Source: Proteobacteria bacterium 005FR1
GTDB lineage: Bacteria > Pseudomonadota > Gammaproteobacteria > Pseudomonadales > Cellvibrionaceae
Direction of reading: 5' to 3'
Assembly: GCA_026192395.1 (NCBI GenBank)
Contig: WACF01000001.1
Span: 2,230,309 to 2,294,308, forward strand
Length of the DNA: 64,000 nucleotides
Translations under genes and position numbers: made by a program
Notes under the pieces: generated by a model
What the model saw: only the letters and a program-made list of their open reading frames with translations
The model's database searches: none
What the model was told of the DNA's origin: nothing
In this document: piece by piece, positions 1 to 64,000 of the stretch
Layout of the letters: the number at the start of each line of letters is the position of its first letter
How positions within the stretch are numbered: position 1 is the first letter of the stretch

Positions 1-1
1 A

Positions 2-958
2 GGTTTGGTCAGCTGCGACGAGCCCTTCAACCGCCTGCTTTGCCAAGGCATGGTGCTGGCCAACTCCTTCTACAAGTTCAACGAGAACGGCACCCGCGAG
101 TGGATCAACCCGCAGGTGGTGGATTTCGAAAAGGACAGCAAAGGCAAGATCATCAAGGCCGTGCACGCGCAAACCGGCGAGGAGTTGGAGATCGGCGGCA
201 CCGTGAAGATGTCCAAATCCAAGAACAATGGCATCGATCCGCAGGATATCGTCGCGCAGTTCGGCGCGGACACCGTGCGACTCTACACCATGTTCACCTC
301 GCCGCCCGACCAGACCCTGGAGTGGACCGACAGCGCGGTGGAAGGCGCCTACCGCTTCCTGCGCAAGCTCTGGAAGAACGTTCACGGCCACCTGGAAGCG
401 AGCAGCGGCGGCGTTCCCACCATCGCCGCGGTGGACACGAGCAAGCTCGACAAAAATCAGATCGACCTGCGCCGTAAAACCCACGAAACGATCGCCAAGG
501 TCAGCGACGACTACGGGCGCCGGCAAACTTTCAATACCGCCATCGCCGCGGTCATGGAGTTGCTCAACGAGGTCAACAAACTCGCTGACCACTCCAGCCC
601 GGAAAACCTGGCCGTGGAGCGCGAAGCGCTGCGTTCAGCCATCCTGCTGCTTGCGCCGATCGTCCCGCACATCTGCCATAAACTCTGGGAGAACCTCGGC
701 GAACAAGGCCCGGTGATCGATGCACCCTGGCCACAGGTGGATGAAGCGGCGCTGGTGCGCTCGGAAATCCAGATCGCTGCACAGGTGAACGGCAAGGTAC
801 GCGCCCAGTTGGATGTACCCGCTGATGCGGACAAGTCCACCATGGAGAAGATTGCGCTGGCCGATGCCCGGGTCCAGAAATATCTGGAAAACATGCAGGT
901 GGTGAAAGTGATCGCCGTGCCCGGCAAACTCGTCAACATCGTGGTCAAGCCGCAATGA
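2..958 (+). CDS. leuS: Leucyl-tRNA synthetase, C-terminal part (5' end outside window)
   Basis: This is the C-terminal part, about 318 residues, of leucine-tRNA ligase, which charges tRNA-Leu in the cytoplasm. The class I signature KMSKS is visible at nt 206-220 and is followed by the anticodon-binding helical domain and the C-terminal domain ending in VVKPQ. The reading frame is open to the window edge, so the catalytic HIGH motif and the editing domain lie upstream, outside the window. The stop codon overlaps the lptE start (ATGATG), which indicates translational coupling. leuS-lptE-holA is a familiar gammaproteobacterial order. The call is secure; only the start is missing. Confidence 0.97.
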   Translation, partial: GLVSCDEPFNRLLCQGMVLANSFYKFNENGTREWINPQVVDFEKDSKGKIIKAVHAQTGEELEIGGTVKMSKSKNNGIDPQDIVAQFGADTVRLYTMFTSPPDQTLEWTDSAVEGAYRFLRKLWKNVHGHLEASSGGVPTIAAVDTSKLDKNQIDLRRKTHETIAKVSDDYGRRQTFNTAIAAVMELLNEVNKLADHSSPENLAVEREALRSAILLLAPIVPHICHKLWENLGEQGPVIDAPWPQVDEAALVRSEIQIAAQVNGKVRAQLDVPADADKSTMEKIALADARVQKYLENMQVVKVIAVPGKLVNIVVKPQ

Positions 959-1476
959 TGCGAGGCGTTCTGTTTGCATTCGGCGCCGCATTGCTGCTGA
1001 CCGCCTGCGGCTGGCATCTGCGCGGCACGGTGACCTTGCCTGAGGGGCTCGATTCGGTGCATCTGAACAACCTGTCGGATGCACAACTCCTCGGCCGCAC
1101 ACTGGAGCAGTTGCTGGTAGCCAATGGTGTGGAACTAAGCCGACCCGCTTCAGCGCAGCTGACGATCAATCTGATCGACTATGAGGAGGATCGCCGGGTA
1201 GTCGCGATCGGGGACAATACGCTGGTCACCGAATACGAGTTGATCGCCACCGCCGATTTCAGCGTCGAAGATTCAGAGGGCGGAATCATACTGCCGCCGA
1301 GCGATGTCTCAGTGATTCGCTCTTATCAGTTCGACCAGGACAATGTGCTGGGGATGGAGGAGGAACAGCAGCTGATCCTCACGGAAATGCGTCGGGAAAT
1401 CGCACAGAGTATCGTTCGCCGTCTGCGCTTTCTCAACCTTGAGCCGAATGCACCCGCCGCGGCGCTGCAACCTTAA
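955..1476 (+). CDS. lptE: LPS-assembly lipoprotein LptE
   Basis: LptE is the outer-membrane lipoprotein that plugs and helps assemble the LptD barrel, the last step of lipopolysaccharide export. The 173-residue product starts with a lipoprotein signal peptide and the lipobox LTAC, with Cys18 as the lipidation site, followed by the family-typical GWHLRG. Length fits the family. It overlaps the leuS stop codon, and holA follows after 21 nt, so the three genes are probably one transcript. A second ATG directly follows the first at 958 and could equally be the start. Confidence 0.95.
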   Translation: MMRGVLFAFGAALLLTACGWHLRGTVTLPEGLDSVHLNNLSDAQLLGRTLEQLLVANGVELSRPASAQLTINLIDYEEDRRVVAIGDNTLVTEYELIATADFSVEDSEGGIILPPSDVSVIRSYQFDQDNVLGMEEEQQLILTEMRREIAQSIVRRLRFLNLEPNAPAAALQP

Positions 1477-1497
1477 CGACAGCGAGAGTAACTGCCC

Positions 1498-2544
1498 GTG
1501 CCCAGGGTCAAAGTCGACGAACTTCCCGCCAAGCTGAACGCCGGGCTCGCGCCCATCTATCTGGTCGCCGGCGACGAGCATCTGGTGGTACAGGAATGCT
1601 GTGACCAGATCCGCCAGGCGGCCCGCCAGTCGGGTTTCGAGGAGCGGGAGCTTTACCACGCCGATAACAAGTTCGACTGGAATCAGCTCTACCAGTCCGG
1701 TCAGAGCCTTTCGCTGTTCTCCAGCAGGAAGATCATTGAAATCCGCCTGAATGGCAAACTATCGGACCAAGGTCGCAAGGCCCTGCTCGAGTACGCCGAC
1801 TCCCCTCCTCCCGACACCTTGCTGCTGATCATCAGCCCGTGGCTGGATAACAAAGCCCAGTCCGCCAAATGGTTCAAAACCCTCGAGGCGGCAAGCAGCT
1901 TTATTCAGGTCTGGCCTGTAGCCGGACCGCAGTTGCCACGCTGGATCAAACAGCGGGCGAAGAAACTGGGCTTGCAGTTGAGCGATAGCGCAGTGGATAT
2001 TCTTGCCGCCCGTGTGGAGGGAAATCTGCTGGCCGCTGCACAGGAGATGGAAAAGCTCAAACTGCTGAGTGAAGATGGCAGCGTGGATGCAGACCTGATG
2101 GCCCATGCTGTCGCGGATAGTGCTCGTTACGACGTTTTCAGTCTGGTGGATCGCGCGCTTCACGGCGATGCCCGCGCTGCCGTCAAAACACTGAATGGTT
2201 TGAAGTCGGAGGGCACCGACGTGCTGCCACTGCTGGGCATTCTGGCGCGGGAGCTGCGCATTCTGTTGCAGATTTCTGAAGGCCTGCAGGCGGGGAAATC
2301 CTTCAGCAGTGTCGCCCGTCAGGCAGGGGTCTGGAACACCCGTCAGCAACTGGTGCAAAACGCTTTGCAGCGGCTCAAGCGCCCGCAGCTGAATTTGCTC
2401 CTGCGAAAAGCGGGACAGGTCGATCGGGCGGCCAAGGGGATGCACGATTCCGATCCATGGGAAGGTTGCCTGGAGATCGTTCTGAATCTGTCCGGGGTTA
2501 CTCCACTCAGCCGGGCAACCGAGCTTGTTGCCCTTCGGTCCTGA
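1498..2544 (+). CDS. holA: DNA polymerase III delta subunit
   Basis: HolA is the delta subunit of the clamp loader, which opens the beta sliding clamp during replication. The 348-residue protein aligns by eye with E. coli HolA: the N-terminal AAA+-like fold begins around YLVAGDEHLVVQE, then comes a QLPRWIKQRAKKLGLQLS segment and a C-terminal helical collar domain. The start is GTG at 1498, 21 nt after lptE; no in-frame ATG lies nearby. The gene ends 23 nt from the convergent GGDEF/EAL gene, leaving little room for a terminator. Confidence 0.95.
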   Translation: MPRVKVDELPAKLNAGLAPIYLVAGDEHLVVQECCDQIRQAARQSGFEERELYHADNKFDWNQLYQSGQSLSLFSSRKIIEIRLNGKLSDQGRKALLEYADSPPPDTLLLIISPWLDNKAQSAKWFKTLEAASSFIQVWPVAGPQLPRWIKQRAKKLGLQLSDSAVDILAARVEGNLLAAAQEMEKLKLLSEDGSVDADLMAHAVADSARYDVFSLVDRALHGDARAAVKTLNGLKSEGTDVLPLLGILARELRILLQISEGLQAGKSFSSVARQAGVWNTRQQLVQNALQRLKRPQLNLLLRKAGQVDRAAKGMHDSDPWEGCLEIVLNLSGVTPLSRATELVALRS

Positions 2545-2567
2545 ACGGCGACCGAGACTTGCTCTGC

Positions 2568-4865
2568 CTACTGGAGCGGCAGCTCCAGTTCCGGCTCTCC
2601 CTTCTTGAATGAGGCAGTTCCCGCCTTGAAGAAACGCTCCAGTTTCTGCGCGGGTATGGGCTGAGCATAGAGATAGCCCTGAGCCTGATCACATCCGCGC
2701 TTGCGCAGCCAGCTCGCCTGCTGCTCGTTTTCCACGCCTTCCGCCACGACGTTCAGCATCATGTTGTGGGCAAGCCCAATGATGGAATTGGCAATAGAGG
2801 CATCGTTCTGGTCAGTGTGAATGTCGTGGATAAAGCTGCGATCGATCTTCAGCTTCTGAATCGGGAATCTCTTGAGGTATGCGAGTGACGAATAGCCGGT
2901 GCCGAAGTCATCAATGGCCAGCGAAACTCCCATCTGATTCAGCTTGGTGAGCATGTTGATGGTTTCGCCCGCGTGTTCCATGGCCGAGCTTTCCGTGATC
3001 TCCAACTCCATATAGCGAGGGGGGAGGTCCGCTTCTTCCAGAATCTGCGCCAGCCGTTCGGCAAAGTCGCGCTGGCGCAATTGTCGCGGCGACAGATTTA
3101 CCGCAATCTTACCCACGTAGTTGCCGGCGGCCATCCAGCGCTTCTGCTGCTCTGCAGCTTTGCGCAACAGCCATTCGCCAAGGGGAACGATCAGACCGGT
3201 TTCTTCGGCCAAGGGAATGAAATGCGAGGGCGAAATCAGTCCGCGCTGCGGATGCTTCCAACGGACCAGCGCTTCCACCCCCACCAGATCGCCGGTTTGC
3301 AGGTCCACTTGCGGCTGATAGTAAAGACAGAGCTGATCTTCTTCGATCGCGGTGCGCAGGTCCTTTTCCACGACAAGAAATTTCACCGCGGAGGAGTCCA
3401 TGCCTTCTGTGAAGTACAGGAAGTTGTTCTTGCCGCTTTCCTTTGCCTTGTGCATGGCGATGTCGGCGCGCTTCAACAGTTCGTCCGCAGCGTTGCCATC
3501 TTGGGGGTAAACGCTGATGCCGATGCTGGCTGAAGTCTGCAGATCTTCTCCAGCGACCTGGATCGGCTCGGCAATTTGCCTCAGCAATTTGGTGGCCACG
3601 CGACGTGCATCGGCCACCCCATTGATGTTCTCAAGAATCACGATGAACTCATCGCCACCGATCCGGGCGACTGTATCGGTTTTGCGCAAACCATTTACCA
3701 CTTTTCGGGCGACGATCTTCAGCAACTCGTCGCCGGCGTCTCGTCCGAGGCTATCGTTCACGCTTTTGAATCGATCAACGTCGATCATCATCAGGGCAAG
3801 CTTGGTTCGGTTGCGCTGCGCACGCGCCAGGCCATGATTGAGGCGGTCGTAAAATAGCGAGCGGTTTGGCAACCCCGTAAGCACGTCGTGAAAGGCCATG
3901 AAGTTCAGTCGCGACTGCTGCTCGCGTACCGCGTCTTCGGCCATTTTGCGCTCGGTGATGTCCGTGCAGATGCTGCAGACACTGAAGATCTGTCCTTCTT
4001 CGTCACGCAAGGGGAACTTCAGCATCAGGTAGGTGTGCAGAGTGCCGTCGCGGTGGCGAACCTCCAGTTCCGACTCAATGACCTGGGCGGCCTTGCTCGA
4101 TCCGAAATCACTGTCCCAAAGCGACTGAGCCACCTCCATCGGGTAAACGTCGAAGAGGTCGTTGCGAACTCCGCTCTCGTTCAACTCGGCCAGCAGCTTG
4201 TAATGATCGCTGGCAAGCATCACGTTTCCGTTCAGGTCCTTGATGGAGATCAGAGCCGGAGAGTTGCTTAGTATGGAATTCAGGTAGAGGTCGCTGGCCC
4301 AGAGTGCCTGCTCCGCTCGGACGAAATCGTCGCTGTGGCGCTGGTGCCGGCGCATCTCCAGAACATGCCGCATCAGGAATTCGCAAAACAGCCATATCGG
4401 CTCGAGACCCGCCACGGCGGCTTCGAGCGTCTCGGCAGGTTGCCGGCTTTCCAGATAGAACAGGGCCTGAACCTCGCGGTTCGCCATTACCGGATGCAAA
4501 TAGATGGAGCGGGTCTCCGGCATGCATTGACTGGCATTGATCGCGGGAAACACGTTGATGTCGGCCGCCAGGGGCTGGCCGCTGACGATGGTCTGGCGAA
4601 TCAACGCGTGAGGAATGTCCTGGATTTTCTCGAAATTGCGCCTGGGCAGGAGGATATTGTGTTCGCTCTGCGCAACCGCTTCCACGCGGATCTGGTCGTC
4701 CTGGGGAATGCATAGCATGGCCCGGGAAATCACGGGATCGGCAATAACGAATCGGGTCAGGCGCTCGACGATCTGGTTGTGGTCCAGGTCGGTAAACAAT
4801 TGCTGAAACTTCTTGATCAGCTCGGCTGCAGCCAGGGTGTTCCGCATATCAGATAAGTACCACAC
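2568..4865 (-). CDS. GGDEF/EAL protein with GAF-like and PAS domains
   Basis: A 765-residue predicted cyclic-di-GMP enzyme without an obvious membrane segment. Order of domains: a GAF-like N-terminal region (about 20-175), a PAS domain ending in DITERK (about 190-325), a GGDEF domain with the intact signature at 403-407 and an upstream RxxD inhibitory site (RKTD), then an EAL domain with EAL at 531-533, DDFGTGYSS and the usual acidic residues. Both catalytic sites look intact, so it may make or degrade c-di-GMP; which activity dominates cannot be read from sequence. A later start at 4847 (MRNTL) is possible; neither start has a clear ribosome-binding site. The signal sensed is unknown. Confidence 0.93.
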   Translation of the reverse strand: MWYLSDMRNTLAAAELIKKFQQLFTDLDHNQIVERLTRFVIADPVISRAMLCIPQDDQIRVEAVAQSEHNILLPRRNFEKIQDIPHALIRQTIVSGQPLAADINVFPAINASQCMPETRSIYLHPVMANREVQALFYLESRQPAETLEAAVAGLEPIWLFCEFLMRHVLEMRRHQRHSDDFVRAEQALWASDLYLNSILSNSPALISIKDLNGNVMLASDHYKLLAELNESGVRNDLFDVYPMEVAQSLWDSDFGSSKAAQVIESELEVRHRDGTLHTYLMLKFPLRDEEGQIFSVCSICTDITERKMAEDAVREQQSRLNFMAFHDVLTGLPNRSLFYDRLNHGLARAQRNRTKLALMMIDVDRFKSVNDSLGRDAGDELLKIVARKVVNGLRKTDTVARIGGDEFIVILENINGVADARRVATKLLRQIAEPIQVAGEDLQTSASIGISVYPQDGNAADELLKRADIAMHKAKESGKNNFLYFTEGMDSSAVKFLVVEKDLRTAIEEDQLCLYYQPQVDLQTGDLVGVEALVRWKHPQRGLISPSHFIPLAEETGLIVPLGEWLLRKAAEQQKRWMAAGNYVGKIAVNLSPRQLRQRDFAERLAQILEEADLPPRYMELEITESSAMEHAGETINMLTKLNQMGVSLAIDDFGTGYSSLAYLKRFPIQKLKIDRSFIHDIHTDQNDASIANSIIGLAHNMMLNVVAEGVENEQQASWLRKRGCDQAQGYLYAQPIPAQKLERFFKAGTASFKKGEPELELPLQ

Positions 4866-5155
4866 ATCCAGTGACGGGCCTGCATTGTGCCGTTCGCCTC
4901 CCGAAACTCATGTTGTTGATTGCTGCTCGGATGTAGGAGGGAAGCCTTCATTTCACCTGCTGCAGGAGGTGAGCGCGTTGTTCCATGGCCGCATTGCACC
5001 ACCAGCATGATGCGGGCTGAAAGGGCTTGGTACAGCGGATGGCCAGTTCCGCCTCTCCAGTGGAGCACCCTCAAACGCGGGCTCAATAGTACAGCATTGT
5101 TCAATCCACATCCAAGGTTTTCCCGTGGGGCCGGGAAATGGCCGGAAGGACAAAG
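4866..5155. other. Intergenic region with no recognised gene
   Basis: These 290 bases separate the GGDEF/EAL gene from the upstream DUF815 gene on the same strand. The only structure I see is a short hairpin near 4951-4970 (TCACCT and AGGTGA arms). It presumably holds the promoter of the GGDEF/EAL gene, but I could not pick convincing -35 and -10 boxes. Confidence 0.4.
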
Positions 5156-5923
5156 TCAGATTTCTTCGCCCTGCCGGCTGAGGAAAAACTGCTTGGCGGT
5201 TCTGCCGCTATGACTGGCACGCAGCAGTGCAAATTGCCGGGCCGCCTCGTGTAGGGCCTTGCGATCACCGGGATAATCCCGGAAGTAGAAGTCCACGAGC
5301 CTGAAGTACTCGTCCCAGTTGATCGGATGAAAAGACAGCCAGAGACCAAATCGGTCCGCGAGTGAAAGCTTTTCCTCCACACTATCGCCGTAGTGCAGCT
5401 CTCCGGAGACGATTTCGGTCAGCTTGTTGTCGGTTTTGCCTTCCGGCATCAGATGACGCCGGTTCGAGGTAGCGTAGATGATGACATTTTCCGGAGGGCG
5501 CTCGATAGAGCCTTCCAGGACGCTTTTCATTGCCTTGTAGGTGTTTTCACCTTCGGCGAAGGAGAGATCATCGCAAAAAAGTACAAAACGATATGAAAGC
5601 TCGCGGACATCGTCAACAATTTCAGGCAGGTCTACCAGGTCGTCTTTATCGACCTCCACCACACGGAGCCCGTCTTCGAAGTACTGGTTGAGAAGGGCTT
5701 TGATCAGGCTCGACTTCCCGGTACCCCGGGAGCCCCAGAGCAGTGCATTATTTGCGCTCATCCCCTTAAGGAAACGCTCGGTGTTGTGAATCAGCTTCTG
5801 CTTCTGGACCTCGATGCCCAGCAGCTGATCGAGCCGGATCGGATCAAGATCTCTGACCGGGCGCAGTACGCCACGACGAGATCGCCAGACGGCGGCGGCA
5901 ACAGAATTCCAATCGATACTCAC
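5156..5923 (-). CDS. DUF815-family AAA+ ATPase
   Basis: A 255-residue ATP-binding protein of the DUF815 type. The Walker A motif GSRGTGKS is at residues 64-71, a Walker B-like segment FVLFCDDLSF is near residue 120, and a sensor-like YATSNRRHL follows. The family is widespread and poorly characterised; a role as a small AAA+ chaperone or switch is inference. It lies 104 nt downstream of the hybrid histidine kinase on the same strand and could share its transcript, but the functional link is not evident. Confidence 0.88.
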   Translation of the reverse strand: MSIDWNSVAAAVWRSRRGVLRPVRDLDPIRLDQLLGIEVQKQKLIHNTERFLKGMSANNALLWGSRGTGKSSLIKALLNQYFEDGLRVVEVDKDDLVDLPEIVDDVRELSYRFVLFCDDLSFAEGENTYKAMKSVLEGSIERPPENVIIYATSNRRHLMPEGKTDNKLTEIVSGELHYGDSVEEKLSLADRFGLWLSFHPINWDEYFRLVDFYFRDYPGDRKALHEAARQFALLRASHSGRTAKQFFLSRQGEEI

Positions 5924-6027
5924 CTGTAACCCTTTTGAACTGCGGATAGGTGCGTAGATTCTGCCAGATGAGCCCAGCGCAAGGGAAGGCGATCCCCCCG
6001 GGCGCGGGCTGCGTTGAGCAAAAACAA

Positions 6028-8661
6028 CTAGTGCGGGCGGTGAAATCCGGTGGTCAGCGAATCCAGCAGGGTATAAACCTGCTGCACTTCGATTGGTTTG
6101 AGCAGGTGATGATCAAAGCCGGCGGCTCGCGCCTTGTCGATGTCCTGGCTCTGGCCATAGCCGCTGACTACCACCAAGGTCAGGTCCCGGGGAGAAAAGT
6201 AGTGTCGCAGCTGCCGAGCCAGTTCGAGGCCGTCGGTTTCGGGCATGATCATGTCGAGAAAGGCCACTGTGGGCTGGTGCTGGCGCGCCAGATCAAGCCC
6301 CTGCTCAGCATTGTACGCGACGATGACCTCATGCCCGGCAACTTCGAGCAGGCGGGCAAATGAGTCGGCGATGTCCGGGATGTCGTCCACCACCAGGATG
6401 CGCTGGGGCCTGGCCGTCGCGTGGCGATGCAGGGCGGGAGGCGCCGCATCCGCCACCGCCTCAGCCTGCCGCTTGTGCATGGGCCAGTGAATGATGAATT
6501 CGCTCCCCCGATCCTCTCCCTCGCTGTGTGCGCGAATGTCACCCCCGTGCAAACTGACGAGGCTCCTCACCAGACTCAGCCCGAGGCCCAGTCCGTGGCA
6601 GGCAAGGCTGTTGTCCACCTGAGTGAAGGGGTCGAAAAGCGTCTCGAGGGACTCGGGGGGGATGCCTATGCCCGTATCCTTCACCCGAATTTCGGCTGTG
6701 CCGTCCATACAACCAAGATCGACCTGGATCGATCCACCCGGCTGAGTGAACTTGATCGCATTGGTCAGCAGGTTGTCAAGCACCTGGAACAGTCTGGCAA
6801 CGTCCGCATCCAGATAGATGGGCGATTGCGGCTGCGAGACAGCAAACTTCAATTGACGGTTATTGATGGTAGCGCGATGCGCCGCCACCACTTCTTCAAG
6901 GCATCGCGGCAGGGATACGCGCTCGCGCTTGAGAACCACTTTTCCGTTGTTAATGCGGGTGATGTCGAGCAGATCATTGACGAGATGGGTCATGTGCCGA
7001 CTCTGTCGTTCGAGCAGCGCCAGTGCTTCGCTGATCCGCGGGTGCGACGTAAAGGCATGCTCCTCGTTCACCAGCGTCTGAATCGAATTGCGCATCACTG
7101 TCAGCGGGTTTCGCAGCTCGTGGCCAAGCAATGCGAGGAACTGGTTTTTCTGGCGGTCGTTGGCCAGCAGCTGTTCCGATTGGGCACGCAGCCGCGTTTC
7201 GCTCTGACGCAAACGCTTCTCCGTTTTCAGCCACTCGCAGAGGTCGGCGATTTCCAGCGCGAGCAGGTCGAGGACGTATTCGTCGCGCCGACTCAGCTTG
7301 CGAGGCTTGCGATTGTGAGTGCAGAGAACCCCGAGCAACTTACCGCTGCGCCCGATCAATGGGGTCGCTTGTAGCGCACGGAACCCCATCTGTTCGATCA
7401 GGTCCCGGTGTGATTCGAAGCTCTCCTCGTGACGCACATCTTCGATCATTACGCGTTGGCGTGTATGGTAGGCGCGCATACATGGAGATCCCGCCTCGGC
7501 GGAGGTATGTCCGCCCAAGGCCGCGGGATCGAATCCGCGCTGCGCAACTAATTCCAGGTCGTCATCTTCGGTGACGATTTGCAGAGTGCTGCACTCGGCC
7601 CCGGTCAGCTCCATGCTCGCGTCGAGGACATAGCCGAACATCTCGCTCATGGTGCCCGACTGCAGCACCGCAGAGGCCATCTCCTGGAGCCGCTGCCGAA
7701 CTTCCACTTCATGCACCAGCGAGGTCTCCCGCTGGCGAAGCCCATCGACTTGGCGGTCGAGAGTGATATCGTGGACGGCCAGCAGAATAAGCTGCTCTGA
7801 ATCCAGTCTGCGAAAGCCAAGCTCGAGAGTGCGCTGGCCCAGTGGACCGAAGTCCTGGGTCAGCTCGAAGCCGTCGAACGATTCATTCTCCGGCAGAACG
7901 CGCTCCAGCAGCTCTCGAAACTTCGGACAGTCCCAGCGACCATTGCCGATCGTCAGAATCGATTTCCCTTCAGTGTTTTCCTTTCGATAATTGAACGACC
8001 GGTAGAAAGCCGGATTGGCTGACTTAATGCGCAGGTCTGGAGACAGTACGATGATTGGCTGCTGCAATGATTCGAGAATCTTCTCCGCAAAGCGCCGCGC
8101 ATGATAGGTGGACACCTCAGCCTGCTTGCGATCAGTAATGTCCACAAAGCTGACCACCACCCCATCGGCACGATCCGCATCGATGAAGTCCGGTTTCAGG
8201 CGAACCAGATACCATCGCCCGTTGAAACCATGCACCTCTGTTTGCAGAGGCTTGGCCTCCCGTAAGACCTGCACCGCGTCGCGTTCCAGGTCGGGATAGT
8301 TGAGCTTGTCGGACAGCATCGCCACGGGACGTCCGCGATCTCGGTCGCGAAGACCGAAGAGTTCGATTGCGTTGCGGGTGAAGCGCTGCAGCTTCAACTC
8401 GAAATCGACGAACAGGAAAGTGGCCTCTGCCGTGCTCACCACGTCCTCAAGTTCGCGGTAAGTCTGAGTCAGTTCTTGTAAATTTTTGTTTAACTTCGCG
8501 TTCGCCGCGGCGAGCTCGCTCGCATCAGGATCGGCGTCTTCTTCGGCGTCCGGCTTGGCACTATAGTCCGCGGCTGGACGGCATCGCTCGCCCTGCGCCG
8601 TAACCCCTCGATTTGCTTGTGTTGCGTCGCTCTCGGAGCGAGGTGTGGAAGGACATGACAT
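6028..8661 (-). CDS. Hybrid sensor histidine kinase with PAS, GAF and receiver domains
   Basis: An 877-residue cytoplasmic hybrid kinase. Order: an N-terminal coiled stretch, two PAS domains (the first ending in FVDITDRK, the second around PIIVLSPDLRIKSANPAF), a GAF domain (LQIVTEDDDLELVAQRGF onward), a HisKA dimerisation domain with H514 in the H-box GHELRNP, an HATPase domain with an intact N-box (NLLTNAIKF) and G boxes, and a C-terminal receiver with the phospho-acceptor Asp803 in FLDMIMP. The ATG at 8661 is chosen because AGGGGAGAAG lies just upstream; a TTG at 8688 would add nine residues. No transmembrane segment or separate response regulator is seen, so output may pass through an unlinked phosphotransfer partner. 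Confidence 0.93.
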   Translation of the reverse strand: MSCPSTPRSESDATQANRGVTAQGERCRPAADYSAKPDAEEDADPDASELAAANAKLNKNLQELTQTYRELEDVVSTAEATFLFVDFELKLQRFTRNAIELFGLRDRDRGRPVAMLSDKLNYPDLERDAVQVLREAKPLQTEVHGFNGRWYLVRLKPDFIDADRADGVVVSFVDITDRKQAEVSTYHARRFAEKILESLQQPIIVLSPDLRIKSANPAFYRSFNYRKENTEGKSILTIGNGRWDCPKFRELLERVLPENESFDGFELTQDFGPLGQRTLELGFRRLDSEQLILLAVHDITLDRQVDGLRQRETSLVHEVEVRQRLQEMASAVLQSGTMSEMFGYVLDASMELTGAECSTLQIVTEDDDLELVAQRGFDPAALGGHTSAEAGSPCMRAYHTRQRVMIEDVRHEESFESHRDLIEQMGFRALQATPLIGRSGKLLGVLCTHNRKPRKLSRRDEYVLDLLALEIADLCEWLKTEKRLRQSETRLRAQSEQLLANDRQKNQFLALLGHELRNPLTVMRNSIQTLVNEEHAFTSHPRISEALALLERQSRHMTHLVNDLLDITRINNGKVVLKRERVSLPRCLEEVVAAHRATINNRQLKFAVSQPQSPIYLDADVARLFQVLDNLLTNAIKFTQPGGSIQVDLGCMDGTAEIRVKDTGIGIPPESLETLFDPFTQVDNSLACHGLGLGLSLVRSLVSLHGGDIRAHSEGEDRGSEFIIHWPMHKRQAEAVADAAPPALHRHATARPQRILVVDDIPDIADSFARLLEVAGHEVIVAYNAEQGLDLARQHQPTVAFLDMIMPETDGLELARQLRHYFSPRDLTLVVVSGYGQSQDIDKARAAGFDHHLLKPIEVQQVYTLLDSLTTGFHRPH

Positions 8662-9490
8662 GACGGCTTCTTCTCCCCTAACCCGCAATTACTTCTACGT
8701 CCTGGTTAACTTAACCTGGAACAGCGAAAGCTTTCCCTGTGAGTCTCGTGAGATAAGTACTGCAGCATCTTACCTTCACCTTTCGGTGGTTTGCTGGCAA
8801 CCGGAGATCAACTGTCGCTCCAGTCTGCATGCATTAAGCTACGCCATGCAGGTGTGTGCTGTTCGTTTTTGTTATCGCATTGGCAAGAATGCCTGCTGAC
8901 CCCGTCTTTTTCAATAGCTTTTGCCTGCCAACCCGGGGTTAGATCAATTCGAGGCAATTATCTGTCAGCGATTGTTCTGCGATTCGACAGCGCCAATTTG
9001 TTGGCGCCTTCATCTATTGAAAGTCGTAACGAATCTGAAACAACGCCGCGCTTTCAAATCCTGCACAAGAGCTATGCAGAGGGAGCGATTTTTGGCTTCA
9101 GACTTTGCGCTGACCTCAGCTACTCGGACCATCTTTATTCAAAAGAGGTGCAAGCGTGATAAAAACAACGACGATTGCCAAGTGATTTCTTAGAAGAAAT
9201 TCATCTGTATGAGGTGTTCGTAGGAAATTCATCCGAGCCAGGGAACAAAAGACACCGCAGTGCGGAACTGGAGATCACATGGCGGAGCTATCGACTGAAG
9301 ACGACCTCATTAGGCAGCGACCGCGCTCGCAAAAAAGAATAACAAAGGCAACTTGTAAGAAGCACGAGACCGATGAGCTACGTGTGGACAGCGTGGAGCT
9401 GCTGACTGTCCCGTCAGCCGAGAAAGTTTTTTTGTCTTCTTCAAGCACTCGGGGAGGAGCTCACAACAGCCTACCGCCAATCGGCTCCAG
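8662..9490. other. Long gene-free region with several palindromes
   Basis: About 830 bases without a recognisable protein or RNA gene. Short open frames here give no familiar motif and lack good start sites. Three inverted repeats stand out: CTGCATG/CATGCAG at about 8826-8853; GCGCCAA-TTTG-TTGGCGC at 8990-9007; and ATTTCTT-AG-AAGAAAT at 9185-9200. GAAATTCATC occurs twice, at about 9196 and 9223. The middle part looks more AT-rich than its surroundings. It must hold the promoter of the histidine kinase; the rest is unexplained and may be a gene remnant. Confidence 0.5.
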
Positions 9491-10177
9491 CTATACGATC
9501 TCGACCCTGAGTAGTTGCAAGCCTTCAACGGAAGCCTCGACGCGATCTCCTCTTTGCAGGGCGGCAACGCCAGCAGGTGTTCCTGTGAACAGAAGGTCGC
9601 CGGGCCTCAGCTCGAAAAGCGTGGACAGTTCAGCGATGACTTCAGGGACGCACCAAATGAGTTCACTGATGTCGGCGGATTGCCTCGTTTGGCCATTTAC
9701 TGTCAGCGCAATCGTACCACCACGCAGGTGTCCCGAAACGAATGCGGGTGTTAGGGCGGATACGGGAGCAGAGGCATCGAAGCCCTTCGCGCTATCCCAG
9801 GGCTGCCCCTTTTCCCGCGCCGCCGCTTGTAGATCGCGTCGGGTAAGATCGATGCCGACCGCGTAGCCGAACACGTGTTCTTCGGCATAGTCGAGGGGAA
9901 TGTCTCGCCCCCCCTTGCTGATGGCGACGACCAGCTCGACTTCGTGATGGAGATTGTTGGAACGGCCGGGATAGGGAACAGCGCCACCGCCGGCGACCAG
10001 GGCATCAGCCGGCTTGCAGAAAAAGAAGGGAGGCTCGCGATCGGGGTCGTGCCCCATCTCCCGGGCGTGTGCGGCGTAATTGCGGCCGACACAATAGATT
10101 CGATGCACCGGAAACCGATCAAGCTGCCCCACCACTTCCAGCGAAGGAATCGCCGGAGGATCTATTACGTAGCCCAC
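9491..10177 (-). CDS. Fumarylacetoacetate hydrolase-family protein
   Basis: A 228-residue enzyme of the FAH superfamily, which includes fumarylpyruvate and acylpyruvate hydrolases and oxaloacetate decarboxylases. The family core is visible: IYCVGRNYAAHAREMG, FFFCKPADALV, HHEVELVVAISKGG (metal-binding Glu residues) and LLFTGTPAGVAAL near the end. Length is that of the short, YcgM-type members. The start is GTG at 10177, supported by GGGAGG six bases upstream. A MarR regulator gene lies 109 nt upstream on the same strand and is a plausible controller. The exact substrate cannot be told; breakdown of an aromatic-pathway acylpyruvate is one possibility. Confidence 0.9.
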   Translation of the reverse strand: MGYVIDPPAIPSLEVVGQLDRFPVHRIYCVGRNYAAHAREMGHDPDREPPFFFCKPADALVAGGGAVPYPGRSNNLHHEVELVVAISKGGRDIPLDYAEEHVFGYAVGIDLTRRDLQAAAREKGQPWDSAKGFDASAPVSALTPAFVSGHLRGGTIALTVNGQTRQSADISELIWCVPEVIAELSTLFELRPGDLLFTGTPAGVAALQRGDRVEASVEGLQLLRVEIV

Positions 10178-10221
10178 AGTATGCCTCCCTCGAGCACAAG
10201 CAAAAGGGGCATTGTACGACA

Positions 10222-10240
10222 GGGGTCAGGTACTGTCCTC
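10222..10240. repeat. Possible half copy of the nested palindromic repeat
   Basis: The stretch GGGGTCAGGTACTGTC resembles the left arm of the complete element near 42507 (GGGGATCGGGTACTGT). No matching right arm is visible here, so this could be a decayed copy or coincidence. Confidence 0.35.
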
Positions 10241-10286
10241 GAATGCATACTCTTTCCGAGTCCAAGAGCCAGCGAGCTTGGCGCCC

Positions 10287-10793
10287 TCAGCTGTCGGCAA
10301 GCGCCTTCAAAAGCTCAAGCAAACGCGCCCGATCCTTTTCCGGCCATGAGGCGGTAAGCTCCCGCTCCAATGCGACCGCGGCGGGAACCACACTGTCGAG
10401 GAATAGCCGACCTTGCTCGGTGACATACAGGGCATATGCACGCCGATCCGAGTTGTGTTTGCGGCGTTCGACCCACTCACGTTTCTCGAAGCGGTCGACG
10501 ATCTCTCCCAGGGTGGATCGCTCGATGCCATTGGCTTTGGCCAGAGCAGTCTGGCTGATACCGCCGTTATGGAAAATCTTGACCAGCAGCGCCAGCTGTC
10601 CCGGGGTGATCTGCATGTGTTCGAGCCGCTGTGCGAAATGTCCGTAGACGCGCATCTGCGCCCGACGCAACTGGTAGGCGACCAGGCCATCGAGCACGCC
10701 AATTTCCAGATCTTCTCCGTGATCGCAGCTATCAGGCTTGGCGTCAGGCCGTCTTTCGGGCAGGTTAATGATTTCATTATTATGTATAGACAT
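10287..10793 (-). CDS. MarR-family transcriptional regulator
   Basis: A 168-residue winged-helix DNA-binding repressor of the MarR type. The core is clear: an N-terminal dimerisation helix (LVAYQLRRAQMRVYGHFAQRL), the helix-turn-helix around ISQTALAKANGIERSTLGEIVDRFEKREWVERRK, and the wing with the conserved DRRAYALYVTEQGR. Proteins of this type usually respond to small aromatic or phenolic ligands. It precedes the FAH-family gene on the same strand and has an imperfect palindrome in its own upstream region, suggesting autoregulation of a two-gene unit. That regulatory link is inferred. Confidence 0.92.
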   Translation of the reverse strand: MSIHNNEIINLPERRPDAKPDSCDHGEDLEIGVLDGLVAYQLRRAQMRVYGHFAQRLEHMQITPGQLALLVKIFHNGGISQTALAKANGIERSTLGEIVDRFEKREWVERRKHNSDRRAYALYVTEQGRLFLDSVVPAAVALERELTASWPEKDRARLLELLKALADS

Positions 10794-11065
10794 GGGGAAG
10801 CGGTTCCATTGTTATCGTTTTAGAGAAGGCATTCGTTAATACCTTCCCGGACCAGTTCCATGCCCCTGTTATAAAAGAATGTCGCTGTCGAAGATTGGAA
10901 GCGCTACAGCACAGGGGACAGCTCCGATACTACCCCAAGTTTTGCCAATGTTCACCCACCGATATTGCCGCCGACAAGCACCGACCGAGCCTCGGGTCAC
11001 AGCTCGCACCCATACCCGGACCCGGCACCCGCGAGTCGTGCTCGGCCAAATGTTCGGTTCAGACC
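10794..11065. other. Intergenic region upstream of the MarR gene
   Basis: This 272-base gap holds the presumed MarR promoter and operator at its left end. On the right it is the trailer of the downstream methionine synthase gene. GC-rich short inverted stretches near 10990-11045 could act in termination, but no clear intrinsic terminator with a T-tract is present. No gene is recognised. Confidence 0.4.
10825..10846. promoter_or_regulatory. Candidate MarR operator (imperfect palindrome)
   Basis: The 22-base segment GAAGGCATTCG/TTAATACCTTC has 8 of 11 positions symmetric and lies about 32 bases upstream of the MarR start codon. MarR proteins commonly bind such palindromes in their own promoters. 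A TATAAC hexamer on the minus strand lies close by at about 10870. Binding is inference. Confidence 0.45.
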
Positions 11066-13711
11066 TCAGCTGAGGACCGGGCTCAGCCAGCGCTCCGCGG
11101 TGGCCACGTCCCAACCCTTGCGCCGCGCATAGTCCTCCAGCTGCTCCTGGTCGATCTTGCCGAGCCCGAAATACTGCGCCTGCGGGTGCGAGAAATACAG
11201 GCCCGACACCGATGCCCCGGGCCACATGGCGTAGCTTTGGGTGAGCTTCATGCCGGTGCAGCGCTCCGCGTCCAACAGATTGAACAGGGTGGCCTTCTCG
11301 GTGTGGTCCGGCTGAGAGGGGTAACCGGGAGCCGGGCGAATCCCCTGATATTGTTCGGCAATCAGGGCTGCATTACTAAGTTGCTCATCGGGGGCATAGG
11401 CCCATAACCCCTTGCGCACCTGCTCGTGCAGGTGTTCGGCAAAGGCTTCTGCGAGCCGGTCGGCCAGCGCCTTGAGCATGATTTTGCTGTAGTCGTCATG
11501 CTTGCTGTCGAACCATGCGGACTTCTCTTCCTCACCAAAGCCTGTCGTTACGGCGAAGCCGCCGATGTAATCCGCTTTGCCGGAAGCCGTTGGCGCCACA
11601 AAGTCGGACAGCGCGAAGTTCGCCTTACCCGCAGGCCGATGATTCTGCTGACGGAGGGTATAGAAGGTCGCCCGTACGGCTTGCCGCTGCTCATCCTCAT
11701 AGACCAGGATATCGTCACCATCCGCATTGGCTGGCCAGAAGCCCGCCACACCTCTGGCCACCAGCCACTGCTCCTCGACAATGGTGGTCAGCATTTTCTG
11801 AGCATCTTCGTACAGTGATCGCGCGGTTTCTCCCTTGCTGGCGTCATCGAAAATCCGCGGATATTTCCCGGCGATACCCCAGGTGGCAAAAAAGGGCGTC
11901 CAGTCGATGCGATCCACCAGGAGGCTGAGATCCAGGCGGTCGAATGTCCGGATGCCGAGCTGTCGGGGGACCGGCGGCTCGTAGTCTGCCCAATTGATAT
12001 CGAGCTTGTTGGCCCGCGCCTGTGCGAGACTCAGGGATTTTCGCCGACCCTGACCGCGCGCATGATTATCGGCAAGCTCCCGGTAGCTCTCGCGGATTTC
12101 ACTTTTGTAGGCGGCCGCGCTTTCGGAGAGCAGCTTGGAAACAACGCCTACGGCGCGGCTGGCATCGCGCACGTAGATCGCCTGGTCGTTGTTGTAATTG
12201 GGGCTGATCTTTACCGCGGTGTGAATCTGACTGGTGGTCGCGCCACCAATGAGCAGAGGAATATTGAACTTGAGCCGCTGCATCTCCTTGGCGACGTGAA
12301 CCATCTCGTCGAGGCTGGGCGTAATCAATCCCGAGAGGCCGATGATGTCGGCCTTTTCCTGTTGCGCGGTTTCAAGAATCTTCTGCGCAGGCACCATGAC
12401 ACCGAGATCGATCACTTCATAATTGTTGCACTGCAGCACCACGCCGACGATGTTCTTACCAATATCATGAACATCGCCCTTTACCGTCGCCATTATCACC
12501 TTGCCCGCGGCAGGAGCGTCCGCGAGCCCCATCTGCCTTTTCTCCTCTTCCATGTAGGGCATCAAGTGCGCGACTGCTTTCTTCATTACTCGCGCGGACT
12601 TCACCACCTGAGGCAAAAACATTTTGCCTTCGCCAAAGAGATCACCCACGACGTTCATGCCGTCCATCAGCGGACCTTCGATTACATACAAGGGCCGGTC
12701 GAACTGCTGCCGAGCTTCCTCCGTGTCCTCGACCACGTACTGGTCGATACCGTGCACCAGCGCGTGAGTGATTCGCTCGCCCACGGGCTTTTCGCGCCAG
12801 CTCAAGTCCTGTTCTTTTTTTGCGCCACTCTGCTCGCGATATGCTTCAGCAGCTTCCAGCAAGCGATCGGTCGCGTCCTCGCGGCGATTCAGGATGACGT
12901 CTTCCACCAGCTCGCGCAGATCGGCTTCAATGTCGTCATAGACCAGCAAGGCACCGGCATTGACGATCCCCATGTCCATGCCGGCCTTGATGGCGTAGTA
13001 AAGGAAAACCGAGTGCATCGCTTCTCGGACATAGTTGTTGCCGCGGAAGGAAAACGACAAATTCGAGACACCGCCGGACACATGACAGTAAGGAAGGTTT
13101 TCCTTGATGCGCCGAGTGGCGTTGATGAAGTCCATCGCGTAGTTGTTGTGCTCGGGAATACCGGTAGCGACGGCAAAAATATTTGGATCGAAAATAATGT
13201 CTTCCGGTGGAAAACCGATCCGCTCGGTCAGCAAATGGTAGGCGCGTTCGCAGATTTCCACTTTGCGGTCTTCAGTGTCCGCCTGACCGGTCTCGTCGAA
13301 GGCCATTACCACTGCAGCGGCACCATAATTGCGAATCGTGCGCGCCTGCTCCAGAAAGGGCTCTTCGCCTTCCTTCAGTGAAATCGAATTGACGATCGCT
13401 TTGCCCTGAACGCATTTCAGTCCAGCTTCGATCACATGCCATTTGGAGGAATCGATCATGATCGGGACGCGGGAGATATCGGGTTCTGCCGCAAGCAGAT
13501 TGAGAAAGGTCACCATCGCCTTCTCACTGTCGAGCATCCCCTCGTCCATATTGATGTCGATGATCTGCGCACCGCTCTCCACCTGCTGGCGGGCGACTTC
13601 GATGGCCGTGTTGTAGTCATCCGCTTCGATCAGCTTGCGAAAGCGCGCGGATCCGGTGACGTTGGTTCGTTCGCCTACGTTGATGAACAGCTGGGCGGCG
13701 TTGTTGGACAT
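11066..13711 (-). CDS. metH: Methionine synthase, folate/cobalamin/AdoMet-domain half of split MetH
   Basis: An 881-residue protein equal to the C-terminal two-thirds of cobalamin-dependent methionine synthase. Order: a pterin-binding domain starting [17 protein letters not shown], a cap and B12-binding domain with DVHDIGKN (cobalt-ligand His415), and the reactivation domain with [15 protein letters not shown] for S-adenosylmethionine binding. It ends in [16 protein letters not shown] as in E. coli MetH. The homocysteine/zinc domain is missing and is encoded separately upstream at 13916-14977. The break falls exactly in the linker between the two N-terminal barrels, so the two polypeptides can plausibly work together. 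The 204-nt gap between the genes contains a nested palindromic repeat. Confidence 0.95.
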
Positions 13712-13750
13712 GGCAGGTCTCTTCTCGAAATCGGTTTTGAATGATTATTC

Positions 13751-13901
13751 GGTAGCGGCTCGGTAGCACGGAATAGCTTTGTGCGAGCGGGCGGGAGCTG
13801 TTTCGCAGTGACTAGCTGCAGGGACGCAGCGGGACGGGGCCATGGATGGCCCCATGGAACGGAGAAACAGCTTCCGCCCGCTCGCGCAATGCGGCGCTAC
13901 C
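13751..13901. repeat. Nested palindromic repeat element, copy A
   Basis: A palindrome within a palindrome lies between the two metH genes. The outer arms at 13783-13804 and 13864-13885 (22 nt, one mismatch; GCGAGCGGGCGG and CCGCCCGCTCGC at the tips) enclose an inner GGGGCCAT/ATGGCCCC hairpin at about 13836-13855. GGTAGC at 13762 and GCTACC at 13896 extend the symmetry. The core 13799-13870 matches a second copy at 42522-42592 at most positions, while the outer arms differ in sequence yet still pair. No transposase is present, so it resembles a MITE or REP-like element. Confidence 0.75.
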
Positions 13902-13915
13902 TGATCTAAAAGTCA

Positions 13916-14977
13916 TTAGCCAAACACAAAAGGTTCAAGCCCCGAGAGACGCGTCTTCACTGGAACCTGAGGAATTTTTCGCGGCGCAAATGGCGCTACC
14001 GCCTTGGCGACAGCGGCAATGTGTTGCGGCGTGGACCCACAGCAACCGCCGACCATGTTGATCAGACCGTCGCGGGCCCACTCTTCCAGCTTGCCGGCCA
14101 TTTCTTCCGCGCTCTGGTCGTACTCGCCCATCTCATTGGGCAGGCCGGCATTGGGGTAAACGCTGACATAGCAGTCGGCCACGTCGTCGATATCCTGGAT
14201 CGCGGGTCGCAACTGGTCGGCACCAAACGAACAATTGAAGCCGATTGAGAAGGGCTGTAAATGGCGCACCGAATACCAGAAGGCCTCCGGTGTCTGGCCC
14301 GACAGATTGCGCCCGGAAAAATCTGTGATGGTCCCGGAGATCATGATCGGCAGCTCGATGTCCAACTCTCGAAAAACCTGGCGGGCAGCAAAGGCTGCCG
14401 CCTTTGCGTTCAGGGTATCGAAGATGGTCTCGATCAGAATGATGTCCGCTCCGCCTTCAATCAGACCGCGCGTTTGCTCGGCATAAGTAGCAACCAATTC
14501 GTCAAAGGTGATGGCGCGAAAACCTGGATTGTTAACATCCGGTGAAATGGAAGCAGTCCGGTTGGTGGGCCCGATGGAGCCGGCCACCAGGCGCGGCTTG
14601 TCCGGCGTTTTCTCCGTCCACTTGTCGGCAATCTCACGGGCGATCTTCGCGCCCTGCACGTTCAGCTCATAAGCGATATCTTCCATCTCGTAGTCAGCCA
14701 TCGCAATGCGGGTACTGCTGAAGGTGTCCGTTTCGATGATGTCGGCGCCGGCCGCCAGATAAGCATCGTTGATTTCGGTGATGACATCGGGGCGTGTGAG
14801 GATCAGCAAATCATTGTTGCCCTTCACGTCCAGATGCCAGTCAGCGAAACGCTCGCCTCGGTAGTCCGCCTCGGTCAGACGGTAACTTTGCACCATGGTG
14901 CCCTTGCCGCCATCGAGGATAATGATGCGGTTCTTAACTGCCTCTTTAAGGGCAGCAATGCGTTGATCTCGATTCAT
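13916..14977 (-). CDS. metH: Homocysteine S-methyltransferase domain of split MetH
   Basis: A 353-residue protein equal to the N-terminal homocysteine-binding barrel of cobalamin-dependent methionine synthase. All three zinc-binding cysteines are present: Cys249 in IGFNCSFG and Cys312-Cys313 in GGCCGST. The end, [11 protein letters not shown], corresponds to the linker that in E. coli MetH runs straight into the folate domain, but here a stop codon follows. The folate/cobalamin half is the next gene, at 11066-13711. It lies 14 nt downstream of metF and is surely co-transcribed with it. A stand-alone homocysteine methyltransferase using another methyl donor is less likely, given that its partner lies right beside it. 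Confidence 0.95.
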
Positions 14978-14991
14978 GATTTATCTCTTGA

Positions 14992-15906
14992 TCAGTTTCC
15001 CTGAACGACGCCTGGTCGCATGCCCAGCATGTGGCAAATGGCATAAACCAGGTCAGCGCGGTTCAAGGTGTAAAAATGAAAGTTGGTAATGCCGTGATCC
15101 ACCAGATCCAGGACCTGCTCCACGGCGGTCGCCGCCGAAACCAGCTTCATGGTTTCCGGGTCGTTTTCCAGACCTTCAAAACGCTTGCCGAACCAGTCCG
15201 GCACCGTCGCACCACAGGCTGAAGCGAATTTGGCCACCTGATGGTTGAAAGGAACGATGCCGGGAATGATCGGCACGTCGATGCCCCGCGCACGGACCCG
15301 ATCCAGATAGCGGTAGAAGTGATCGTTGTCGAAGAAGAATTGCGTGATCGCACGATTGGCTCCGGCATCCACTTTCGCCTGCAGCATATCGATGTCAGCC
15401 GACTCGCTGGGGCTGTCGGGATGCTTCTCCGGATAGGCGGAAACCGAAATATCGAAATCGTAGAGGCGCTTGATACCCTTGATCAGCTCTACACTGCTTT
15501 CGTAACCGCCCGGGTAGGCCTCGTAGCGTTTGCCGGCGCCTTCGGCCGAATCACCACGAAGTGCGACGACGTGGCGAACACCCACTTCCCAGTAGCCGCG
15601 GACAACATCATCGATGGATTCCTTGCTGGCCCCCACACAGGTGAGGTGTGCAGCGGGCTTCAGGCTCGTCTCCTTGATCAGTCGCGCCACGGTGGCATGG
15701 GTGCGCTCCCGTGTCGAGCCGCCGGCGCCGTAGGTGACCGATACAAAATTTGGATTCAGTGGCGCGAGCCGGTGAATGGAATCCCATAGCGTGGCTTCCA
15801 TTTTTTCCGTCTTCGGGGGAAAGAATTCAAAGGAAACGGAAAGCTCTTTGGATACCGACAGTTCTTTTCCTTCGATGTGCCGGCTCTTCCTGGTGTCACC
15901 ACTCAT
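14992..15906 (-). CDS. metF: Methylenetetrahydrofolate reductase
   Basis: MetF reduces 5,10-methylene-tetrahydrofolate to 5-methyl-tetrahydrofolate with an FAD cofactor, giving the methyl donor for the neighbouring MetH proteins. The 304-residue product contains the family motifs SFEFFPPKTEKME, FVSVTYGAGGSTRERTH, HIVALRGD-like HVVALRGDSAEG, and AITQFFFD, and ends in FYTLNRADLVYAICHMLGMRPG. I prefer the ATG at 15906 because AGGAG lies eight bases upstream; a GTG at 15915 would sit too close to it. It heads a metF-metH-metH operon, preceded by a leader that can fold. Confidence 0.96.
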   Translation of the reverse strand: MSGDTRKSRHIEGKELSVSKELSVSFEFFPPKTEKMEATLWDSIHRLAPLNPNFVSVTYGAGGSTRERTHATVARLIKETSLKPAAHLTCVGASKESIDDVVRGYWEVGVRHVVALRGDSAEGAGKRYEAYPGGYESSVELIKGIKRLYDFDISVSAYPEKHPDSPSESADIDMLQAKVDAGANRAITQFFFDNDHFYRYLDRVRARGIDVPIIPGIVPFNHQVAKFASACGATVPDWFGKRFEGLENDPETMKLVSAATAVEQVLDLVDHGITNFHFYTLNRADLVYAICHMLGMRPGVVQGN

Positions 15907-16030
15907 CTCACTCACTCCTGATCACTCCCAAAAAACGCGAGCCCCCGCCTTCGACGGATTGCTCCGGCGTTGGGCCGCCCCTCTGTGGGATTATCTCGCC
16001 GTGGGCTTTTTCCCACATGCTTTTTAAATA
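15907..16030 (-). promoter_or_regulatory. Structured metF leader, candidate regulatory RNA
   Basis: Read on the minus strand, the region before metF contains ATGGG/CCCAT, then GTGGG/CCCAC, with a second downstream CCCAC that could replace the first partner. Next come GGCG/CGCC and CGCC/GGCG helices that compete for the same CGCC, a GAGC/GCTC pair that would form a pseudoknot, and a run of six T just before the AGGAG site. This could be an attenuator or riboswitch. It does not satisfy the SAH riboswitch pattern: the 3' GCGCTC strand and the long pseudoknot are missing. Confidence 0.4.
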
Positions 16031-16085
16031 GGTTATTTATGGGATTCTGCCCATGCGGGGAGCTTAGCGATTCACCGGCGCCAAG

Positions 16086-16111
16086 TAAAGCAAAGCCGCT
16101 AAATGCGGCTT
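16086..16111 (-). terminator. Intrinsic terminator of the BCCT transporter gene
   Basis: On the minus strand AAGCCGC-ATTTA-GCGGCTT forms a seven-base stem, followed by TGCTTTACTT. It lies about 35 bases after the transporter stop codon and before the metF leader. Confidence 0.65.
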
Positions 16112-16145
16112 CCAGAGTGAGAGATTTTGAGATTTCAGTCGAAAG

Positions 16146-17765
16146 CTAACGCTTTGGATGCGAGTGATCCGCGTGATCTGCCGAATCGTCGGGATCAGAT
16201 CCCATCGGGTCCAGCCTGGGAGCACGTCCTTCGGCGAGATCCCGCATGGAGTAGCCCAGGTAGTCGGCGTGCAACGCGCGGGTCAGCGCCACCGCCATGA
16301 ACACCAGTAACACGCAAAACGGAAAGCCCAGCGTGGTGATCACATTCTGCAAAGCGTCGAGCCCCCCACCCAGGAGAAGCGTCGCCGCGATCGCCCCGAG
16401 CAGAAGCGTCCAAAAAACCCGCTGACCGGTGCGGCTGGGCTGATCGTCGCGACGCGACAGCAGGTCTACTACCAGGGCGGCGGAGTCTGCGGAGGTGGTC
16501 AGAAAGACCACGATGATCAAAACGCTGGCCGCACTGGTGATGGTAGCGAGCGGAAACTCCTCCAAAAAAGTGAACAGCGCGACGGAGACATCCGCCTGCA
16601 CCTGGGCCGTGAGGTTGACCCCCTGGTTCAGCTCCAGATCGATAGCGGCAAGGCCAAAGATTGAAAACCAGATGATGGTGAACAGCAGCGGCGCGCCCAG
16701 TGCTCCGCCCACGAATTGGCGAATAGTGCGACCCCTGGAAATACGCGCGATGAAAATGCCCACATAGGGAGCCCAAGAGATGGTCCAGGCCCAGTAAAAA
16801 ACGGTCCAGCTACGCTGCCAATCGGTGCCCTGATAGGTTTCTGTCCAGAATGCAAGCCAGGGTAGATTCTGCAGGTAGTTGCCCACGTTCTGCACCGTGC
16901 CCGCCGTGAGAAACAGTGTCGGGCCGGCCCACCAAACGAAAAGCAGAATCAGCAGAGCGACAATAATGTTGAATTCGGAGAGCCGCTTGATGCCGCGGTC
17001 CAAGCCCAAGGCCACCGAAATAGTGGCGATAACTGTGATCACCGCGACGATGGCGATCTGTGTACTTGCGGCTGTCGGCAAGCCGAACAGGTAATTCAGC
17101 CCGCTGTTCAACTGCAGCGTGCCGAGCCCCACCGAGACGGCTACCCCGAACAGGGTTCCCAGCACGGCGATGACATCGATTGCCCAGCCGATCGGACCGT
17201 AAATCCGATCGCCAAGGACTGTGTAGAAGATACTGCTGATACGCATCGGCAGCCCCTGACGGTAGGCGAAATAGCCGATCGCCAGGGCCGGCAGGGTAAA
17301 GATTGTCCAGGTGTGGAGACCGAAGTGGTAGAGCGCGATCGCCATCGCCAGCTCACCCGCCTCCGCGGTGCCCGGCGCGATACCTTCCACCGGCGGATTG
17401 GCAAAGTGCGACATCGGCTCGGCCACGCCCCAGAACATCAGAATCGTACCTACCCCCGCCGCAAACAACATGGCGAACCAGGTGACCGTGTCGTACTCGG
17501 GACCTTCGTGGTCCGCGCTGAGGCGGATTTCGCCGTAGCGGCTGAGGGCCACCCAGATCAGAAACAGCAGCAAGCCGGTGACGCTTAGAATATAGAACCA
17601 CCCGAAATACGCCACGGTGAACTCGGTGAGCATGCCGAAGAAAGCCGCAAACTGCTCATTGAAGGGAATAGCGAAGACAACGAACAACACCGCCAAACCT
17701 GCGGCGCTGAAAAAAATGGCGGGTATCGCGCTGATTCCCAACCGCTCGGCCATGCGATCAAACAT
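16146..17765 (-). CDS. BCCT-family compatible-solute transporter
   Basis: A 539-residue inner-membrane carrier of the betaine/carnitine/choline family, about twelve membrane helices. The family signature in helix 8 is visible as WAWTISWAPYVGIFIARIS followed by RGRTIRQFV, and the early GVGTILMFWGVAEP segment is typical. These carriers import glycine betaine, choline, carnitine or ectoine by sodium or proton symport. It lies 79 nt downstream of ask on the same strand, so it probably belongs to the osmoprotection block; ectoine or betaine are the most likely substrates, but I cannot decide. The C-terminal tail is rich in Asp and His and could be an osmosensing tail (inference). Confidence 0.93.
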   Translation of the reverse strand: MFDRMAERLGISAIPAIFFSAAGLAVLFVVFAIPFNEQFAAFFGMLTEFTVAYFGWFYILSVTGLLLFLIWVALSRYGEIRLSADHEGPEYDTVTWFAMLFAAGVGTILMFWGVAEPMSHFANPPVEGIAPGTAEAGELAMAIALYHFGLHTWTIFTLPALAIGYFAYRQGLPMRISSIFYTVLGDRIYGPIGWAIDVIAVLGTLFGVAVSVGLGTLQLNSGLNYLFGLPTAASTQIAIVAVITVIATISVALGLDRGIKRLSEFNIIVALLILLFVWWAGPTLFLTAGTVQNVGNYLQNLPWLAFWTETYQGTDWQRSWTVFYWAWTISWAPYVGIFIARISRGRTIRQFVGGALGAPLLFTIIWFSIFGLAAIDLELNQGVNLTAQVQADVSVALFTFLEEFPLATITSAASVLIIVVFLTTSADSAALVVDLLSRRDDQPSRTGQRVFWTLLLGAIAATLLLGGGLDALQNVITTLGFPFCVLLVFMAVALTRALHADYLGYSMRDLAEGRAPRLDPMGSDPDDSADHADHSHPKR

Positions 17766-17844
17766 TTTCTATCCCCTTAACCAAATTGCCGGCACTGAGC
17801 ACTGCCCAGCACCGGCTTTTCGAAATTATTATTGCTGCGCCGAT

Positions 17845-19293
17845 TCAGGCTGCGCAGATCGCTTCGCCATGATCGTGAACTTCTACCAGCGCCGAGTGAA
17901 GGCTCTTCACTGCACCTTCGTAATCGTTCTCGTCCACAACAAATTGCATATCCACCTGCCGCATGGACTGGTGCATGGCCAAGATACTGATATTGGCCTT
18001 GGCCAGCGCGCCGACGGTTTTTGACAGCATGCCCGGCACCTTCATATCGCTGCCGATTACCGAAACCAGAGCAACCTTGCGCACCTGCAGATTCGCTTCG
18101 GGAAACTTCTGGGCGATCTTTTCCCGGATGCGCTTTACCGTTTTCAGGTTGACTCCCAGGTAATGAGTGATCGTGTTGGCGTTGATGTCTTTGGTCACCA
18201 CGTGCCCTTTGAACCGGCCGATGAGAGCCAGCAACTCTCGGTCGTAATCGGCCACTTCACCAATCATATTCTGATCGAAGCACTCGATGGCATAGATGCC
18301 CTTGCGACCGGCGATGATCTCCACACAAGGAGTTTCACTCACATAGTCGGTGGTTACGAACGTACCGTCGTGATGGGGCTCGAAAGTATTCTTCACACGT
18401 AGCGGGATTTCATTTTCCCGCAAACCCTTGGCCGCACGCGGGTGAATCGCCTCCATACCAAGATTGGCCAGCTGATCCGCCACGTCGTAATTAGTGCGAC
18501 CGATGGGCACTGCATTGTCTTCACCCACGAGCTTGGGGTCGGCGCTGCTGAGGTGGTATTCCTTGTGGATGATCGCCTCACGCGCACCGGTGAGCACGGC
18601 GATACGACTGAAGGTCATCTCGCTGTAGCCACGGTCGAAAACCGACATAAGACCGGATTCGGTATGGGCATAACCGGTGGCGATTGGAAGCTCCTTTTCC
18701 AGATCGATATTCTGAAAGGCATCCGTGATCCGCTCGTCGAGACTCATGGGCACCTCGGCATTCCAGCCGGTGAGATCGACGAACTTCGCGTTGATGTTAT
18801 CGATACGCAACAGCTGCGCCGTGTTCCAGGCACTGTGCGCCTCGCCGATGCTGGACAGCATCTCCCGCACCGTATCCAGATGCGCCTGCAGGGCAAAGTG
18901 GCCGTGCTGACAGATCCGCTGCAGATCGGAGAGACAGCGTTCAGTCTGGTCGAGACGCTCGCCTATGAAGTTATTGGCTTTGGCAAGCACCTCGGCATCC
19001 TCGAAGATGGAAGCGTTGATCGCTTCCATCTTGGTGCGGACTTCCTCCAGGGCGATTCGCCAGTCGTCGTTCTCCTCCTCGCCGCTGGCGAAAAGGGCGA
19101 ATACACCGGGTGTTCCCGTCTTCTTGTGCTCGAGGAGCATGTTGGTGATGCCGCCATAAGCGGACACCACAAACACGCGATTGTAGATGTCCTTACCCTT
19201 TCCCCGCAAAATGATGTTATCGCGGACGGCGGCATAGTTGCTCATGGAGGTGCCGCCGATCTTTTCTACTGTGTGAGTGTTCTTCTGAGTCAT
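17845..19293 (-). CDS. ask: Aspartate kinase of the ectoine pathway
   Basis: A 482-residue aspartokinase that phosphorylates aspartate, the first step toward ectoine, lysine, threonine and methionine. The kinase motif VEKIGGTSM is at the N-terminus, and tandem ACT domains occupy the end (VALVSVIGSDMKVPGMLSKTVGALAKANISILAMHQS). Its long inserted helical region and its place directly after ectC mark it as the Ask_Ect type, which is thought to escape normal feedback control and feed ectoine synthesis. The gap to ectC is 89 nt. The call is secure. Confidence 0.95.
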   Translation of the reverse strand: MTQKNTHTVEKIGGTSMSNYAAVRDNIILRGKGKDIYNRVFVVSAYGGITNMLLEHKKTGTPGVFALFASGEEENDDWRIALEEVRTKMEAINASIFEDAEVLAKANNFIGERLDQTERCLSDLQRICQHGHFALQAHLDTVREMLSSIGEAHSAWNTAQLLRIDNINAKFVDLTGWNAEVPMSLDERITDAFQNIDLEKELPIATGYAHTESGLMSVFDRGYSEMTFSRIAVLTGAREAIIHKEYHLSSADPKLVGEDNAVPIGRTNYDVADQLANLGMEAIHPRAAKGLRENEIPLRVKNTFEPHHDGTFVTTDYVSETPCVEIIAGRKGIYAIECFDQNMIGEVADYDRELLALIGRFKGHVVTKDINANTITHYLGVNLKTVKRIREKIAQKFPEANLQVRKVALVSVIGSDMKVPGMLSKTVGALAKANISILAMHQSMRQVDMQFVVDENDYEGAVKSLHSALVEVHDHGEAICAA

Positions 19294-19382
19294 AGATTTA
19301 CACTTGTTTCGTTGACTTGGATTTCCGATTTGTCACGAAGTCAAACCACAGTTGTACCGCAGCCTAACAGAAACATCGTTCG

Positions 19383-19781
19383 TTAATCGTCGATACCTTC
19401 CGCCTCGAGCTCGTAAGCGCCTTCGGCGTTGTGCACTTCCTTGCCGTGCAGCGGCGGATTGAAGACGCAAGCCATCTGCATTTCGGTTTCCGCACGCAGG
19501 ATATGTTTGTCGTTTTTGTCGAGAATATAGATGCTTCCGGCGGTGATCTCGTACTTCTTGCCATCAGCGACCGTCTCGACGGAACCGCGCCCGTGTACAC
19601 AATAGACGGACTCCAGATGGTTCTGATAATGCAGATGCAGCTCCGCGCCACGGTAGATAGTGGTGATGTGGAAGGAGAACCCCATGTTGTCATCTTTCAA
19701 CAGCAGGCGGGTGCTCTCCCAACCTTCCGAAACGATGCGGCGACCTGATTCATTAGCTTCTGCCAAGTGGCGAACAATCAT
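19383..19781 (-). CDS. ectC: L-ectoine synthase
   Basis: EctC closes N-gamma-acetyl-diaminobutyrate into ectoine. The 132-residue protein is a small cupin with the family start [12 protein letters not shown], the cupin residues in [27 protein letters not shown], and the typical [20 protein letters not shown] near the end. It sits between ectB (38 nt upstream) and ask. No ectoine hydroxylase (ectD) gene follows, so the product here is ectoine rather than hydroxyectoine unless ectD is elsewhere. Confidence 0.97.
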
Positions 19782-19819
19782 GCTTGTATTCCTTGGTGAT
19801 GTTTTTTGTCTGCAGTGTT

Positions 19820-21629
<1,810 letters not shown>

Positions 21630-22048
21630 AACAGTTAAGGGGCAAGAATCCTCTCTGTGGTTGGAATCTTTAGTCCTCAAACTGTTTTTTAGGGCTATTC
21701 AGGCCGCGCGGTGCGGCATGTCCAGCTCAGATTCACACCAATTGCCCTTTTCAATTGGCGCGCGAAACAGCTTGATTCCCGTTGATTGCGGTTTTGGCCG
21801 CAGCAAATTCTTTAGTGCTCTAAAGAATATGTTGTATATTACTCGAGTCGGGAGGGAAAGTTCAACACGCCACAGGTGATTGGCTCCTCAATTGACCTCC
21901 TGACTCTGGAGTCATTCAGCGGCATCGTGGCGTATCCAGCACCGTCAGAGGGCTGGGGACTTGCTATGACTTCTCCGGGAACGCAATACTTCGCGCCCCG
22001 AAGAAAAATGGCATAACAGTCCGAATCAATCCTGTTTGTGGTCAGTAA
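21630..22048. promoter_or_regulatory. Divergent ectA/ectR control region
   Basis: This 419-base region must hold the promoters of ectA (leftward) and ectR (rightward). It contains a perfect palindrome at 21807-21828, a second short palindrome at 21901-21914 (TGACTC-TG-GAGTCA) and a weak look-alike of the first at about 21685-21700. For ectR, a TATATT box at 21835-21840 lies right next to the first palindrome. I see no small gene here. Confidence 0.6.
21807..21828. promoter_or_regulatory. Candidate EctR operator, perfect palindrome
   Basis: ATTCTTTAG and CTAAAGAAT form a perfect nine-base inverted repeat around TGCT. EctR of methylotrophs is known to bind a palindromic site in the ect promoter, and MarR-type dimers prefer such symmetry. 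The site overlaps the spacer of a possible ectR promoter (TATATT at 21835), so EctR may repress its own gene as well. Binding is inferred. Confidence 0.6.
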
Positions 22049-22615
22049 ATGGACAGCATCGAAAACGTGTTAATCACCCTCCGCCGAATCATTCGCGCCG
22101 CCGACCTTCACTCCAAGCACTTGGTGAAAACCGCTGGACTGACTGCACCGCAGCTCTTGCTGTTGCAGGCGATCCGCGAGTGCGGGGACGTGACAATTGG
22201 TGAGCTCGCCAAGGAGATCAACTTGAGCCAGGCGACGGTGACGACGATTCTGGACCGCCTCGAGAAGCGCGAGCTGGTTTATCGCGTTCGCTCCCAACAG
22301 GACAAGCGCAAGGTCAACGCCTATCTGACGGATACGGGGCGGGACATGCTGGATAACGCCCCCACCCCCCTGCAGGCCCATTTCGTCAGTCGTTTTCGCA
22401 ACCTGCCCGACTGGGAGCAGAACATGATCTTGTCGGCGCTACAGCGAGTCGCACAAATGATGGATGCGGAACACCTGGACGCCTCACCCTTTCTCGCCGT
22501 GGGCGATCTGGACCGGCAAGATGCGCGGCTTGAGAATGTGAAGACGCCGCCGCGCGGCGCCGCAAACGGGAAGGATCCGGAAGGGACACAAAAGACGGAG
22601 GCCGATCAGACCTGA
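22049..22615 (+). CDS. ectR: EctR-type MarR regulator of ectoine genes
   Basis: A 188-residue MarR-family protein transcribed away from ectA. The first 150 residues are a standard winged helix: dimer helices at VLITLRRIIRAADLHSKHLVKTAGLTAPQ, helix-turn-helix at VTIGELAKEINLSQATVTTILDRLEKRELVYR, and the wing DKRKVNAYLTDTGR. The C-terminal 30 residues look disordered. Position, divergent orientation and family match EctR, a repressor that relieves ectABC-ask at high salinity in methylotrophs; the assignment rests on that context. Confidence 0.88.
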   Translation: MDSIENVLITLRRIIRAADLHSKHLVKTAGLTAPQLLLLQAIRECGDVTIGELAKEINLSQATVTTILDRLEKRELVYRVRSQQDKRKVNAYLTDTGRDMLDNAPTPLQAHFVSRFRNLPDWEQNMILSALQRVAQMMDAEHLDASPFLAVGDLDRQDARLENVKTPPRGAANGKDPEGTQKTEADQT

Positions 22616-22674
22616 TCGCCGGCTCTGTTTTGGCTTGTGATCTGTCGCTTTTGCAGGGACGAACCGTGCGAACC

Positions 22675-24693
22675 CTAGCGATAGGTGCGATTGGCGATGA
22701 GCGATTCCGCCACCAGCAAAATCGCAACTGCCAGCAACACCCACCACCAGAGACGCTGCGGCTTCTCCAGTTCCGCCTTGAGCATCTGACTGCGCACCGC
22801 CGCACTCTGGTTCGGTGTAGTCTCCGGGTTCAATACCTGATCGAAAATCACTTCGGGAGCCAATCCGGCCAGGTTCGACTCCTCCGCCGCGTGGTTGACG
22901 GCGTAGAGAGTCGTTCCGCCTTCTCCATTCTGCCGATAGACACCAGGCTCGCGGAGTGTGAAGTTTTCTTCCCCCTCCTGAAGCGTCAGGGCCCGCCCGT
23001 CGGGGCTCAGTAACTTCGCATCCCTTGCAACGCCCTCAAGCGCGACGGTTTCGCCAACCAGGTACGACGCTTTCTTCTCCGGCGTATTCGCCAGGTATTT
23101 AAGAGACTGGTGGATCAATGGAAGATACATGCTTTGCAACGGCAGATTGTTCCATTCCAGATCGAGGCTGGAGGCAAACAACAGCGAGCGTCCCCGTCCT
23201 ATTTGGCGTTCGATCATGGCCGGTGCGCCGTTGTCGTAGGTCATCAGCACTTCCGCGGAATCAGCCGGCTTCGTTATCCAGCTTTCACCGAAACGCGCGC
23301 CCCAGTCCAGCTCCAGCGGTCGCAGGATGGGGTGGCGCTCCGAGGCATCCGCAATCAGCAGGTAGTCATCTTCAGAGAGGCTCGCTCTGCTCAGCAAGCT
23401 GCCCGCACTCACGGCTGCGAACTGGCGGTTGAATGCCCCCGCTTCCACCCGGTCGCCCGGCGCCAGAAGCAGACTGCCACCCTCGCGGACATAGTTCTGC
23501 AGCGCACTGGCGAGTTGATGCTCCACTTGGCCAACATTGAGCATTGCGATCACCCGATAGCGCGCCAGATCCGCGACGTGGAGGTTTTCCGGCGTCGCGG
23601 TTTCCACTGCAAAGGGCGATTGCTCGTTGCTGCTCAGCGCCAGTCGGAACCAGTGCGCTTCATCGTCATACCAGTTGCCGGATGCTTCTCCATTGACCAC
23701 CAGCACCGGTATTTTCGGCAGGACGTCAAGGGTGAAGTAAAAGTCGTTATCCCGATCGAAGCCCGGATCCGCCACTGAGACCCTGCCGACATGGGAGCCT
23801 TCACCGGCAAAGGTGACAGGCACCTTAACCACGACCTCCGAGCGATTCTGCAGGCTCACCTGTTTGCGAAACTGTTCTTCGCCATCGATCGAAACCGCGA
23901 GCTCGGCGCCGTCCTGCTGCAGGTTGCCCATGCTGCGCACCCGCACAAACAGCGCCTCCTCCTGACCGGCTTCGCGCAGATTGGCCGGCGACTTGACCCC
24001 GGTGATTGTCAGATTGCGGGTCTCACGGTCGGCGACATTCTCGGTGACGAAGTTGACCCCGGGCTTGAGCGTCCAGCCGCTTTCGAAGCCGGTCATTCCG
24101 CTGTTCTGAAAGTCCGATATCAGGTGGACGGACTTGTCGTGGAAGCGACTATTGGCAAGCATTTCGTCGGCCAGACGCAAAGCGGGGAAGTAACGCGTTA
24201 CCTGATAACCGGGCTTGTCGATGCGGTCGATTGCCGCTTGGAGAGTGGCCAGGTCCGAGCTAGGCCCATACACCGCATCCGCCTTGTCGCTGAACAGAAC
24301 GACGGCAGCCTCGTCATCCGGGCCGAGTTCTGCGAGCACATCGCGGGCCGCGGACTTGGCTCGTTGCAGATAATCGCCATAACTCATGCTCATGGAATTA
24401 TCGATCAGCAGGACAACAGAGCGCGGCGCCATGTCGGTCCAGCCGGACAGCGCCTGGCCAAAGAAAGGGCGGGCAAAGGCGATCGCCAGCAGCACCACCG
24501 CCGCAGTTCTCAACAACAGCAAGAGCCACTGTTGCATTTTCTGAAAAAGAAACTGCTTGCGAGAGGTTTGCTGAAAAAAACGCAGCGTACTGAAGACGAT
24601 CTTCGGTGGCTTGTCGCGGCGAATGAAGTGAATGGCAACAGGTATGACGGCAGCGAGAAGACCGAACAAAAACAACGGTGTCAGAAAAGCCAT
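22675..24693 (-). CDS. BatA-like membrane VWA protein
   Basis: A 672-residue inner-membrane protein. The N-terminus is the BatA two-helix domain (AFLTPLFLFGLLAAVIPVAIHF, then QKMQQWLLLLLRTAAVVLLAIAFA). A von Willebrand A domain follows with the metal-ion site DNSMS at residues 98-102. The middle and end hold a periplasmic beta-rich part and a class-I glutamine-amidotransferase-like fold (YVREGGSLLLAPGDRV) without a catalytic Cys. A single C-terminal helix ends the protein. It is the last gene of the long envelope operon, 46 nt after the DUF58 gene. A role as a membrane adaptor of the MoxR ATPase follows from the family; the target is unknown. Confidence 0.9.
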   Translation of the reverse strand: MAFLTPLFLFGLLAAVIPVAIHFIRRDKPPKIVFSTLRFFQQTSRKQFLFQKMQQWLLLLLRTAAVVLLAIAFARPFFGQALSGWTDMAPRSVVLLIDNSMSMSYGDYLQRAKSAARDVLAELGPDDEAAVVLFSDKADAVYGPSSDLATLQAAIDRIDKPGYQVTRYFPALRLADEMLANSRFHDKSVHLISDFQNSGMTGFESGWTLKPGVNFVTENVADRETRNLTITGVKSPANLREAGQEEALFVRVRSMGNLQQDGAELAVSIDGEEQFRKQVSLQNRSEVVVKVPVTFAGEGSHVGRVSVADPGFDRDNDFYFTLDVLPKIPVLVVNGEASGNWYDDEAHWFRLALSSNEQSPFAVETATPENLHVADLARYRVIAMLNVGQVEHQLASALQNYVREGGSLLLAPGDRVEAGAFNRQFAAVSAGSLLSRASLSEDDYLLIADASERHPILRPLELDWGARFGESWITKPADSAEVLMTYDNGAPAMIERQIGRGRSLLFASSLDLEWNNLPLQSMYLPLIHQSLKYLANTPEKKASYLVGETVALEGVARDAKLLSPDGRALTLQEGEENFTLREPGVYRQNGEGGTTLYAVNHAAEESNLAGLAPEVIFDQVLNPETTPNQSAAVRSQMLKAELEKPQRLWWWVLLAVAILLVAESLIANRTYR

Positions 24694-24739
24694 AGCACCT
24701 CGCTCGCGTCCACCTTACTTGCTGACAAAAGCATCACGA

Positions 24740-25633
24740 TCAAAAACTCCTGGCTCGGCGGGTGAGGTAAGCTGCCAGCGCGCGATCGAGCGCTTCACTG
24801 GTGTTGAGCAGACAGTAGTCCACGCCATGAGACTGGCACTGCCTGCGGCAGTACTCGGTGAACTGCTTCACCGCGTCCAGGTACTCTTCGCGAATCGCGC
24901 CGGGCGCGGTCAGTAACCGCGCATCGCTCTCCGCATCCACGAACTCGGAAATCTCCTGAAAAGGAAAGTTGAGTTCGGCGTTGTCCATCACGTGAAAAAC
25001 TATGACCTCGTGACCCATCGCCCGCATTTGCTGCAGGATCTTGATGCTCTGCTCCTCGCCTTCCAGCAGGTCGCTGATCAGGACCACGAAGCTACGGCTG
25101 CGCAGGTTGGCGGCAAGATCGCGCAAGGGGCGCACCGTATCGGTCGTGTTGCCCGCCTGAAGGTGCACCAGAGTGCGAAGAATCTGCATCAGGTGAGCCT
25201 GCCGGTACTGGGCGGGGAGAATGTGGTTCACTTTGTCGGCGAAGGTCATCAGCCCCACCGCGTCGCGCTGCCGCATCACAAAGTAGGCCATCGCGGCAGC
25301 GAGAGTGCGGGCATATTCAAGCTTGCTCACTGCTCCGGAGCCATAGGCCATAGAAGCACTGGTATCGAGCAGAATCATGCAGCGCGAGTTGGTCTCGTCT
25401 TCAAACTGCTTGATATAGAGCTTGTCCGAGCGCCCGTACAGCTTCCAGTCGATGTGTCGGGTGTCGTCGCCCTGGTAGTAATGGCGGTAGTCGGTAAACT
25501 CCACACTGAAGCCCCGGTGAGGGCTCTTATGCAGCCCGCTGAGAAATCCTTCCACGGCTATCCGCGCGCGCAACTCCAGATTGTCGACGCTGGCGAGAAC
25601 GTTGGGATCAATGAAGTTCGTGGTTGCGGTCAT
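24740..25633 (-). CDS. DUF58 protein (VWA-like MoxR partner)
   Basis: A 297-residue DUF58 protein, a family nearly always encoded next to MoxR ATPases. The signature is clear: GDDTRHIDWKLYGRSDKLYIKQFEDE, then ILLDTSASMAYG, which is the VWA-like metal site (DxSxS). No membrane segment is evident, so it is probably a cytoplasmic or peripheral partner. It follows the MoxR gene after 89 nt; that gap contains a 13-base tandem repeat (TGTCTGTCGTTC twice, at about 25673-25698). Function in this set is inferred. Confidence 0.93.
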   Translation of the reverse strand: MTATTNFIDPNVLASVDNLELRARIAVEGFLSGLHKSPHRGFSVEFTDYRHYYQGDDTRHIDWKLYGRSDKLYIKQFEDETNSRCMILLDTSASMAYGSGAVSKLEYARTLAAAMAYFVMRQRDAVGLMTFADKVNHILPAQYRQAHLMQILRTLVHLQAGNTTDTVRPLRDLAANLRSRSFVVLISDLLEGEEQSIKILQQMRAMGHEVIVFHVMDNAELNFPFQEISEFVDAESDARLLTAPGAIREEYLDAVKQFTEYCRRQCQSHGVDYCLLNTSEALDRALAAYLTRRARSF

Positions 25634-25722
25634 CAGTTAGGCTCGTGGTCGGGCGCCCGGTTCAGTCGCTCGTGTCTGTCGTTCATGTCTGTCGTTCGTG
25701 TAAAGGGGTTCTCGCGGCCGCC

Positions 25723-26769
25723 TCAGCCGTTCGGCACCGGCACGGTCTCGACCAGACGCCTGATCACCTCTTCGACCCCGACCCGCTCAGCTTCGGCGTG
25801 GAAATTCAGCAGAATTCGATGACGCAGCACCGGTTCCGCCAGTGCCTGGATGTCTCCGTAGGACACGTTGTAGCGCCCGAGCAATAGCGCCCGGACTTTG
25901 CCTGCCAGGATAAGGTTCTGCGAAGCCCGCAGGCCGGCTCCCCAGTTGACCCATTCGCGAATGAAGTCCGGCGCGTTTTCGTTCTGGGGGCGACTGGCGC
26001 CGACCAGGCGCACCGCATACCGGACCACCGACTCGGCGGCAGGCACTTGCCGCGCTACTCGCTGAAATTCAAGAATGTCGTCACCATTCAGCGGGTGGGA
26101 GAATTCCACCTGCTGATTGCGCGTGGTGTTGGCGACCACCTGCATCTCTTCGTCTTCCGGCAGGTAGTCGATCATCAGCTTGAACATGAACCGGTCAAGC
26201 TGTGCTTCCGGCAACGGATAGGTGCCTTCAAGTTCAACAGGATTCTGAGTCGCGAGCACGAAGAAGGGCCGCGCCATCGCGTGGGTAACGCCTGCGGCGG
26301 TGACCTGACGCTCCTCCATGGCCTCCAGCAGCGCCGACTGGGTTTTTGGCGGGGTTCGGTTGATTTCGTCGGCAAGCAGGATGTTTGTGAAGATCGGCCC
26401 TTTCACGAATTTCATGCTGCGATGACCGTTTTCCTCCTGCACGATTTCGGTACCCACCACGTCGGCTGGCATCAGATCGGGCGTGAACTGGATACGACTG
26501 AAATCCAGCTTCAGTACGTCGGCTAGGGTTTTGATCAACAAGGTCTTCGCCAGACCTGGCACACCGGAAATGAGGCAGTGCCCTCCCGCGAACAGCGCAA
26601 TCATCAACTCTTCGACAACGTCCTTCTGCCCGATGATGACCTTGCTCAATTCGGCCAGGAGCTGCTCGCGTCCCTCTTTCATGCGGTTTACCAGCGTCAG
26701 ATGGTCATCGCTGATGGACTCCTCGCGACCAAAATTCGGCTTGTTCATATCGCTGTTCATTCCGGGCAT
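25723..26769 (-). CDS. MoxR-family AAA+ ATPase
   Basis: A 348-residue MoxR ATPase. Walker A GVPGLAKT is at residues 69-76, Walker B ILLADEINRTPPKTQSALLEAMEE follows, and sensor 1 appears as FVLATQNPVELEGTYPLPEAQLDRF, all hallmarks of the family. MoxR proteins act as chaperone-like machines that insert cofactors, assemble or activate VWA-domain partners. Here it stands with two VWA membrane proteins and a DUF58 protein in one operon. ATG at 26769 is used; the start may be at a second Met a few codons on (MNSDMNK). The overall call is secure, the substrate is unknown. Confidence 0.96.
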   Translation of the reverse strand: MPGMNSDMNKPNFGREESISDDHLTLVNRMKEGREQLLAELSKVIIGQKDVVEELMIALFAGGHCLISGVPGLAKTLLIKTLADVLKLDFSRIQFTPDLMPADVVGTEIVQEENGHRSMKFVKGPIFTNILLADEINRTPPKTQSALLEAMEERQVTAAGVTHAMARPFFVLATQNPVELEGTYPLPEAQLDRFMFKLMIDYLPEDEEMQVVANTTRNQQVEFSHPLNGDDILEFQRVARQVPAAESVVRYAVRLVGASRPQNENAPDFIREWVNWGAGLRASQNLILAGKVRALLLGRYNVSYGDIQALAEPVLRHRILLNFHAEAERVGVEEVIRRLVETVPVPNG

Positions 26770-26801
26770 GCGCAGTTCTCCTGGCTATTATTTCGCAGCA
26801 C

Positions 26802-27653
26802 TCAATGACTGAGTGAGTAGATGATGTAATTGATCCCGAGCTTGTAGGCCTCGTTCACATAGCGGGTCGGATAGGGCTCGTAGAAGGTGTGCTCCCAGCC
26901 GTCACCCAGGTCCGTGTTGTAGTTGGCCACCAGCATAACCCGCCCATCATCATCGAGAATGCCGTGAACGGATGGCGGAAAATCCGGGTCGTCGAGGTAA
27001 AAGCCGCTGTTGTAATTCCAAGTCACCGAGCGACCGGGCACCTGGAGAATCTCTGACACATCGAAGAAACTGTGAAAAATCGGATGGCTGTCATCCAGCT
27101 TGACCAGCTCGCGGTCCGGAAAAATCTTCACGATTTCGATAAGAAAGTCCTGCCAGTGCTGCTCACCCCAAAAATCATCCAGCATTACGAAGCCGCCGCG
27201 CAGCATGAATTCGCGCAGAGCCTTGGCTTCCTCGGGAGTGAAGTTGGGACCGCTGCTGGGGATGGTGATCGGAATGCGCTTCATGTTGATGTAAAGGAAG
27301 CTGTACTCGAACAACTCGGGATCAGTCAGATCCAGAGCCTTGTAGCCGATACTGTTTGCATCCAGATTGGTATAGCGGCGGACACCGCGCAGAAAGTTGC
27401 GATCAGAGTCCGGGTAGTCGGTTTCCCACCAGCCCCGCCCCGGCCCCGCGCCGCGACCGCCGTAGTTTTCGTACTTGCCCCTGACGAAGGTGAATTCCGG
27501 TTCCCCGGGGCGGTTGTCTTTGGGGTCGTCTTCGCGATCGATGAAGGGCTCGCCGCCAAACTGGGCCCACACCAGGCTCGCGGGCAGCAGCAGAACCGCC
27601 GACAAGGCGAGCGCAAGCAGTGGGCGTGCTTGTTTCTGCTTCCGGAACGTCAT
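26802..27653 (-). CDS. Exported DUF4159 protein
   Basis: A 283-residue protein with a cleavable signal peptide (LLALALSAVLLLPASLVWA) and a DUF4159 domain (FTFVRGKYENYGGRGAGPGRGWWETDYPDSDRNFLRGVRRYT, then LREFMLRGGFVMLDDFWGE). The domain has a GATase-like fold and usually occurs in operons with MoxR, DUF58 and BatA genes, sometimes fused to the BatA protein; here it is separate and exported. Its start overlaps the stop of the TPR-peptidase gene as ATGA, so translation is probably coupled. The function is unknown. Confidence 0.9.
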   Translation of the reverse strand: MTFRKQKQARPLLALALSAVLLLPASLVWAQFGGEPFIDREDDPKDNRPGEPEFTFVRGKYENYGGRGAGPGRGWWETDYPDSDRNFLRGVRRYTNLDANSIGYKALDLTDPELFEYSFLYINMKRIPITIPSSGPNFTPEEAKALREFMLRGGFVMLDDFWGEQHWQDFLIEIVKIFPDRELVKLDDSHPIFHSFFDVSEILQVPGRSVTWNYNSGFYLDDPDFPPSVHGILDDDGRVMLVANYNTDLGDGWEHTFYEPYPTRYVNEAYKLGINYIIYSLSH

Positions 27654-30295
27654 TCTCCCAGCGCCTCCAGTAATACTCTCTGCGCGGGCCGATAGGTCGG
27701 TGCAATTTCAAGGGCCTGCAAACTGTTACGCCGCGCCTGTTCTGCCTCGCCTCCTCGGAGATAGGCTTCCGCCAGACGAGTGAAGGAATTGACCGGATCG
27801 GTATTGTCCAGCCGGGCAATGATTTCGTGCTCGCGAATACTGGCTTCGTGATCCGCCTTCTGGTCGGCCAACTTTGCGTACTGCGTATGGACCTCGAGCC
27901 GATAGGGATCCACGGCGATGGCGCGCTGCAGGTAGTATTCTGCTTTTCCCAGATCGCCGTCTTCCGTCGCTTTTTCGGCGAGCAGCAAGGGCGTGTCGAA
28001 ATCATGCTGGTGATAGCGGACGAGGTATTCCATCTCCTGCCAATATTTTTCCTCCTGGCCGCGGTCCTTGTACAACTGCGTCAGCACGCGCGAAGGGCTT
28101 GGATAGCCGGTGTAGCGGGGCAAAATCTCCTTGGCAGCGAGAAGGTGTTTTTCCGCCACTACGTAGTCTTTTTCCTTGAAGAGCACGATACCGAGCTGTA
28201 AGTGCGCCTGAAAATCCCGCGGCTCCTTTCTGATACGGCCAAGCATATGCGCTTTGATGGAATCGTTGTTGTAGAGCTCCGCGAGCATGGCCGATGGATT
28301 GTTTCGCACACCGTGCCCGTGCCCGGCACCTTCATCGGCGCTGTCTTCCTCGTGCACGTAGACGTCAGTTTCCGCCACGCGTTTTTCCAGCCATTGGGAA
28401 AACCCACGGTTGAAGTCAGCGACCGCCAGATCGAAGGCACCGGTGATGACTTCTTCGGTACTCGCATGGCTGTCGTAGCCCTTGACCAGCTTGCGCAGAC
28501 CGGCAAAGCCGTATTCTGCCGCAATATATTCCACCACGAGATAAGACTGCAGGTAGGCGAGGTTCAGGTCGTCATCGGAGCGGGCATTGAGAAAAGCATC
28601 GTCCATGTTCTGTACCGGCAGCACTCTTTCGTCATTCAGCGCCCGCACGATATCCAGGTCCTGGTGGCGTCCCCATTCCTGCCGGCCCTGAAATTCCTCG
28701 TAAACCGAGATACCTTCGGAGAGCCAGCGTGGAATGCGATTGCCGGTCATTTGCAGAGTAACCACGTGCACGAACTCGTGCCAGACAATCTCCTGCCAGT
28801 TGGCGGTCAGGGTATCTGGCGAGATGAGCGTGATCAGCTTGCCAAAGCAGATACCCACGAGTGGACCAAGATCGGGAAGTCCGACCGAGCGCACAGCGAA
28901 GTCTTCACGATTCTCGAACACCTCAATCAGCACCGGCGTTTTCGGCTCAAAGCCGTACTTCTCCACCATCTTGTCCCAGGATTCTTCCAGCAGTGGCTCC
29001 ATGTAGGGCCAGAGCACCAACGCATCGTCCGGGCTCATCTTCACCTCGAAGTGCTCGCTGGTCCTGGTGACGTAATCGTCGAGGGTGTCGAAGACTTTTA
29101 GCAGGTTGGAATTCCAGACGTTGTACGGGTCCTTGTCGAAAGCGAACTCGAGGTGCCGGCGCCCTTCCACCTCCTCGCCCATGCGCGCCAGATTGGTGCC
29201 GAGTACGGTGTAGGCCTGCCAGTAATCGGGTTGTACGTCGATAGCCTTGCGGGCGAATTCCACTGCCTGGTCGAAGCGATAGTCGTGCGCGTACATCTCG
29301 GCGATACGCGTGTAGAACTCGCCGTCTTCGGGCCGAATCGCTTCGGCGCGCTTGAGCCAGCGCTGGTACTCCTCTTCCTCATCGTGCAACCTGGCAATGC
29401 CCGCCAGAGGCGTGATCACCTCGAGTGCTTCCGGGTTGTTGGGCAGTGCTGCGTTCAGATAGCTCTTTGCTTCCTCGAATTTGTTCTTCTCCAGCGCCAG
29501 TTCCGCGTAGGCGATAAAGGCCGCTGCCGATCGCGGATTGGTGAACAAAGCCTGTTCGAGCACATCCTGCTCGCGGCTCACCCGGGCAAAGCCGACCGCC
29601 GCCGGCACGTAGTTGGGGTTGAACTGCAGCACCGTGCGGTAGGAGTGCATCGCTTCCGCGTCGTTGAACTTCTCTGCAAAGAGATCGCCCCACCAGACCT
29701 GTGCCTCCATGTTGCGCGGATCTATCCGGGTCGCCTCCCGGAACAGCTCGTTGGCCTGCTGGAAGTTGCCGCTCAACCAATGGGCGCGGGCGATCAGGGC
29801 CACCTCTTCCGCAGCCATATCGCGGCCGGAATAATCGGCGATCGCCGCTGACAGATACAAACGCGCATCATCGCGCCGGCCGCGATAATGGAGAATCTCG
29901 CCGTATTTCACCAAGGCGCGGATCGGCGCGTCACTGCGATCCACCACGGTCTCCAGCACATCCAGGGCCTGATCTGATTCACCCGTTTGGAACAAGACTT
30001 CGGCGAGTTGGGTCGCCACCGCGGGCGAGTTCATCCTGCTGAGCGCCTCTCGGCATACTTCGACGGCCCGATCGTATTCGCCCACCATCGCGTAGCTGCG
30101 GCTTGCGCCCACTACGCCAGCCGCGCGCTGTTCAGCACTCGCGCCTAGGTAAGCGTCCGCGGCCTGGCTGAATTGACCCTGCTGATACAAGCGCTCCCCC
30201 TGGCTGAATGAGGCATGGGAAAGCGGGCCGACCATCAAAGCCAGCGCGGCGGCCAGCGCAGGACCGAAACTAAAACTGCGGGTTCGATAAATCAT
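27650..30295 (-). CDS. Exported TPR protein with gluzincin (peptidase MA-like) domain
   Basis: An 881-residue protein with an N-terminal signal peptide (FGPALAAALALMVGPLSHA). Residues from about 30 to 380 are tetratricopeptide repeats. The middle contains the zinc-peptidase motif HEFVH at 506-510, followed by WLSEGISVYEE with the third ligand Glu near 528, typical of the peptidase MA-like family. More TPRs fill the C-terminal 200 residues. The protein is expected in the periplasm. The start overlaps the end of the caspase-fold gene by 26 nt. A combined scaffold and protease is the simplest reading; its substrate is unknown. Confidence 0.87.
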   Translation of the reverse strand: MIYRTRSFSFGPALAAALALMVGPLSHASFSQGERLYQQGQFSQAADAYLGASAEQRAAGVVGASRSYAMVGEYDRAVEVCREALSRMNSPAVATQLAEVLFQTGESDQALDVLETVVDRSDAPIRALVKYGEILHYRGRRDDARLYLSAAIADYSGRDMAAEEVALIARAHWLSGNFQQANELFREATRIDPRNMEAQVWWGDLFAEKFNDAEAMHSYRTVLQFNPNYVPAAVGFARVSREQDVLEQALFTNPRSAAAFIAYAELALEKNKFEEAKSYLNAALPNNPEALEVITPLAGIARLHDEEEEYQRWLKRAEAIRPEDGEFYTRIAEMYAHDYRFDQAVEFARKAIDVQPDYWQAYTVLGTNLARMGEEVEGRRHLEFAFDKDPYNVWNSNLLKVFDTLDDYVTRTSEHFEVKMSPDDALVLWPYMEPLLEESWDKMVEKYGFEPKTPVLIEVFENREDFAVRSVGLPDLGPLVGICFGKLITLISPDTLTANWQEIVWHEFVHVVTLQMTGNRIPRWLSEGISVYEEFQGRQEWGRHQDLDIVRALNDERVLPVQNMDDAFLNARSDDDLNLAYLQSYLVVEYIAAEYGFAGLRKLVKGYDSHASTEEVITGAFDLAVADFNRGFSQWLEKRVAETDVYVHEEDSADEGAGHGHGVRNNPSAMLAELYNNDSIKAHMLGRIRKEPRDFQAHLQLGIVLFKEKDYVVAEKHLLAAKEILPRYTGYPSPSRVLTQLYKDRGQEEKYWQEMEYLVRYHQHDFDTPLLLAEKATEDGDLGKAEYYLQRAIAVDPYRLEVHTQYAKLADQKADHEASIREHEIIARLDNTDPVNSFTRLAEAYLRGGEAEQARRNSLQALEIAPTYRPAQRVLLEALGE

Positions 30296-31325
30296 CGAAT
30301 TCTCTCGTCACTTTTGCCAACTCGATCAGCAGAGGTTCCAATTGCTGCCAGTACTCCGACTCGCCCAGTGCGGATTTATTTGCGCGCAGCAGAAAGATAT
30401 CGCGTTCCAGATTGCTCATGCGACTGCGCAGCTCGGCCGCGGCTGGAGACAGGTCAGTCGCCACAGATGTGCTCACGTCCAAATAGGCGATTTCCGCCAG
30501 ACGGCCGTCGCCTCGGCGATCGGGACTGACGCTGAACACACCATCCCCACTGTCATCCAGTGCGGCGTGCTCCGAAGCAAGAATGCCGTTGTCGCGAAAG
30601 TAACTGTCCACCCGCGCCTTGGCGAACTGAAAGGCTTCCAGCACGGAAACGCGCCGGTTTTTGTCCCGGTCCGCGGCATGGCCCTGCACGCCTTCGACAA
30701 AATACTGTGGGAAAACAGTGTCGTATTTCTCCGCCGCCGAGCGGGTCGCCGACAACAGAACCCGTCCATTCGACGCCAGCGCCCTGGTGAAGTCGTAGCT
30801 GGCACTGGTGGTGTTCACGACGATGAGATTCTGGGTCTTGATGCGATCAAGAATTCCGTCGAACTGCTCGCCGGTCAGGTCGGGGCCCACAATGTTGAAC
30901 TTGGCATCTTCGCCTCGGCCGGTGCCGTGGCCGATGAGAAACACGGTGAGCTGGTCGGCGGGTTGGATACGCTTCGCAAGTCTTTCGAAGGTGCTGCGGA
31001 TGGTGTCGGCACGACAAGGACCGTCAACATTGAAGTCGTCTGTGCTGGCGGAGCCCACCAGCAGAGTCAACTGGTCGGCACTGTAACCATAGTCCTGCTG
31101 CAGACTGCGCCGCAGATCCAGGCCCCAGTTGCCAAATTGATTCGCGCGCTCTTCGTTCACGGCTGCGCCCACCAGAATCACGGCATACTTGTTCGTGTCG
31201 GGATCATTGACGAAGTGGTCTCCCTCGGCGGTAAGGCCATTGGCAGCGATCGCCAGAACGACCACAAAAGCAAGTGGACGCCGCATGTTATTGAGAATGG
31301 AGCTCTTCAGAAGCCAGCGTGTCAT
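30270..31325 (-). CDS. Exported caspase-fold (C13-like) protein lacking the usual Cys
   Basis: A 351-residue protein with a signal-anchor sequence (PLAFVVVLAIAANGLTA). Residues 45-240 look like the caspase/legumain fold: a first strand KYAVILVGAAV, a strand ending in the dyad His (LTVFLIGHGTG, His133), and the strand that normally ends in the catalytic Cys, which here reads LIVVNTTSASYDF with Thr/Ser instead. It is therefore probably a non-cysteine relative or a pseudo-enzyme. The start at 31325 forms an ATGA overlap with the VWA gene; a start ten codons earlier is less likely. The C-terminus is helical. Fold assignment is by eye. Confidence 0.68.
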   Translation of the reverse strand: MTRWLLKSSILNNMRRPLAFVVVLAIAANGLTAEGDHFVNDPDTNKYAVILVGAAVNEERANQFGNWGLDLRRSLQQDYGYSADQLTLLVGSASTDDFNVDGPCRADTIRSTFERLAKRIQPADQLTVFLIGHGTGRGEDAKFNIVGPDLTGEQFDGILDRIKTQNLIVVNTTSASYDFTRALASNGRVLLSATRSAAEKYDTVFPQYFVEGVQGHAADRDKNRRVSVLEAFQFAKARVDSYFRDNGILASEHAALDDSGDGVFSVSPDRRGDGRLAEIAYLDVSTSVATDLSPAAAELRSRMSNLERDIFLLRANKSALGESEYWQQLEPLLIELAKVTREFDDLSNPQF

Positions 31326-33616
31326 GACAAACCCTTCAATCGTCGCGCGCCCCATTCCAGGCAGACCAGCAGAACCAGCAAGATCAGAAACAGCGGCTCA
31401 TCCCATAGTGAGTGCACTTCCATCTTCGAATAGGCGTTGGGCGCAAAGGTGACGTCATCCACCAGCTGGTGGACGTTGCTCGCGTTGTAAAAGCGCCCGT
31501 CCGTGGTGGCCGCGAGCCGGCGCATCAGCGCTTCATCGGCACCGGCATTCAGAAACTCACGACGCGAGGGCGTCACCAGCAAGGGAGACTTGGTCTGCAA
31601 TTCGCCGTCCAGTTCACTGGGGACCTTGACCGCCAGGTCGTATACGCCTTCTCTTTTGACAGTGAAGGACTGCGTGTAAGTGCCATCTTTTTCGAGTTGC
31701 CAGTCCATAGGCAGCTCCTCGGTCTGCCCTTCCGGGTCCGTGATGTTCAGCCAGAGCAGACCGTTGTTGTCCATTTCGAATTCTTCGTCGCGCAACTGTG
31801 CACTGACGGTGACCCGCTCGCCGACGTTGTAGGTGTCGCGATCCATGGTGAGGGTCAGACGTTGCTGGCTGTCGCTGGCGAGCCAGCGCAGCGTCTGTCG
31901 CCAAAGTCGCTCGTGGGACTGATCTTCGGACGGCATCATCATTTGCCAGCGCCAGGAACTGGCGGTCGCCAGCACCATGCTGCGCCCGGCGCCGTAGCGC
32001 TGAGCGGTGAGAATCGGCAGCGCCGAGTCCTGGTATTTCAGACTTGGGTGCTCGATCAGCACGGAGGCACCTGGCTTTGCGCGGCCGGAGACGTACACAC
32101 CTTGCAGCGCGGGCATTTTCGCCCACAGTTCGCGATTTTTGCTGTCCTGGGAGTCGAGGCGAAGGATGGGCGAATACTGCCCCTCGCGCGTCAGTTGCGC
32201 AGCATACTCGGCGCCGGTGGGATGATCACCGCGACGCGGGCCGCCTTGCAGGTAAGAAGGCAGCCGTGATTCGTAGGCCATTTCCACCGGCAGCAAATTC
32301 TCGAGCGGCGTGCCGATAAAGGCTTCATTAAGCCCCCCCACTACCAGAAAGCCGCCACCACGCTTCGCGACGAAATCCTGCAACAGCTGCAGCTGCTCTT
32401 CGTTGAACAGTGTCTTGTCAACATTCCCAAGGACAACCGCTTCGTAAGCAAAAAGGTCCTCGGCTTGTTTCGGAAAACCGCTGCTCAGTTCCTGCGGCGA
32501 CTGGATGCCCTGACGAAGAAATTTGCGCGGGCCGGTTTGCAGATAAGTCGCCAGACGCAGTGATTGATCATCCTTCACCGCCCGTCGAATGAACTTGTAT
32601 TCATTGCGCGGCTGCCCCTCAACATAGAGCACATCAAGCGGCTTCTTGCGACGGTTGTCGACAAAGAAGCGGTGCTTGTTGTTCTGGGTGATCGTCTCAC
32701 CGGGCTGCTCGTCGACGCTGATCTCGTACACCAGAATGTCTTCATCCTTGGGACTCAGTTCCAGTGTATAGCGCTTGGCCTTGCCGTCGTCCGGCAGAGC
32801 AATTTGCTGCTCGGCAATCGGCTCGCCTTTGCTTCGGATGGTCAGCCGCACGCGCTTGCCCGCGTAGCCTCTCTGGCTAATATTGACCTGGACGCGATAG
32901 ATGGAATCTTGCAACAAGGCCTTCGCGGCGCTGACGTCGAGAAGATTGACATCCTTCTGAATCTCGTTTGCGCCCACCGCTACGGAGTAGATAGGAATTT
33001 TTTTCTCCGCCAATTCGCGCGCGGTTTGCAGAGGGTCGATGTCGCCGTTGTCGGCGCCATCGCTCACCACCACCAGTCCCGCCAGCGGAAAGCTGGCGAG
33101 TTCGCTCGTCACCTGCTCCATGCTGACCGCCAGGGAAGAGTGTTCGCCATCCTGGCTGAGCACTTCGGGACCGGCGAGGCGTTGCGCGACGTCGGAAAAG
33201 CGGTAGGTGCGCACCTGGAAATTTTCGCCGAGTCTGCCGACGACGTTCTCTCGACCAAACAACAGCTCCACGCCTTGTTCGTGACGTGAAGGCAAATTGC
33301 TTTGATCACGGATGGACATGCTTTGCGAGTCGTCCACCAGCACCGCAAGATAGGTCTCCTGGGGCGTGACTTCTGACACCAGAACTCCTGGCTCCAGCAG
33401 GAGAAATCCGAGCAGCAGCAGGCTCGCGGCACGCAGGCTGACCAGTGCCGCCTTCCATGGCCGGGAAATCGGGCAGGTTGTTTTGCGATAGGCAAACAAG
33501 GCGATGCCGACGAGCAGCAATGCCCCGAGGATCAGCCCGGCAATGCCCAGCGAAACGCCGAAGGTAAGATTTCCGTCGACGATGGCTTGCAAGTAGTGCT
33601 CCTGGATCAACGACAT
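31322..33616 (-). CDS. Membrane VWA / GATase-like protein
   Basis: A 764-residue inner-membrane protein, related in layout to the BatA-like protein. Two N-terminal helices (VSLGIAGLILGALLLVGIAL and AALVSLRAASLLLLGFLLL) are followed by a VWA domain with the metal site DDSQS at 95-99, a beta-sandwich region, a GATase-like domain (FVAKRGGGFLVVGGLNEAF) that lacks a nucleophile Cys, and a C-terminal helix (PLFLILLVLLVCLEWG). Proteins of this layout are annotated in genomes as VWA or glutamine-amidotransferase-like. It is 94 nt downstream of the DUF4175 gene. Enzyme activity is not expected; a protein-binding role is inferred. Confidence 0.88.
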   Translation of the reverse strand: MSLIQEHYLQAIVDGNLTFGVSLGIAGLILGALLLVGIALFAYRKTTCPISRPWKAALVSLRAASLLLLGFLLLEPGVLVSEVTPQETYLAVLVDDSQSMSIRDQSNLPSRHEQGVELLFGRENVVGRLGENFQVRTYRFSDVAQRLAGPEVLSQDGEHSSLAVSMEQVTSELASFPLAGLVVVSDGADNGDIDPLQTARELAEKKIPIYSVAVGANEIQKDVNLLDVSAAKALLQDSIYRVQVNISQRGYAGKRVRLTIRSKGEPIAEQQIALPDDGKAKRYTLELSPKDEDILVYEISVDEQPGETITQNNKHRFFVDNRRKKPLDVLYVEGQPRNEYKFIRRAVKDDQSLRLATYLQTGPRKFLRQGIQSPQELSSGFPKQAEDLFAYEAVVLGNVDKTLFNEEQLQLLQDFVAKRGGGFLVVGGLNEAFIGTPLENLLPVEMAYESRLPSYLQGGPRRGDHPTGAEYAAQLTREGQYSPILRLDSQDSKNRELWAKMPALQGVYVSGRAKPGASVLIEHPSLKYQDSALPILTAQRYGAGRSMVLATASSWRWQMMMPSEDQSHERLWRQTLRWLASDSQQRLTLTMDRDTYNVGERVTVSAQLRDEEFEMDNNGLLWLNITDPEGQTEELPMDWQLEKDGTYTQSFTVKREGVYDLAVKVPSELDGELQTKSPLLVTPSRREFLNAGADEALMRRLAATTDGRFYNASNVHQLVDDVTFAPNAYSKMEVHSLWDEPLFLILLVLLVCLEWGARRLKGLS

Positions 33617-33710
33617 TTACGTCCGAACTACCTTTGCTTGCCGGCACGTGACCGGGCACGAGGGAGAAAGCGCGACGAGCGGACTGCTCTTTCCAACTAG
33701 CCCACTAGCG

Positions 33711-36700
33711 TCAGCGTGTCTGATTCTGCGCTGATCTGCTTTCGGATAATTCTTTGTAGTAACTCTCTACCAGCGCTCTGTATTCTTCCGGTACATCCTC
33801 ATCGGCTGCCGAAAAGAGTTTGTTATCTATTTCACTGAGCTCGGCCTGCACCCTCAGCTGTTTCTCCAGCTCGACAACCGGGGCGAGCAGTTCCTTGAGC
33901 AGCTCGGGGCGACTCAGAAATTCCTCCAGGCCCTGCTGGGTCAGCTGGCTGCGTATCGATCGCGCGCTGCCGGACCAGGCCTGGCCGCCAAGTCCCAACT
34001 GCGCGAGCCCCTGAGCCAGCTCGCGACTGCGTTCAAGCGACTCCTGCATTTCACCGCGGCTGGCAGCACCGGGTTCGGCGGGCTGATCACCGGCGCCACT
34101 GCGCTCGCCGCGACGCTGCGCGAGCTGTTCGGGTTGCCGTTGCTCCACCTGGCGCTGCAGCTTTTCCAGAGACTCGCGCAGTTGTTTCACCTGTTGGGCA
34201 ACCTGCTCGCCTTGCTGATTGCCGCCGGGACCGCCAGGCGTGTTGCCCATGCCCTGTATGCGGCGCTGCAGATCGGCCAATTCGTTTTCGATATCCCCTT
34301 CGATTTTCAGACTCAGATTAAGCATGCCGCGCTCGAGGATCTGCTGACTGGTGTCCATCTTTTCCTGAATCGGTCGAAGGGCGCGCGAAATGTCGTGAGC
34401 CTCCTGCAAGGCGCGCTGCTGATCGTCGCCTGCGCGGGTGGCGATGTCCCGCAGGTCTCGACGCATGGCGTCCATCCCTTCGCGCAGTTGTTGCTGTTGC
34501 TCGAGCAGTTCCTCGGTAGCACCTGAGCTGCGGGTCTGCGAGCGCGTGTTGCTCAGGCTTTCGCTACGGCTTTTTTCTTCCACCATGCGCCGCAGTTCGC
34601 GCTGATCCTGCACCAGCTGCTCGGCGCGCTCCTTGACCTGCTTTTGCAGGTCGGCCACTGACTGCTGCCCTTGCTCGTCGAGTTCCTCCGCCTGCTTGCG
34701 CAGACTATCCAACGCTTTTTGGCCCTTGGCTGCCGCCTGGCTGGGGCTTTCGCTGCTGGCCGCTTGCTGCATCTGCTCCATGGCCTGCTCGAGTTGCTTC
34801 ATCTGCTGCTCGCGCTCGCTGCGACTGCCGCCTTGCCCCCCGCTTCTACTTGCCTGTGAATTGCTTTGCGACTGTCCGGACTGCTGTTGCATGGATTGCT
34901 GCTGCATGGACTGGGCGAGCTGTTGCAGCTGCTGGCGGAGCTCTTCCTGCTCGCGACGAAGCTTCTCGAGCTGTCGGCGCTTCTGTTCTTCTTCCATTTC
35001 GTTTTGCCGCCGCGCCAGCTCGCGCTGGGAGCGGGTGAGCTGTTCCTGCCGGCGAGCGAGTTCCTTGAGCTTGTCGAGCGCTTCGTTCTGCGGCTGCGTT
35101 CGCTGCCCGGCTTGCTGCTGCGGCAGCTCGTAGCGGTTCTCCAATTCGCCCATTTCCATTTCGAATAGTTCGCGCAAGTCTTCGCGCTCGCCACCCTGTC
35201 CGCCGCCACCACCGCCTCCACTGCGGTTCATGGCGACTTGGGATTTGTTGACTTGAGCCTCAGCCTGCATGACTGCCTGCAGCGCCCGCTGCTCCGATTC
35301 CAGCGCGGCGGCCAATGAAAGCTCATCGAGGCTTTGCACGGCCGCTTCCATTTCGGTGATGGCTCGCTGCAGAGCCTCTACCGCTCGCTGGTAATTATCG
35401 TCATCAAAGGTGCCGCGCTCGGTCAGCCGGCTAATGGACATCTCGGCGCGCTGAGCAACTTCGGCTTGCGAGTCGCGGATGATTCGCCCGTCCTCGGCAA
35501 AGCTTTGCTCATCCGCTTTTCCCTCGCGGTTGCGCAGTTTCCAGGTAGCGGCGATCACGTCTTTCTGGGTTTTCACCAGAGCGCTGGCATCACCTCCGCC
35601 GCCTCCGCCGCCACCGCCTCCGCCGCCCCCGTTGCGAGCGCGACTGAATTCGTGGTCGGTGGGAATGACTTCGAGGAAATAGATGTCCGACACCACCTGA
35701 GTCGGCCCGGAATACGCATTGTTGTCCTTGGCAGTGACCGAATAGCTCACCACGTCGCCGGGCTGCACCTGCAGATCTTCCAGATAAACCAAGGTCTCGC
35801 CCGCCACCGTCTTTCGGCTGCTGCCAGCCGCGAGGAAATCTATCGTCTTCTGCTCACCACCGACCACGTTGTAAACCAGTTCGAACTGCTCGAGTCCGTA
35901 GTCGTCCTCGGCATTGACCGCAATCGCCACCTCCTCGAGCGGCATCACCTGCTTGTCGCGACCGGGAGCCCGAAGGGCCACTTTCGGTTCACGATCGGCG
36001 ACCGCGCGAACGTAGTATTGGGAGGGGTTCTTGTTCTGCTTGTTATCGCTATCGGTAAGTTCGAAGCGATAATCGGTATCTTCGCTAACCTGAAAACTGC
36101 CACTGACCTGTTTGTCCGCAATTTGCAGGGGAATACTCGTTCCGTCCGAGAAAACCAGGCGGGCGGCGGTTACTGCCTTATTCACAGTGGCACTCAGCGT
36201 GATGGTGGTGCCCTGTGGCGCCACTACGTCCCCGCCGGGATCTTCCACCTTCCGCTCCAAGCCTGTGTACTCGGGAAACTCATAGGCGACTTGCAGCGCA
36301 TCCACTCGCGGCAGATCGAAAAGATTGACCCGGTATTGGGGCGAACGGACCACCTCCGCTCCGGCACCACTGCCGCTGCGGTATTCGACGTAGTAGACGA
36401 GGTTCTGGCTGAGCTGAGCGAGGCGAGCCGAAAAGATTTTTGCGCCGGCCTCCGCCTGTCCACTTTCCGGCGGCATGCTGATGCGCTGCCAGTTCACCCT
36501 GTCGTCCTGAATGTAGAGAACGAGCTGGTCGCTGCTGGCATTATCCAGAGACGCCGTGACGGTTAGATCATCACCACGTTGCATCGACACACTACCGGGC
36601 TGAACGTGGACGGCTACCGCCAGTCCGGTCCGTTCGCTTTGCGTGGCTCCATTTCGCCAGGAGAGCGCAAGCTGTCGACTGGCTTCCTGGAATGTTTCCG

Positions 36701-37205
36701 AAAACAGCATAAGAACCGCTGTGCCCATGATGGCCGCAACGGCGATACCCATTGCGCGGCCGGCCGGCTTGAAGGAAACCGTTGTATTCAGGGGGCGGCT
36801 ACTGACTCGGGCGTTGGCATCCTCGAACAGTCGCTGAATGAACTGCGGCGACACGCCCGGATCGTTCCGATGCTCGAACTCCAGCGACGTGATGAGCCTC
36901 TGCTCGAGCTCCGGCAGCCGCTGCTCGATGTCGTGCACGAAGTGGCGGCTGTTTTGCCACCGCCGGATGAAGCGCCAGGCGAGCGTGAAGCTGGTCGCGA
37001 AGGCGCCGATGGCAAAGGCCGCAAACAGCCATCGCCAATCGGCGCCGGTGGCGCCGACAGCGGCACCGATGGAAACGAGAGCGACAAAAAGGAGCGAACA
37101 GGCGAGCAGCCAGATACCAAGATAGGTCACGGCAAGGCTGACGTTCTGGCGTCGTCGGGTAGACTCCAGGCGCTGACGAATTCCTTCCAATGCAGTATGA
37201 GACAT
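33711..37205 (-). CDS. DUF4175-like membrane scaffold with long coiled coil
   Basis: An 1164-residue protein, the first gene of the envelope operon. Two helices near the N-terminus (LAVTYLGIWLLACSLLFVAL and WLFAAFAIGAFATSFTLAW) and another near residue 150 anchor it; then comes a periplasmic region with beta-sandwich character (about 190-510), a twelve-glycine linker at about 524-536, and some 500 residues of Gln/Glu/Arg-rich coiled coil broken by Gly-rich hinges. This matches the DUF4175 type seen beside MoxR/VWA genes in other bacteria. A scaffold that holds the other products is a fair inference. No catalytic motif is visible. Confidence 0.82.
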   Translation of the reverse strand: MSHTALEGIRQRLESTRRRQNVSLAVTYLGIWLLACSLLFVALVSIGAAVGATGADWRWLFAAFAIGAFATSFTLAWRFIRRWQNSRHFVHDIEQRLPELEQRLITSLEFEHRNDPGVSPQFIQRLFEDANARVSSRPLNTTVSFKPAGRAMGIAVAAIMGTAVLMLFSETFQEASRQLALSWRNGATQSERTGLAVAVHVQPGSVSMQRGDDLTVTASLDNASSDQLVLYIQDDRVNWQRISMPPESGQAEAGAKIFSARLAQLSQNLVYYVEYRSGSGAGAEVVRSPQYRVNLFDLPRVDALQVAYEFPEYTGLERKVEDPGGDVVAPQGTTITLSATVNKAVTAARLVFSDGTSIPLQIADKQVSGSFQVSEDTDYRFELTDSDNKQNKNPSQYYVRAVADREPKVALRAPGRDKQVMPLEEVAIAVNAEDDYGLEQFELVYNVVGGEQKTIDFLAAGSSRKTVAGETLVYLEDLQVQPGDVVSYSVTAKDNNAYSGPTQVVSDIYFLEVIPTDHEFSRARNGGGGGGGGGGGGGDASALVKTQKDVIAATWKLRNREGKADEQSFAEDGRIIRDSQAEVAQRAEMSISRLTERGTFDDDNYQRAVEALQRAITEMEAAVQSLDELSLAAALESEQRALQAVMQAEAQVNKSQVAMNRSGGGGGGGQGGEREDLRELFEMEMGELENRYELPQQQAGQRTQPQNEALDKLKELARRQEQLTRSQRELARRQNEMEEEQKRRQLEKLRREQEELRQQLQQLAQSMQQQSMQQQSGQSQSNSQASRSGGQGGSRSEREQQMKQLEQAMEQMQQAASSESPSQAAAKGQKALDSLRKQAEELDEQGQQSVADLQKQVKERAEQLVQDQRELRRMVEEKSRSESLSNTRSQTRSSGATEELLEQQQQLREGMDAMRRDLRDIATRAGDDQQRALQEAHDISRALRPIQEKMDTSQQILERGMLNLSLKIEGDIENELADLQRRIQGMGNTPGGPGGNQQGEQVAQQVKQLRESLEKLQRQVEQRQPEQLAQRRGERSGAGDQPAEPGAASRGEMQESLERSRELAQGLAQLGLGGQAWSGSARSIRSQLTQQGLEEFLSRPELLKELLAPVVELEKQLRVQAELSEIDNKLFSAADEDVPEEYRALVESYYKELSESRSAQNQTR

Positions 37206-37303
37206 AGCCTCGGTACCCAGTGATCTTCGTCTTTCTCGCCTGTGCCGTTCGAACCAGGCGACCGCTTCAACTGCTTAGGCGCAGCTACTCTCGCTCAGTA
37301 AAC

Positions 37304-37338
37304 CTTGAAAACTCTCGAATCTTGAATAGCTCTCGAAC
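37304..37338. promoter_or_regulatory. Tandem repeat upstream of the envelope operon
   Basis: CTTGAAAACTCTCGAAT at 37304-37320 is followed at once by CTTGAATAGCTCTCGAAC at 37321-37338. The pair lies about 100-130 bases before the DUF4175 start codon. Each unit combines CTTGAA with CTCTCGAA. Such spacing would suit a regulator binding in tandem, or part of a promoter, but no known consensus fits well. Confidence 0.4.
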
Positions 37339-37731
37339 AAGTTGGGGAGGCGAGTCCGTCGTTCAGCTCGCGAGGTCAATGCTCATACTATGCATAGCCC
37401 GATGCAAAGGCATCAATGCAACTTCAGCGCCACGACCCGACCGCTGGTCCGGTCATTCGCGAGAGGTTCAACTGCAAGTACTCCCGCCTATGATTCGCTT
37501 CCTTCACCCGAGGTTCCGGACTCGACTTCGATTTGCTTGTGCCTGCGCCCCCCAAATAACTCGATCCTCAACAGTACAGGCGCACAGCGCTGCCCCCCGT
37601 GACGTTTTACACATTTTTACATGTACCGTTGGGAGGGGAGATGCGGAGAGGCAAGCGAGGACGACGGCTTACGAGCCGGTCATGTCTGACGGGGATGGGA
37701 TTTAGACGGTGGGTAGAGAAGTAACAAAGGG

Positions 37732-37744
37732 GGGGCTGCGCCCC
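37732..37744 (-). terminator. Weak terminator-like hairpin after mocA
   Basis: A five-base GC stem (GGGGC and GCCCC around a three-base loop) follows the mocA stop codon and is followed on the minus strand by CCCTTTGTTACTT. The T-tract is poor, so termination is only probable. Confidence 0.4.
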
Positions 37745-37754
37745 GCAGGACGAT

Positions 37755-38444
37755 TTACAAGCGTGGGCGCAACTGCTCCGGCCGGTCGACGTCATACAGA
37801 ATGCCGGTATCCTTCACCAGCACTTCCACCACCGCCGAGGGATTGCTGGTGATTACCGCCTTGCCGCCGCGATCGCCTTGAAGTTGCTCCAGGTTGTCGA
37901 ACCAGCGGCGACCAAAAACCACCGGGTGTCCGCGCTTCTTGCGTGATGCTCTGTCGATACCTTCCTCGACACCACTCTCGGTGGATTTCTCTACACAGGG
38001 CACAACGATATTGTCCGGGGAATGCGCCGCGACCAGCGCCGCCACCGTGTCGGTCTCGATGTAAGGCATGTCCGCGAGCATCAGGAGCATGCCGGAAAAC
38101 TGCTGCCCTTGGTGGTCTTCCTCATCGCGCAGGTGTGCAACCGCATTCGCAATGCTGTGGCCCATGCCGCGTTCGGAGTCCCTCGCACAGATTACGACTA
38201 CATCTGGATGGTCCAACCATTCACCGAGCAGCGCACGCTCTTGCCCTAAGTCGCCTGGCTTGGTCACCACAAAAACACGACTGCAATGGGGCGCGACCAA
38301 AGAAATACCTTTAGAGAGAAGTGTATCGCGCTGATCAAAAGCAGCGACACGCTTGTCGCTGCCGAAGCGGAATGATCGTCCGGCGGCGAGCACGACGCCC
38401 GCCAAATTGTTCGTTGATGACGAATCGGATCGATCGGAGGGCAT
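37755..38444 (-). CDS. MocA-like molybdenum cofactor cytidylyltransferase
   Basis: A 229-residue nucleotidyltransferase of the MobA/MocA type, which joins a nucleotide (CTP for MocA) to molybdopterin. The nucleotide-binding signature LAAGRSFRFGSDK is at residues 19-31, MLLMLADMPYIE carries the catalytic acid region, and RGHPVVFGRRWFD is the cofactor-binding motif. Enzymes of the xanthine dehydrogenase family use the cytosine dinucleotide form, and this gene directly abuts xdhC (TGA followed by ATG) in the dehydrogenase operon, so MocA rather than MobA is preferred. Confidence 0.88.
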   Translation of the reverse strand: MPSDRSDSSSTNNLAGVVLAAGRSFRFGSDKRVAAFDQRDTLLSKGISLVAPHCSRVFVVTKPGDLGQERALLGEWLDHPDVVVICARDSERGMGHSIANAVAHLRDEEDHQGQQFSGMLLMLADMPYIETDTVAALVAAHSPDNIVVPCVEKSTESGVEEGIDRASRKKRGHPVVFGRRWFDNLEQLQGDRGGKAVITSNPSAVVEVLVKDTGILYDVDRPEQLRPRL

Positions 38445-39428
38445 TCAGGATTCTTTTTCGCTGCGCTGCTGCCATCGCACCTGGGTCAATTCCGCGAGAA
38501 TGGCAATCGCGATTTCCGAGGGTGTCTTGCTGCCGATGGACAAGCCGATGGGGGCGTGCAAGCGCTGCAGATCCGCCTCGGTGATGTCCAGTTGCAGGAG
38601 TCGCTGGCGACGCTTGGTGGAGGTTGCCATCGAACCCATGGCGCCGATATAGAATGCTTCGGTGTTGAAGGCCTCCATCAGCCCCATGTCATCGATGCGC
38701 GGATCATGGGTGAGCGCCAGCACCGCGGAACGGCTATCGTTGGCGTACTTGCCCACGCCATCGTCAGGCATGGCTCGAATCAACTGCACGTTGTCTATAT
38801 CCCATCCCGCTATCTGTTCGGGACGCGGATCGCAAACGCTCACACGATAGTCCATCAGCAGCGCGAACTTGGCGAGCGCGCGACTGACTTCGCTTACGCC
38901 CACCAGAAACAGATGGTACTGCGGCCCATACACCTGATGGAGAGAAAGCGGTGCTGTACCTTCTCGAGCAAATACAAATTTGCCGCCGATCCCGCCCGGC
39001 TTCAATTCTGCTTCGCCAGTGCCAAAATCGACTTTCCGTTCGATGCACTCGCGCTTTTCGATGTGTTGATGAACCGTCTTCAACCACGCCAGATCCTTGC
39101 CGCCGGCCAAGGGCTCCAGCAGCACACCCAGCGTTCCGCCGCAGGGCAGTTTGAGGCGCTCGGCTTCCTCCTTGGTCGCCCCATAGAGCAGATGCTGGGC
39201 ACGTTCCCGGTCGATTTCGCCGCGTGCCAGCTTGGCCAGCAAGTCCTCTTCGATACAGCCGCCGGAAAGCGAACCACACTGCTGCCCTTCCGCGTTGCAG
39301 GCCATCAACGATCCGACATCCCGCGGCGCCGAGCCCCAGGTGGAGGTGACCGTGCACAGCCATGCGGGGGTGCCGCGCTCAAGCCATTTGATCAGAGTGG
39401 CGAAAACTTCCAAATCGAGACTGTACAT
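38445..39428 (-). CDS. XdhC/CoxI-family molybdenum cofactor insertion protein
   Basis: A 327-residue XdhC-family protein. The N-terminal XdhC/CoxI domain begins with AWLCTVTSTWGSAPRDVGSLMAC and GGCIEEDLL; the C-terminal part has a Rossmann-like region (YHLFLVGVSEVSRALAKFALLMDYRVSVCDPR) and ends with the helical GLSIGSKTPSEIAIAILAEL motif of the family. XdhC proteins bind the cofactor, promote its sulfuration and hand it to the apo-dehydrogenase. It follows the large dehydrogenase subunit after 80 nt and is tied to mocA. Function is assigned by family and context. Confidence 0.92.
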   Translation of the reverse strand: MYSLDLEVFATLIKWLERGTPAWLCTVTSTWGSAPRDVGSLMACNAEGQQCGSLSGGCIEEDLLAKLARGEIDRERAQHLLYGATKEEAERLKLPCGGTLGVLLEPLAGGKDLAWLKTVHQHIEKRECIERKVDFGTGEAELKPGGIGGKFVFAREGTAPLSLHQVYGPQYHLFLVGVSEVSRALAKFALLMDYRVSVCDPRPEQIAGWDIDNVQLIRAMPDDGVGKYANDSRSAVLALTHDPRIDDMGLMEAFNTEAFYIGAMGSMATSTKRRQRLLQLDITEADLQRLHAPIGLSIGSKTPSEIAIAILAELTQVRWQQRSEKES

Positions 39429-39508
39429 CGTTGATCTCAGTTTTATTGTTTCGTAACCGGAAGGCGTGCTTGTTACGGATTACCTGTCACTGCATCCGAA
39501 TTGCGGAT

Positions 39509-41704
39509 TTATACCGTCAATTGAAACGGCAGCTCGCGCTGTCGTTGTCCACTGGCTTTGAACAGCGCGTTGCCCAGGGCCGGAGCGATCGGCGGCAATG
39601 CGATTTCGCCGATGCCGGTGGGGTGCTCTTTGCTGTCGACCAGCACTACCTGAATCTCCGGCGTCTCGTCGATGCGCAGCACCGGAAGATCGTGGAAGTT
39701 GCTTTGCACAACGCGACCGTCCTCGACGGTCAGCGCGGGTTTCAAAGCCGCACCCAGACCGTAGATGATCGCACTCTCCACCTGCTCGGTGACGATGTCC
39801 GGATTGGCAATCTGCCCGCAGTCCACCGCGCAGACAACCCGCTCGATTACATACCCGTTGGCGCCTTTGGACAGCTCGACCACCTGCGCAGCATAGGAGC
39901 TGAAAGATTCATGCACGGCCACGCCCTGAATGCGTCCGGGCAAAGGGTCGCCCCAATTGGCGGCTTCGGCGGCGGCCTTCAGCACGCGCTGATGGCGGGG
40001 ATGCCCCTGCAGGTAGCGCAACCGGAAATCCACCGGGTCCTCACCGGCGGCATGGGCCAGCTCGTCCATAAAGCTTTCCACCACAAAGGCATTGTGGGAA
40101 TGGCCGACCGAACGCCAGAAGCCGAGGGGAATGCCGGGATCATAGAGAGCCACATCCACCTTGCGGTTGTCGACCGCGTAAGGAATTTCGGCCCCTTCGG
40201 CCATGGCGCTGTCCATATTCGCGGTGGTATTCCCGGCAAAGCGACCAATACCGCGGGCCATGGCCTCTGGAAGCCACTTAGGCAGGTAGGAATCCACCAG
40301 TGTCACCGCCATGCCCTTGGTGATACTGGCTGAGACCAGCCGATGACGCCAGGCGCCGATTTGGCCGTCCTCGTTGACCACGGCGCGCAGGCGGTGGAGG
40401 GTCGAAGGACGATAGAAGTCGTGGCGCATGTCGTCTTCGCGGGACCAGATCAGCTTGATTGGTACACCGGGCATTTGCCGGGCGATGGCGGCGGCCTCGC
40501 CCGCGAAATCGGTCATCGCGCGGCGACCGAAGCCGCCGCCCATCAGCGTCGTATGCACCGTTACCTTGTCGCGATCGAAGCCGCCATACTGGGCTGCCAA
40601 GGCCTGCACGAAGCCGGGGGCCTGGGACGGCGCCCAGAGCTCGCAGCGGTCGCCAGTGACCAGGGCCGTGCAGTTTTGCGGCTCCATGGTGCTGTGATGG
40701 AGAAAGGGAGCGGCGTACTTGGCCTCTACCACCCTGCCATCGGCGGCTTGCGCCAGGACGCCCTCCGCATCACCTTCATCCAGTGCGTCTACAGTGGTTT
40801 CGCCGTTGTCGAGGGCCTGTTCCTGATTTTTACGGATCTTTGCGGAGCTTAGTCCCGCCAGCGGGCCCTTATCCCACTCCACCTTCAGCTTGCCGGCGGC
40901 CTGCCGCGCCTGCCAGTAGCCATCCGCCACCACGGCGATGCCATTGTGGATCGGAAAAATCTTCAGGACGCCCGCTTGCTGCTCCGCTTCTTCAGCGTCG
41001 AAGGCGCGGACCCTTCCGCCGAAGTGAGGGCAGCGCACCACGACGGCCGTTTTCATGCCCGGAAGCGCCACGTCCACGCCGAAGATCGCCGTGCCGTCGG
41101 TTTTCGCCGGGGTATCAAAGCGCGGTAGCGACTTGCCGATCCATTTCGGTGCATTGGCCACCGGCGGAACCAATTGCGGTGCCTCGATGGATTTCGCGCT
41201 TTCAGCCACTTCGGCGTAGCCGATTCGGCGGCCAGAGGCGGAGTGAACGATCACTCCGTCGTCGGTATTCAGTTCACTGACAGGCACCTGCCACTGCTCG
41301 GCCGCCGCAGCCATCAGCATGGCCCGTGCGGTTGCGCCCGCCTCCTGCAAGGGAGTCCAGGCGGTGGTCAGGCTGGTGCTGCCGCCGGTTACCTGCATAC
41401 GCATGGCGGGGTTATTGTAGGCGGAATGCACGCCGGCCATTTCCACCTGAATGCGCGCTGGATCGTAGTCCAGGCCCTCCCCCATCAGCGTGGTCAGGCC
41501 GGTGTAAACGCCCTGCCCCATCTCCGCCTTGTCCAGCTGGAAAACGACCCGGCCATCGGGCGTGATCTGCAGCCAGGCGTTGGGCTGGAAGCTGCCCGCC
41601 ACGATCTGCGGAACCGGCTCATCGCCGCCGAGGCTGAAGCCCAACAGAAGGCCGCCGCCGACGACGCCGGTGCCAACGAGAAATTTGCGTCGAGAGAATT
41701 TCAT
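39509..41704 (-). CDS. Molybdopterin-binding subunit of a periplasmic hydroxylase (IorB type)
   Basis: A 731-residue large subunit of the xanthine-dehydrogenase family. It begins with a twin-arginine signal ([27 protein letters not shown]), so the folded enzyme is probably exported. Repeated aldehyde-oxidase-like cofactor regions follow, with motifs such as GGGFGRRAMTDFAGEAAAIA, GFWRSVGHSHNAFVVESFMDELA and CAVDCGQIANPDIVTEQVESAIIYGLGAAL. This two-domain form pairs with a small iron-sulfur subunit without an FAD subunit, as in isoquinoline 1-oxidoreductase. The substrate is probably an aldehyde or N-heterocycle, but sequence does not decide. Overlaps iorA by one base. Confidence 0.92.
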   Translation of the reverse strand: MKFSRRKFLVGTGVVGGGLLLGFSLGGDEPVPQIVAGSFQPNAWLQITPDGRVVFQLDKAEMGQGVYTGLTTLMGEGLDYDPARIQVEMAGVHSAYNNPAMRMQVTGGSTSLTTAWTPLQEAGATARAMLMAAAAEQWQVPVSELNTDDGVIVHSASGRRIGYAEVAESAKSIEAPQLVPPVANAPKWIGKSLPRFDTPAKTDGTAIFGVDVALPGMKTAVVVRCPHFGGRVRAFDAEEAEQQAGVLKIFPIHNGIAVVADGYWQARQAAGKLKVEWDKGPLAGLSSAKIRKNQEQALDNGETTVDALDEGDAEGVLAQAADGRVVEAKYAAPFLHHSTMEPQNCTALVTGDRCELWAPSQAPGFVQALAAQYGGFDRDKVTVHTTLMGGGFGRRAMTDFAGEAAAIARQMPGVPIKLIWSREDDMRHDFYRPSTLHRLRAVVNEDGQIGAWRHRLVSASITKGMAVTLVDSYLPKWLPEAMARGIGRFAGNTTANMDSAMAEGAEIPYAVDNRKVDVALYDPGIPLGFWRSVGHSHNAFVVESFMDELAHAAGEDPVDFRLRYLQGHPRHQRVLKAAAEAANWGDPLPGRIQGVAVHESFSSYAAQVVELSKGANGYVIERVVCAVDCGQIANPDIVTEQVESAIIYGLGAALKPALTVEDGRVVQSNFHDLPVLRIDETPEIQVVLVDSKEHPTGIGEIALPPIAPALGNALFKASGQRQRELPFQLTV

Positions 41705-42198
41705 CAGCCTTCTCCTGTTGCCGGGTCAAAGGTCTGCACACCGGTCGAGATCGATGCGGCAGCCTGATGAATCGCCCTGCGAATGCGCGGGTAGCTGCCG
41801 CAGCGGCAGATGTTGCCGGCCATGGCGCGGTTGATGTCATCGTTGGAAGGATTGGGGTTTGCCGCCAGCAGCGCAGCGGCGGACATGATCTGCCCGGACT
41901 GGCAGTAACCGCACTGAGGTACGTCGATCTGCCGCCATGCCTGCTGGACCGGGTGATCGCCACCGAGGCCTTCGATAGTGACCACTGACTTACCCACGAC
42001 CTGCCCGACCGGCAGGATGCAGGTACGCACCGCCTGCCCATCCACATGCATGGTGCAGGCACCGCACAGGCCCTGACCACAACCGAACTTGGAGCCGGTC
42101 AGGCCGAGGCGCTCGCGCACGACCCAAAGCAGTGGTGTGCTGGGATCGACATCGTCGGGGAGGGTTAAGGGTTCGCCGTTCAACTTGAGTGTGGACAT
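41704..42198 (-). CDS. 2Fe-2S subunit of the molybdenum hydroxylase (IorA type)
   Basis: A 164-residue iron-sulfur subunit. The plant-type ferredoxin cluster is [21 protein letters not shown], and the second 2Fe-2S domain has [10 protein letters not shown] and [13 protein letters not shown], as in the small subunits of isoquinoline oxidoreductase and CO dehydrogenase. It passes electrons from the molybdenum centre to an acceptor, in this type probably a c-type cytochrome or quinone pathway not encoded here. It has no signal peptide and likely travels out with the Tat-tagged large subunit. The stop and the next start share one base. Confidence 0.94.
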
Positions 42199-42666
42199 CG
42201 AGGCTCCTTGACAGCTGGGCGCGCCATCCGGCGTTTTGTTTTATTCGGGTGGAGGCATGTTAATGCAGGGTTGAGGATTCAGCCAGTGCGGCTATGTAGT
42301 CAGGCGTGAGTTGTCGTGGGAGCTCCAGATCGGGTAATGGGCGTGCCACCAAGGCCGTTTGCCACTGGGTGGTGCCCCGCGCCCGCGAAGGTTTCGAAAG
42401 GCGCCGCCCAGCACCAACTGAACAGCGGCTTCGTCGAGAACGTACTTCTTCTCCTAAAGTGGCGAAGAACTGCGGCCTAACTTGCCACCTGCACGTTCGC
42501 TTTGCACCGGGGATCGGGTACTGTTTTGGAGCGACTAGGTCCAGGATGGAGGGGGACGGGGCCAGGGATGGCCCCATGGAGCGGAAAAACAGTACCCGTT
42601 CCCCCGGCGCATTTTCGGCACTACTGCTACAGGAAAGAAAAAGCCACGCTCCGCGTTTTTGGTTCG
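42199..42666. other. Intergenic region with palindromic repeat copy B
   Basis: 468 bases between the dehydrogenase operon and the RND gene, both on the minus strand. It holds the second copy of the nested palindrome. A 105-codon frame on the minus strand (42260-42577) ends in a protein-like stretch (LELPRQLTPDYIAALAE), but its upstream part runs through the repeat, so it is at best a remnant. The dehydrogenase promoter must lie near 42210-42300. Confidence 0.5.
42507..42607. repeat. Nested palindromic repeat element, copy B
   Basis: Outer arms at 42507-42527 and 42586-42607 pair with a few mismatches (GGGTACTGTTTT and AAAACAGTACCC near the base). The core at 42522-42592 matches copy A (13799-13870) at most positions: both contain GACTAG, GGGACGGGGCCA and GGATGGCCCCATGGA. 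The inner hairpin is GGGGCCA/TGGCCCC. The outer arms differ from those of copy A but still pair, so the symmetry has been kept while the sequence changed. Confidence 0.72.
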
Positions 42667-45294
42667 CTACTTCTCCGGCCCCAGCGGCTTGACCAGCAAA
42701 ATCAGCTTAGGCAGCAAAGTCAGCGATCCCAGGATTGCCGCCAGCATCGCCAGACTCGTCAACAGGCCGAAGTAGATGGAGGGAATGAATTTGGACAGTG
42801 CCAGCACTGAGAAGCCGACAATGATCGTGATCGCGGTGTAGTACATCGCCCGACCGATGGACTGATGGGCCAGGTGCATGGTGCGCGCGTAATTCTTCTC
42901 CCGGGCGAAGACCTGTTGGAAGCGATAGATGTAGTGGATGGCGTGATCCACCCCCATGCCGACCGTGATCGCGGCGATCATGATGTTCATCAGGTCCAGC
43001 GAGATGCCGAACAGGCCCATGCTGCCGAGTACCACGCCGGCGGCCAGCAGGTTGGGAATGATGGCGACGATCGACAGCTTCAGGTTACGGAACAGGATCA
43101 GGAACATGATCATGATGCCGAAGAACACTGCACCCAATGTGACGATCTGCGAGTAGAACAGGCTCTGCAAAACGTTGTTGTATAGCACCAGCAGGCCGGT
43201 GAAGTGAACCTGCTCCGGCTCGAGCCCCACCTCCTCAACGGCGTACTCCTGAATCTTGCCTGGCAGTTCCTGACGATCCAAGGGTGAATTGATTTCCTGC
43301 ACCCGCAGATTGATTCGGGTCTGATTTTCCTCGTAGGACAGGAAAGAGGACAGGAGGTCCTGCATCTCCGCAGGCAGCCGCGTTTGCAGCACTGCCAGCT
43401 CGAAGTCGTTCAGCGGACCCCCGTTGATATCCCGGGCGACCTTGTACGCTGTCGCCAGTGACTGGACGCGACCCACTTCCGGGAGGCTTTCCAGATAGTC
43501 ATGCAGCTGCTCGATCTGATTGAGGCCGGCGACGGTGAACCAATAACTTTGCTTCGGCGCCTCGGCCGCTGCCTCCTCGGCAAAGGGATCCTCCGCAAAC
43601 GGATCTTCAGCGGACGATCCCTCGGTGGACGGAGCCGCAAAGGGATCTTCCGAGAACGGATCCTCAGTGACTTGGCCGTTGGCAGCCTGACCGCTGTCGA
43701 GTGTACCGAAGGGGTCATCGGCATCGGCTGATGCGGCAAAGGGGTCATCGGCGGCTTCCGGCTGGCTCTGAACCTCGGCCGGGGCATCCAGGATGATATC
43801 CAAAGGCGTGGTTCCGCCGAGCTTGCGGTCGATCACGCTCAGCCCTTTGTATACCTCGGTGCTTTCGTGGAAGTAATCGATCGGACGGTTTTCCACATCC
43901 AGACGGGTGATGCCGAACACCGCCGCCACTGCCAAAACTGAGGCAACCGCCATCACCTTGCCGCCGTGCTTTTCAGCCACAACGGCGAAGCGCTCAGTGA
44001 AAGAGTGGGACTTGTCCCCGGTATCTTTGGGCTCGCCCTTCGGGAGGAGCACCAGCCACGCTGGCAAAAAAGCGAAGGCCATCAAATAAGCCAGACTGAG
44101 GCCGATCGTCATCATCCAGCCGAAGTCGATCACTGGTTTGATGTCGCTCACCACGAGAGAGGCGAAAGCCACCATGGTGGTCAGTACGGTGTACAGGCAC
44201 GGCTGAGCCATCAGGCGAGCCGCTTCCAAAACCAGCTGCTGCTGGGTCCACTCGGGATTTTCCGCATGCAGTTCCCGGTAGCGCACCACCACGTAGATGG
44301 TAAGCGCCAATGTGAGAATCAGCAGCAGAGAAACAAAGTTGTTGGAAATCACCGTAATGCGCCAGTCCACCCATCCCAGGTAGCCGAGCATCATCGCCAC
44401 GGTAAAGACACAGGTGGTGAAGGGCAGGATCACGAAGCGCGGCTGGCGGAAAATGATGGCGAGCATCAGGATGATAAAGATCAGCACCGCGCTGCCGAAG
44501 ATCATCAGATCGCGCTTCACAAAGTTGACGGTGTCCGCGGCGATCATGGTCACGCCGCCGATATACATTTCCGCTCCGTTCTCGTACCTGGATACGATCT
44601 CCCTGACTTGCTCCACCCGCTCGCGATCCCGCTGAGCCACTTCGGTCCGATACTCTCGGAATGTTTCGCTGACTTCGGCGAGCCGCTCCTCCTCTGCCTG
44701 TGTAAGGCCTTCCGTGTCTCGCTTTTCCCGCAAGCGGTCGCGTTGCTGAACGAGATCGAGATACTTGTTATCCACCTCGAGGTTCAACTGGATTGCGGTG
44801 GTCCTGCCGTCCGGCCCCACGAGCGTATCCCGGTAGAGGGGGCTGGTCTGAAATTCTTCAAGCGCTTGCTGGCGGTCCACGCCGGGATCGGTAAGCGAGG
44901 GCAGCGGCTCGTCGCTGGTCACCCGCTCGAGATCGACCGGAGGACTGTAGAGAAGCGGAACGTCCAGAATGCTCAGGACGCTTTCCACGCCCTGAACCTG
45001 CTTCAGATCATCCCGCACTTTCTGCAATCGGTTGAGCGACTCATCCGACATCAGCTCGCCTTCCGGCGTATAGGTCACGACCAGGAAATCGCCCGACTGG
45101 TAGCGCTCGGTGATCTTGCGGTTGAAGTCAATCGCCTGGTCGTGCTCGAGAGTCAGCGAGTCTGCCGATGCATCCACTTTTACCCGCGGCAATCCGGCAG
45201 CCAGCACCGCGAGGGCGAGAATGATGATGGCGAGAGTCAGTTTCGGGTGTTTGATGACGACGGATTCGTAGATCTTGAGCAGTCTGGCTGACAT
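42667..45294 (-). CDS. RND-superfamily exporter (MMPL type)
   Basis: An 875-residue membrane transporter with two halves, each a transmembrane helix followed by a periplasmic domain and five helices. The sterol-sensing/MMPL core is visible in both halves (LMIFGSAVLIFIILMLAIIFRQPRFVILPF and VTLGAVFFGIMIMFLILFRNLKLSIVAIIPNL), with GMGVDHAIHYIYRFQ. Proteins of this type export lipids or hopanoids; the substrate here is unknown. The second periplasmic domain carries an odd Asp-Pro-Phe-Ala-rich insert at about 512-578. ATG 45294 is chosen; an ATG 24 bases earlier has no better ribosome site. No membrane-fusion protein gene is adjacent. Confidence 0.88.
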   Translation of the reverse strand: MSARLLKIYESVVIKHPKLTLAIIILALAVLAAGLPRVKVDASADSLTLEHDQAIDFNRKITERYQSGDFLVVTYTPEGELMSDESLNRLQKVRDDLKQVQGVESVLSILDVPLLYSPPVDLERVTSDEPLPSLTDPGVDRQQALEEFQTSPLYRDTLVGPDGRTTAIQLNLEVDNKYLDLVQQRDRLREKRDTEGLTQAEEERLAEVSETFREYRTEVAQRDRERVEQVREIVSRYENGAEMYIGGVTMIAADTVNFVKRDLMIFGSAVLIFIILMLAIIFRQPRFVILPFTTCVFTVAMMLGYLGWVDWRITVISNNFVSLLLILTLALTIYVVVRYRELHAENPEWTQQQLVLEAARLMAQPCLYTVLTTMVAFASLVVSDIKPVIDFGWMMTIGLSLAYLMAFAFLPAWLVLLPKGEPKDTGDKSHSFTERFAVVAEKHGGKVMAVASVLAVAAVFGITRLDVENRPIDYFHESTEVYKGLSVIDRKLGGTTPLDIILDAPAEVQSQPEAADDPFAASADADDPFGTLDSGQAANGQVTEDPFSEDPFAAPSTEGSSAEDPFAEDPFAEEAAAEAPKQSYWFTVAGLNQIEQLHDYLESLPEVGRVQSLATAYKVARDINGGPLNDFELAVLQTRLPAEMQDLLSSFLSYEENQTRINLRVQEINSPLDRQELPGKIQEYAVEEVGLEPEQVHFTGLLVLYNNVLQSLFYSQIVTLGAVFFGIMIMFLILFRNLKLSIVAIIPNLLAAGVVLGSMGLFGISLDLMNIMIAAITVGMGVDHAIHYIYRFQQVFAREKNYARTMHLAHQSIGRAMYYTAITIIVGFSVLALSKFIPSIYFGLLTSLAMLAAILGSLTLLPKLILLVKPLGPEK

Positions 45295-45374
45295 AAGAAC
45301 GGTACGCCTTGTTTCCATGAAGTGACCCAGCGATTCTGAGGCCGCCGGTCAGACGAAAAGGGGGGATTGTAAAG

Positions 45375-45452
45375 AGTCTCCAGTCTACAGTCTGCAGTCT
45401 CCATTAAAGACCAGTCGGACTGCCGGGCTTGCTCATGAGCTCTGGAGACTGG
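45375..45452. repeat. Seven-base tandem repeat with inverted partner
   Basis: AGTCTCC, AGTCTAC, AGTCTGC and AGTCTCC follow one another at 45375-45402. GGAGACTGG at 45444-45452 is the complement of CCAGTCTCC, so the region can fold into a large hairpin between ubiX and the RND gene. It may serve as a transcription end for ubiX. Confidence 0.6.
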
Positions 45453-45470
45453 CGACTCGCGACTGAGTTC

Positions 45471-46097
45471 CTACTCGCCCCAGCGCGGCATGATCGCCTG
45501 CTGGAGGCCGAGATGGTCGAGAATACGTCCGACCACAAAGTCGATCAGATCGCCGATCCCGGTGGGGTTGTGATAGAAGCCGGGACTGGCGGGCATGATG
45601 ATAGCGCCCATACGAGTCAACTTGAGCATGTTCTCGAGATGAATCTCGGAATAGGGCATTTCGCGGGGAACGATGATCAGTTGGCGGCGTTCTTTCAAAG
45701 CGACATCGGCGGCACGTTCGATCAGATTGTTACTCGCCCCGCAGGCAATCGCCGACAGGGTGCCGCCGCTGGCCGGACATATCACCATGGAAGCGGGGGA
45801 GCTGGAGCCGGAGGCGACCGGCGAAAACCAGTCCTGTTTGTCCAGCAATAGGAGCTGACCCTCGCCTGCATTGTAAATGTGGCTGAGCAGCCGTTGCTGC
45901 TCCAGAAGCGAATCAGGCAGCTCCAGTTCGGTTTCCGTCGCAATCACCGTTTGTGCCGCGCCGGAGATCATCAGGTACACCTGACAGTCCGCCGCCAGCA
46001 GGCATTCAAGCAGCCGCAAGCCATATTGCGCACCGGAAGCACCGGTCATCGCCAAGGTCACCGTGCGGTAGTAATCGCTGCCGTAGCTTTCGCTCAT
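45471..46097 (-). CDS. ubiX: Flavin prenyltransferase UbiX
   Basis: UbiX makes the prenylated FMN used by the UbiD decarboxylase in ubiquinone synthesis. The 208-residue flavoprotein shows [19 protein letters not shown], the [43 protein letters not shown] core with the flavin-binding segment, and [33 protein letters not shown]. The length is normal. It follows mpl after 11 nt on the same strand, a pairing often seen in Gammaproteobacteria. Confidence 0.96.
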
Positions 46098-46108
46098 GAT
46101 GTGCTCCT

Positions 46109-47503
46109 TTACCCCTGCGGCTGGTTTGCCAGCGCTTCCACCAGCCGCGAATGTACGCCGCCAAAAGCACCGTTACTCATGATCACCACCCTTGTGCCTG
46201 GCTCGGCCGCATTGAGGGTTTTCTGAATGAGCGCCTCCAGATCCGATACCACTTCCGCGGGGACCGGACTCTCGGCCACCACCTCGTCCAGCGACCAGTC
46301 CATATTCGGCGGTTGATACCAGAACACCTGATCCGCGTCGGCGCAGGCGGTCGCAAGGCTCGACCGATGGGTTCCCAGGCGCATGGTGTTCGAGCGAGGT
46401 TCGATCAGCGCGATGATCTTGCCCCGCCCCACTCGGGCCCGCAATCCTTCCAGTGTGGTTTTGATCGCGGTCGGGTGATGGGCAAAGTCGTCGTACACGG
46501 AAACGCCGCGATGTTCACCGAGGAACTCCATCCGCCGCTTCACACCTTTGAATTGTCCCAGCGCCGCGATGGCATCCGCCGGCTTTACACCCACGTTGCG
46601 GGCGGCGGCAATCGCCGCGAGTCCGTTCAGAACATTGTGAGTACCGCTCTGCTGCCACTCGACGATTCCGGCACTCTGGCCATCAAACAGCACTTCGAAG
46701 CGCGAGCCGTCCGCCACCAGCAGTCTGGCTCGCCAGCTGGCTGCACTCGCTTCGATGTCGTTGTCTTCCGTAAGAGCGATCGATTGCGTGGGTGTCCAGC
46801 AGCCTTTGGCGATGACCTCGTCGATGCTTTCGACCCCCAGCGGATGCACCACCAGGCCATTGCCGGGCACGATCCGCAACAGGTGGTGAAATTGCCGCTG
46901 GATGGCCGCAAGGTCCGGGAAGATGTCCGCGTGATCGTATTCCAGATTGTTGATGATCAAGGTGCGCGGAGCGTAGTTGACGAACTTCGAGCGCTTGTCG
47001 AAGAATGCGGTATCGTATTCATCCGCCTCGACCACAAAGAACGGTGAATCTGCGCTCAGGCGAGCCGACTCCCTGAAATTGCCGGGGACGCCACCGATCA
47101 GATAACCGGGCTGCATTCCAGCGTATTCGAGGATCCAGGCGAGCATGCTGCTCGTGGTGGTCTTGCCGTGAGTGCCGGCCACCGCCAGCACCCACTTGCC
47201 CGGCAGCACGTGGTCGTGCAGCCACTGCGGACCGGAGACGTAAGGAATGCCCTTGTTCAGAACCGCTTCCACCGCCGGATTGCCCCGGCTCATGGCGTTG
47301 CCCACTACCACCAGGTCGGGCGCCGGGTCCAGCTGTTCGGGGCCATAGCCTTCGATTATCTCGATGCCGGCCGCTTCCAATTGTGTGCTCATCGGCGGAT
47401 ACACGTGGGCGTCGGAACCGGTAACCCGGTGTCCCTGCGCCTTGGCCAGTTGCGCCAGACTGCCCATGAACGTGCCGCAAATGCCCAGGATGTGAATGTG
47501 CAT
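46109..47503 (-). CDS. mpl: Murein peptide ligase Mpl
   Basis: Mpl recycles cell-wall tripeptide by ligating L-Ala-D-Glu-meso-DAP to UDP-MurNAc. The 464-residue protein starts [21 protein letters not shown], as in E. coli Mpl; the open frame extends 48 codons further upstream, but that part is not conserved. The Mur-ligase ATP site [16 protein letters not shown] and the later [16 protein letters not shown] motif are clear. It is divergent from pfp and probably forms an operon with ubiX. Confidence 0.96.
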
Positions 47504-47638
47504 GATCGGATTCTTCAAACGACGTGAAAGCCCACAGCTTAGCACGAGAAGCCAAGGCGGGCTGCGAACCGACTGCGCAAATAACCACCAGAGAAGGCCT
47601 CTTTTTATTGCAGTGATGCGCGGCCGGAATTTTGCTGC

Positions 47639-47670
47639 AATTACCATGTCATCAGTAATTTAGCTATGAT
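47639..47670 (+). promoter_or_regulatory. Likely pfp promoter with overlapping inverted repeat
   Basis: TTACCA at 47641-47646 and TATGAT at 47665-47670 form a sigma-70-like promoter with an 18-base spacer, about 67 bases before the pfp start. AATTAC at 47639-47644 and GTAATT at 47655-47660 are an inverted repeat overlapping the -35 box, a possible operator. Confidence 0.55.
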
Positions 47671-47736
47671 ACGCAGCCCCACGTCCCGCGCAGCCTAATA
47701 ATCGATCAGCCGATTCCAACATCAACAGGAGTTCCG

Positions 47737-49005
47737 ATGGCCAAAGCCAATGCGTTCTATGCACAGTCCGGAGGTGTAACCGCCGTCATCAATGCCAGCG
47801 CCTGCGGCGTGATCGCGACTGCCCGCGAGTACAAGCAACAGATCGGGAAGGTCTATGCCGGCAATAACGGCATTATCGGCGCATTGCGCGAAGAGCTGAT
47901 CGATACCAGCAAGGAATCGACAAAAACCATCGCCGCTCTCAAGCACACTCCTTCTGGCGCCTTTGGCTCCTGCCGTTACAAGCTCAAAAGCATCGAAGAA
48001 AATCGCGCGGAATACGAGCGGCTGATCGAAGTCTTCAAGGCGCATAACATTCGCTATTTCTTTTACAACGGTGGCGGCGATTCGGCGGATACCTGTCTGA
48101 AGATTTCCCAGCTTTCTCAGCACATGGACTACCCGCTGCAAGCCATCCACATTCCCAAGACCGTCGATAACGATCTGCCCATTACCGATACCTGCCCCGG
48201 CTTCGGCTCCGTTGCGAAGTACGTAGCGGTTTCCATCCGCGAAGCGGGTCTGGATGTGGCTTCCATGTGCGAGACTTCGACCAAGGTATTCGTGATGGAA
48301 GTGATGGGCCGCCACGCCGGCTGGATTGCCGCCGCAGGGGGTCTGGCGGCGCAGGATAAAGGCGATGCCCCGCATATCATCCTGTTCCCGGAAGTAGCCT
48401 TCGATCGCAAAGCCTTCCTGAAGAAAGTGGACGAGTGCGTGAAGAAATACGGCTATTGCGCGGTGGTAGCCTCTGAAGGCTGTCAGGACAAGGACGGCAA
48501 CTTCCTCGCCGACGCCGGCACCAAAGACGCTTTCGGCCACACCCAGCTGGGCGGGGTGGCGCCGACTCTTGCCAACATGATCAAGGATGAACTGGGCTAC
48601 AAGTATCATTGGGCCGTAGCCGACTACCTGCAGCGCGCAGCCCGGCACATTGCCTCGGCCACCGATGTGGAACAGGCCTACGCCGTGGGCAAGGCGGGCG
48701 TACAGATGGCACTGTCCGGCAAGAACGCGGTCATGCCGGCGATCATTCGCACCTCCGGCGCCGGCAAGCGCTACAAGTGGAAAATCGAAGAGGCGCCGCT
48801 CAACCGCGTCGCCAACGTGGAAAAGAAAATGCCGCGCAACTTCATCACGCGCGACGGCTTCGGTATTACCGAGTCCTGCCGGGATTATCTTGCGCCCCTG
48901 ATTGAGGGCGAGAGCTACCCGCCCTACAAAAATGGCGTGCCTGTCTATGCCAAGCTGAAGAAAGTCATGGTGCCGAAAAAATTGAAAACCACCTTCAAGG
49001 TCTGA
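47737..49005 (+). CDS. pfp: Pyrophosphate-dependent 6-phosphofructokinase
   Basis: This 422-residue enzyme converts fructose-6-phosphate and fructose-1,6-bisphosphate into each other using pyrophosphate. Two residues decide donor choice: the motif is GGGDS with Asp115, where ATP enzymes have Gly, and PKTVDNDLP with Lys141, where ATP enzymes have Gly. Both point to PPi. The catalytic TVDND and the substrate loop EVMGRHAGWIA are intact. A good AGGAG site precedes the ATG by six bases. The membrane pyrophosphatase gene lies 4 kb away. A reversible, ATP-sparing glycolytic step is the expected role. Confidence 0.94.
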   Translation: MAKANAFYAQSGGVTAVINASACGVIATAREYKQQIGKVYAGNNGIIGALREELIDTSKESTKTIAALKHTPSGAFGSCRYKLKSIEENRAEYERLIEVFKAHNIRYFFYNGGGDSADTCLKISQLSQHMDYPLQAIHIPKTVDNDLPITDTCPGFGSVAKYVAVSIREAGLDVASMCETSTKVFVMEVMGRHAGWIAAAGGLAAQDKGDAPHIILFPEVAFDRKAFLKKVDECVKKYGYCAVVASEGCQDKDGNFLADAGTKDAFGHTQLGGVAPTLANMIKDELGYKYHWAVADYLQRAARHIASATDVEQAYAVGKAGVQMALSGKNAVMPAIIRTSGAGKRYKWKIEEAPLNRVANVEKKMPRNFITRDGFGITESCRDYLAPLIEGESYPPYKNGVPVYAKLKKVMVPKKLKTTFKV

Positions 49006-49013
49006 TTCGGCAG

Positions 49014-49490
49014 GTGCAGGAAGATCTGGTCATTACGCCGGTGGACCCGCACCGGCGCGACGTAGCCGAACTGATCGCTCAGGCGGACGCGTATTTGCTT
49101 GAGCGCTACCCTCCCGAACTGTGCTTCCTCGAAAGCCCCGACGATCTGACAGCCTCTCAAGCCATCCTGCTCGGCGCGACCATCGATGACGAGCTGGTCG
49201 GCATGGTGGCCATCAAGATCCAGTCTGAGGAGAGCGAGCGTTTCGGCGAGGTAAAGCGCCTGTTCGTGACCGAAAAGGCGCGAGGCAAAAATCTCGGCCG
49301 GCGCCTCATGCAGGCACTGGAATCGCACCTGCTCCACAAGGGTATCGATCTGGTTCGGCTCGAGACGGGAACCGAGCAGCCGGAAGCGGTGGGCCTGTAC
49401 AAACGCCTTGGCTATGAGATCCGCGGTCCCTTCGGCAAGTACAGCGAGAATGAGATGAGCATTTTCATGGAGCGCCGCCTTCGTAATTGA
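49014..49490 (+). CDS. GNAT-family N-acetyltransferase
   Basis: A 158-residue acetyltransferase. The acetyl-CoA-binding motif appears as VKRLFVTEKARGKNLGRRLMQALESHL, followed by VRLETGTEQPEAVGLYKRLGYEIRGPFGKY, a pattern common among small-molecule and amino-acid acetyltransferases. The start is GTG, eight bases after pfp, so the genes are probably co-transcribed. The substrate is unknown. Confidence 0.9.
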   Translation: MQEDLVITPVDPHRRDVAELIAQADAYLLERYPPELCFLESPDDLTASQAILLGATIDDELVGMVAIKIQSEESERFGEVKRLFVTEKARGKNLGRRLMQALESHLLHKGIDLVRLETGTEQPEAVGLYKRLGYEIRGPFGKYSENEMSIFMERRLRN

Positions 49491-49496
49491 GCGGTT

Positions 49497-50138
49497 ATGC
49501 TGCATGCGCCGCTTTTTTTTATCCCCGCCCTTGCTAAGCTAGCGCAATCTCGCTCACACCTGTGTTCTGCTATGCCCTTCGCTTCACCCGGCGCACTGTA
49601 CTTTTCGCTTTGGCTGGCCAGCACGGTCGTGCTTGGCGTGGTTTCGCGGCGCTCGCTACGCAATCCTCGTTGCCACGGCTTCTACCGGTTCTTTGCCTTC
49701 TCCGCCAGCGCCGCCGTGGTGATTCCCAATCTGGAGCACTGGCATGACCGGATGTGGGCACCCCACCAACTGCTTTCATGGCTGCTGCTGTTTTCCGCCT
49801 TGGGCCTGCTCGTTCCGGCGCTATATCTGTTGAAGACCAGAGGCGGTGAACGCGAAGCGAAACCCGCCGAGCACTTTGCCTTCGAAAATACCGCCAAGCT
49901 GATCGAGACTGGAGTGTTTCGCTGGGTTCGCCACCCCATGTACAGCGCGCTGATGCTGTTTACCTGGGGCGTTTGGCTTAAAAACGTCAGTCTGCCGGGC
50001 TTGGCACTGTGCGCAGCTACCACAACTTTCCTGTGGCTTACGGCCAGAGTGGAAGAGCAGGAGAATCAACGATTTTTCGGCGATGCCTATGCTGAGTACA
50101 GCAAGCAGACCAAGGCGTTTATTCCACTTCTGTTCTGA
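49497..50138 (+). CDS. Membrane methyltransferase of the isoprenylcysteine/phospholipid type
   Basis: A 213-residue membrane protein with about five helices and the C-terminal signature VRHPMYSALMLFTWGVW, then ARVEEQENQRFFGDAYAEYSKQTKAFIP, as in the ICMT/PEMT/NnrU-like methyltransferases. These use S-adenosylmethionine on lipids or small molecules at the membrane. The ATG at 49497 is used, six bases after the GNAT gene; a second ATG at 49572 would still keep all the helices. The substrate is unknown. Confidence 0.85.
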   Translation: MLHAPLFFIPALAKLAQSRSHLCSAMPFASPGALYFSLWLASTVVLGVVSRRSLRNPRCHGFYRFFAFSASAAVVIPNLEHWHDRMWAPHQLLSWLLLFSALGLLVPALYLLKTRGGEREAKPAEHFAFENTAKLIETGVFRWVRHPMYSALMLFTWGVWLKNVSLPGLALCAATTTFLWLTARVEEQENQRFFGDAYAEYSKQTKAFIPLLF

Positions 50139-50224
50139 TCATCTGTTCTGATTCCGCCGGGTCTGAACCATTGTTCGTGACATAGATCTCAGACCTGTTT
50201 AACCAACTGTAATGAGGAGGAGCC

Positions 50225-50860
50225 ATGCTCAACATGCGGCTCATTGGCCTGGTGCTTTTTGCGATTGTGCTGAGCGCCTGTGCCCGCAACTCACCTGAGT
50301 CGGTGGCGGAACGCTACTGGCAAGCCGTGCTGGCCGACGATCAGCAAACGATTCAGAGCGTGATCAGCGACCGAGGCGACCCGAATCTGAGCAAAGTCAT
50401 TCAGCCGGGCCCCGGCAGCAAAGTCACGGTAGAGCGCGCCGAGCGCGAAGCGCCCGCAGGTCCCGACCAGACGGACGCGACCAGCCCCGGCGGCATCGCC
50501 GAAGTCCCCACCACCATTTACTGGGTGGATGAGGATGGCAAGACCAGCACATTCCAGACGGAGACCGTCCTCGTGTTCGAGGGCGATACCTGGAAGGTCG
50601 ACCCGGATCGCACCCGCGAGCGCTTTTTCGACAGCGTGTATCGCTCGGCGCTGACTGGGCTCGAAGCCGCTCTCGAGGAAGGCGCGAAAGCTTTCCGGGA
50701 GCTTGGCAACACCGTCAGCGAAACCATGGCCCGCGAACTCTCCGCCGCCAGTGAGGAACTGCAGAAACAGTCCAAAGAAGCCAATGAAGAGCTTCAGCGG
50801 TTTCTGGAAAGCCTTGATGAAGAACTGCAGAAGGAATTGGAGAAGCGTCAGGCGCAATAA
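50225..50860 (+). CDS. Lipoprotein with a charged helical tail, unknown function
   Basis: A 211-residue lipoprotein. The signal sequence ends in the lipobox LSAC with Cys19. The next 120 residues resemble a small NTF2-like domain (SVAERYWQAVLADDQQTIQSVI at the start, WKVDPDRTRERF at the end), and the last 70 residues are a strongly charged helix rich in Glu, Gln and Lys, likely a coiled coil. A strong AGGAGG site precedes the ATG. I do not recognise a named family. Confidence 0.82.
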   Translation: MLNMRLIGLVLFAIVLSACARNSPESVAERYWQAVLADDQQTIQSVISDRGDPNLSKVIQPGPGSKVTVERAEREAPAGPDQTDATSPGGIAEVPTTIYWVDEDGKTSTFQTETVLVFEGDTWKVDPDRTRERFFDSVYRSALTGLEAALEEGAKAFRELGNTVSETMARELSAASEELQKQSKEANEELQRFLESLDEELQKELEKRQAQ

Positions 50861-50861
50861 C

Positions 50862-50925
50862 AATCGCGAGTCTCTAGTCGCGAGTAGCAAAGTTGTTTTG
50901 CGAATCCGTCGACCGGCTAGAGACT
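50862..50925. repeat. Inverted repeat between convergent genes
   Basis: AGTCTCTAG at 50869-50877 and CTAGAGACT at 50917-50925 are a perfect nine-base inverted repeat; a smaller GCAAA/TTTGC hairpin sits in the loop. TCGCGAG is repeated at each side of the left arm. It lies between the lipoprotein gene and msrA, which run towards each other, and may serve as a two-way terminator. Confidence 0.55.
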
Positions 50926-51519
50926 TTTGCCCGCTCTATCCCCCCAAACCGCCTTGAGCCGCGCGTCTCGGCCGCAACCCGAGCGGTAGAAGTTGTACCG
51001 CAGGGGATTCTTGTCGTAGTAATTCTGGTGATACTCCTCGGCCGGATAGAAGGCGTTGAGGGGTTTGACGAAGGTTTTCACCGACTGATCGAAGCCTGTT
51101 TCCACTTTTTCTTTGCTCGCCTCAGCCAGACGCTTTTGCTCCTCATCCTGGTAGAAAATGCCGCTCAGATACTGGCTGCCTTCGTCGCAAAATTGGCCCT
51201 GATCATCGAGTGGATCTACGTTCACCCAGAAGACATCTAACAGGTCCTGATAGGAAACCTTTTCATCGTCATAGGTGACCTGAACCACCTCCTGGTGACC
51301 GGTCCTGCCAGAGCTCACCTGCTCATAAGTGGGGTTTTTCAGCTCCCCGCCGGCGTAGCCGGACACGGTGGAAATCACGCCCTCGAGCTTGTCGTAGGGC
51401 GGCTCCATGCACCAGAAGCAGCCGCCGGCGAAGGTGGCTTTCTTCACCTCGGCGAATGCCGGAATGGCAAAGCTGAGGAAGATAAACGCCAGGCTCTGTT
51501 GGAGAATTCGTAACATCAT
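50917..51519 (-). CDS. msrA: Peptide methionine sulfoxide reductase, exported
   Basis: MsrA reduces methionine-S-sulfoxide in proteins. The 200-residue protein has the catalytic GGCFWC (Cys34) and the family segments GYAGGELKNPTYEQVSSGRTGHQEVVQVTYD, FWVNVDPLDDQGQFCDEGSQYLSGIFY and the C-terminal Cys in YRSGCGRDARLKAVWG that resolves the disulfide. A signal peptide (IFLSFAIPAFA) precedes it, so it works in the periplasm, where an electron donor is needed and not encoded here. Length after cleavage is normal. Confidence 0.95.
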   Translation of the reverse strand: MMLRILQQSLAFIFLSFAIPAFAEVKKATFAGGCFWCMEPPYDKLEGVISTVSGYAGGELKNPTYEQVSSGRTGHQEVVQVTYDDEKVSYQDLLDVFWVNVDPLDDQGQFCDEGSQYLSGIFYQDEEQKRLAEASKEKVETGFDQSVKTFVKPLNAFYPAEEYHQNYYDKNPLRYNFYRSGCGRDARLKAVWGDRAGKSL

Positions 51520-51593
51520 GGCCTCTCCCGGTTGGGGACATTACTCAGGAGACTGAAACGGGCGTGGCCAGTTCCAGGCGCTTTTCAGCAGGA

Positions 51594-51630
51594 ATAAAAA
51601 AACCCGCCGGGTCATTTCCCGGCGGGTTTT
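51594..51630 (-). terminator. Strong intrinsic terminator of hppA
   Basis: A thirteen-base stem (AAAACCCGCCGGG at 51599-51611 and CCCGGCGGGTTTT at 51618-51630) with a six-base loop. On the minus strand it is followed by a run of T. It lies right after the hppA stop codon. Confidence 0.9.
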
Positions 51631-51651
51631 CAGTTCCGAGCTCGGCGAAAC

Positions 51652-53667
51652 TCAACCCAGCAGGGGCGCAATCACCAGGCTCACAATGGCCATCACATTG
51701 ATGAGAATGTTCATGGACGGGCCGGAGGTATCCTTGAAGGGATCACCCACCGTGTCGCCGACCACTGCGGCCTTGTGCACGTCCGAACCCTTGCCGCCGA
51801 AATTGCCCTTCTCCACGTACTTCTTGGCGTTGTCCCAGGCACCACCGGCATTGGCCATCATCAGCGCGAGCAACACGCAGCTCACCAGCGCTCCGGCCAG
51901 CATACCGCCCAAAGCCGCCGGACTGATCAGGAAGCCGACCACCACCGGTGCGGCGACCGCCAGAACGCCAGGCGCGATCATCCGCCGCAAGGCTGCCCGG
52001 GTGGAAATGTCCACGCAGCGGGCGCTGTCCGGCTTGGCAGTGCCCTCCATCAGGCCCGGAATCTCATGAAACTGCCGGCGGATTTCCTTGATCATGTCGA
52101 AGGCTGCATCTCCAACCGCCCGCATAGTCAGCGCGCTGACCAGGAAGGGGAAGATGCCGCCGAGGAACATGCCCATCAACACCAGCGGATTGCTGACATC
52201 GAGGGCAAAGCCCTCGACATTCTCTTCCACAATCTCGATGTAGGCCGCAATGATTGCCAACGCCGCCAGACCCGCCGCACCGATGGCGAAGCCTTTGCCA
52301 ATGGCGGCAGTGGTGTTGCCCACTTCGTCGAGACCGTCGGTAATACTGCGGGTTTGCGGGCCCAGTTCGGCCATTTCGGCAATACCCCCGGCGTTATCCG
52401 CCACCGGGCCGTAGGCATCGATGGCCATCGTGATGCCGACGGTGGACAGCATGCCGACAGCGGCGATACCGACCCCGTAGACACCGGCGCCCTCGGGTAG
52501 GAGGACGCTGGTGCTGAAGATAATGCCGGCGATGACCAGAACCGGAACCACTACCGACTCCATGCCCGTTGCCAGACCGCCGATCATCACCGTGGCCGGA
52601 CCGGTTTCACCATCGGCCGCCAGCTTGCGAACGGGCGGCCCGCCGGTGTAGTACTCGGTCACAAGACCGATGGCAATGCCGCCCACCGCCCCGGTAACCA
52701 CACACCACCAGACGTTGGGATGAATGCCCAGGTAGGCCAGCAGCAGGTAAGCGGCAATGACGAACAATACCGCCGCGCCGATAGTCCCGAAGCGGAGTGC
52801 CACGTCCGGCGCCCTTCCCGACATGGTGCGCACCAGCAGAATGCCGAGAATGGAGCAGATAAGACCCACAGAAGCGAGCGCCAGGGGGGCGAACATCAGC
52901 TGCTCCCGCTCGCCACTGAGCGTGGATACGGCAGCGATGCTCATGGTTGAGGCGATGGCGATGGTGGCAATCATCGAACCGCAGTAGGACTCGAAAATGT
53001 CCGAGCCCATGCCGGCCACATCGCCGACGTTGTCACCGACGTTGTCGGCAATCACGCCCGGGTTTCTTGGATCGTCCTCGGGAATACCCGCTTCCACCTT
53101 GCCCACCAGGTCGGCGCCGACGTCAGCACTCTTGGTGTAGATGCCGCCACCCACACGACTGAACAGCGCCACTACCGATGCGCCCATCCCAAAGCCATGA
53201 ATGGCTTCTGAGTGCTCGGCCCCGTAGAAGTAATAGAGGAGCCCCAAACCCAGCAGTCCCATGGAGGCAACTACCAGACCCATGATCGAGCCGCCGAAGA
53301 AGGCGACGCTGAGCGCCTGGGCGGCACCCTGGGTATTGGCAGCCATGGTAGTGCGGACATTTGCCTGAGTAGCCGTGTACATCCCGATGTAACCGGCTGT
53401 GGCGGAGCAGAGTGCGCCCACGACAAAAGCCACCGGCGTACGCCAGCTCTGGAACCCGATAAACAGAAGGACCACAACAATTGCGGCGAAGATCGCAAGG
53501 ATGGAGTACTCGCGGCGCATAAACACCATTGCGCCCTGGTGGATGGCCCCGGCAATTTCGGCGACCAGTCCTTCGCCGGCGGGGTACTTTTTGACAACCT
53601 GATAAACGATGAAAGCTGCAATCAGGCCCACGACGCCCAGCGCCGGTGGCAACAGCGATTGATCCAT
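51652..53667 (-). CDS. hppA: Membrane-bound ion-pumping pyrophosphatase
   Basis: A 671-residue pyrophosphatase with about 16 helices that couples PPi hydrolysis to ion pumping out of the cytoplasm. The catalytic core shows [42 protein letters not shown] and [17 protein letters not shown]. The motif GNTTAA has Ala where potassium-independent enzymes have Lys, so potassium dependence is expected; sequence alone does not settle sodium versus proton transport. A good GAGGAG site precedes the ATG, and a strong terminator follows the stop. It conserves the energy of PPi, which the PPi-dependent Pfp also uses. Confidence 0.95.
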
Positions 53668-54373
53668 AATTACTCCTCAAGACTTCAGTTAATTATTGTC
53701 GAACCTGGTATTGGGAGTCCTGAAAGCGCGATCTCTACAAGCCGCGAGACTGCTTAACACGCGCTGTCGTGCCTGATTCAGGAGACCTGTCGAAAAAAAC
53801 CGCCCCGGGCACTTGCGAACCTCGAAGGTTTTTCTGTTTCAGGAGTTCTTCTCAAGCAAAACCGCCGGCCAGAAAAGGCAGGCTGATCCGATTCTATGCG
53901 ACTCAAGCTCAACGGCAAACCCCCACGGGTGGCGCGGAATCGCTGCCGGGCCTGAATGCTGGAGCGCAACCTGGACATTCAGCCACCCACTTGAACAATA
54001 ATTGAACTATTGTGACCGAATCAGGGTCTTGGCATCCCGAACACTGACGAAGCTGCCGTCCAAAACGAGATCTGTTAGGTGATTCACAGACATGGCCGAA
54101 GAAATGTTGTCGGTCCACTTGCGGATTTCCCTGGCGCAGACTTTACTCATCCGAGCACAGCAGACACAGTCGCGGGGAAAAGAGCGTGAAACATGTCCTC
54201 GGAAAAACCGGCTGCAACGCTACCAAGGGGGGATGAGAAGAGGCGATGAGAGAAGGCGGGTGCTGGCGCTAAGCCCTTGAATTTGTGGAACCTGCCTCCA
54301 TATATACGCTATACTTTCTTGTTACCTTTTCCACCTCTCACTTACCCCAGCTATTTAGGTCATTAATACTCGA
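53668..54373. other. Divergent hppA/rpoD region
   Basis: These 706 bases lie between hppA (leftward) and rpoD (rightward). ACAATA/TATTGT form an inverted repeat at 53995-54013. The rpoD promoter is seen at 54276-54304; a plain hppA promoter could not be picked out. The open frames here have no familiar motif, and the usual neighbour dnaG is absent. Confidence 0.5.
54276..54304 (+). promoter_or_regulatory. Sigma-32-like promoter of rpoD
   Basis: CTTGAAT at 54276-54282 and CCTCCATATA at 54295-54304 match the heat-shock consensus (CTTGAA and CCCCATNT) with a typical spacing. E. coli rpoD also has a heat-shock promoter. It lies 70 bases before the start codon. A TATACT box a few bases further on may serve the housekeeping sigma factor. 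Confidence 0.55.
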
Positions 54374-56236
<1,863 letters not shown>

Positions 56237-56360
56237 CTTGAGATGATCGCCGGGGATGGCGGAAATGACGGTTACCGCAGAGAACGAGTACCGGCCGTGA
56301 AACGTGAGACGGCATGCTGAAGCTGTCAAGCGACCCGCAACTCGACTCACCCACTCCCCC

Positions 56361-56380
56361 ATTCCGGCAAAGGCCGGAAT
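56361..56380. repeat. Short palindromic repeat, copy 1
   Basis: ATTCCGGC and GCCGGAAT form an eight-base stem. A near copy occurs at 58845-58862 (TTCCGGC and GCCGGAA), both preceded by a CA. It resembles the common intergenic CATTCCGGC-type repeats of Proteobacteria. Confidence 0.6.
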
Positions 56381-56384
56381 CCAC

Positions 56385-56413
56385 AAAGGGCCGCTCTGCG
56401 GCCCTTTGTTTTT
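56385..56413 (+). terminator. Terminator of rpoD
   Basis: A perfect ten-base stem (AAAGGGCCGC and GCGGCCCTTT, three-base loop TCT) followed by GTTTTTG. It lies about 150 bases after the rpoD stop codon. Confidence 0.85.
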
Positions 56414-56545
56414 GCAGCTCCACAAGCCGCCTCCCGACTCCCCTCAGACCCGACTTGTATAACTCCCTTCCTCCATTCCGTTACAATCCCCCGGAACGTT
56501 TGTTTCCCCCCAAACACGCTAACCGACAAACAAGAGGGCAGGACA

Positions 56546-57511
56546 ATGGCAGCTTTCGACGACAACAGCTTCACCATCGGTCGCACGCCGCTGGTCAGAC
56601 TCAATCGCATTACCGACGGCAAGGTCTTCGCCAAGCTTGAAAGCCGAAACCCGGCCATGTCCGTCAAATGTCGAATCGGGGCGAACATGATCTGGGAGGG
56701 CGAGAAAAGCGGTGCGCTAAAGAAAGGCATGCACATCATCGAGCCCACCAGCGGCAACACCGGTATTGCGCTGGCCTTTGTGGCCGCGTCCCGCGGTTAC
56801 CCCATTACCCTCACCATGCCCGCCAGCATGAGCCTTGAACGTCGTAAGCTGATGAAGGCACTGGGGGCCAACATCGTCCTGACTGAAGGTCCGAAGGGTA
56901 TGCCTGGCGCGATCGCCAAGGCGAAAGAGATTCTCGAAAGCGAGCCGGACACGTACTGGATGCCCGGACAATTTGAGAATCCAGCCAATCCGCAAATCCA
57001 CGAAGACACCACCGGTCCGGAAATCTGGGAAGACACCGCCGGCGGCATCGACGTGCTGGTCTGCGGTGTCGGCACCGGCGGCACTATCACCGGGGTATCC
57101 CGCTACATCAAGAAAACCATGCGCCGGGAGATCACCAGTGTCGCGGTAGAGCCGAGCTCATCGACCATGATTGCCGCCGCCAAGTTCGGCGGCGAGCCCA
57201 GCCACGGTCCGCATAAGATCCAGGGCATCGGCGCGGGCTTCGTTCCGAGAAACCTGGATCTCTCAATGGTTGACCAGGTTGAGCAGGTGAGCAACGAAGA
57301 CGCGATGGAATGGGCGCACCGCCTGATGCGCGAAGAAGGCATTCTCGCCGGCATCTCCTGCGGCGCGGCCATGGCGGTGGCCGATCGGGTCAGCAAGCAG
57401 CCGCAACACAAGGGCAAAACGATTGTGGTGGTGCTTCCCGATTCCGGCGAGCGTTACCTGAGCTCGCCTCTGTTCGAAGGACAATTTTCCGACGCCGAAA
57501 ACGTTCAGTAA
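56546..57511 (+). CDS. cysK: Cysteine synthase A
   Basis: CysK makes cysteine from O-acetylserine and sulfide with PLP. The 321-residue protein matches E. coli CysK nearly end to end: [15 protein letters not shown], the PLP-lysine in [10 protein letters not shown] (Lys41), [14 protein letters not shown] for substrate binding, and [34 protein letters not shown]. The C-terminal part ends in SSPLFEGQF. The CysM type is less likely because of the high identity to CysK. A good GGCAGGA site precedes the ATG. Confidence 0.96.
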
Positions 57512-57531
57512 CACCGAGCAAGCAAAGCAAG

Positions 57532-57565
57532 GCCTCGGCAGAGCAATCCTGCCGGGGCTTTTTTT
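57532..57565 (+). terminator. Terminator of cysK
   Basis: GCCTCGGCAG and CTGCCGGGGC form a ten-base stem with one GU pair around a short loop, followed by seven T. It lies 20 bases after the cysK stop codon. Confidence 0.88.
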
Positions 57566-57709
57566 GTGGCCACTGTCGTGGATGTTTGCTTTTGAACGGC
57601 ATTTTGTGAAGTTGGCTCTGCGGTTGCTTGCGACACCCCAAGGAATTCGATGGCAAGGCCCTGGCGGTGTGGATGGCGGGGCTGACGGAGCAAAGAGGGC
57701 AATCGACTC

Positions 57710-58786
57710 GTGCAGATAGCTGTTTTTGTCGAGAACAACATCCAGGAAATCATCGGCCGCTGGGAATCTCATGTACTCGACCGACTGGGCCGGACTCGCA
57801 ATGAGCCCGAGCTCATCGACTACATGCCCATTCTACTCAGAGATCTGGTGGGCGCGCTGCGAAGTCCCCTTGGTGAATGGCAGGAACTGGAAGGCGCGGA
57901 AAGCCACGCTCGCCACCGTGTCGAGGCCGGCGTGGACATTGCGGAGATGTCGCTGGAAATGTCGATCCTCGAAGAGACGATCATCGAACTCGCGCAGGAG
58001 CAGCAAGCCGCTCTATCAGATGCCGAATTGCGGCAGCTGGTGCGACTCATGGGCCAGGCAAAAGCCCTCGCCGTGCGCTGCTACACCCGACTGCAGGAAA
58101 AGAACCGCGGTGACGAACTCGCTCGTCATCTCGGCTTCGTTGTTCATCAGATACGCAATCCGCTCAGCAGCGCCGCACTGATCACCGAAATTCTGGCGAT
58201 GGTGCCGGAGGGGCAACGCGAGTCGCACATTGTGCGGCTGCGTCGCGCAATCAATCGGCTTTCCAAGCTGTTGGACGACTTCGTCGTCGATGTGCGACTG
58301 CACAGCGGTCAGGCACTGAGTCTGCAATCCACCTCAGCAGAAGTGCTGGTGGACAAGGCCTGCGAAGACGTCTCGCCCTACGCATCGGAAAGGGAAGTCT
58401 CCATCGTCAAGGACATGGAGCCTCTCGACTGGGAAGTGGATCCCGAGCTGATGACTTCCGCCCTCACCAATCTCCTGTCGATCGCCATTAAATTCAGTTG
58501 CCGTGGCGATGAGATTCGGGTCGAGGCTCGATCCAGTGACAACCATGTCCGGCTGGAGATCGAGGATCAGTGCGGCCGGCTGCCGGAGGATCTGCAAGAG
58601 AGACTGTTCCAGCCGGTGCAGAAACGCGAGCATCGAACCGGTTTCGGGCTCGGTCTGTCGCTGGTCAAGCAGGTGGTGGAAGCGCATCAGGGGACGATTG
58701 ACATGATTGATGGTGAGTCTGAGGGCTTTGCGTTTGTTCTGGATTTGCCTTGTCGGCAAGGGGGGGAGCAGAGGGTTGCCCCTTGA
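57710..58786 (+). CDS. Cytoplasmic sensor histidine kinase with unusual N-box
   Basis: A 358-residue soluble kinase. The N-terminal 130 residues are helical (DYMPILLRDLVGALRSPLGEWQ, then HRVEAGVDIAEMSLEMSILEETIIEL), like RsbR/globin-type sensor domains. The H-box is VVHQIRNP with His146. In the ATPase part the N-box reads NLLSIAIKFS: the essential Asn is Ile258. The G1 region is DQCGRLPEDLQERLF, and G2 (GFGLGLSLVKQVV) is intact. The Ile suggests weak or absent ATP hydrolysis, or an error. It starts with GTG; no response regulator gene is adjacent. The signal is unknown. Confidence 0.85.
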   Translation: MQIAVFVENNIQEIIGRWESHVLDRLGRTRNEPELIDYMPILLRDLVGALRSPLGEWQELEGAESHARHRVEAGVDIAEMSLEMSILEETIIELAQEQQAALSDAELRQLVRLMGQAKALAVRCYTRLQEKNRGDELARHLGFVVHQIRNPLSSAALITEILAMVPEGQRESHIVRLRRAINRLSKLLDDFVVDVRLHSGQALSLQSTSAEVLVDKACEDVSPYASEREVSIVKDMEPLDWEVDPELMTSALTNLLSIAIKFSCRGDEIRVEARSSDNHVRLEIEDQCGRLPEDLQERLFQPVQKREHRTGFGLGLSLVKQVVEAHQGTIDMIDGESEGFAFVLDLPCRQGGEQRVAP

Positions 58787-58844
58787 CGTCTCAACCCTCC
58801 GCGACTCGGTCGATCGCAAAAAAGCGACGAGACCCTCTACGTCA

Positions 58845-58862
58845 TTCCGGCGCAGGCCGGAA
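58845..58862. repeat. Short palindromic repeat, copy 2
   Basis: TTCCGGC and GCCGGAA pair around a four-base loop. It matches the copy at 56361-56380 and lies just after the histidine kinase gene. Confidence 0.55.
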
Positions 58863-58889
58863 CCCACCAACGAAATCACCCGACTCGCC

Positions 58890-59264
58890 CGACGGAATGC
58901 TGCGCATTTAGTGAACCAGAACGCTTCAAAGAACCAGCCCCAAAAAGGGCTTTTTAATGGTGGGCCTTGCTGGAGTTAATCAAAACGCCTTTTGGGCGTT
59001 TTGACCCTTCGGGCTTCGCCCTGAAATGCAGGGCTCGTTGCTAAATGCTGCGCATTTAGTGAACCAGGGCGCTTCGAAGAACTGGGAGATCCTTTCGACT
59101 GGTGGCTGCTGGGGAGAGGGCTGCCTTGCTGGAGTTAATCAAAACGCCTTTTGGGCGTTTTGACCCCTTCGGGGCTTCGGCAGCGAAAAACGCTGCCTCG
59201 TTGCTAAATGCTGTTCGCATTTAGTGAACCAGGGCGCTTCAAAGAACCAGCCCAGCAAGGCAGC
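58890..59264. repeat. Tandem repeats carrying pieces of the tRNA-Ile2 3' end
   Basis: Units with a spacing of about 150-165 bases follow the tRNA (reading on the minus strand). GCATTTAGTGAACCAG occurs at 58904, 59052 and 59217; GCTTC-AAGAAC follows each. CCTTGCTGGAGTTAATC followed by a CAAAACGCC/GGCGTTTTG hairpin occurs at 58965 and 59124. The unit at 58951-58974 copies the 3' end of the tRNA with the CCA and the next bases; the one at 59124 has only the CCAGCAAGG part. It recalls the tyrT repeats of E. coli, each ending in a piece of the tRNA. Confidence 0.75.
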
Positions 59265-59269
59265 ATATG

Positions 59270-59316
59270 AAAAAGCCCGAAGGGGAGGTGAAAAACACCT
59301 CCCCTTCGGGCTTTTT
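59270..59316 (-). terminator. Strong terminator of the tRNA-Ile2 gene
   Basis: A perfect 21-base stem with a five-base loop. The arms begin AAAAAGCCCGAAGG and end CCTTCGGGCTTTTT. It starts two to three bases after the tRNA CCA end. Confidence 0.9.
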
Positions 59317-59318
59317 AA

Positions 59319-59395
59319 TGGTGGGCCTTGCTGGACTTGAACCAGCGACCAATCGATTATGAGTCGACTGCTCTAACCAACTGAGCTAAAGGCCC
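59319..59395 (-). tRNA. tRNA-Ile2 (anticodon CAU, lysidine type)
   Basis: A 77-base tRNA with a GGGCCTT/AAGGCCC acceptor stem, discriminator A and encoded CCA. The anticodon loop is CTCATAA, so the anticodon is CAU. The T arm GGTCGCTGGTTCAAGTCC and the D arm match E. coli tRNA-Ile2, which is modified by TilS to read AUA, rather than elongator or initiator tRNA-Met. Isotype is judged by this likeness. Confidence 0.9.
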
Positions 59396-59439
59396 GAAAT
59401 CTGAAGAGCCTGGCACTGGCCGGGCTTGAAGAGCCGGGC

Positions 59440-59468
59440 ATTATAAAGGGCCGTCTGGCTGTATACCA
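59440..59468 (-). promoter_or_regulatory. tRNA-Ile2 promoter
   Basis: A perfect TATAAT -10 box on the minus strand at 59440-59445, about 45 bases upstream of the tRNA. It is followed by GCCCGGC, the GC-rich discriminator typical of stringently controlled tRNA genes. The -35 region is weak. Confidence 0.6.
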
Positions 59469-59498
59469 CCCTCCCGGATCGGCGGTCGCGGCCTCTGA

Positions 59499-61961
59499 CT
59501 ACTCGCTCGGCGCTGGGCGGGTGAGCAGAGGTAGCAGATCCTCGGCGGGGATGGGTTTGGACATCAGAAAGCCCTGCATGGCATCGCAGCCGACGGCGCG
59601 GAGGAACTGGCGCTGGTCGTGGGTTTCCACGCCTTCGGCCACTACCGCGAGGTTAAGCTGCTGGGCGAGGGCGATGGTAGCTTTGACGATGGCGGTGTCG
59701 TCTTTGTCGTGAGGGAGGCCCCAGACAAAGGACCGGTCTATTTTCAGGCGGTCGAGAGGCAGCCGCTTGAGATGACTGAGGCTGGAATAGCCTGTGCCGA
59801 AGTCGTCCAGCGCCAGACTGATACCCAGTTCGTGCAAACAGCGCAGGGTATCAACAGCCCGATCCGGGCGAGCCATGATGCTGGACTCGGTAATCTCCAG
59901 CTCGAGCTGCTGGGGATCGCAGCCGGTCTCCTCCATGATCTGAACGATCGTGTGCACCACATCGGATTGCTCGAACTGCTTCATGGACAGATTCACCGAA
60001 ACACGCAAATCCCTGAAGCCATCCTGCCGCCACTGGCGAGCCATGGTGCAGGCGGTGGAGAGCACCCAGGCGCCGATGGGAACGATGAGTCCGACATCCT
60101 CGGCGATGGGGATGAACTTGTCCGGCGGAATCAAGCCCATCTCCGGGTGTTGCCAGCGCAGCAGTGCTTCGACCGCCGTCACCCGACCAGTACGAAGGCA
60201 AACCTGCGGTTGATAGTGCAGAAAAAGCTCGCCCCGCTGCAGTGCCTGATAGAGACCGTTTTCAAGTTCGAGGCGCTCGTGCGTGCGGGAATCGAGTTCG
60301 GGCCTGAAGTAACGGTAAGTATCCCTGCCCTCCTCCTTGGCAAGGTAGAGCGCATTGTCGGCGTAGCGAATCAATGCTTCTCCCGAGTCCGCGTCCTGAG
60401 GGAACAGGCTGATGCCAATGCTCGCTGTGACGTGCAGGAGGCGGCCGGCAATGTAGAAAGGTTCGGCAAAGGCCTCGCGCAGCTTTGCGACCACCAGCGC
60501 GCAATCGTCCGGTTTCGCCAGATCGCTGACCAGCACCAGAAATTCATCGCCACCCAGGCGTCCCACTGTGTCGTCCTCGCGGACCGCTTTCACCAGCCGG
60601 GCGGCAGCCTGCTGCAACAACAAATCACCGGCCGCATGACCCAGTGTGTCATTGATGTTTTTGAAGCGGTCCAGGTCCACGAACAGAACAGCCAGAGCGC
60701 GATCGTGTCGCCGCGTCGATGCGAGGCATTGCTCGAGCCGCTCCATCAGCAGCAGTCGATTGGGCAGATCGGTCAGCGTATCGTGATAAGCCAGGCGTTC
60801 GACCCTTTGCTCCTGCTCCTTGCGCACGCTGATGTCCCGGATCAGCGCGAGATCGTATTCCTGGCCTCCGTATTCGAAGTAGTTGCCGATAACTTCTACC
60901 GGAAAGGTCCTGCCGCTCCGCGTGCGATGTACCGATTCGAAACTCACGGACCGCTTTGCCTGGATCTCCCGCCAGTGCTCCCGCCAATGCTGTTCCCAGT
61001 TCCGGTCAGCGCCGAATATTGGGTCGATTTCCTTGACCGTAAAACCGAGCATTTCATGCCGGCTGTACTCAAGTCGGCGACAGGCTTCGTCGTTAACGAA
61101 AAGAAATCTCGCGTCCCTGTCGATCAGAAAAACGATCTCCTGCACGTGGTTCAAAGCAAAATTGAGTACGGCCACGCGCTCTTCGGATTGTCTGCGCTCG
61201 GTAATGTCGGCGATGAAGCCTTCCAGCGCGACCACTTCGCCGTCCTCACCGTAAACTCCACAGCCCTGCTCCCACACCCACTTCTCGCGACCGGCCCGGT
61301 CGATCATCCGGTATTCGCATTGAAAGCGCTCATGCTTCGCAAGCGCGCGCTGCGTCTGATCCCAGACTCTTTCGCGATCGTCAGGGTGGATGAGTTCCCC
61401 CACCGATACCTTCCTTGAGACGATCTCAATGGGCAAATGGCCCGTGACTCCTACAATGCCGGAACTGATGAATTCCATGGTCCAGTCGGGATCGTTCAGG
61501 CAGCGGTACGCCACACCGGGCAAATTGTCCATGAGGGTAGCGATGCTACGCTGGGTCTCCTCCAGCGCAGCTTCAGTGCGTTTGCTCTGGGTAATATCCT
61601 GGAAGTAGCCGTACCAGGCGATAGCTCCATCTGACAGCCTCTCAGGCGTACCGAAATACATGACCCAGATTTCGCCCTTTCGGGGGTGCTGCACGCGAGC
61701 CTCACAGCGCGCCGGTGTCATGGCCTTCGCAGATCGGGCGAGCTCAGCCACTGCTCTCGCCTGATCGCCCGGATGAACAGCTGCCCAGAGTCTCGAATAG
61801 TCCTCAGCCAGCTGCGCCGGAGACGAACCGAAGATTTCGACGATGTCCGCAGCAGCCTGCACCAGACGCAAGCTCCCATCCGGCGCCTGCCTGACCTCGT
61901 GCAAGCCCAGCGGAGCAATGGATGAAATCTTGCGCAGGAGGCTATTGATGTGAGCTTTCAT
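59499..61961 (-). CDS. GGDEF/EAL protein with three PAS domains
   Basis: An 820-residue predicted cyclic-di-GMP enzyme. Three PAS domains precede the catalytic part: they end at about 130 (YFQDITQSK), 260 (FIADITERR) and 385 (LIRDISVRK). The GGDEF motif is at 470-474 with an RxxD site (REDD) upstream, and the EAL motif is at 598-600, followed by DDFGTGYSSL and EGVE. Both active sites look intact. No membrane helix is seen, so it senses a cytoplasmic signal. It points away from the thioredoxin-like gene. Confidence 0.93.
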   Translation of the reverse strand: MKAHINSLLRKISSIAPLGLHEVRQAPDGSLRLVQAAADIVEIFGSSPAQLAEDYSRLWAAVHPGDQARAVAELARSAKAMTPARCEARVQHPRKGEIWVMYFGTPERLSDGAIAWYGYFQDITQSKRTEAALEETQRSIATLMDNLPGVAYRCLNDPDWTMEFISSGIVGVTGHLPIEIVSRKVSVGELIHPDDRERVWDQTQRALAKHERFQCEYRMIDRAGREKWVWEQGCGVYGEDGEVVALEGFIADITERRQSEERVAVLNFALNHVQEIVFLIDRDARFLFVNDEACRRLEYSRHEMLGFTVKEIDPIFGADRNWEQHWREHWREIQAKRSVSFESVHRTRSGRTFPVEVIGNYFEYGGQEYDLALIRDISVRKEQEQRVERLAYHDTLTDLPNRLLLMERLEQCLASTRRHDRALAVLFVDLDRFKNINDTLGHAAGDLLLQQAAARLVKAVREDDTVGRLGGDEFLVLVSDLAKPDDCALVVAKLREAFAEPFYIAGRLLHVTASIGISLFPQDADSGEALIRYADNALYLAKEEGRDTYRYFRPELDSRTHERLELENGLYQALQRGELFLHYQPQVCLRTGRVTAVEALLRWQHPEMGLIPPDKFIPIAEDVGLIVPIGAWVLSTACTMARQWRQDGFRDLRVSVNLSMKQFEQSDVVHTIVQIMEETGCDPQQLELEITESSIMARPDRAVDTLRCLHELGISLALDDFGTGYSSLSHLKRLPLDRLKIDRSFVWGLPHDKDDTAIVKATIALAQQLNLAVVAEGVETHDQRQFLRAVGCDAMQGFLMSKPIPAEDLLPLLTRPAPSE

Positions 61962-62171
61962 GAAAACTGGTCGACGGAAAAATGTCTCAACAGTTTAGAC
62001 GTCAGCGTGTGCGTGTCCAACCAGTCAAAACCGCATTCAACCCGGATCATGACCAGGCTCATGGCAGGAACACTGGAGTAAGCGTCTTTTCAAAGTTGCA
62101 AGATTTCTAAGGAAAAACCTGAGTGCCGATGCCACAGGTGCAACGGCAGCGTTTCTACACAGGAGAGCATC

Positions 62172-62504
62172 ATGCCTTTCGCCGAGCAATACACCCGGGA
62201 CGAACCCGATCGCAGCGATCTCGATGCAAGCCGGGGTGCAACCGTGGTCGAATTCGGAACAGACTGGTGTGGCTATTGCCGCGCCGCGCAGCCGCTGATC
62301 GCGGACGCCTTTGCGCGCGTGCCCGAGCCGCGGCACATCAAAGTGGAGGATGGGAAGGGGCGTCGTCTGGGTCGCAGCTTCCGAGTGAAGTTGTGGCCGA
62401 CGCTCATATTCCTGAAAGACGGCGAAGAAGTGGGCCGACTCGTTCGGCCGGATAGTGCCAATGAAATCGCAAACCTTCTGGCCATGACCACGGCTCCGGA
62501 TTAG
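62172..62504 (+). CDS. Thioredoxin-family protein
   Basis: A 110-residue thioredoxin-like protein without a signal peptide. The active site is DWCGYC (Cys33 and Cys36) and the cis-Pro is in KLWPTLIFLKDGEEV. The fold is complete although short at the C-terminus. The CGYC pair differs from the usual CGPC, which often means another redox potential or target. AGGAGA precedes the ATG. Confidence 0.9.
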   Translation: MPFAEQYTRDEPDRSDLDASRGATVVEFGTDWCGYCRAAQPLIADAFARVPEPRHIKVEDGKGRRLGRSFRVKLWPTLIFLKDGEEVGRLVRPDSANEIANLLAMTTAPD

Positions 62505-62656
62505 CCTAAAGCGTCCGTGATGACTTGTTCGATTCGTGGAGCACCGGGATGAGCCTGTAAAAACACTGCTCTTCACCCTGCAGCTTGGAGAGATGCTGTA
62601 CCTGGGGCTCTCGGCGTCATGTGCAAGCCGTCATCGTCCTGCCTTACTCTGGCCGG

Positions 62657-63110
62657 ATGACGACGATCACCCTGACCCATTCCCTGCCGATGACTTCTGA
62701 AGTACCTCATCCGAACGCCGATCGTGACGAGTTGCAGCGCCTGCTCGACGGCAAGCTCCTTTACACGGTACTCCAACCGATTGTAGATATAGCCAATGGT
62801 GTTGTTCTGGGTTACGAAGCACTTGCCCGCGGCCCGCAGGACAGTAGACTCGCCAAGCCCGACCAGCTGTTTGCGGCAGCAGCCTGCAACCGTCAACTTG
62901 CCGCTCTTGAATACGCTTGCCGTGAAGCTTGCAGTGGGCTGCGTCAGGCCCGACCCACGGGCCTGCCGCACTCACCATTAGGTCGCGCTGCTGCTCGCCG
63001 ATGCCAAGAAGCGGGCCAAGGAACTCGGAGGCAACCGCCTTTTCATCTCGCGCAGACGCGGTCCGGGACAGGCACTCGACAGTGAGCAGCCCGCCCGCAA
63101 CGCAGGTTGA
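62657..63110 (+). pseudogene. Decayed EAL/GGDEF gene remnant
   Basis: The first part encodes the start of an EAL domain: VLQPIVDIANGVVLGYEALARGP, then LAKPDQLFAAAACNRQLAALEYACREA. At about 62940 this stops resembling an EAL domain. From about 62981 another frame encodes the end of a GGDEF domain (LLLADAKKRAKELGGNRLFI) and runs to a stop at 63108-63110. So an internal deletion and a frameshift have joined the two ends. The GGDEF signature, catalytic sites and most of both domains are missing, so no activity is expected. Confidence 0.72.
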
Positions 63111-63112
63111 AC

Positions 63113-63889
63113 CTAGATCTTCGCGTAGGCGTGGCCGCCGTCCACTGCGATGGTGTCGCCAACCACGTAGTCCCCTGCCCGAGAGGCGAGGAAAATGGCA
63201 GTGCCCGCCATGTCTTCCGGCGTACCGATGCGGCCAAGCGGAGTGCTCGCGGCTGCTTCATCCTCATGATCCCGCGCGTGACGATTCATCTCTGAAGCGA
63301 AAGGCCCCGGTGCAATGCCACTGACGACGATGCGGTCTTTCACCAGGCGGGCCGCTACGCGGCGGGTCAGGAAGATCAGCGCGGATTTTGAAGCGTGATA
63401 AGAATAGGTTTCCCAGGGATTCAGGCGAATGCCGTCAATGGAGGCGATATTGATGACCTTCGCCGGCTGTGCGTCGGAAGCCGCCGCTTTCAGCAGGGGG
63501 TACATGGATTGGGTGAGAAAGAAAGGCGACTTCACATTCAGGTCCATCACCTTGTCCCAGCCGCTTTCCGGAAACTCCAGAAAGTCAGCACCCCACGCAG
63601 CGCCGGCGTTATTGACCAGAATGTCCAGTTTCTCCTCGCGCGCCTGCAATTCCGCCGTCAGCGCCTTGCAGCCGTCCACGGTGGAAATGTCCATGGGAAT
63701 GGAGATGCAGCGGCCATTGCCCTGTGACAGCTCCGCCGCGGTGGCGTCGCATTGGTCCGCCTTGCGCGACGAAATGTACACCTTCGCACCCTGGGCAATG
63801 AAGCCAGCGGCGATCATCTTGCCGATGCCGCGCGAACCGCCGGTTACCAGTGCAACCTTGTTTTCCAGTGAGAACAGCTGCTCGAACAT
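63113..63889 (-). CDS. Short-chain dehydrogenase/reductase
   Basis: A 258-residue classical SDR. The NAD(P)-binding motif TGGSRGIG is at residues 16-23, NNAG follows, and the catalytic set is SIDG with Ser, and YSYHASK with Tyr and Lys. The order and length suit a RhlG/FabG-like ketoreductase, including 3-oxoacyl reductases and those of beta-ketoacyl or PHA pathways. The C-terminal VVGDTIAVDGGHAYAKI is typical. The substrate is unknown. The stop lies three bases from the end of the decayed gene. Confidence 0.92.
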   Translation of the reverse strand: MFEQLFSLENKVALVTGGSRGIGKMIAAGFIAQGAKVYISSRKADQCDATAAELSQGNGRCISIPMDISTVDGCKALTAELQAREEKLDILVNNAGAAWGADFLEFPESGWDKVMDLNVKSPFFLTQSMYPLLKAAASDAQPAKVINIASIDGIRLNPWETYSYHASKSALIFLTRRVAARLVKDRIVVSGIAPGPFASEMNRHARDHEDEAAASTPLGRIGTPEDMAGTAIFLASRAGDYVVGDTIAVDGGHAYAKI

Positions 63890-64000
63890 TTATGGTCCTC
63901 TATCAGTTTGGTTTATGGAATTGGCCTTCGTTTTTTTCGGTCCGGGAGTATAACTCATGCCCGGGCCCTGCCATGTGCGCAAGTATTTCGTCCCGTCCCG

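Follow-up and report, generated by a model that had tools for sequence, protein, structure and literature searches.

The tyrT repeats have long been regarded as a curiosity of E. coli, and their RNA may affect the stringent response. These 178-bp repeats of tyrT/tyrV (RtT, RF00391, rttR) form tandem units directly 3′ of a tRNA gene, and the annotated E. coli rttR is a 171-nt RNA with its 3′ end at the CCA of the unit. The K-12 tyrV units read, in order, GGGGAAGGAT (the inverted tRNA end), GAGAAGCTTCGACC, AAGGTTCGA, hairpins including CCCGAAGGG, and then AATCCTTCCCCCACCACCA. Arrc20 and Arrc21 of A. pleuropneumoniae, RtT family members found near tRNA-Asn and tRNA-Lys genes and expressed by Northern blot and RNA-seq, are compared here by description and are described as lying upstream of those genes (PMC4986893). 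Similarity to rtT has also been recorded inside E. coli BIMEs (PMC2965389), and a REP within rttR (PMC12306157).

The stretch of DNA analysed here, 64,000 nt long and hereafter the window, holds an array of similar layout, in which units of much the same length follow directly on the 3′ side of a tRNA gene, one after another. Like the window units, those of tyrT/tyrV run from an inverted tRNA 3′ end through GGTTCGA and hairpins (one of them CCCGAAGGG) to a T-loop 3′ half and CCA. The window array differs in its hairpin sequences, in its tRNA, which is Ile2 and not Tyr, and in an intrinsic terminator ahead of the units; by eye, the E. coli tyrV sequence shown has no comparable terminator. Two other kinds of element invite comparison. 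REP/BIME palindromes, RAYT and IS200/IS605 elements are small hairpin repeats, as are the units, but REP/BIME are dispersed whereas the units are tied to tRNA T-loops. Islands targeted to tRNA genes by tyrosine or serine integrases, similar to the units, place a tRNA 3′-end copy directly after the intact gene, but the units are only about 180 bp, gene-less, and have their T-loop split by hairpins.

Anatomy of the window array

The array comprises two full units and one partial unit, all on the minus strand, and extends down to position 58896. It starts at an intact tRNA gene, CCA included (59395–59319; Rfam RF00005, 74.9 bits), called Met-CAT by ARAGORN, which resembles E. coli tRNA-Ile2 and which we take to be tRNA-Ile2. 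Next come its intrinsic terminator, a long GC hairpin followed by a T run (59270–59315, part of inverted repeat I1), and an inverted copy of the tRNA 3′ end (59249–59268, inverted repeats I1 and I5), which lies between the terminator and unit 1 and has 42-nt arms that are 83% complementary. The first-pass annotation had described tandem repeats after a tRNA and its terminator; they are present in that order, although the tRNA lies on the minus strand and the units head to lower coordinates.

In a full unit the 3′ end of the tRNA is copied, and a 70–100-nt cassette of four hairpins interrupts the T-loop of this copy between TTCRA and NYCC. Read 5′ to 3′ from the tRNA, the terminator and the inverted tRNA 3′ end are followed by GGTTCA, hairpin H1 (CTAAATGC/GCATTTAG), CAACGAG, a variable H2, GAAGCCCGAAGGG (H3), H4 (TCAAAACGCC/GGCGTTTTGA) and TTA, and then by the T-arm 3′ half, acceptor strand, CCA and trailer, all of the same tRNA. 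The tRNA pieces on either side of the cassette are thus the two T-loop halves, CTGGTTCA ahead and ACTCCAGC… behind. The repeats had been proposed to copy the tRNA 3′ end, and the copies do exist, but they are not merely end copies, as the cassette splits the T-loop copy.

Unit 1 carries the T-loop 5′ half (GGTTCA), the cassette H1–H4 and the beginning of the T-loop 3′ half at 59131–59230 (77.6 bits to the covariance model R1, below), with H4 (TCAAAACGCC/GGCGTTTTGA) at 59139–59163 (repeats D3 and I3; covarying helix 5). Its tRNA 3′-end copy, of which ACTCCAGCAAGGC is retained (59123–59135; repeat D3), has a decayed acceptor end. The same parts of unit 2 span 58972–59065 (81.2 bits), with H4 at 58980–59004 (repeats D3 and I3), and its tRNA 3′-end copy with CCA and trailer, ACTCCAGCAAGGCCCACCATTAAAAAGCCC, lies at 58948–58976 (repeat D1, 97% to the tRNA copy); the tRNA piece here is ACTCCAGCAAGGCCCACCA, followed by the trailer TTAAAAAGCCC. 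Partial unit 3 (58896–58957; repeat D2) is the beginning of a unit only, with a trailer remnant, CTGGTTCTTTGAAGCG, GGTTCA and the first part of H1, and stops within that first hairpin. In unit 1, GCTGCCTTGCTGG of the inverted arm and CCAGCAAGGCAGC (59120–59132) of the tRNA copy within the unit each diverge from the tRNA, and their pairing is still perfect (I5; pairing 14 with self, 13 with the tRNA).

CTGGTTCACTAAATGC occurs in three exact copies at spacings of 148 and 165, the part that the first-pass annotation saw recurring in each unit, and a perfect 44-nt repeat, containing the CAAAACGCC/GGCGTTTTG hairpin and a tRNA 3′ piece, occurs twice at a spacing of 159, which bears out its description of two units with both features. 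The threefold 16-mer is not a product of chance, as three exact copies compare with 0.34 in shuffled sequence even when up to three mismatches are allowed. Folding of the 506-nt stretch gives z = −11. The neighbourhood is ordinary: the flanking ORFs encode a histidine kinase and a GGDEF/EAL protein, and no gene lies within the units. When named relatives were sought by way of the GGDEF/EAL protein, the matches were all distant.

A family tied to tRNA genes

With the window array as BLAST query, 27 of the 144 genomes in the host family gave related stretches, many of which lie immediately 3′ of tRNAs for Leu, Phe, Ser, Arg and Ile2/Met. The covariance model R1, made from 12 units, extends this to 81 of the 144 genomes and 20 of 32 genera in the family, and to 100 of 391 genomes and 41 of 143 genera in the order. 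Spread outside Gammaproteobacteria found no support in a phylum sample, where R1 gave only 4 positive genomes of 299, with one weak match outside the order.

Linkage to tRNA genes was examined in 134 arrays holding 201 units. The first unit lies at most 125 nt 3′ of a same-strand tRNA gene in 96 of these arrays, representing 16 anticodons, and many of the arrays that have no adjacent tRNA follow a tRNA 3′ fragment or sit at a contig edge. Among 98 tRNA-adjacent first units, for which Phe is the most frequent tRNA, the distance from the tRNA is 20–107 nt (59–107 nt in 97 and 20 nt in one), and a terminator-like hairpin with a T run lies in between at 74 loci. The 3′ flank of the cassette follows its own tRNA, matching at 6.82 of 8 positions as compared with 5.36 (maximum 5.55) when permuted; for the T-stem 5′ half the agreement is weaker, 3.11 versus 2.71. 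An inverted tRNA 3′-end copy usually precedes the cassette. The idea that this arm pairs mainly with the unit's own tRNA copy was rejected, since that pairing is favoured in 13 loci, window unit 1 among them, and pairing with the real tRNA in 51.

The host genome has five R1 matches, and the four listed belong to the window array and to one second array, which lies about 6.5 kb from tRNA-Ser(gct) and is one of the arrays that have no adjacent tRNA. The segment of about 6 kb between that tRNA and its RtT-like array (L229, 2642–8448) encodes a serine recombinase (Resolvase/Recombinase/Zn-ribbon), a second resolvase-like ORF and an Rhs-like protein. Upstream of the second array there is also a long near-perfect inverted repeat, TGTGTGTACCTCAGGAGGTACAGC…CTCCTGAGGTACACACT (L182, 1640–1700).

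The relation to RtT holds in both directions. R1 scores the three K-12 units at 14.7–15.7 bits with the T-loop halves aligned, and finds 15 of 30 RF00391 loci. Rfam RtT matches the host second array over model positions 1–130 of 130 at 29.5 bits (E = 0.0019), below the 45-bit cut-off, as the sole RtT match in the 4.3-Mb genome, and L087 is likewise matched over its full length and in register. RF00391 itself gives matches in 62 of 274 gammaproteobacterial genomes, in 18 of them above the cut-off, and its match is preceded by a same-strand tRNA (Tyr, Gln or Ser) or, in L139, by a tmRNA in 26 of 30 fetched loci. At the gathering threshold, the level at which the window array was scanned, Rfam found only the tRNA and no RtT match. 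The window units do lie directly 3′ of a tRNA gene and end in the 3′ end of their own tRNA, as RtT units do; because they stay below the cut-off, they are better called relatives of RtT than formal members. Judged by part order and model matches, the window units probably belong to the RtT type, with the E. coli tyrT repeats inside the same large family. The likeness to tyrT that had been drawn from the window alone is therefore strongly supported and reaches farther than was claimed, as the K-12 units have the same part order and R1 and RtT find each other's members in register.

Beyond tRNA genes, one RtT match stands some 30 nt past the 3′ end of a tmRNA gene (L139, 1501–2027), and the linkage may thus extend to the tRNA-like end of tmRNA. 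The units at L107 (1116–1596) give a full-length match, below the cut-off, to Rfam AaHKsRNA22, an Aggregatibacter sRNA that may be a relative of the units. In the literature searched, mostly open-access journals, we found no description of the T-loop rule across the whole family.

T-loop junction, covariation and site occupancy

The split point TTCRA/NYCC is fixed independently of the 3′ arrays by tRNA copies that lie 5′ of an intact gene, where longer copies are split by the cassette in four loci and the arrays contain tRNA 5′ parts. At L178 and L109, units 5′ of tRNA-Cys hold almost all of the tRNA as far as GGTTCGA (or GGTTTGA), then the cassette, and then TTCCGACC or TTCCGACT, where the adjoining intact tRNA-Cys gene reads GGTTCGATTCCGACC. 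At L108 (Val) and L019 (Ile2), units stand on either side of the intact gene.

Base-pair covariation within the cassette is overwhelming. Across an alignment of 136 distinct rows, 23 of 26 pairs show changes on both sides, with 620 double-change cells as opposed to 150 in shuffled alignments, and 94.5% of cells are paired, a share that falls to 33–46% when the partners are slid. Some cassettes have extra hairpins nested in H1 or H2 (L014, 1760–2555; L066, 1765–1916; L187, 1264–1425), which look as if further small palindromes had been inserted into the cassette.

Occupancy varies between related genomes. Within one genus, tRNA-Phe loci are either filled or empty. At L194 and L197, 184 and 177 bp follow directly after the tRNA-Phe CCA and end in a tRNA 3′ copy, and beyond this segment comes the continuation that stands directly after the tRNA in L189, L192 and L195; the alignment would fit either a unit that entered an occupied site or an island that entered the unit's tRNA copy. 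The host genus is represented by one genome. In E. coli, units are present in 4,655 of 5,426 genomes, at 1–9 places (median 2), and 771 genomes have no match. Cassette similarity is 0.444 between different tRNAs of one genome, 0.455 for the same isotype in other genomes and 0.352 for the rest, a pattern that would fit descent combined with exchange inside genomes.

Integrase islands use the same tRNA genes as the units, but they are kilobases long, separate from the units, and displace the arrays; one such island, at L222, carries a tyrosine integrase gene. The repeated-integration scar proposed in the first-pass annotation thus holds in so far as the gain or loss of units among relatives appears to fall precisely at the 3′ end of the tRNA, and fails in that no integrase accompanies them; the integrases it would have searched for do occur at these tRNAs, within the separate islands. 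Copies of the tRNA-Phe 3′ part, 48–49 nt long and 11–38 kb from the tRNA gene, are present in five genomes (G098, G099, G102, G103 and G105), as expected for integrated islands. Far-apart unit pairs were considered as the ends of a larger element and rejected, as L068, L069 and L070 are separate tRNA-Arg arrays. By eye, no integrase was recognisable among ORFs of at least 150 aa in the intervening segment of L071 (tRNA-Phe), or among ORFs of at least 90 aa in that of L067.

Cassette, RNA or scar

Our preferred reading, to which we assign a probability of roughly 0.5, is a DNA-level, T-loop-specific, non-autonomous cassette that is tolerated beside an intact tRNA. Such an element would enter the T-loop of a tRNA gene or of a tRNA copy, would be kept as hairpins at the DNA level and would persist only where an intact tRNA remains alongside. 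Recombination between the repeated tRNA ends would then multiply it in tandem, and RNA made by readthrough, such as rtT in E. coli, would be incidental or would have been put to use later. Both the mobility of the cassette and its recombinase are what we infer, and the DNA-cassette reading is weakened because no recombinase accompanies the units and because the empty-site pairs also allow the reading that an island inserted in the unit's tRNA copy; vertical descent fits as well, because cassette similarity also tracks tRNA isotype. A Y1/HUH transposase of the REP/RAYT type was rejected as a partner. Y1 transposase (PF01797) is absent from the host genome and lacking in 13 of the 81 family members that bear units, and its occurrence in 115 of 144 relatives shows no clear association with the units. 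No unit in plasmids, phages or viral contigs was convincing, the 12 viral pattern matches reaching at most 19.6 bits and having no tRNA, and neither an integrase nor any other gene was found inside units.

The main rival to the DNA cassette, a possible but distinctly less probable one, is a set of functional small RNAs of the RtT kind, in which readthrough past the terminator and processing would yield CCA-ended structured RNAs acting in trans, for example as regulators or sponges. The end of annotated rttR at the unit's CCA fits this well, as do the Northern bands and RNA-seq signal of A. pleuropneumoniae RtT (PMC4986893), the strong covariation, and the closing-helix arms GCTGCCTTGCTGG/CCAGCAAGGCAGC of window unit 1, which both differ from the tRNA and still pair. 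It accords less well with the terminator-like hairpin and T run preceding the unit in 74 of 98 loci, with the strong terminator ahead of the window array, and with a unit number that varies among related genomes, many of which have no units. The wobble pairs speak against it too: G·U makes up 1.2% of cassette pairs, below the 5.4% of mismatches, as compared with 5.2% in neighbouring tRNA stems and 3.5% in terminators (predicted folds). Selection on RNA usually tolerates G·U, so its rarity suggests hairpins kept at the DNA level. This signal is not decisive, as shifts at some helix ends influence the G·U count and, with helix ends set aside, G·T (24) slightly exceeds A·C (11), so that selection on RNA may still be at work.

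Attachment-site scars or decoys, in which integrases that target tRNAs would leave tRNA 3′ copies that later serve as alternative attachment sites, are an unlikely account, although the same tRNA genes host integrase islands and the arrangement at L194 and L197, with the post-tRNA sequence of L189, L192 and L195 coming after the unit's tRNA 3′ copy, is what such scars could leave. That account gives no explanation for a covarying cassette inside the T-loop, nor do kilobase-long islands lying apart from the units, or the tRNA 5′ parts held by upstream arrays, sit well with it. Least probable is a meaningless tandem duplication of the tRNA tail, for which slippage during replication, or snap-back copying at the palindrome of the terminator, would be the cause. 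In its favour are the tandem arrangement of the repeats and the long palindromes that the terminator makes with the tRNA 3′ end and its inverted copy, but the same cassette structure recurs, with strong covariation, at about 20 tRNA anticodons in many genera.

The description of the feature is well supported, and the DNA cassette is the preferred mechanism at about one chance in two. A wider form of that reading, which we hold a little more tentatively, is that gene-less mobile cassettes form a family spanning the whole bacterial class, which enters the T-loop of tRNA genes at one exact position and survives only beside an intact tRNA, with the tyrT repeats as one branch and their RNA as a by-product. 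The tyrT repeats now take their place in a family that is found across Gammaproteobacteria at tRNA genes of about 20 anticodons and at a tmRNA gene. Its common rule is a hairpin cassette that splits a tRNA T-loop copy, and the old question of the nature of the rtT repeats becomes testable by comparison. Copies of tRNA 3′ ends beside tRNA genes need not be island scars, and the family hints at an element that makes use of the best-conserved stretch of tRNA genes and leaves the genes intact.
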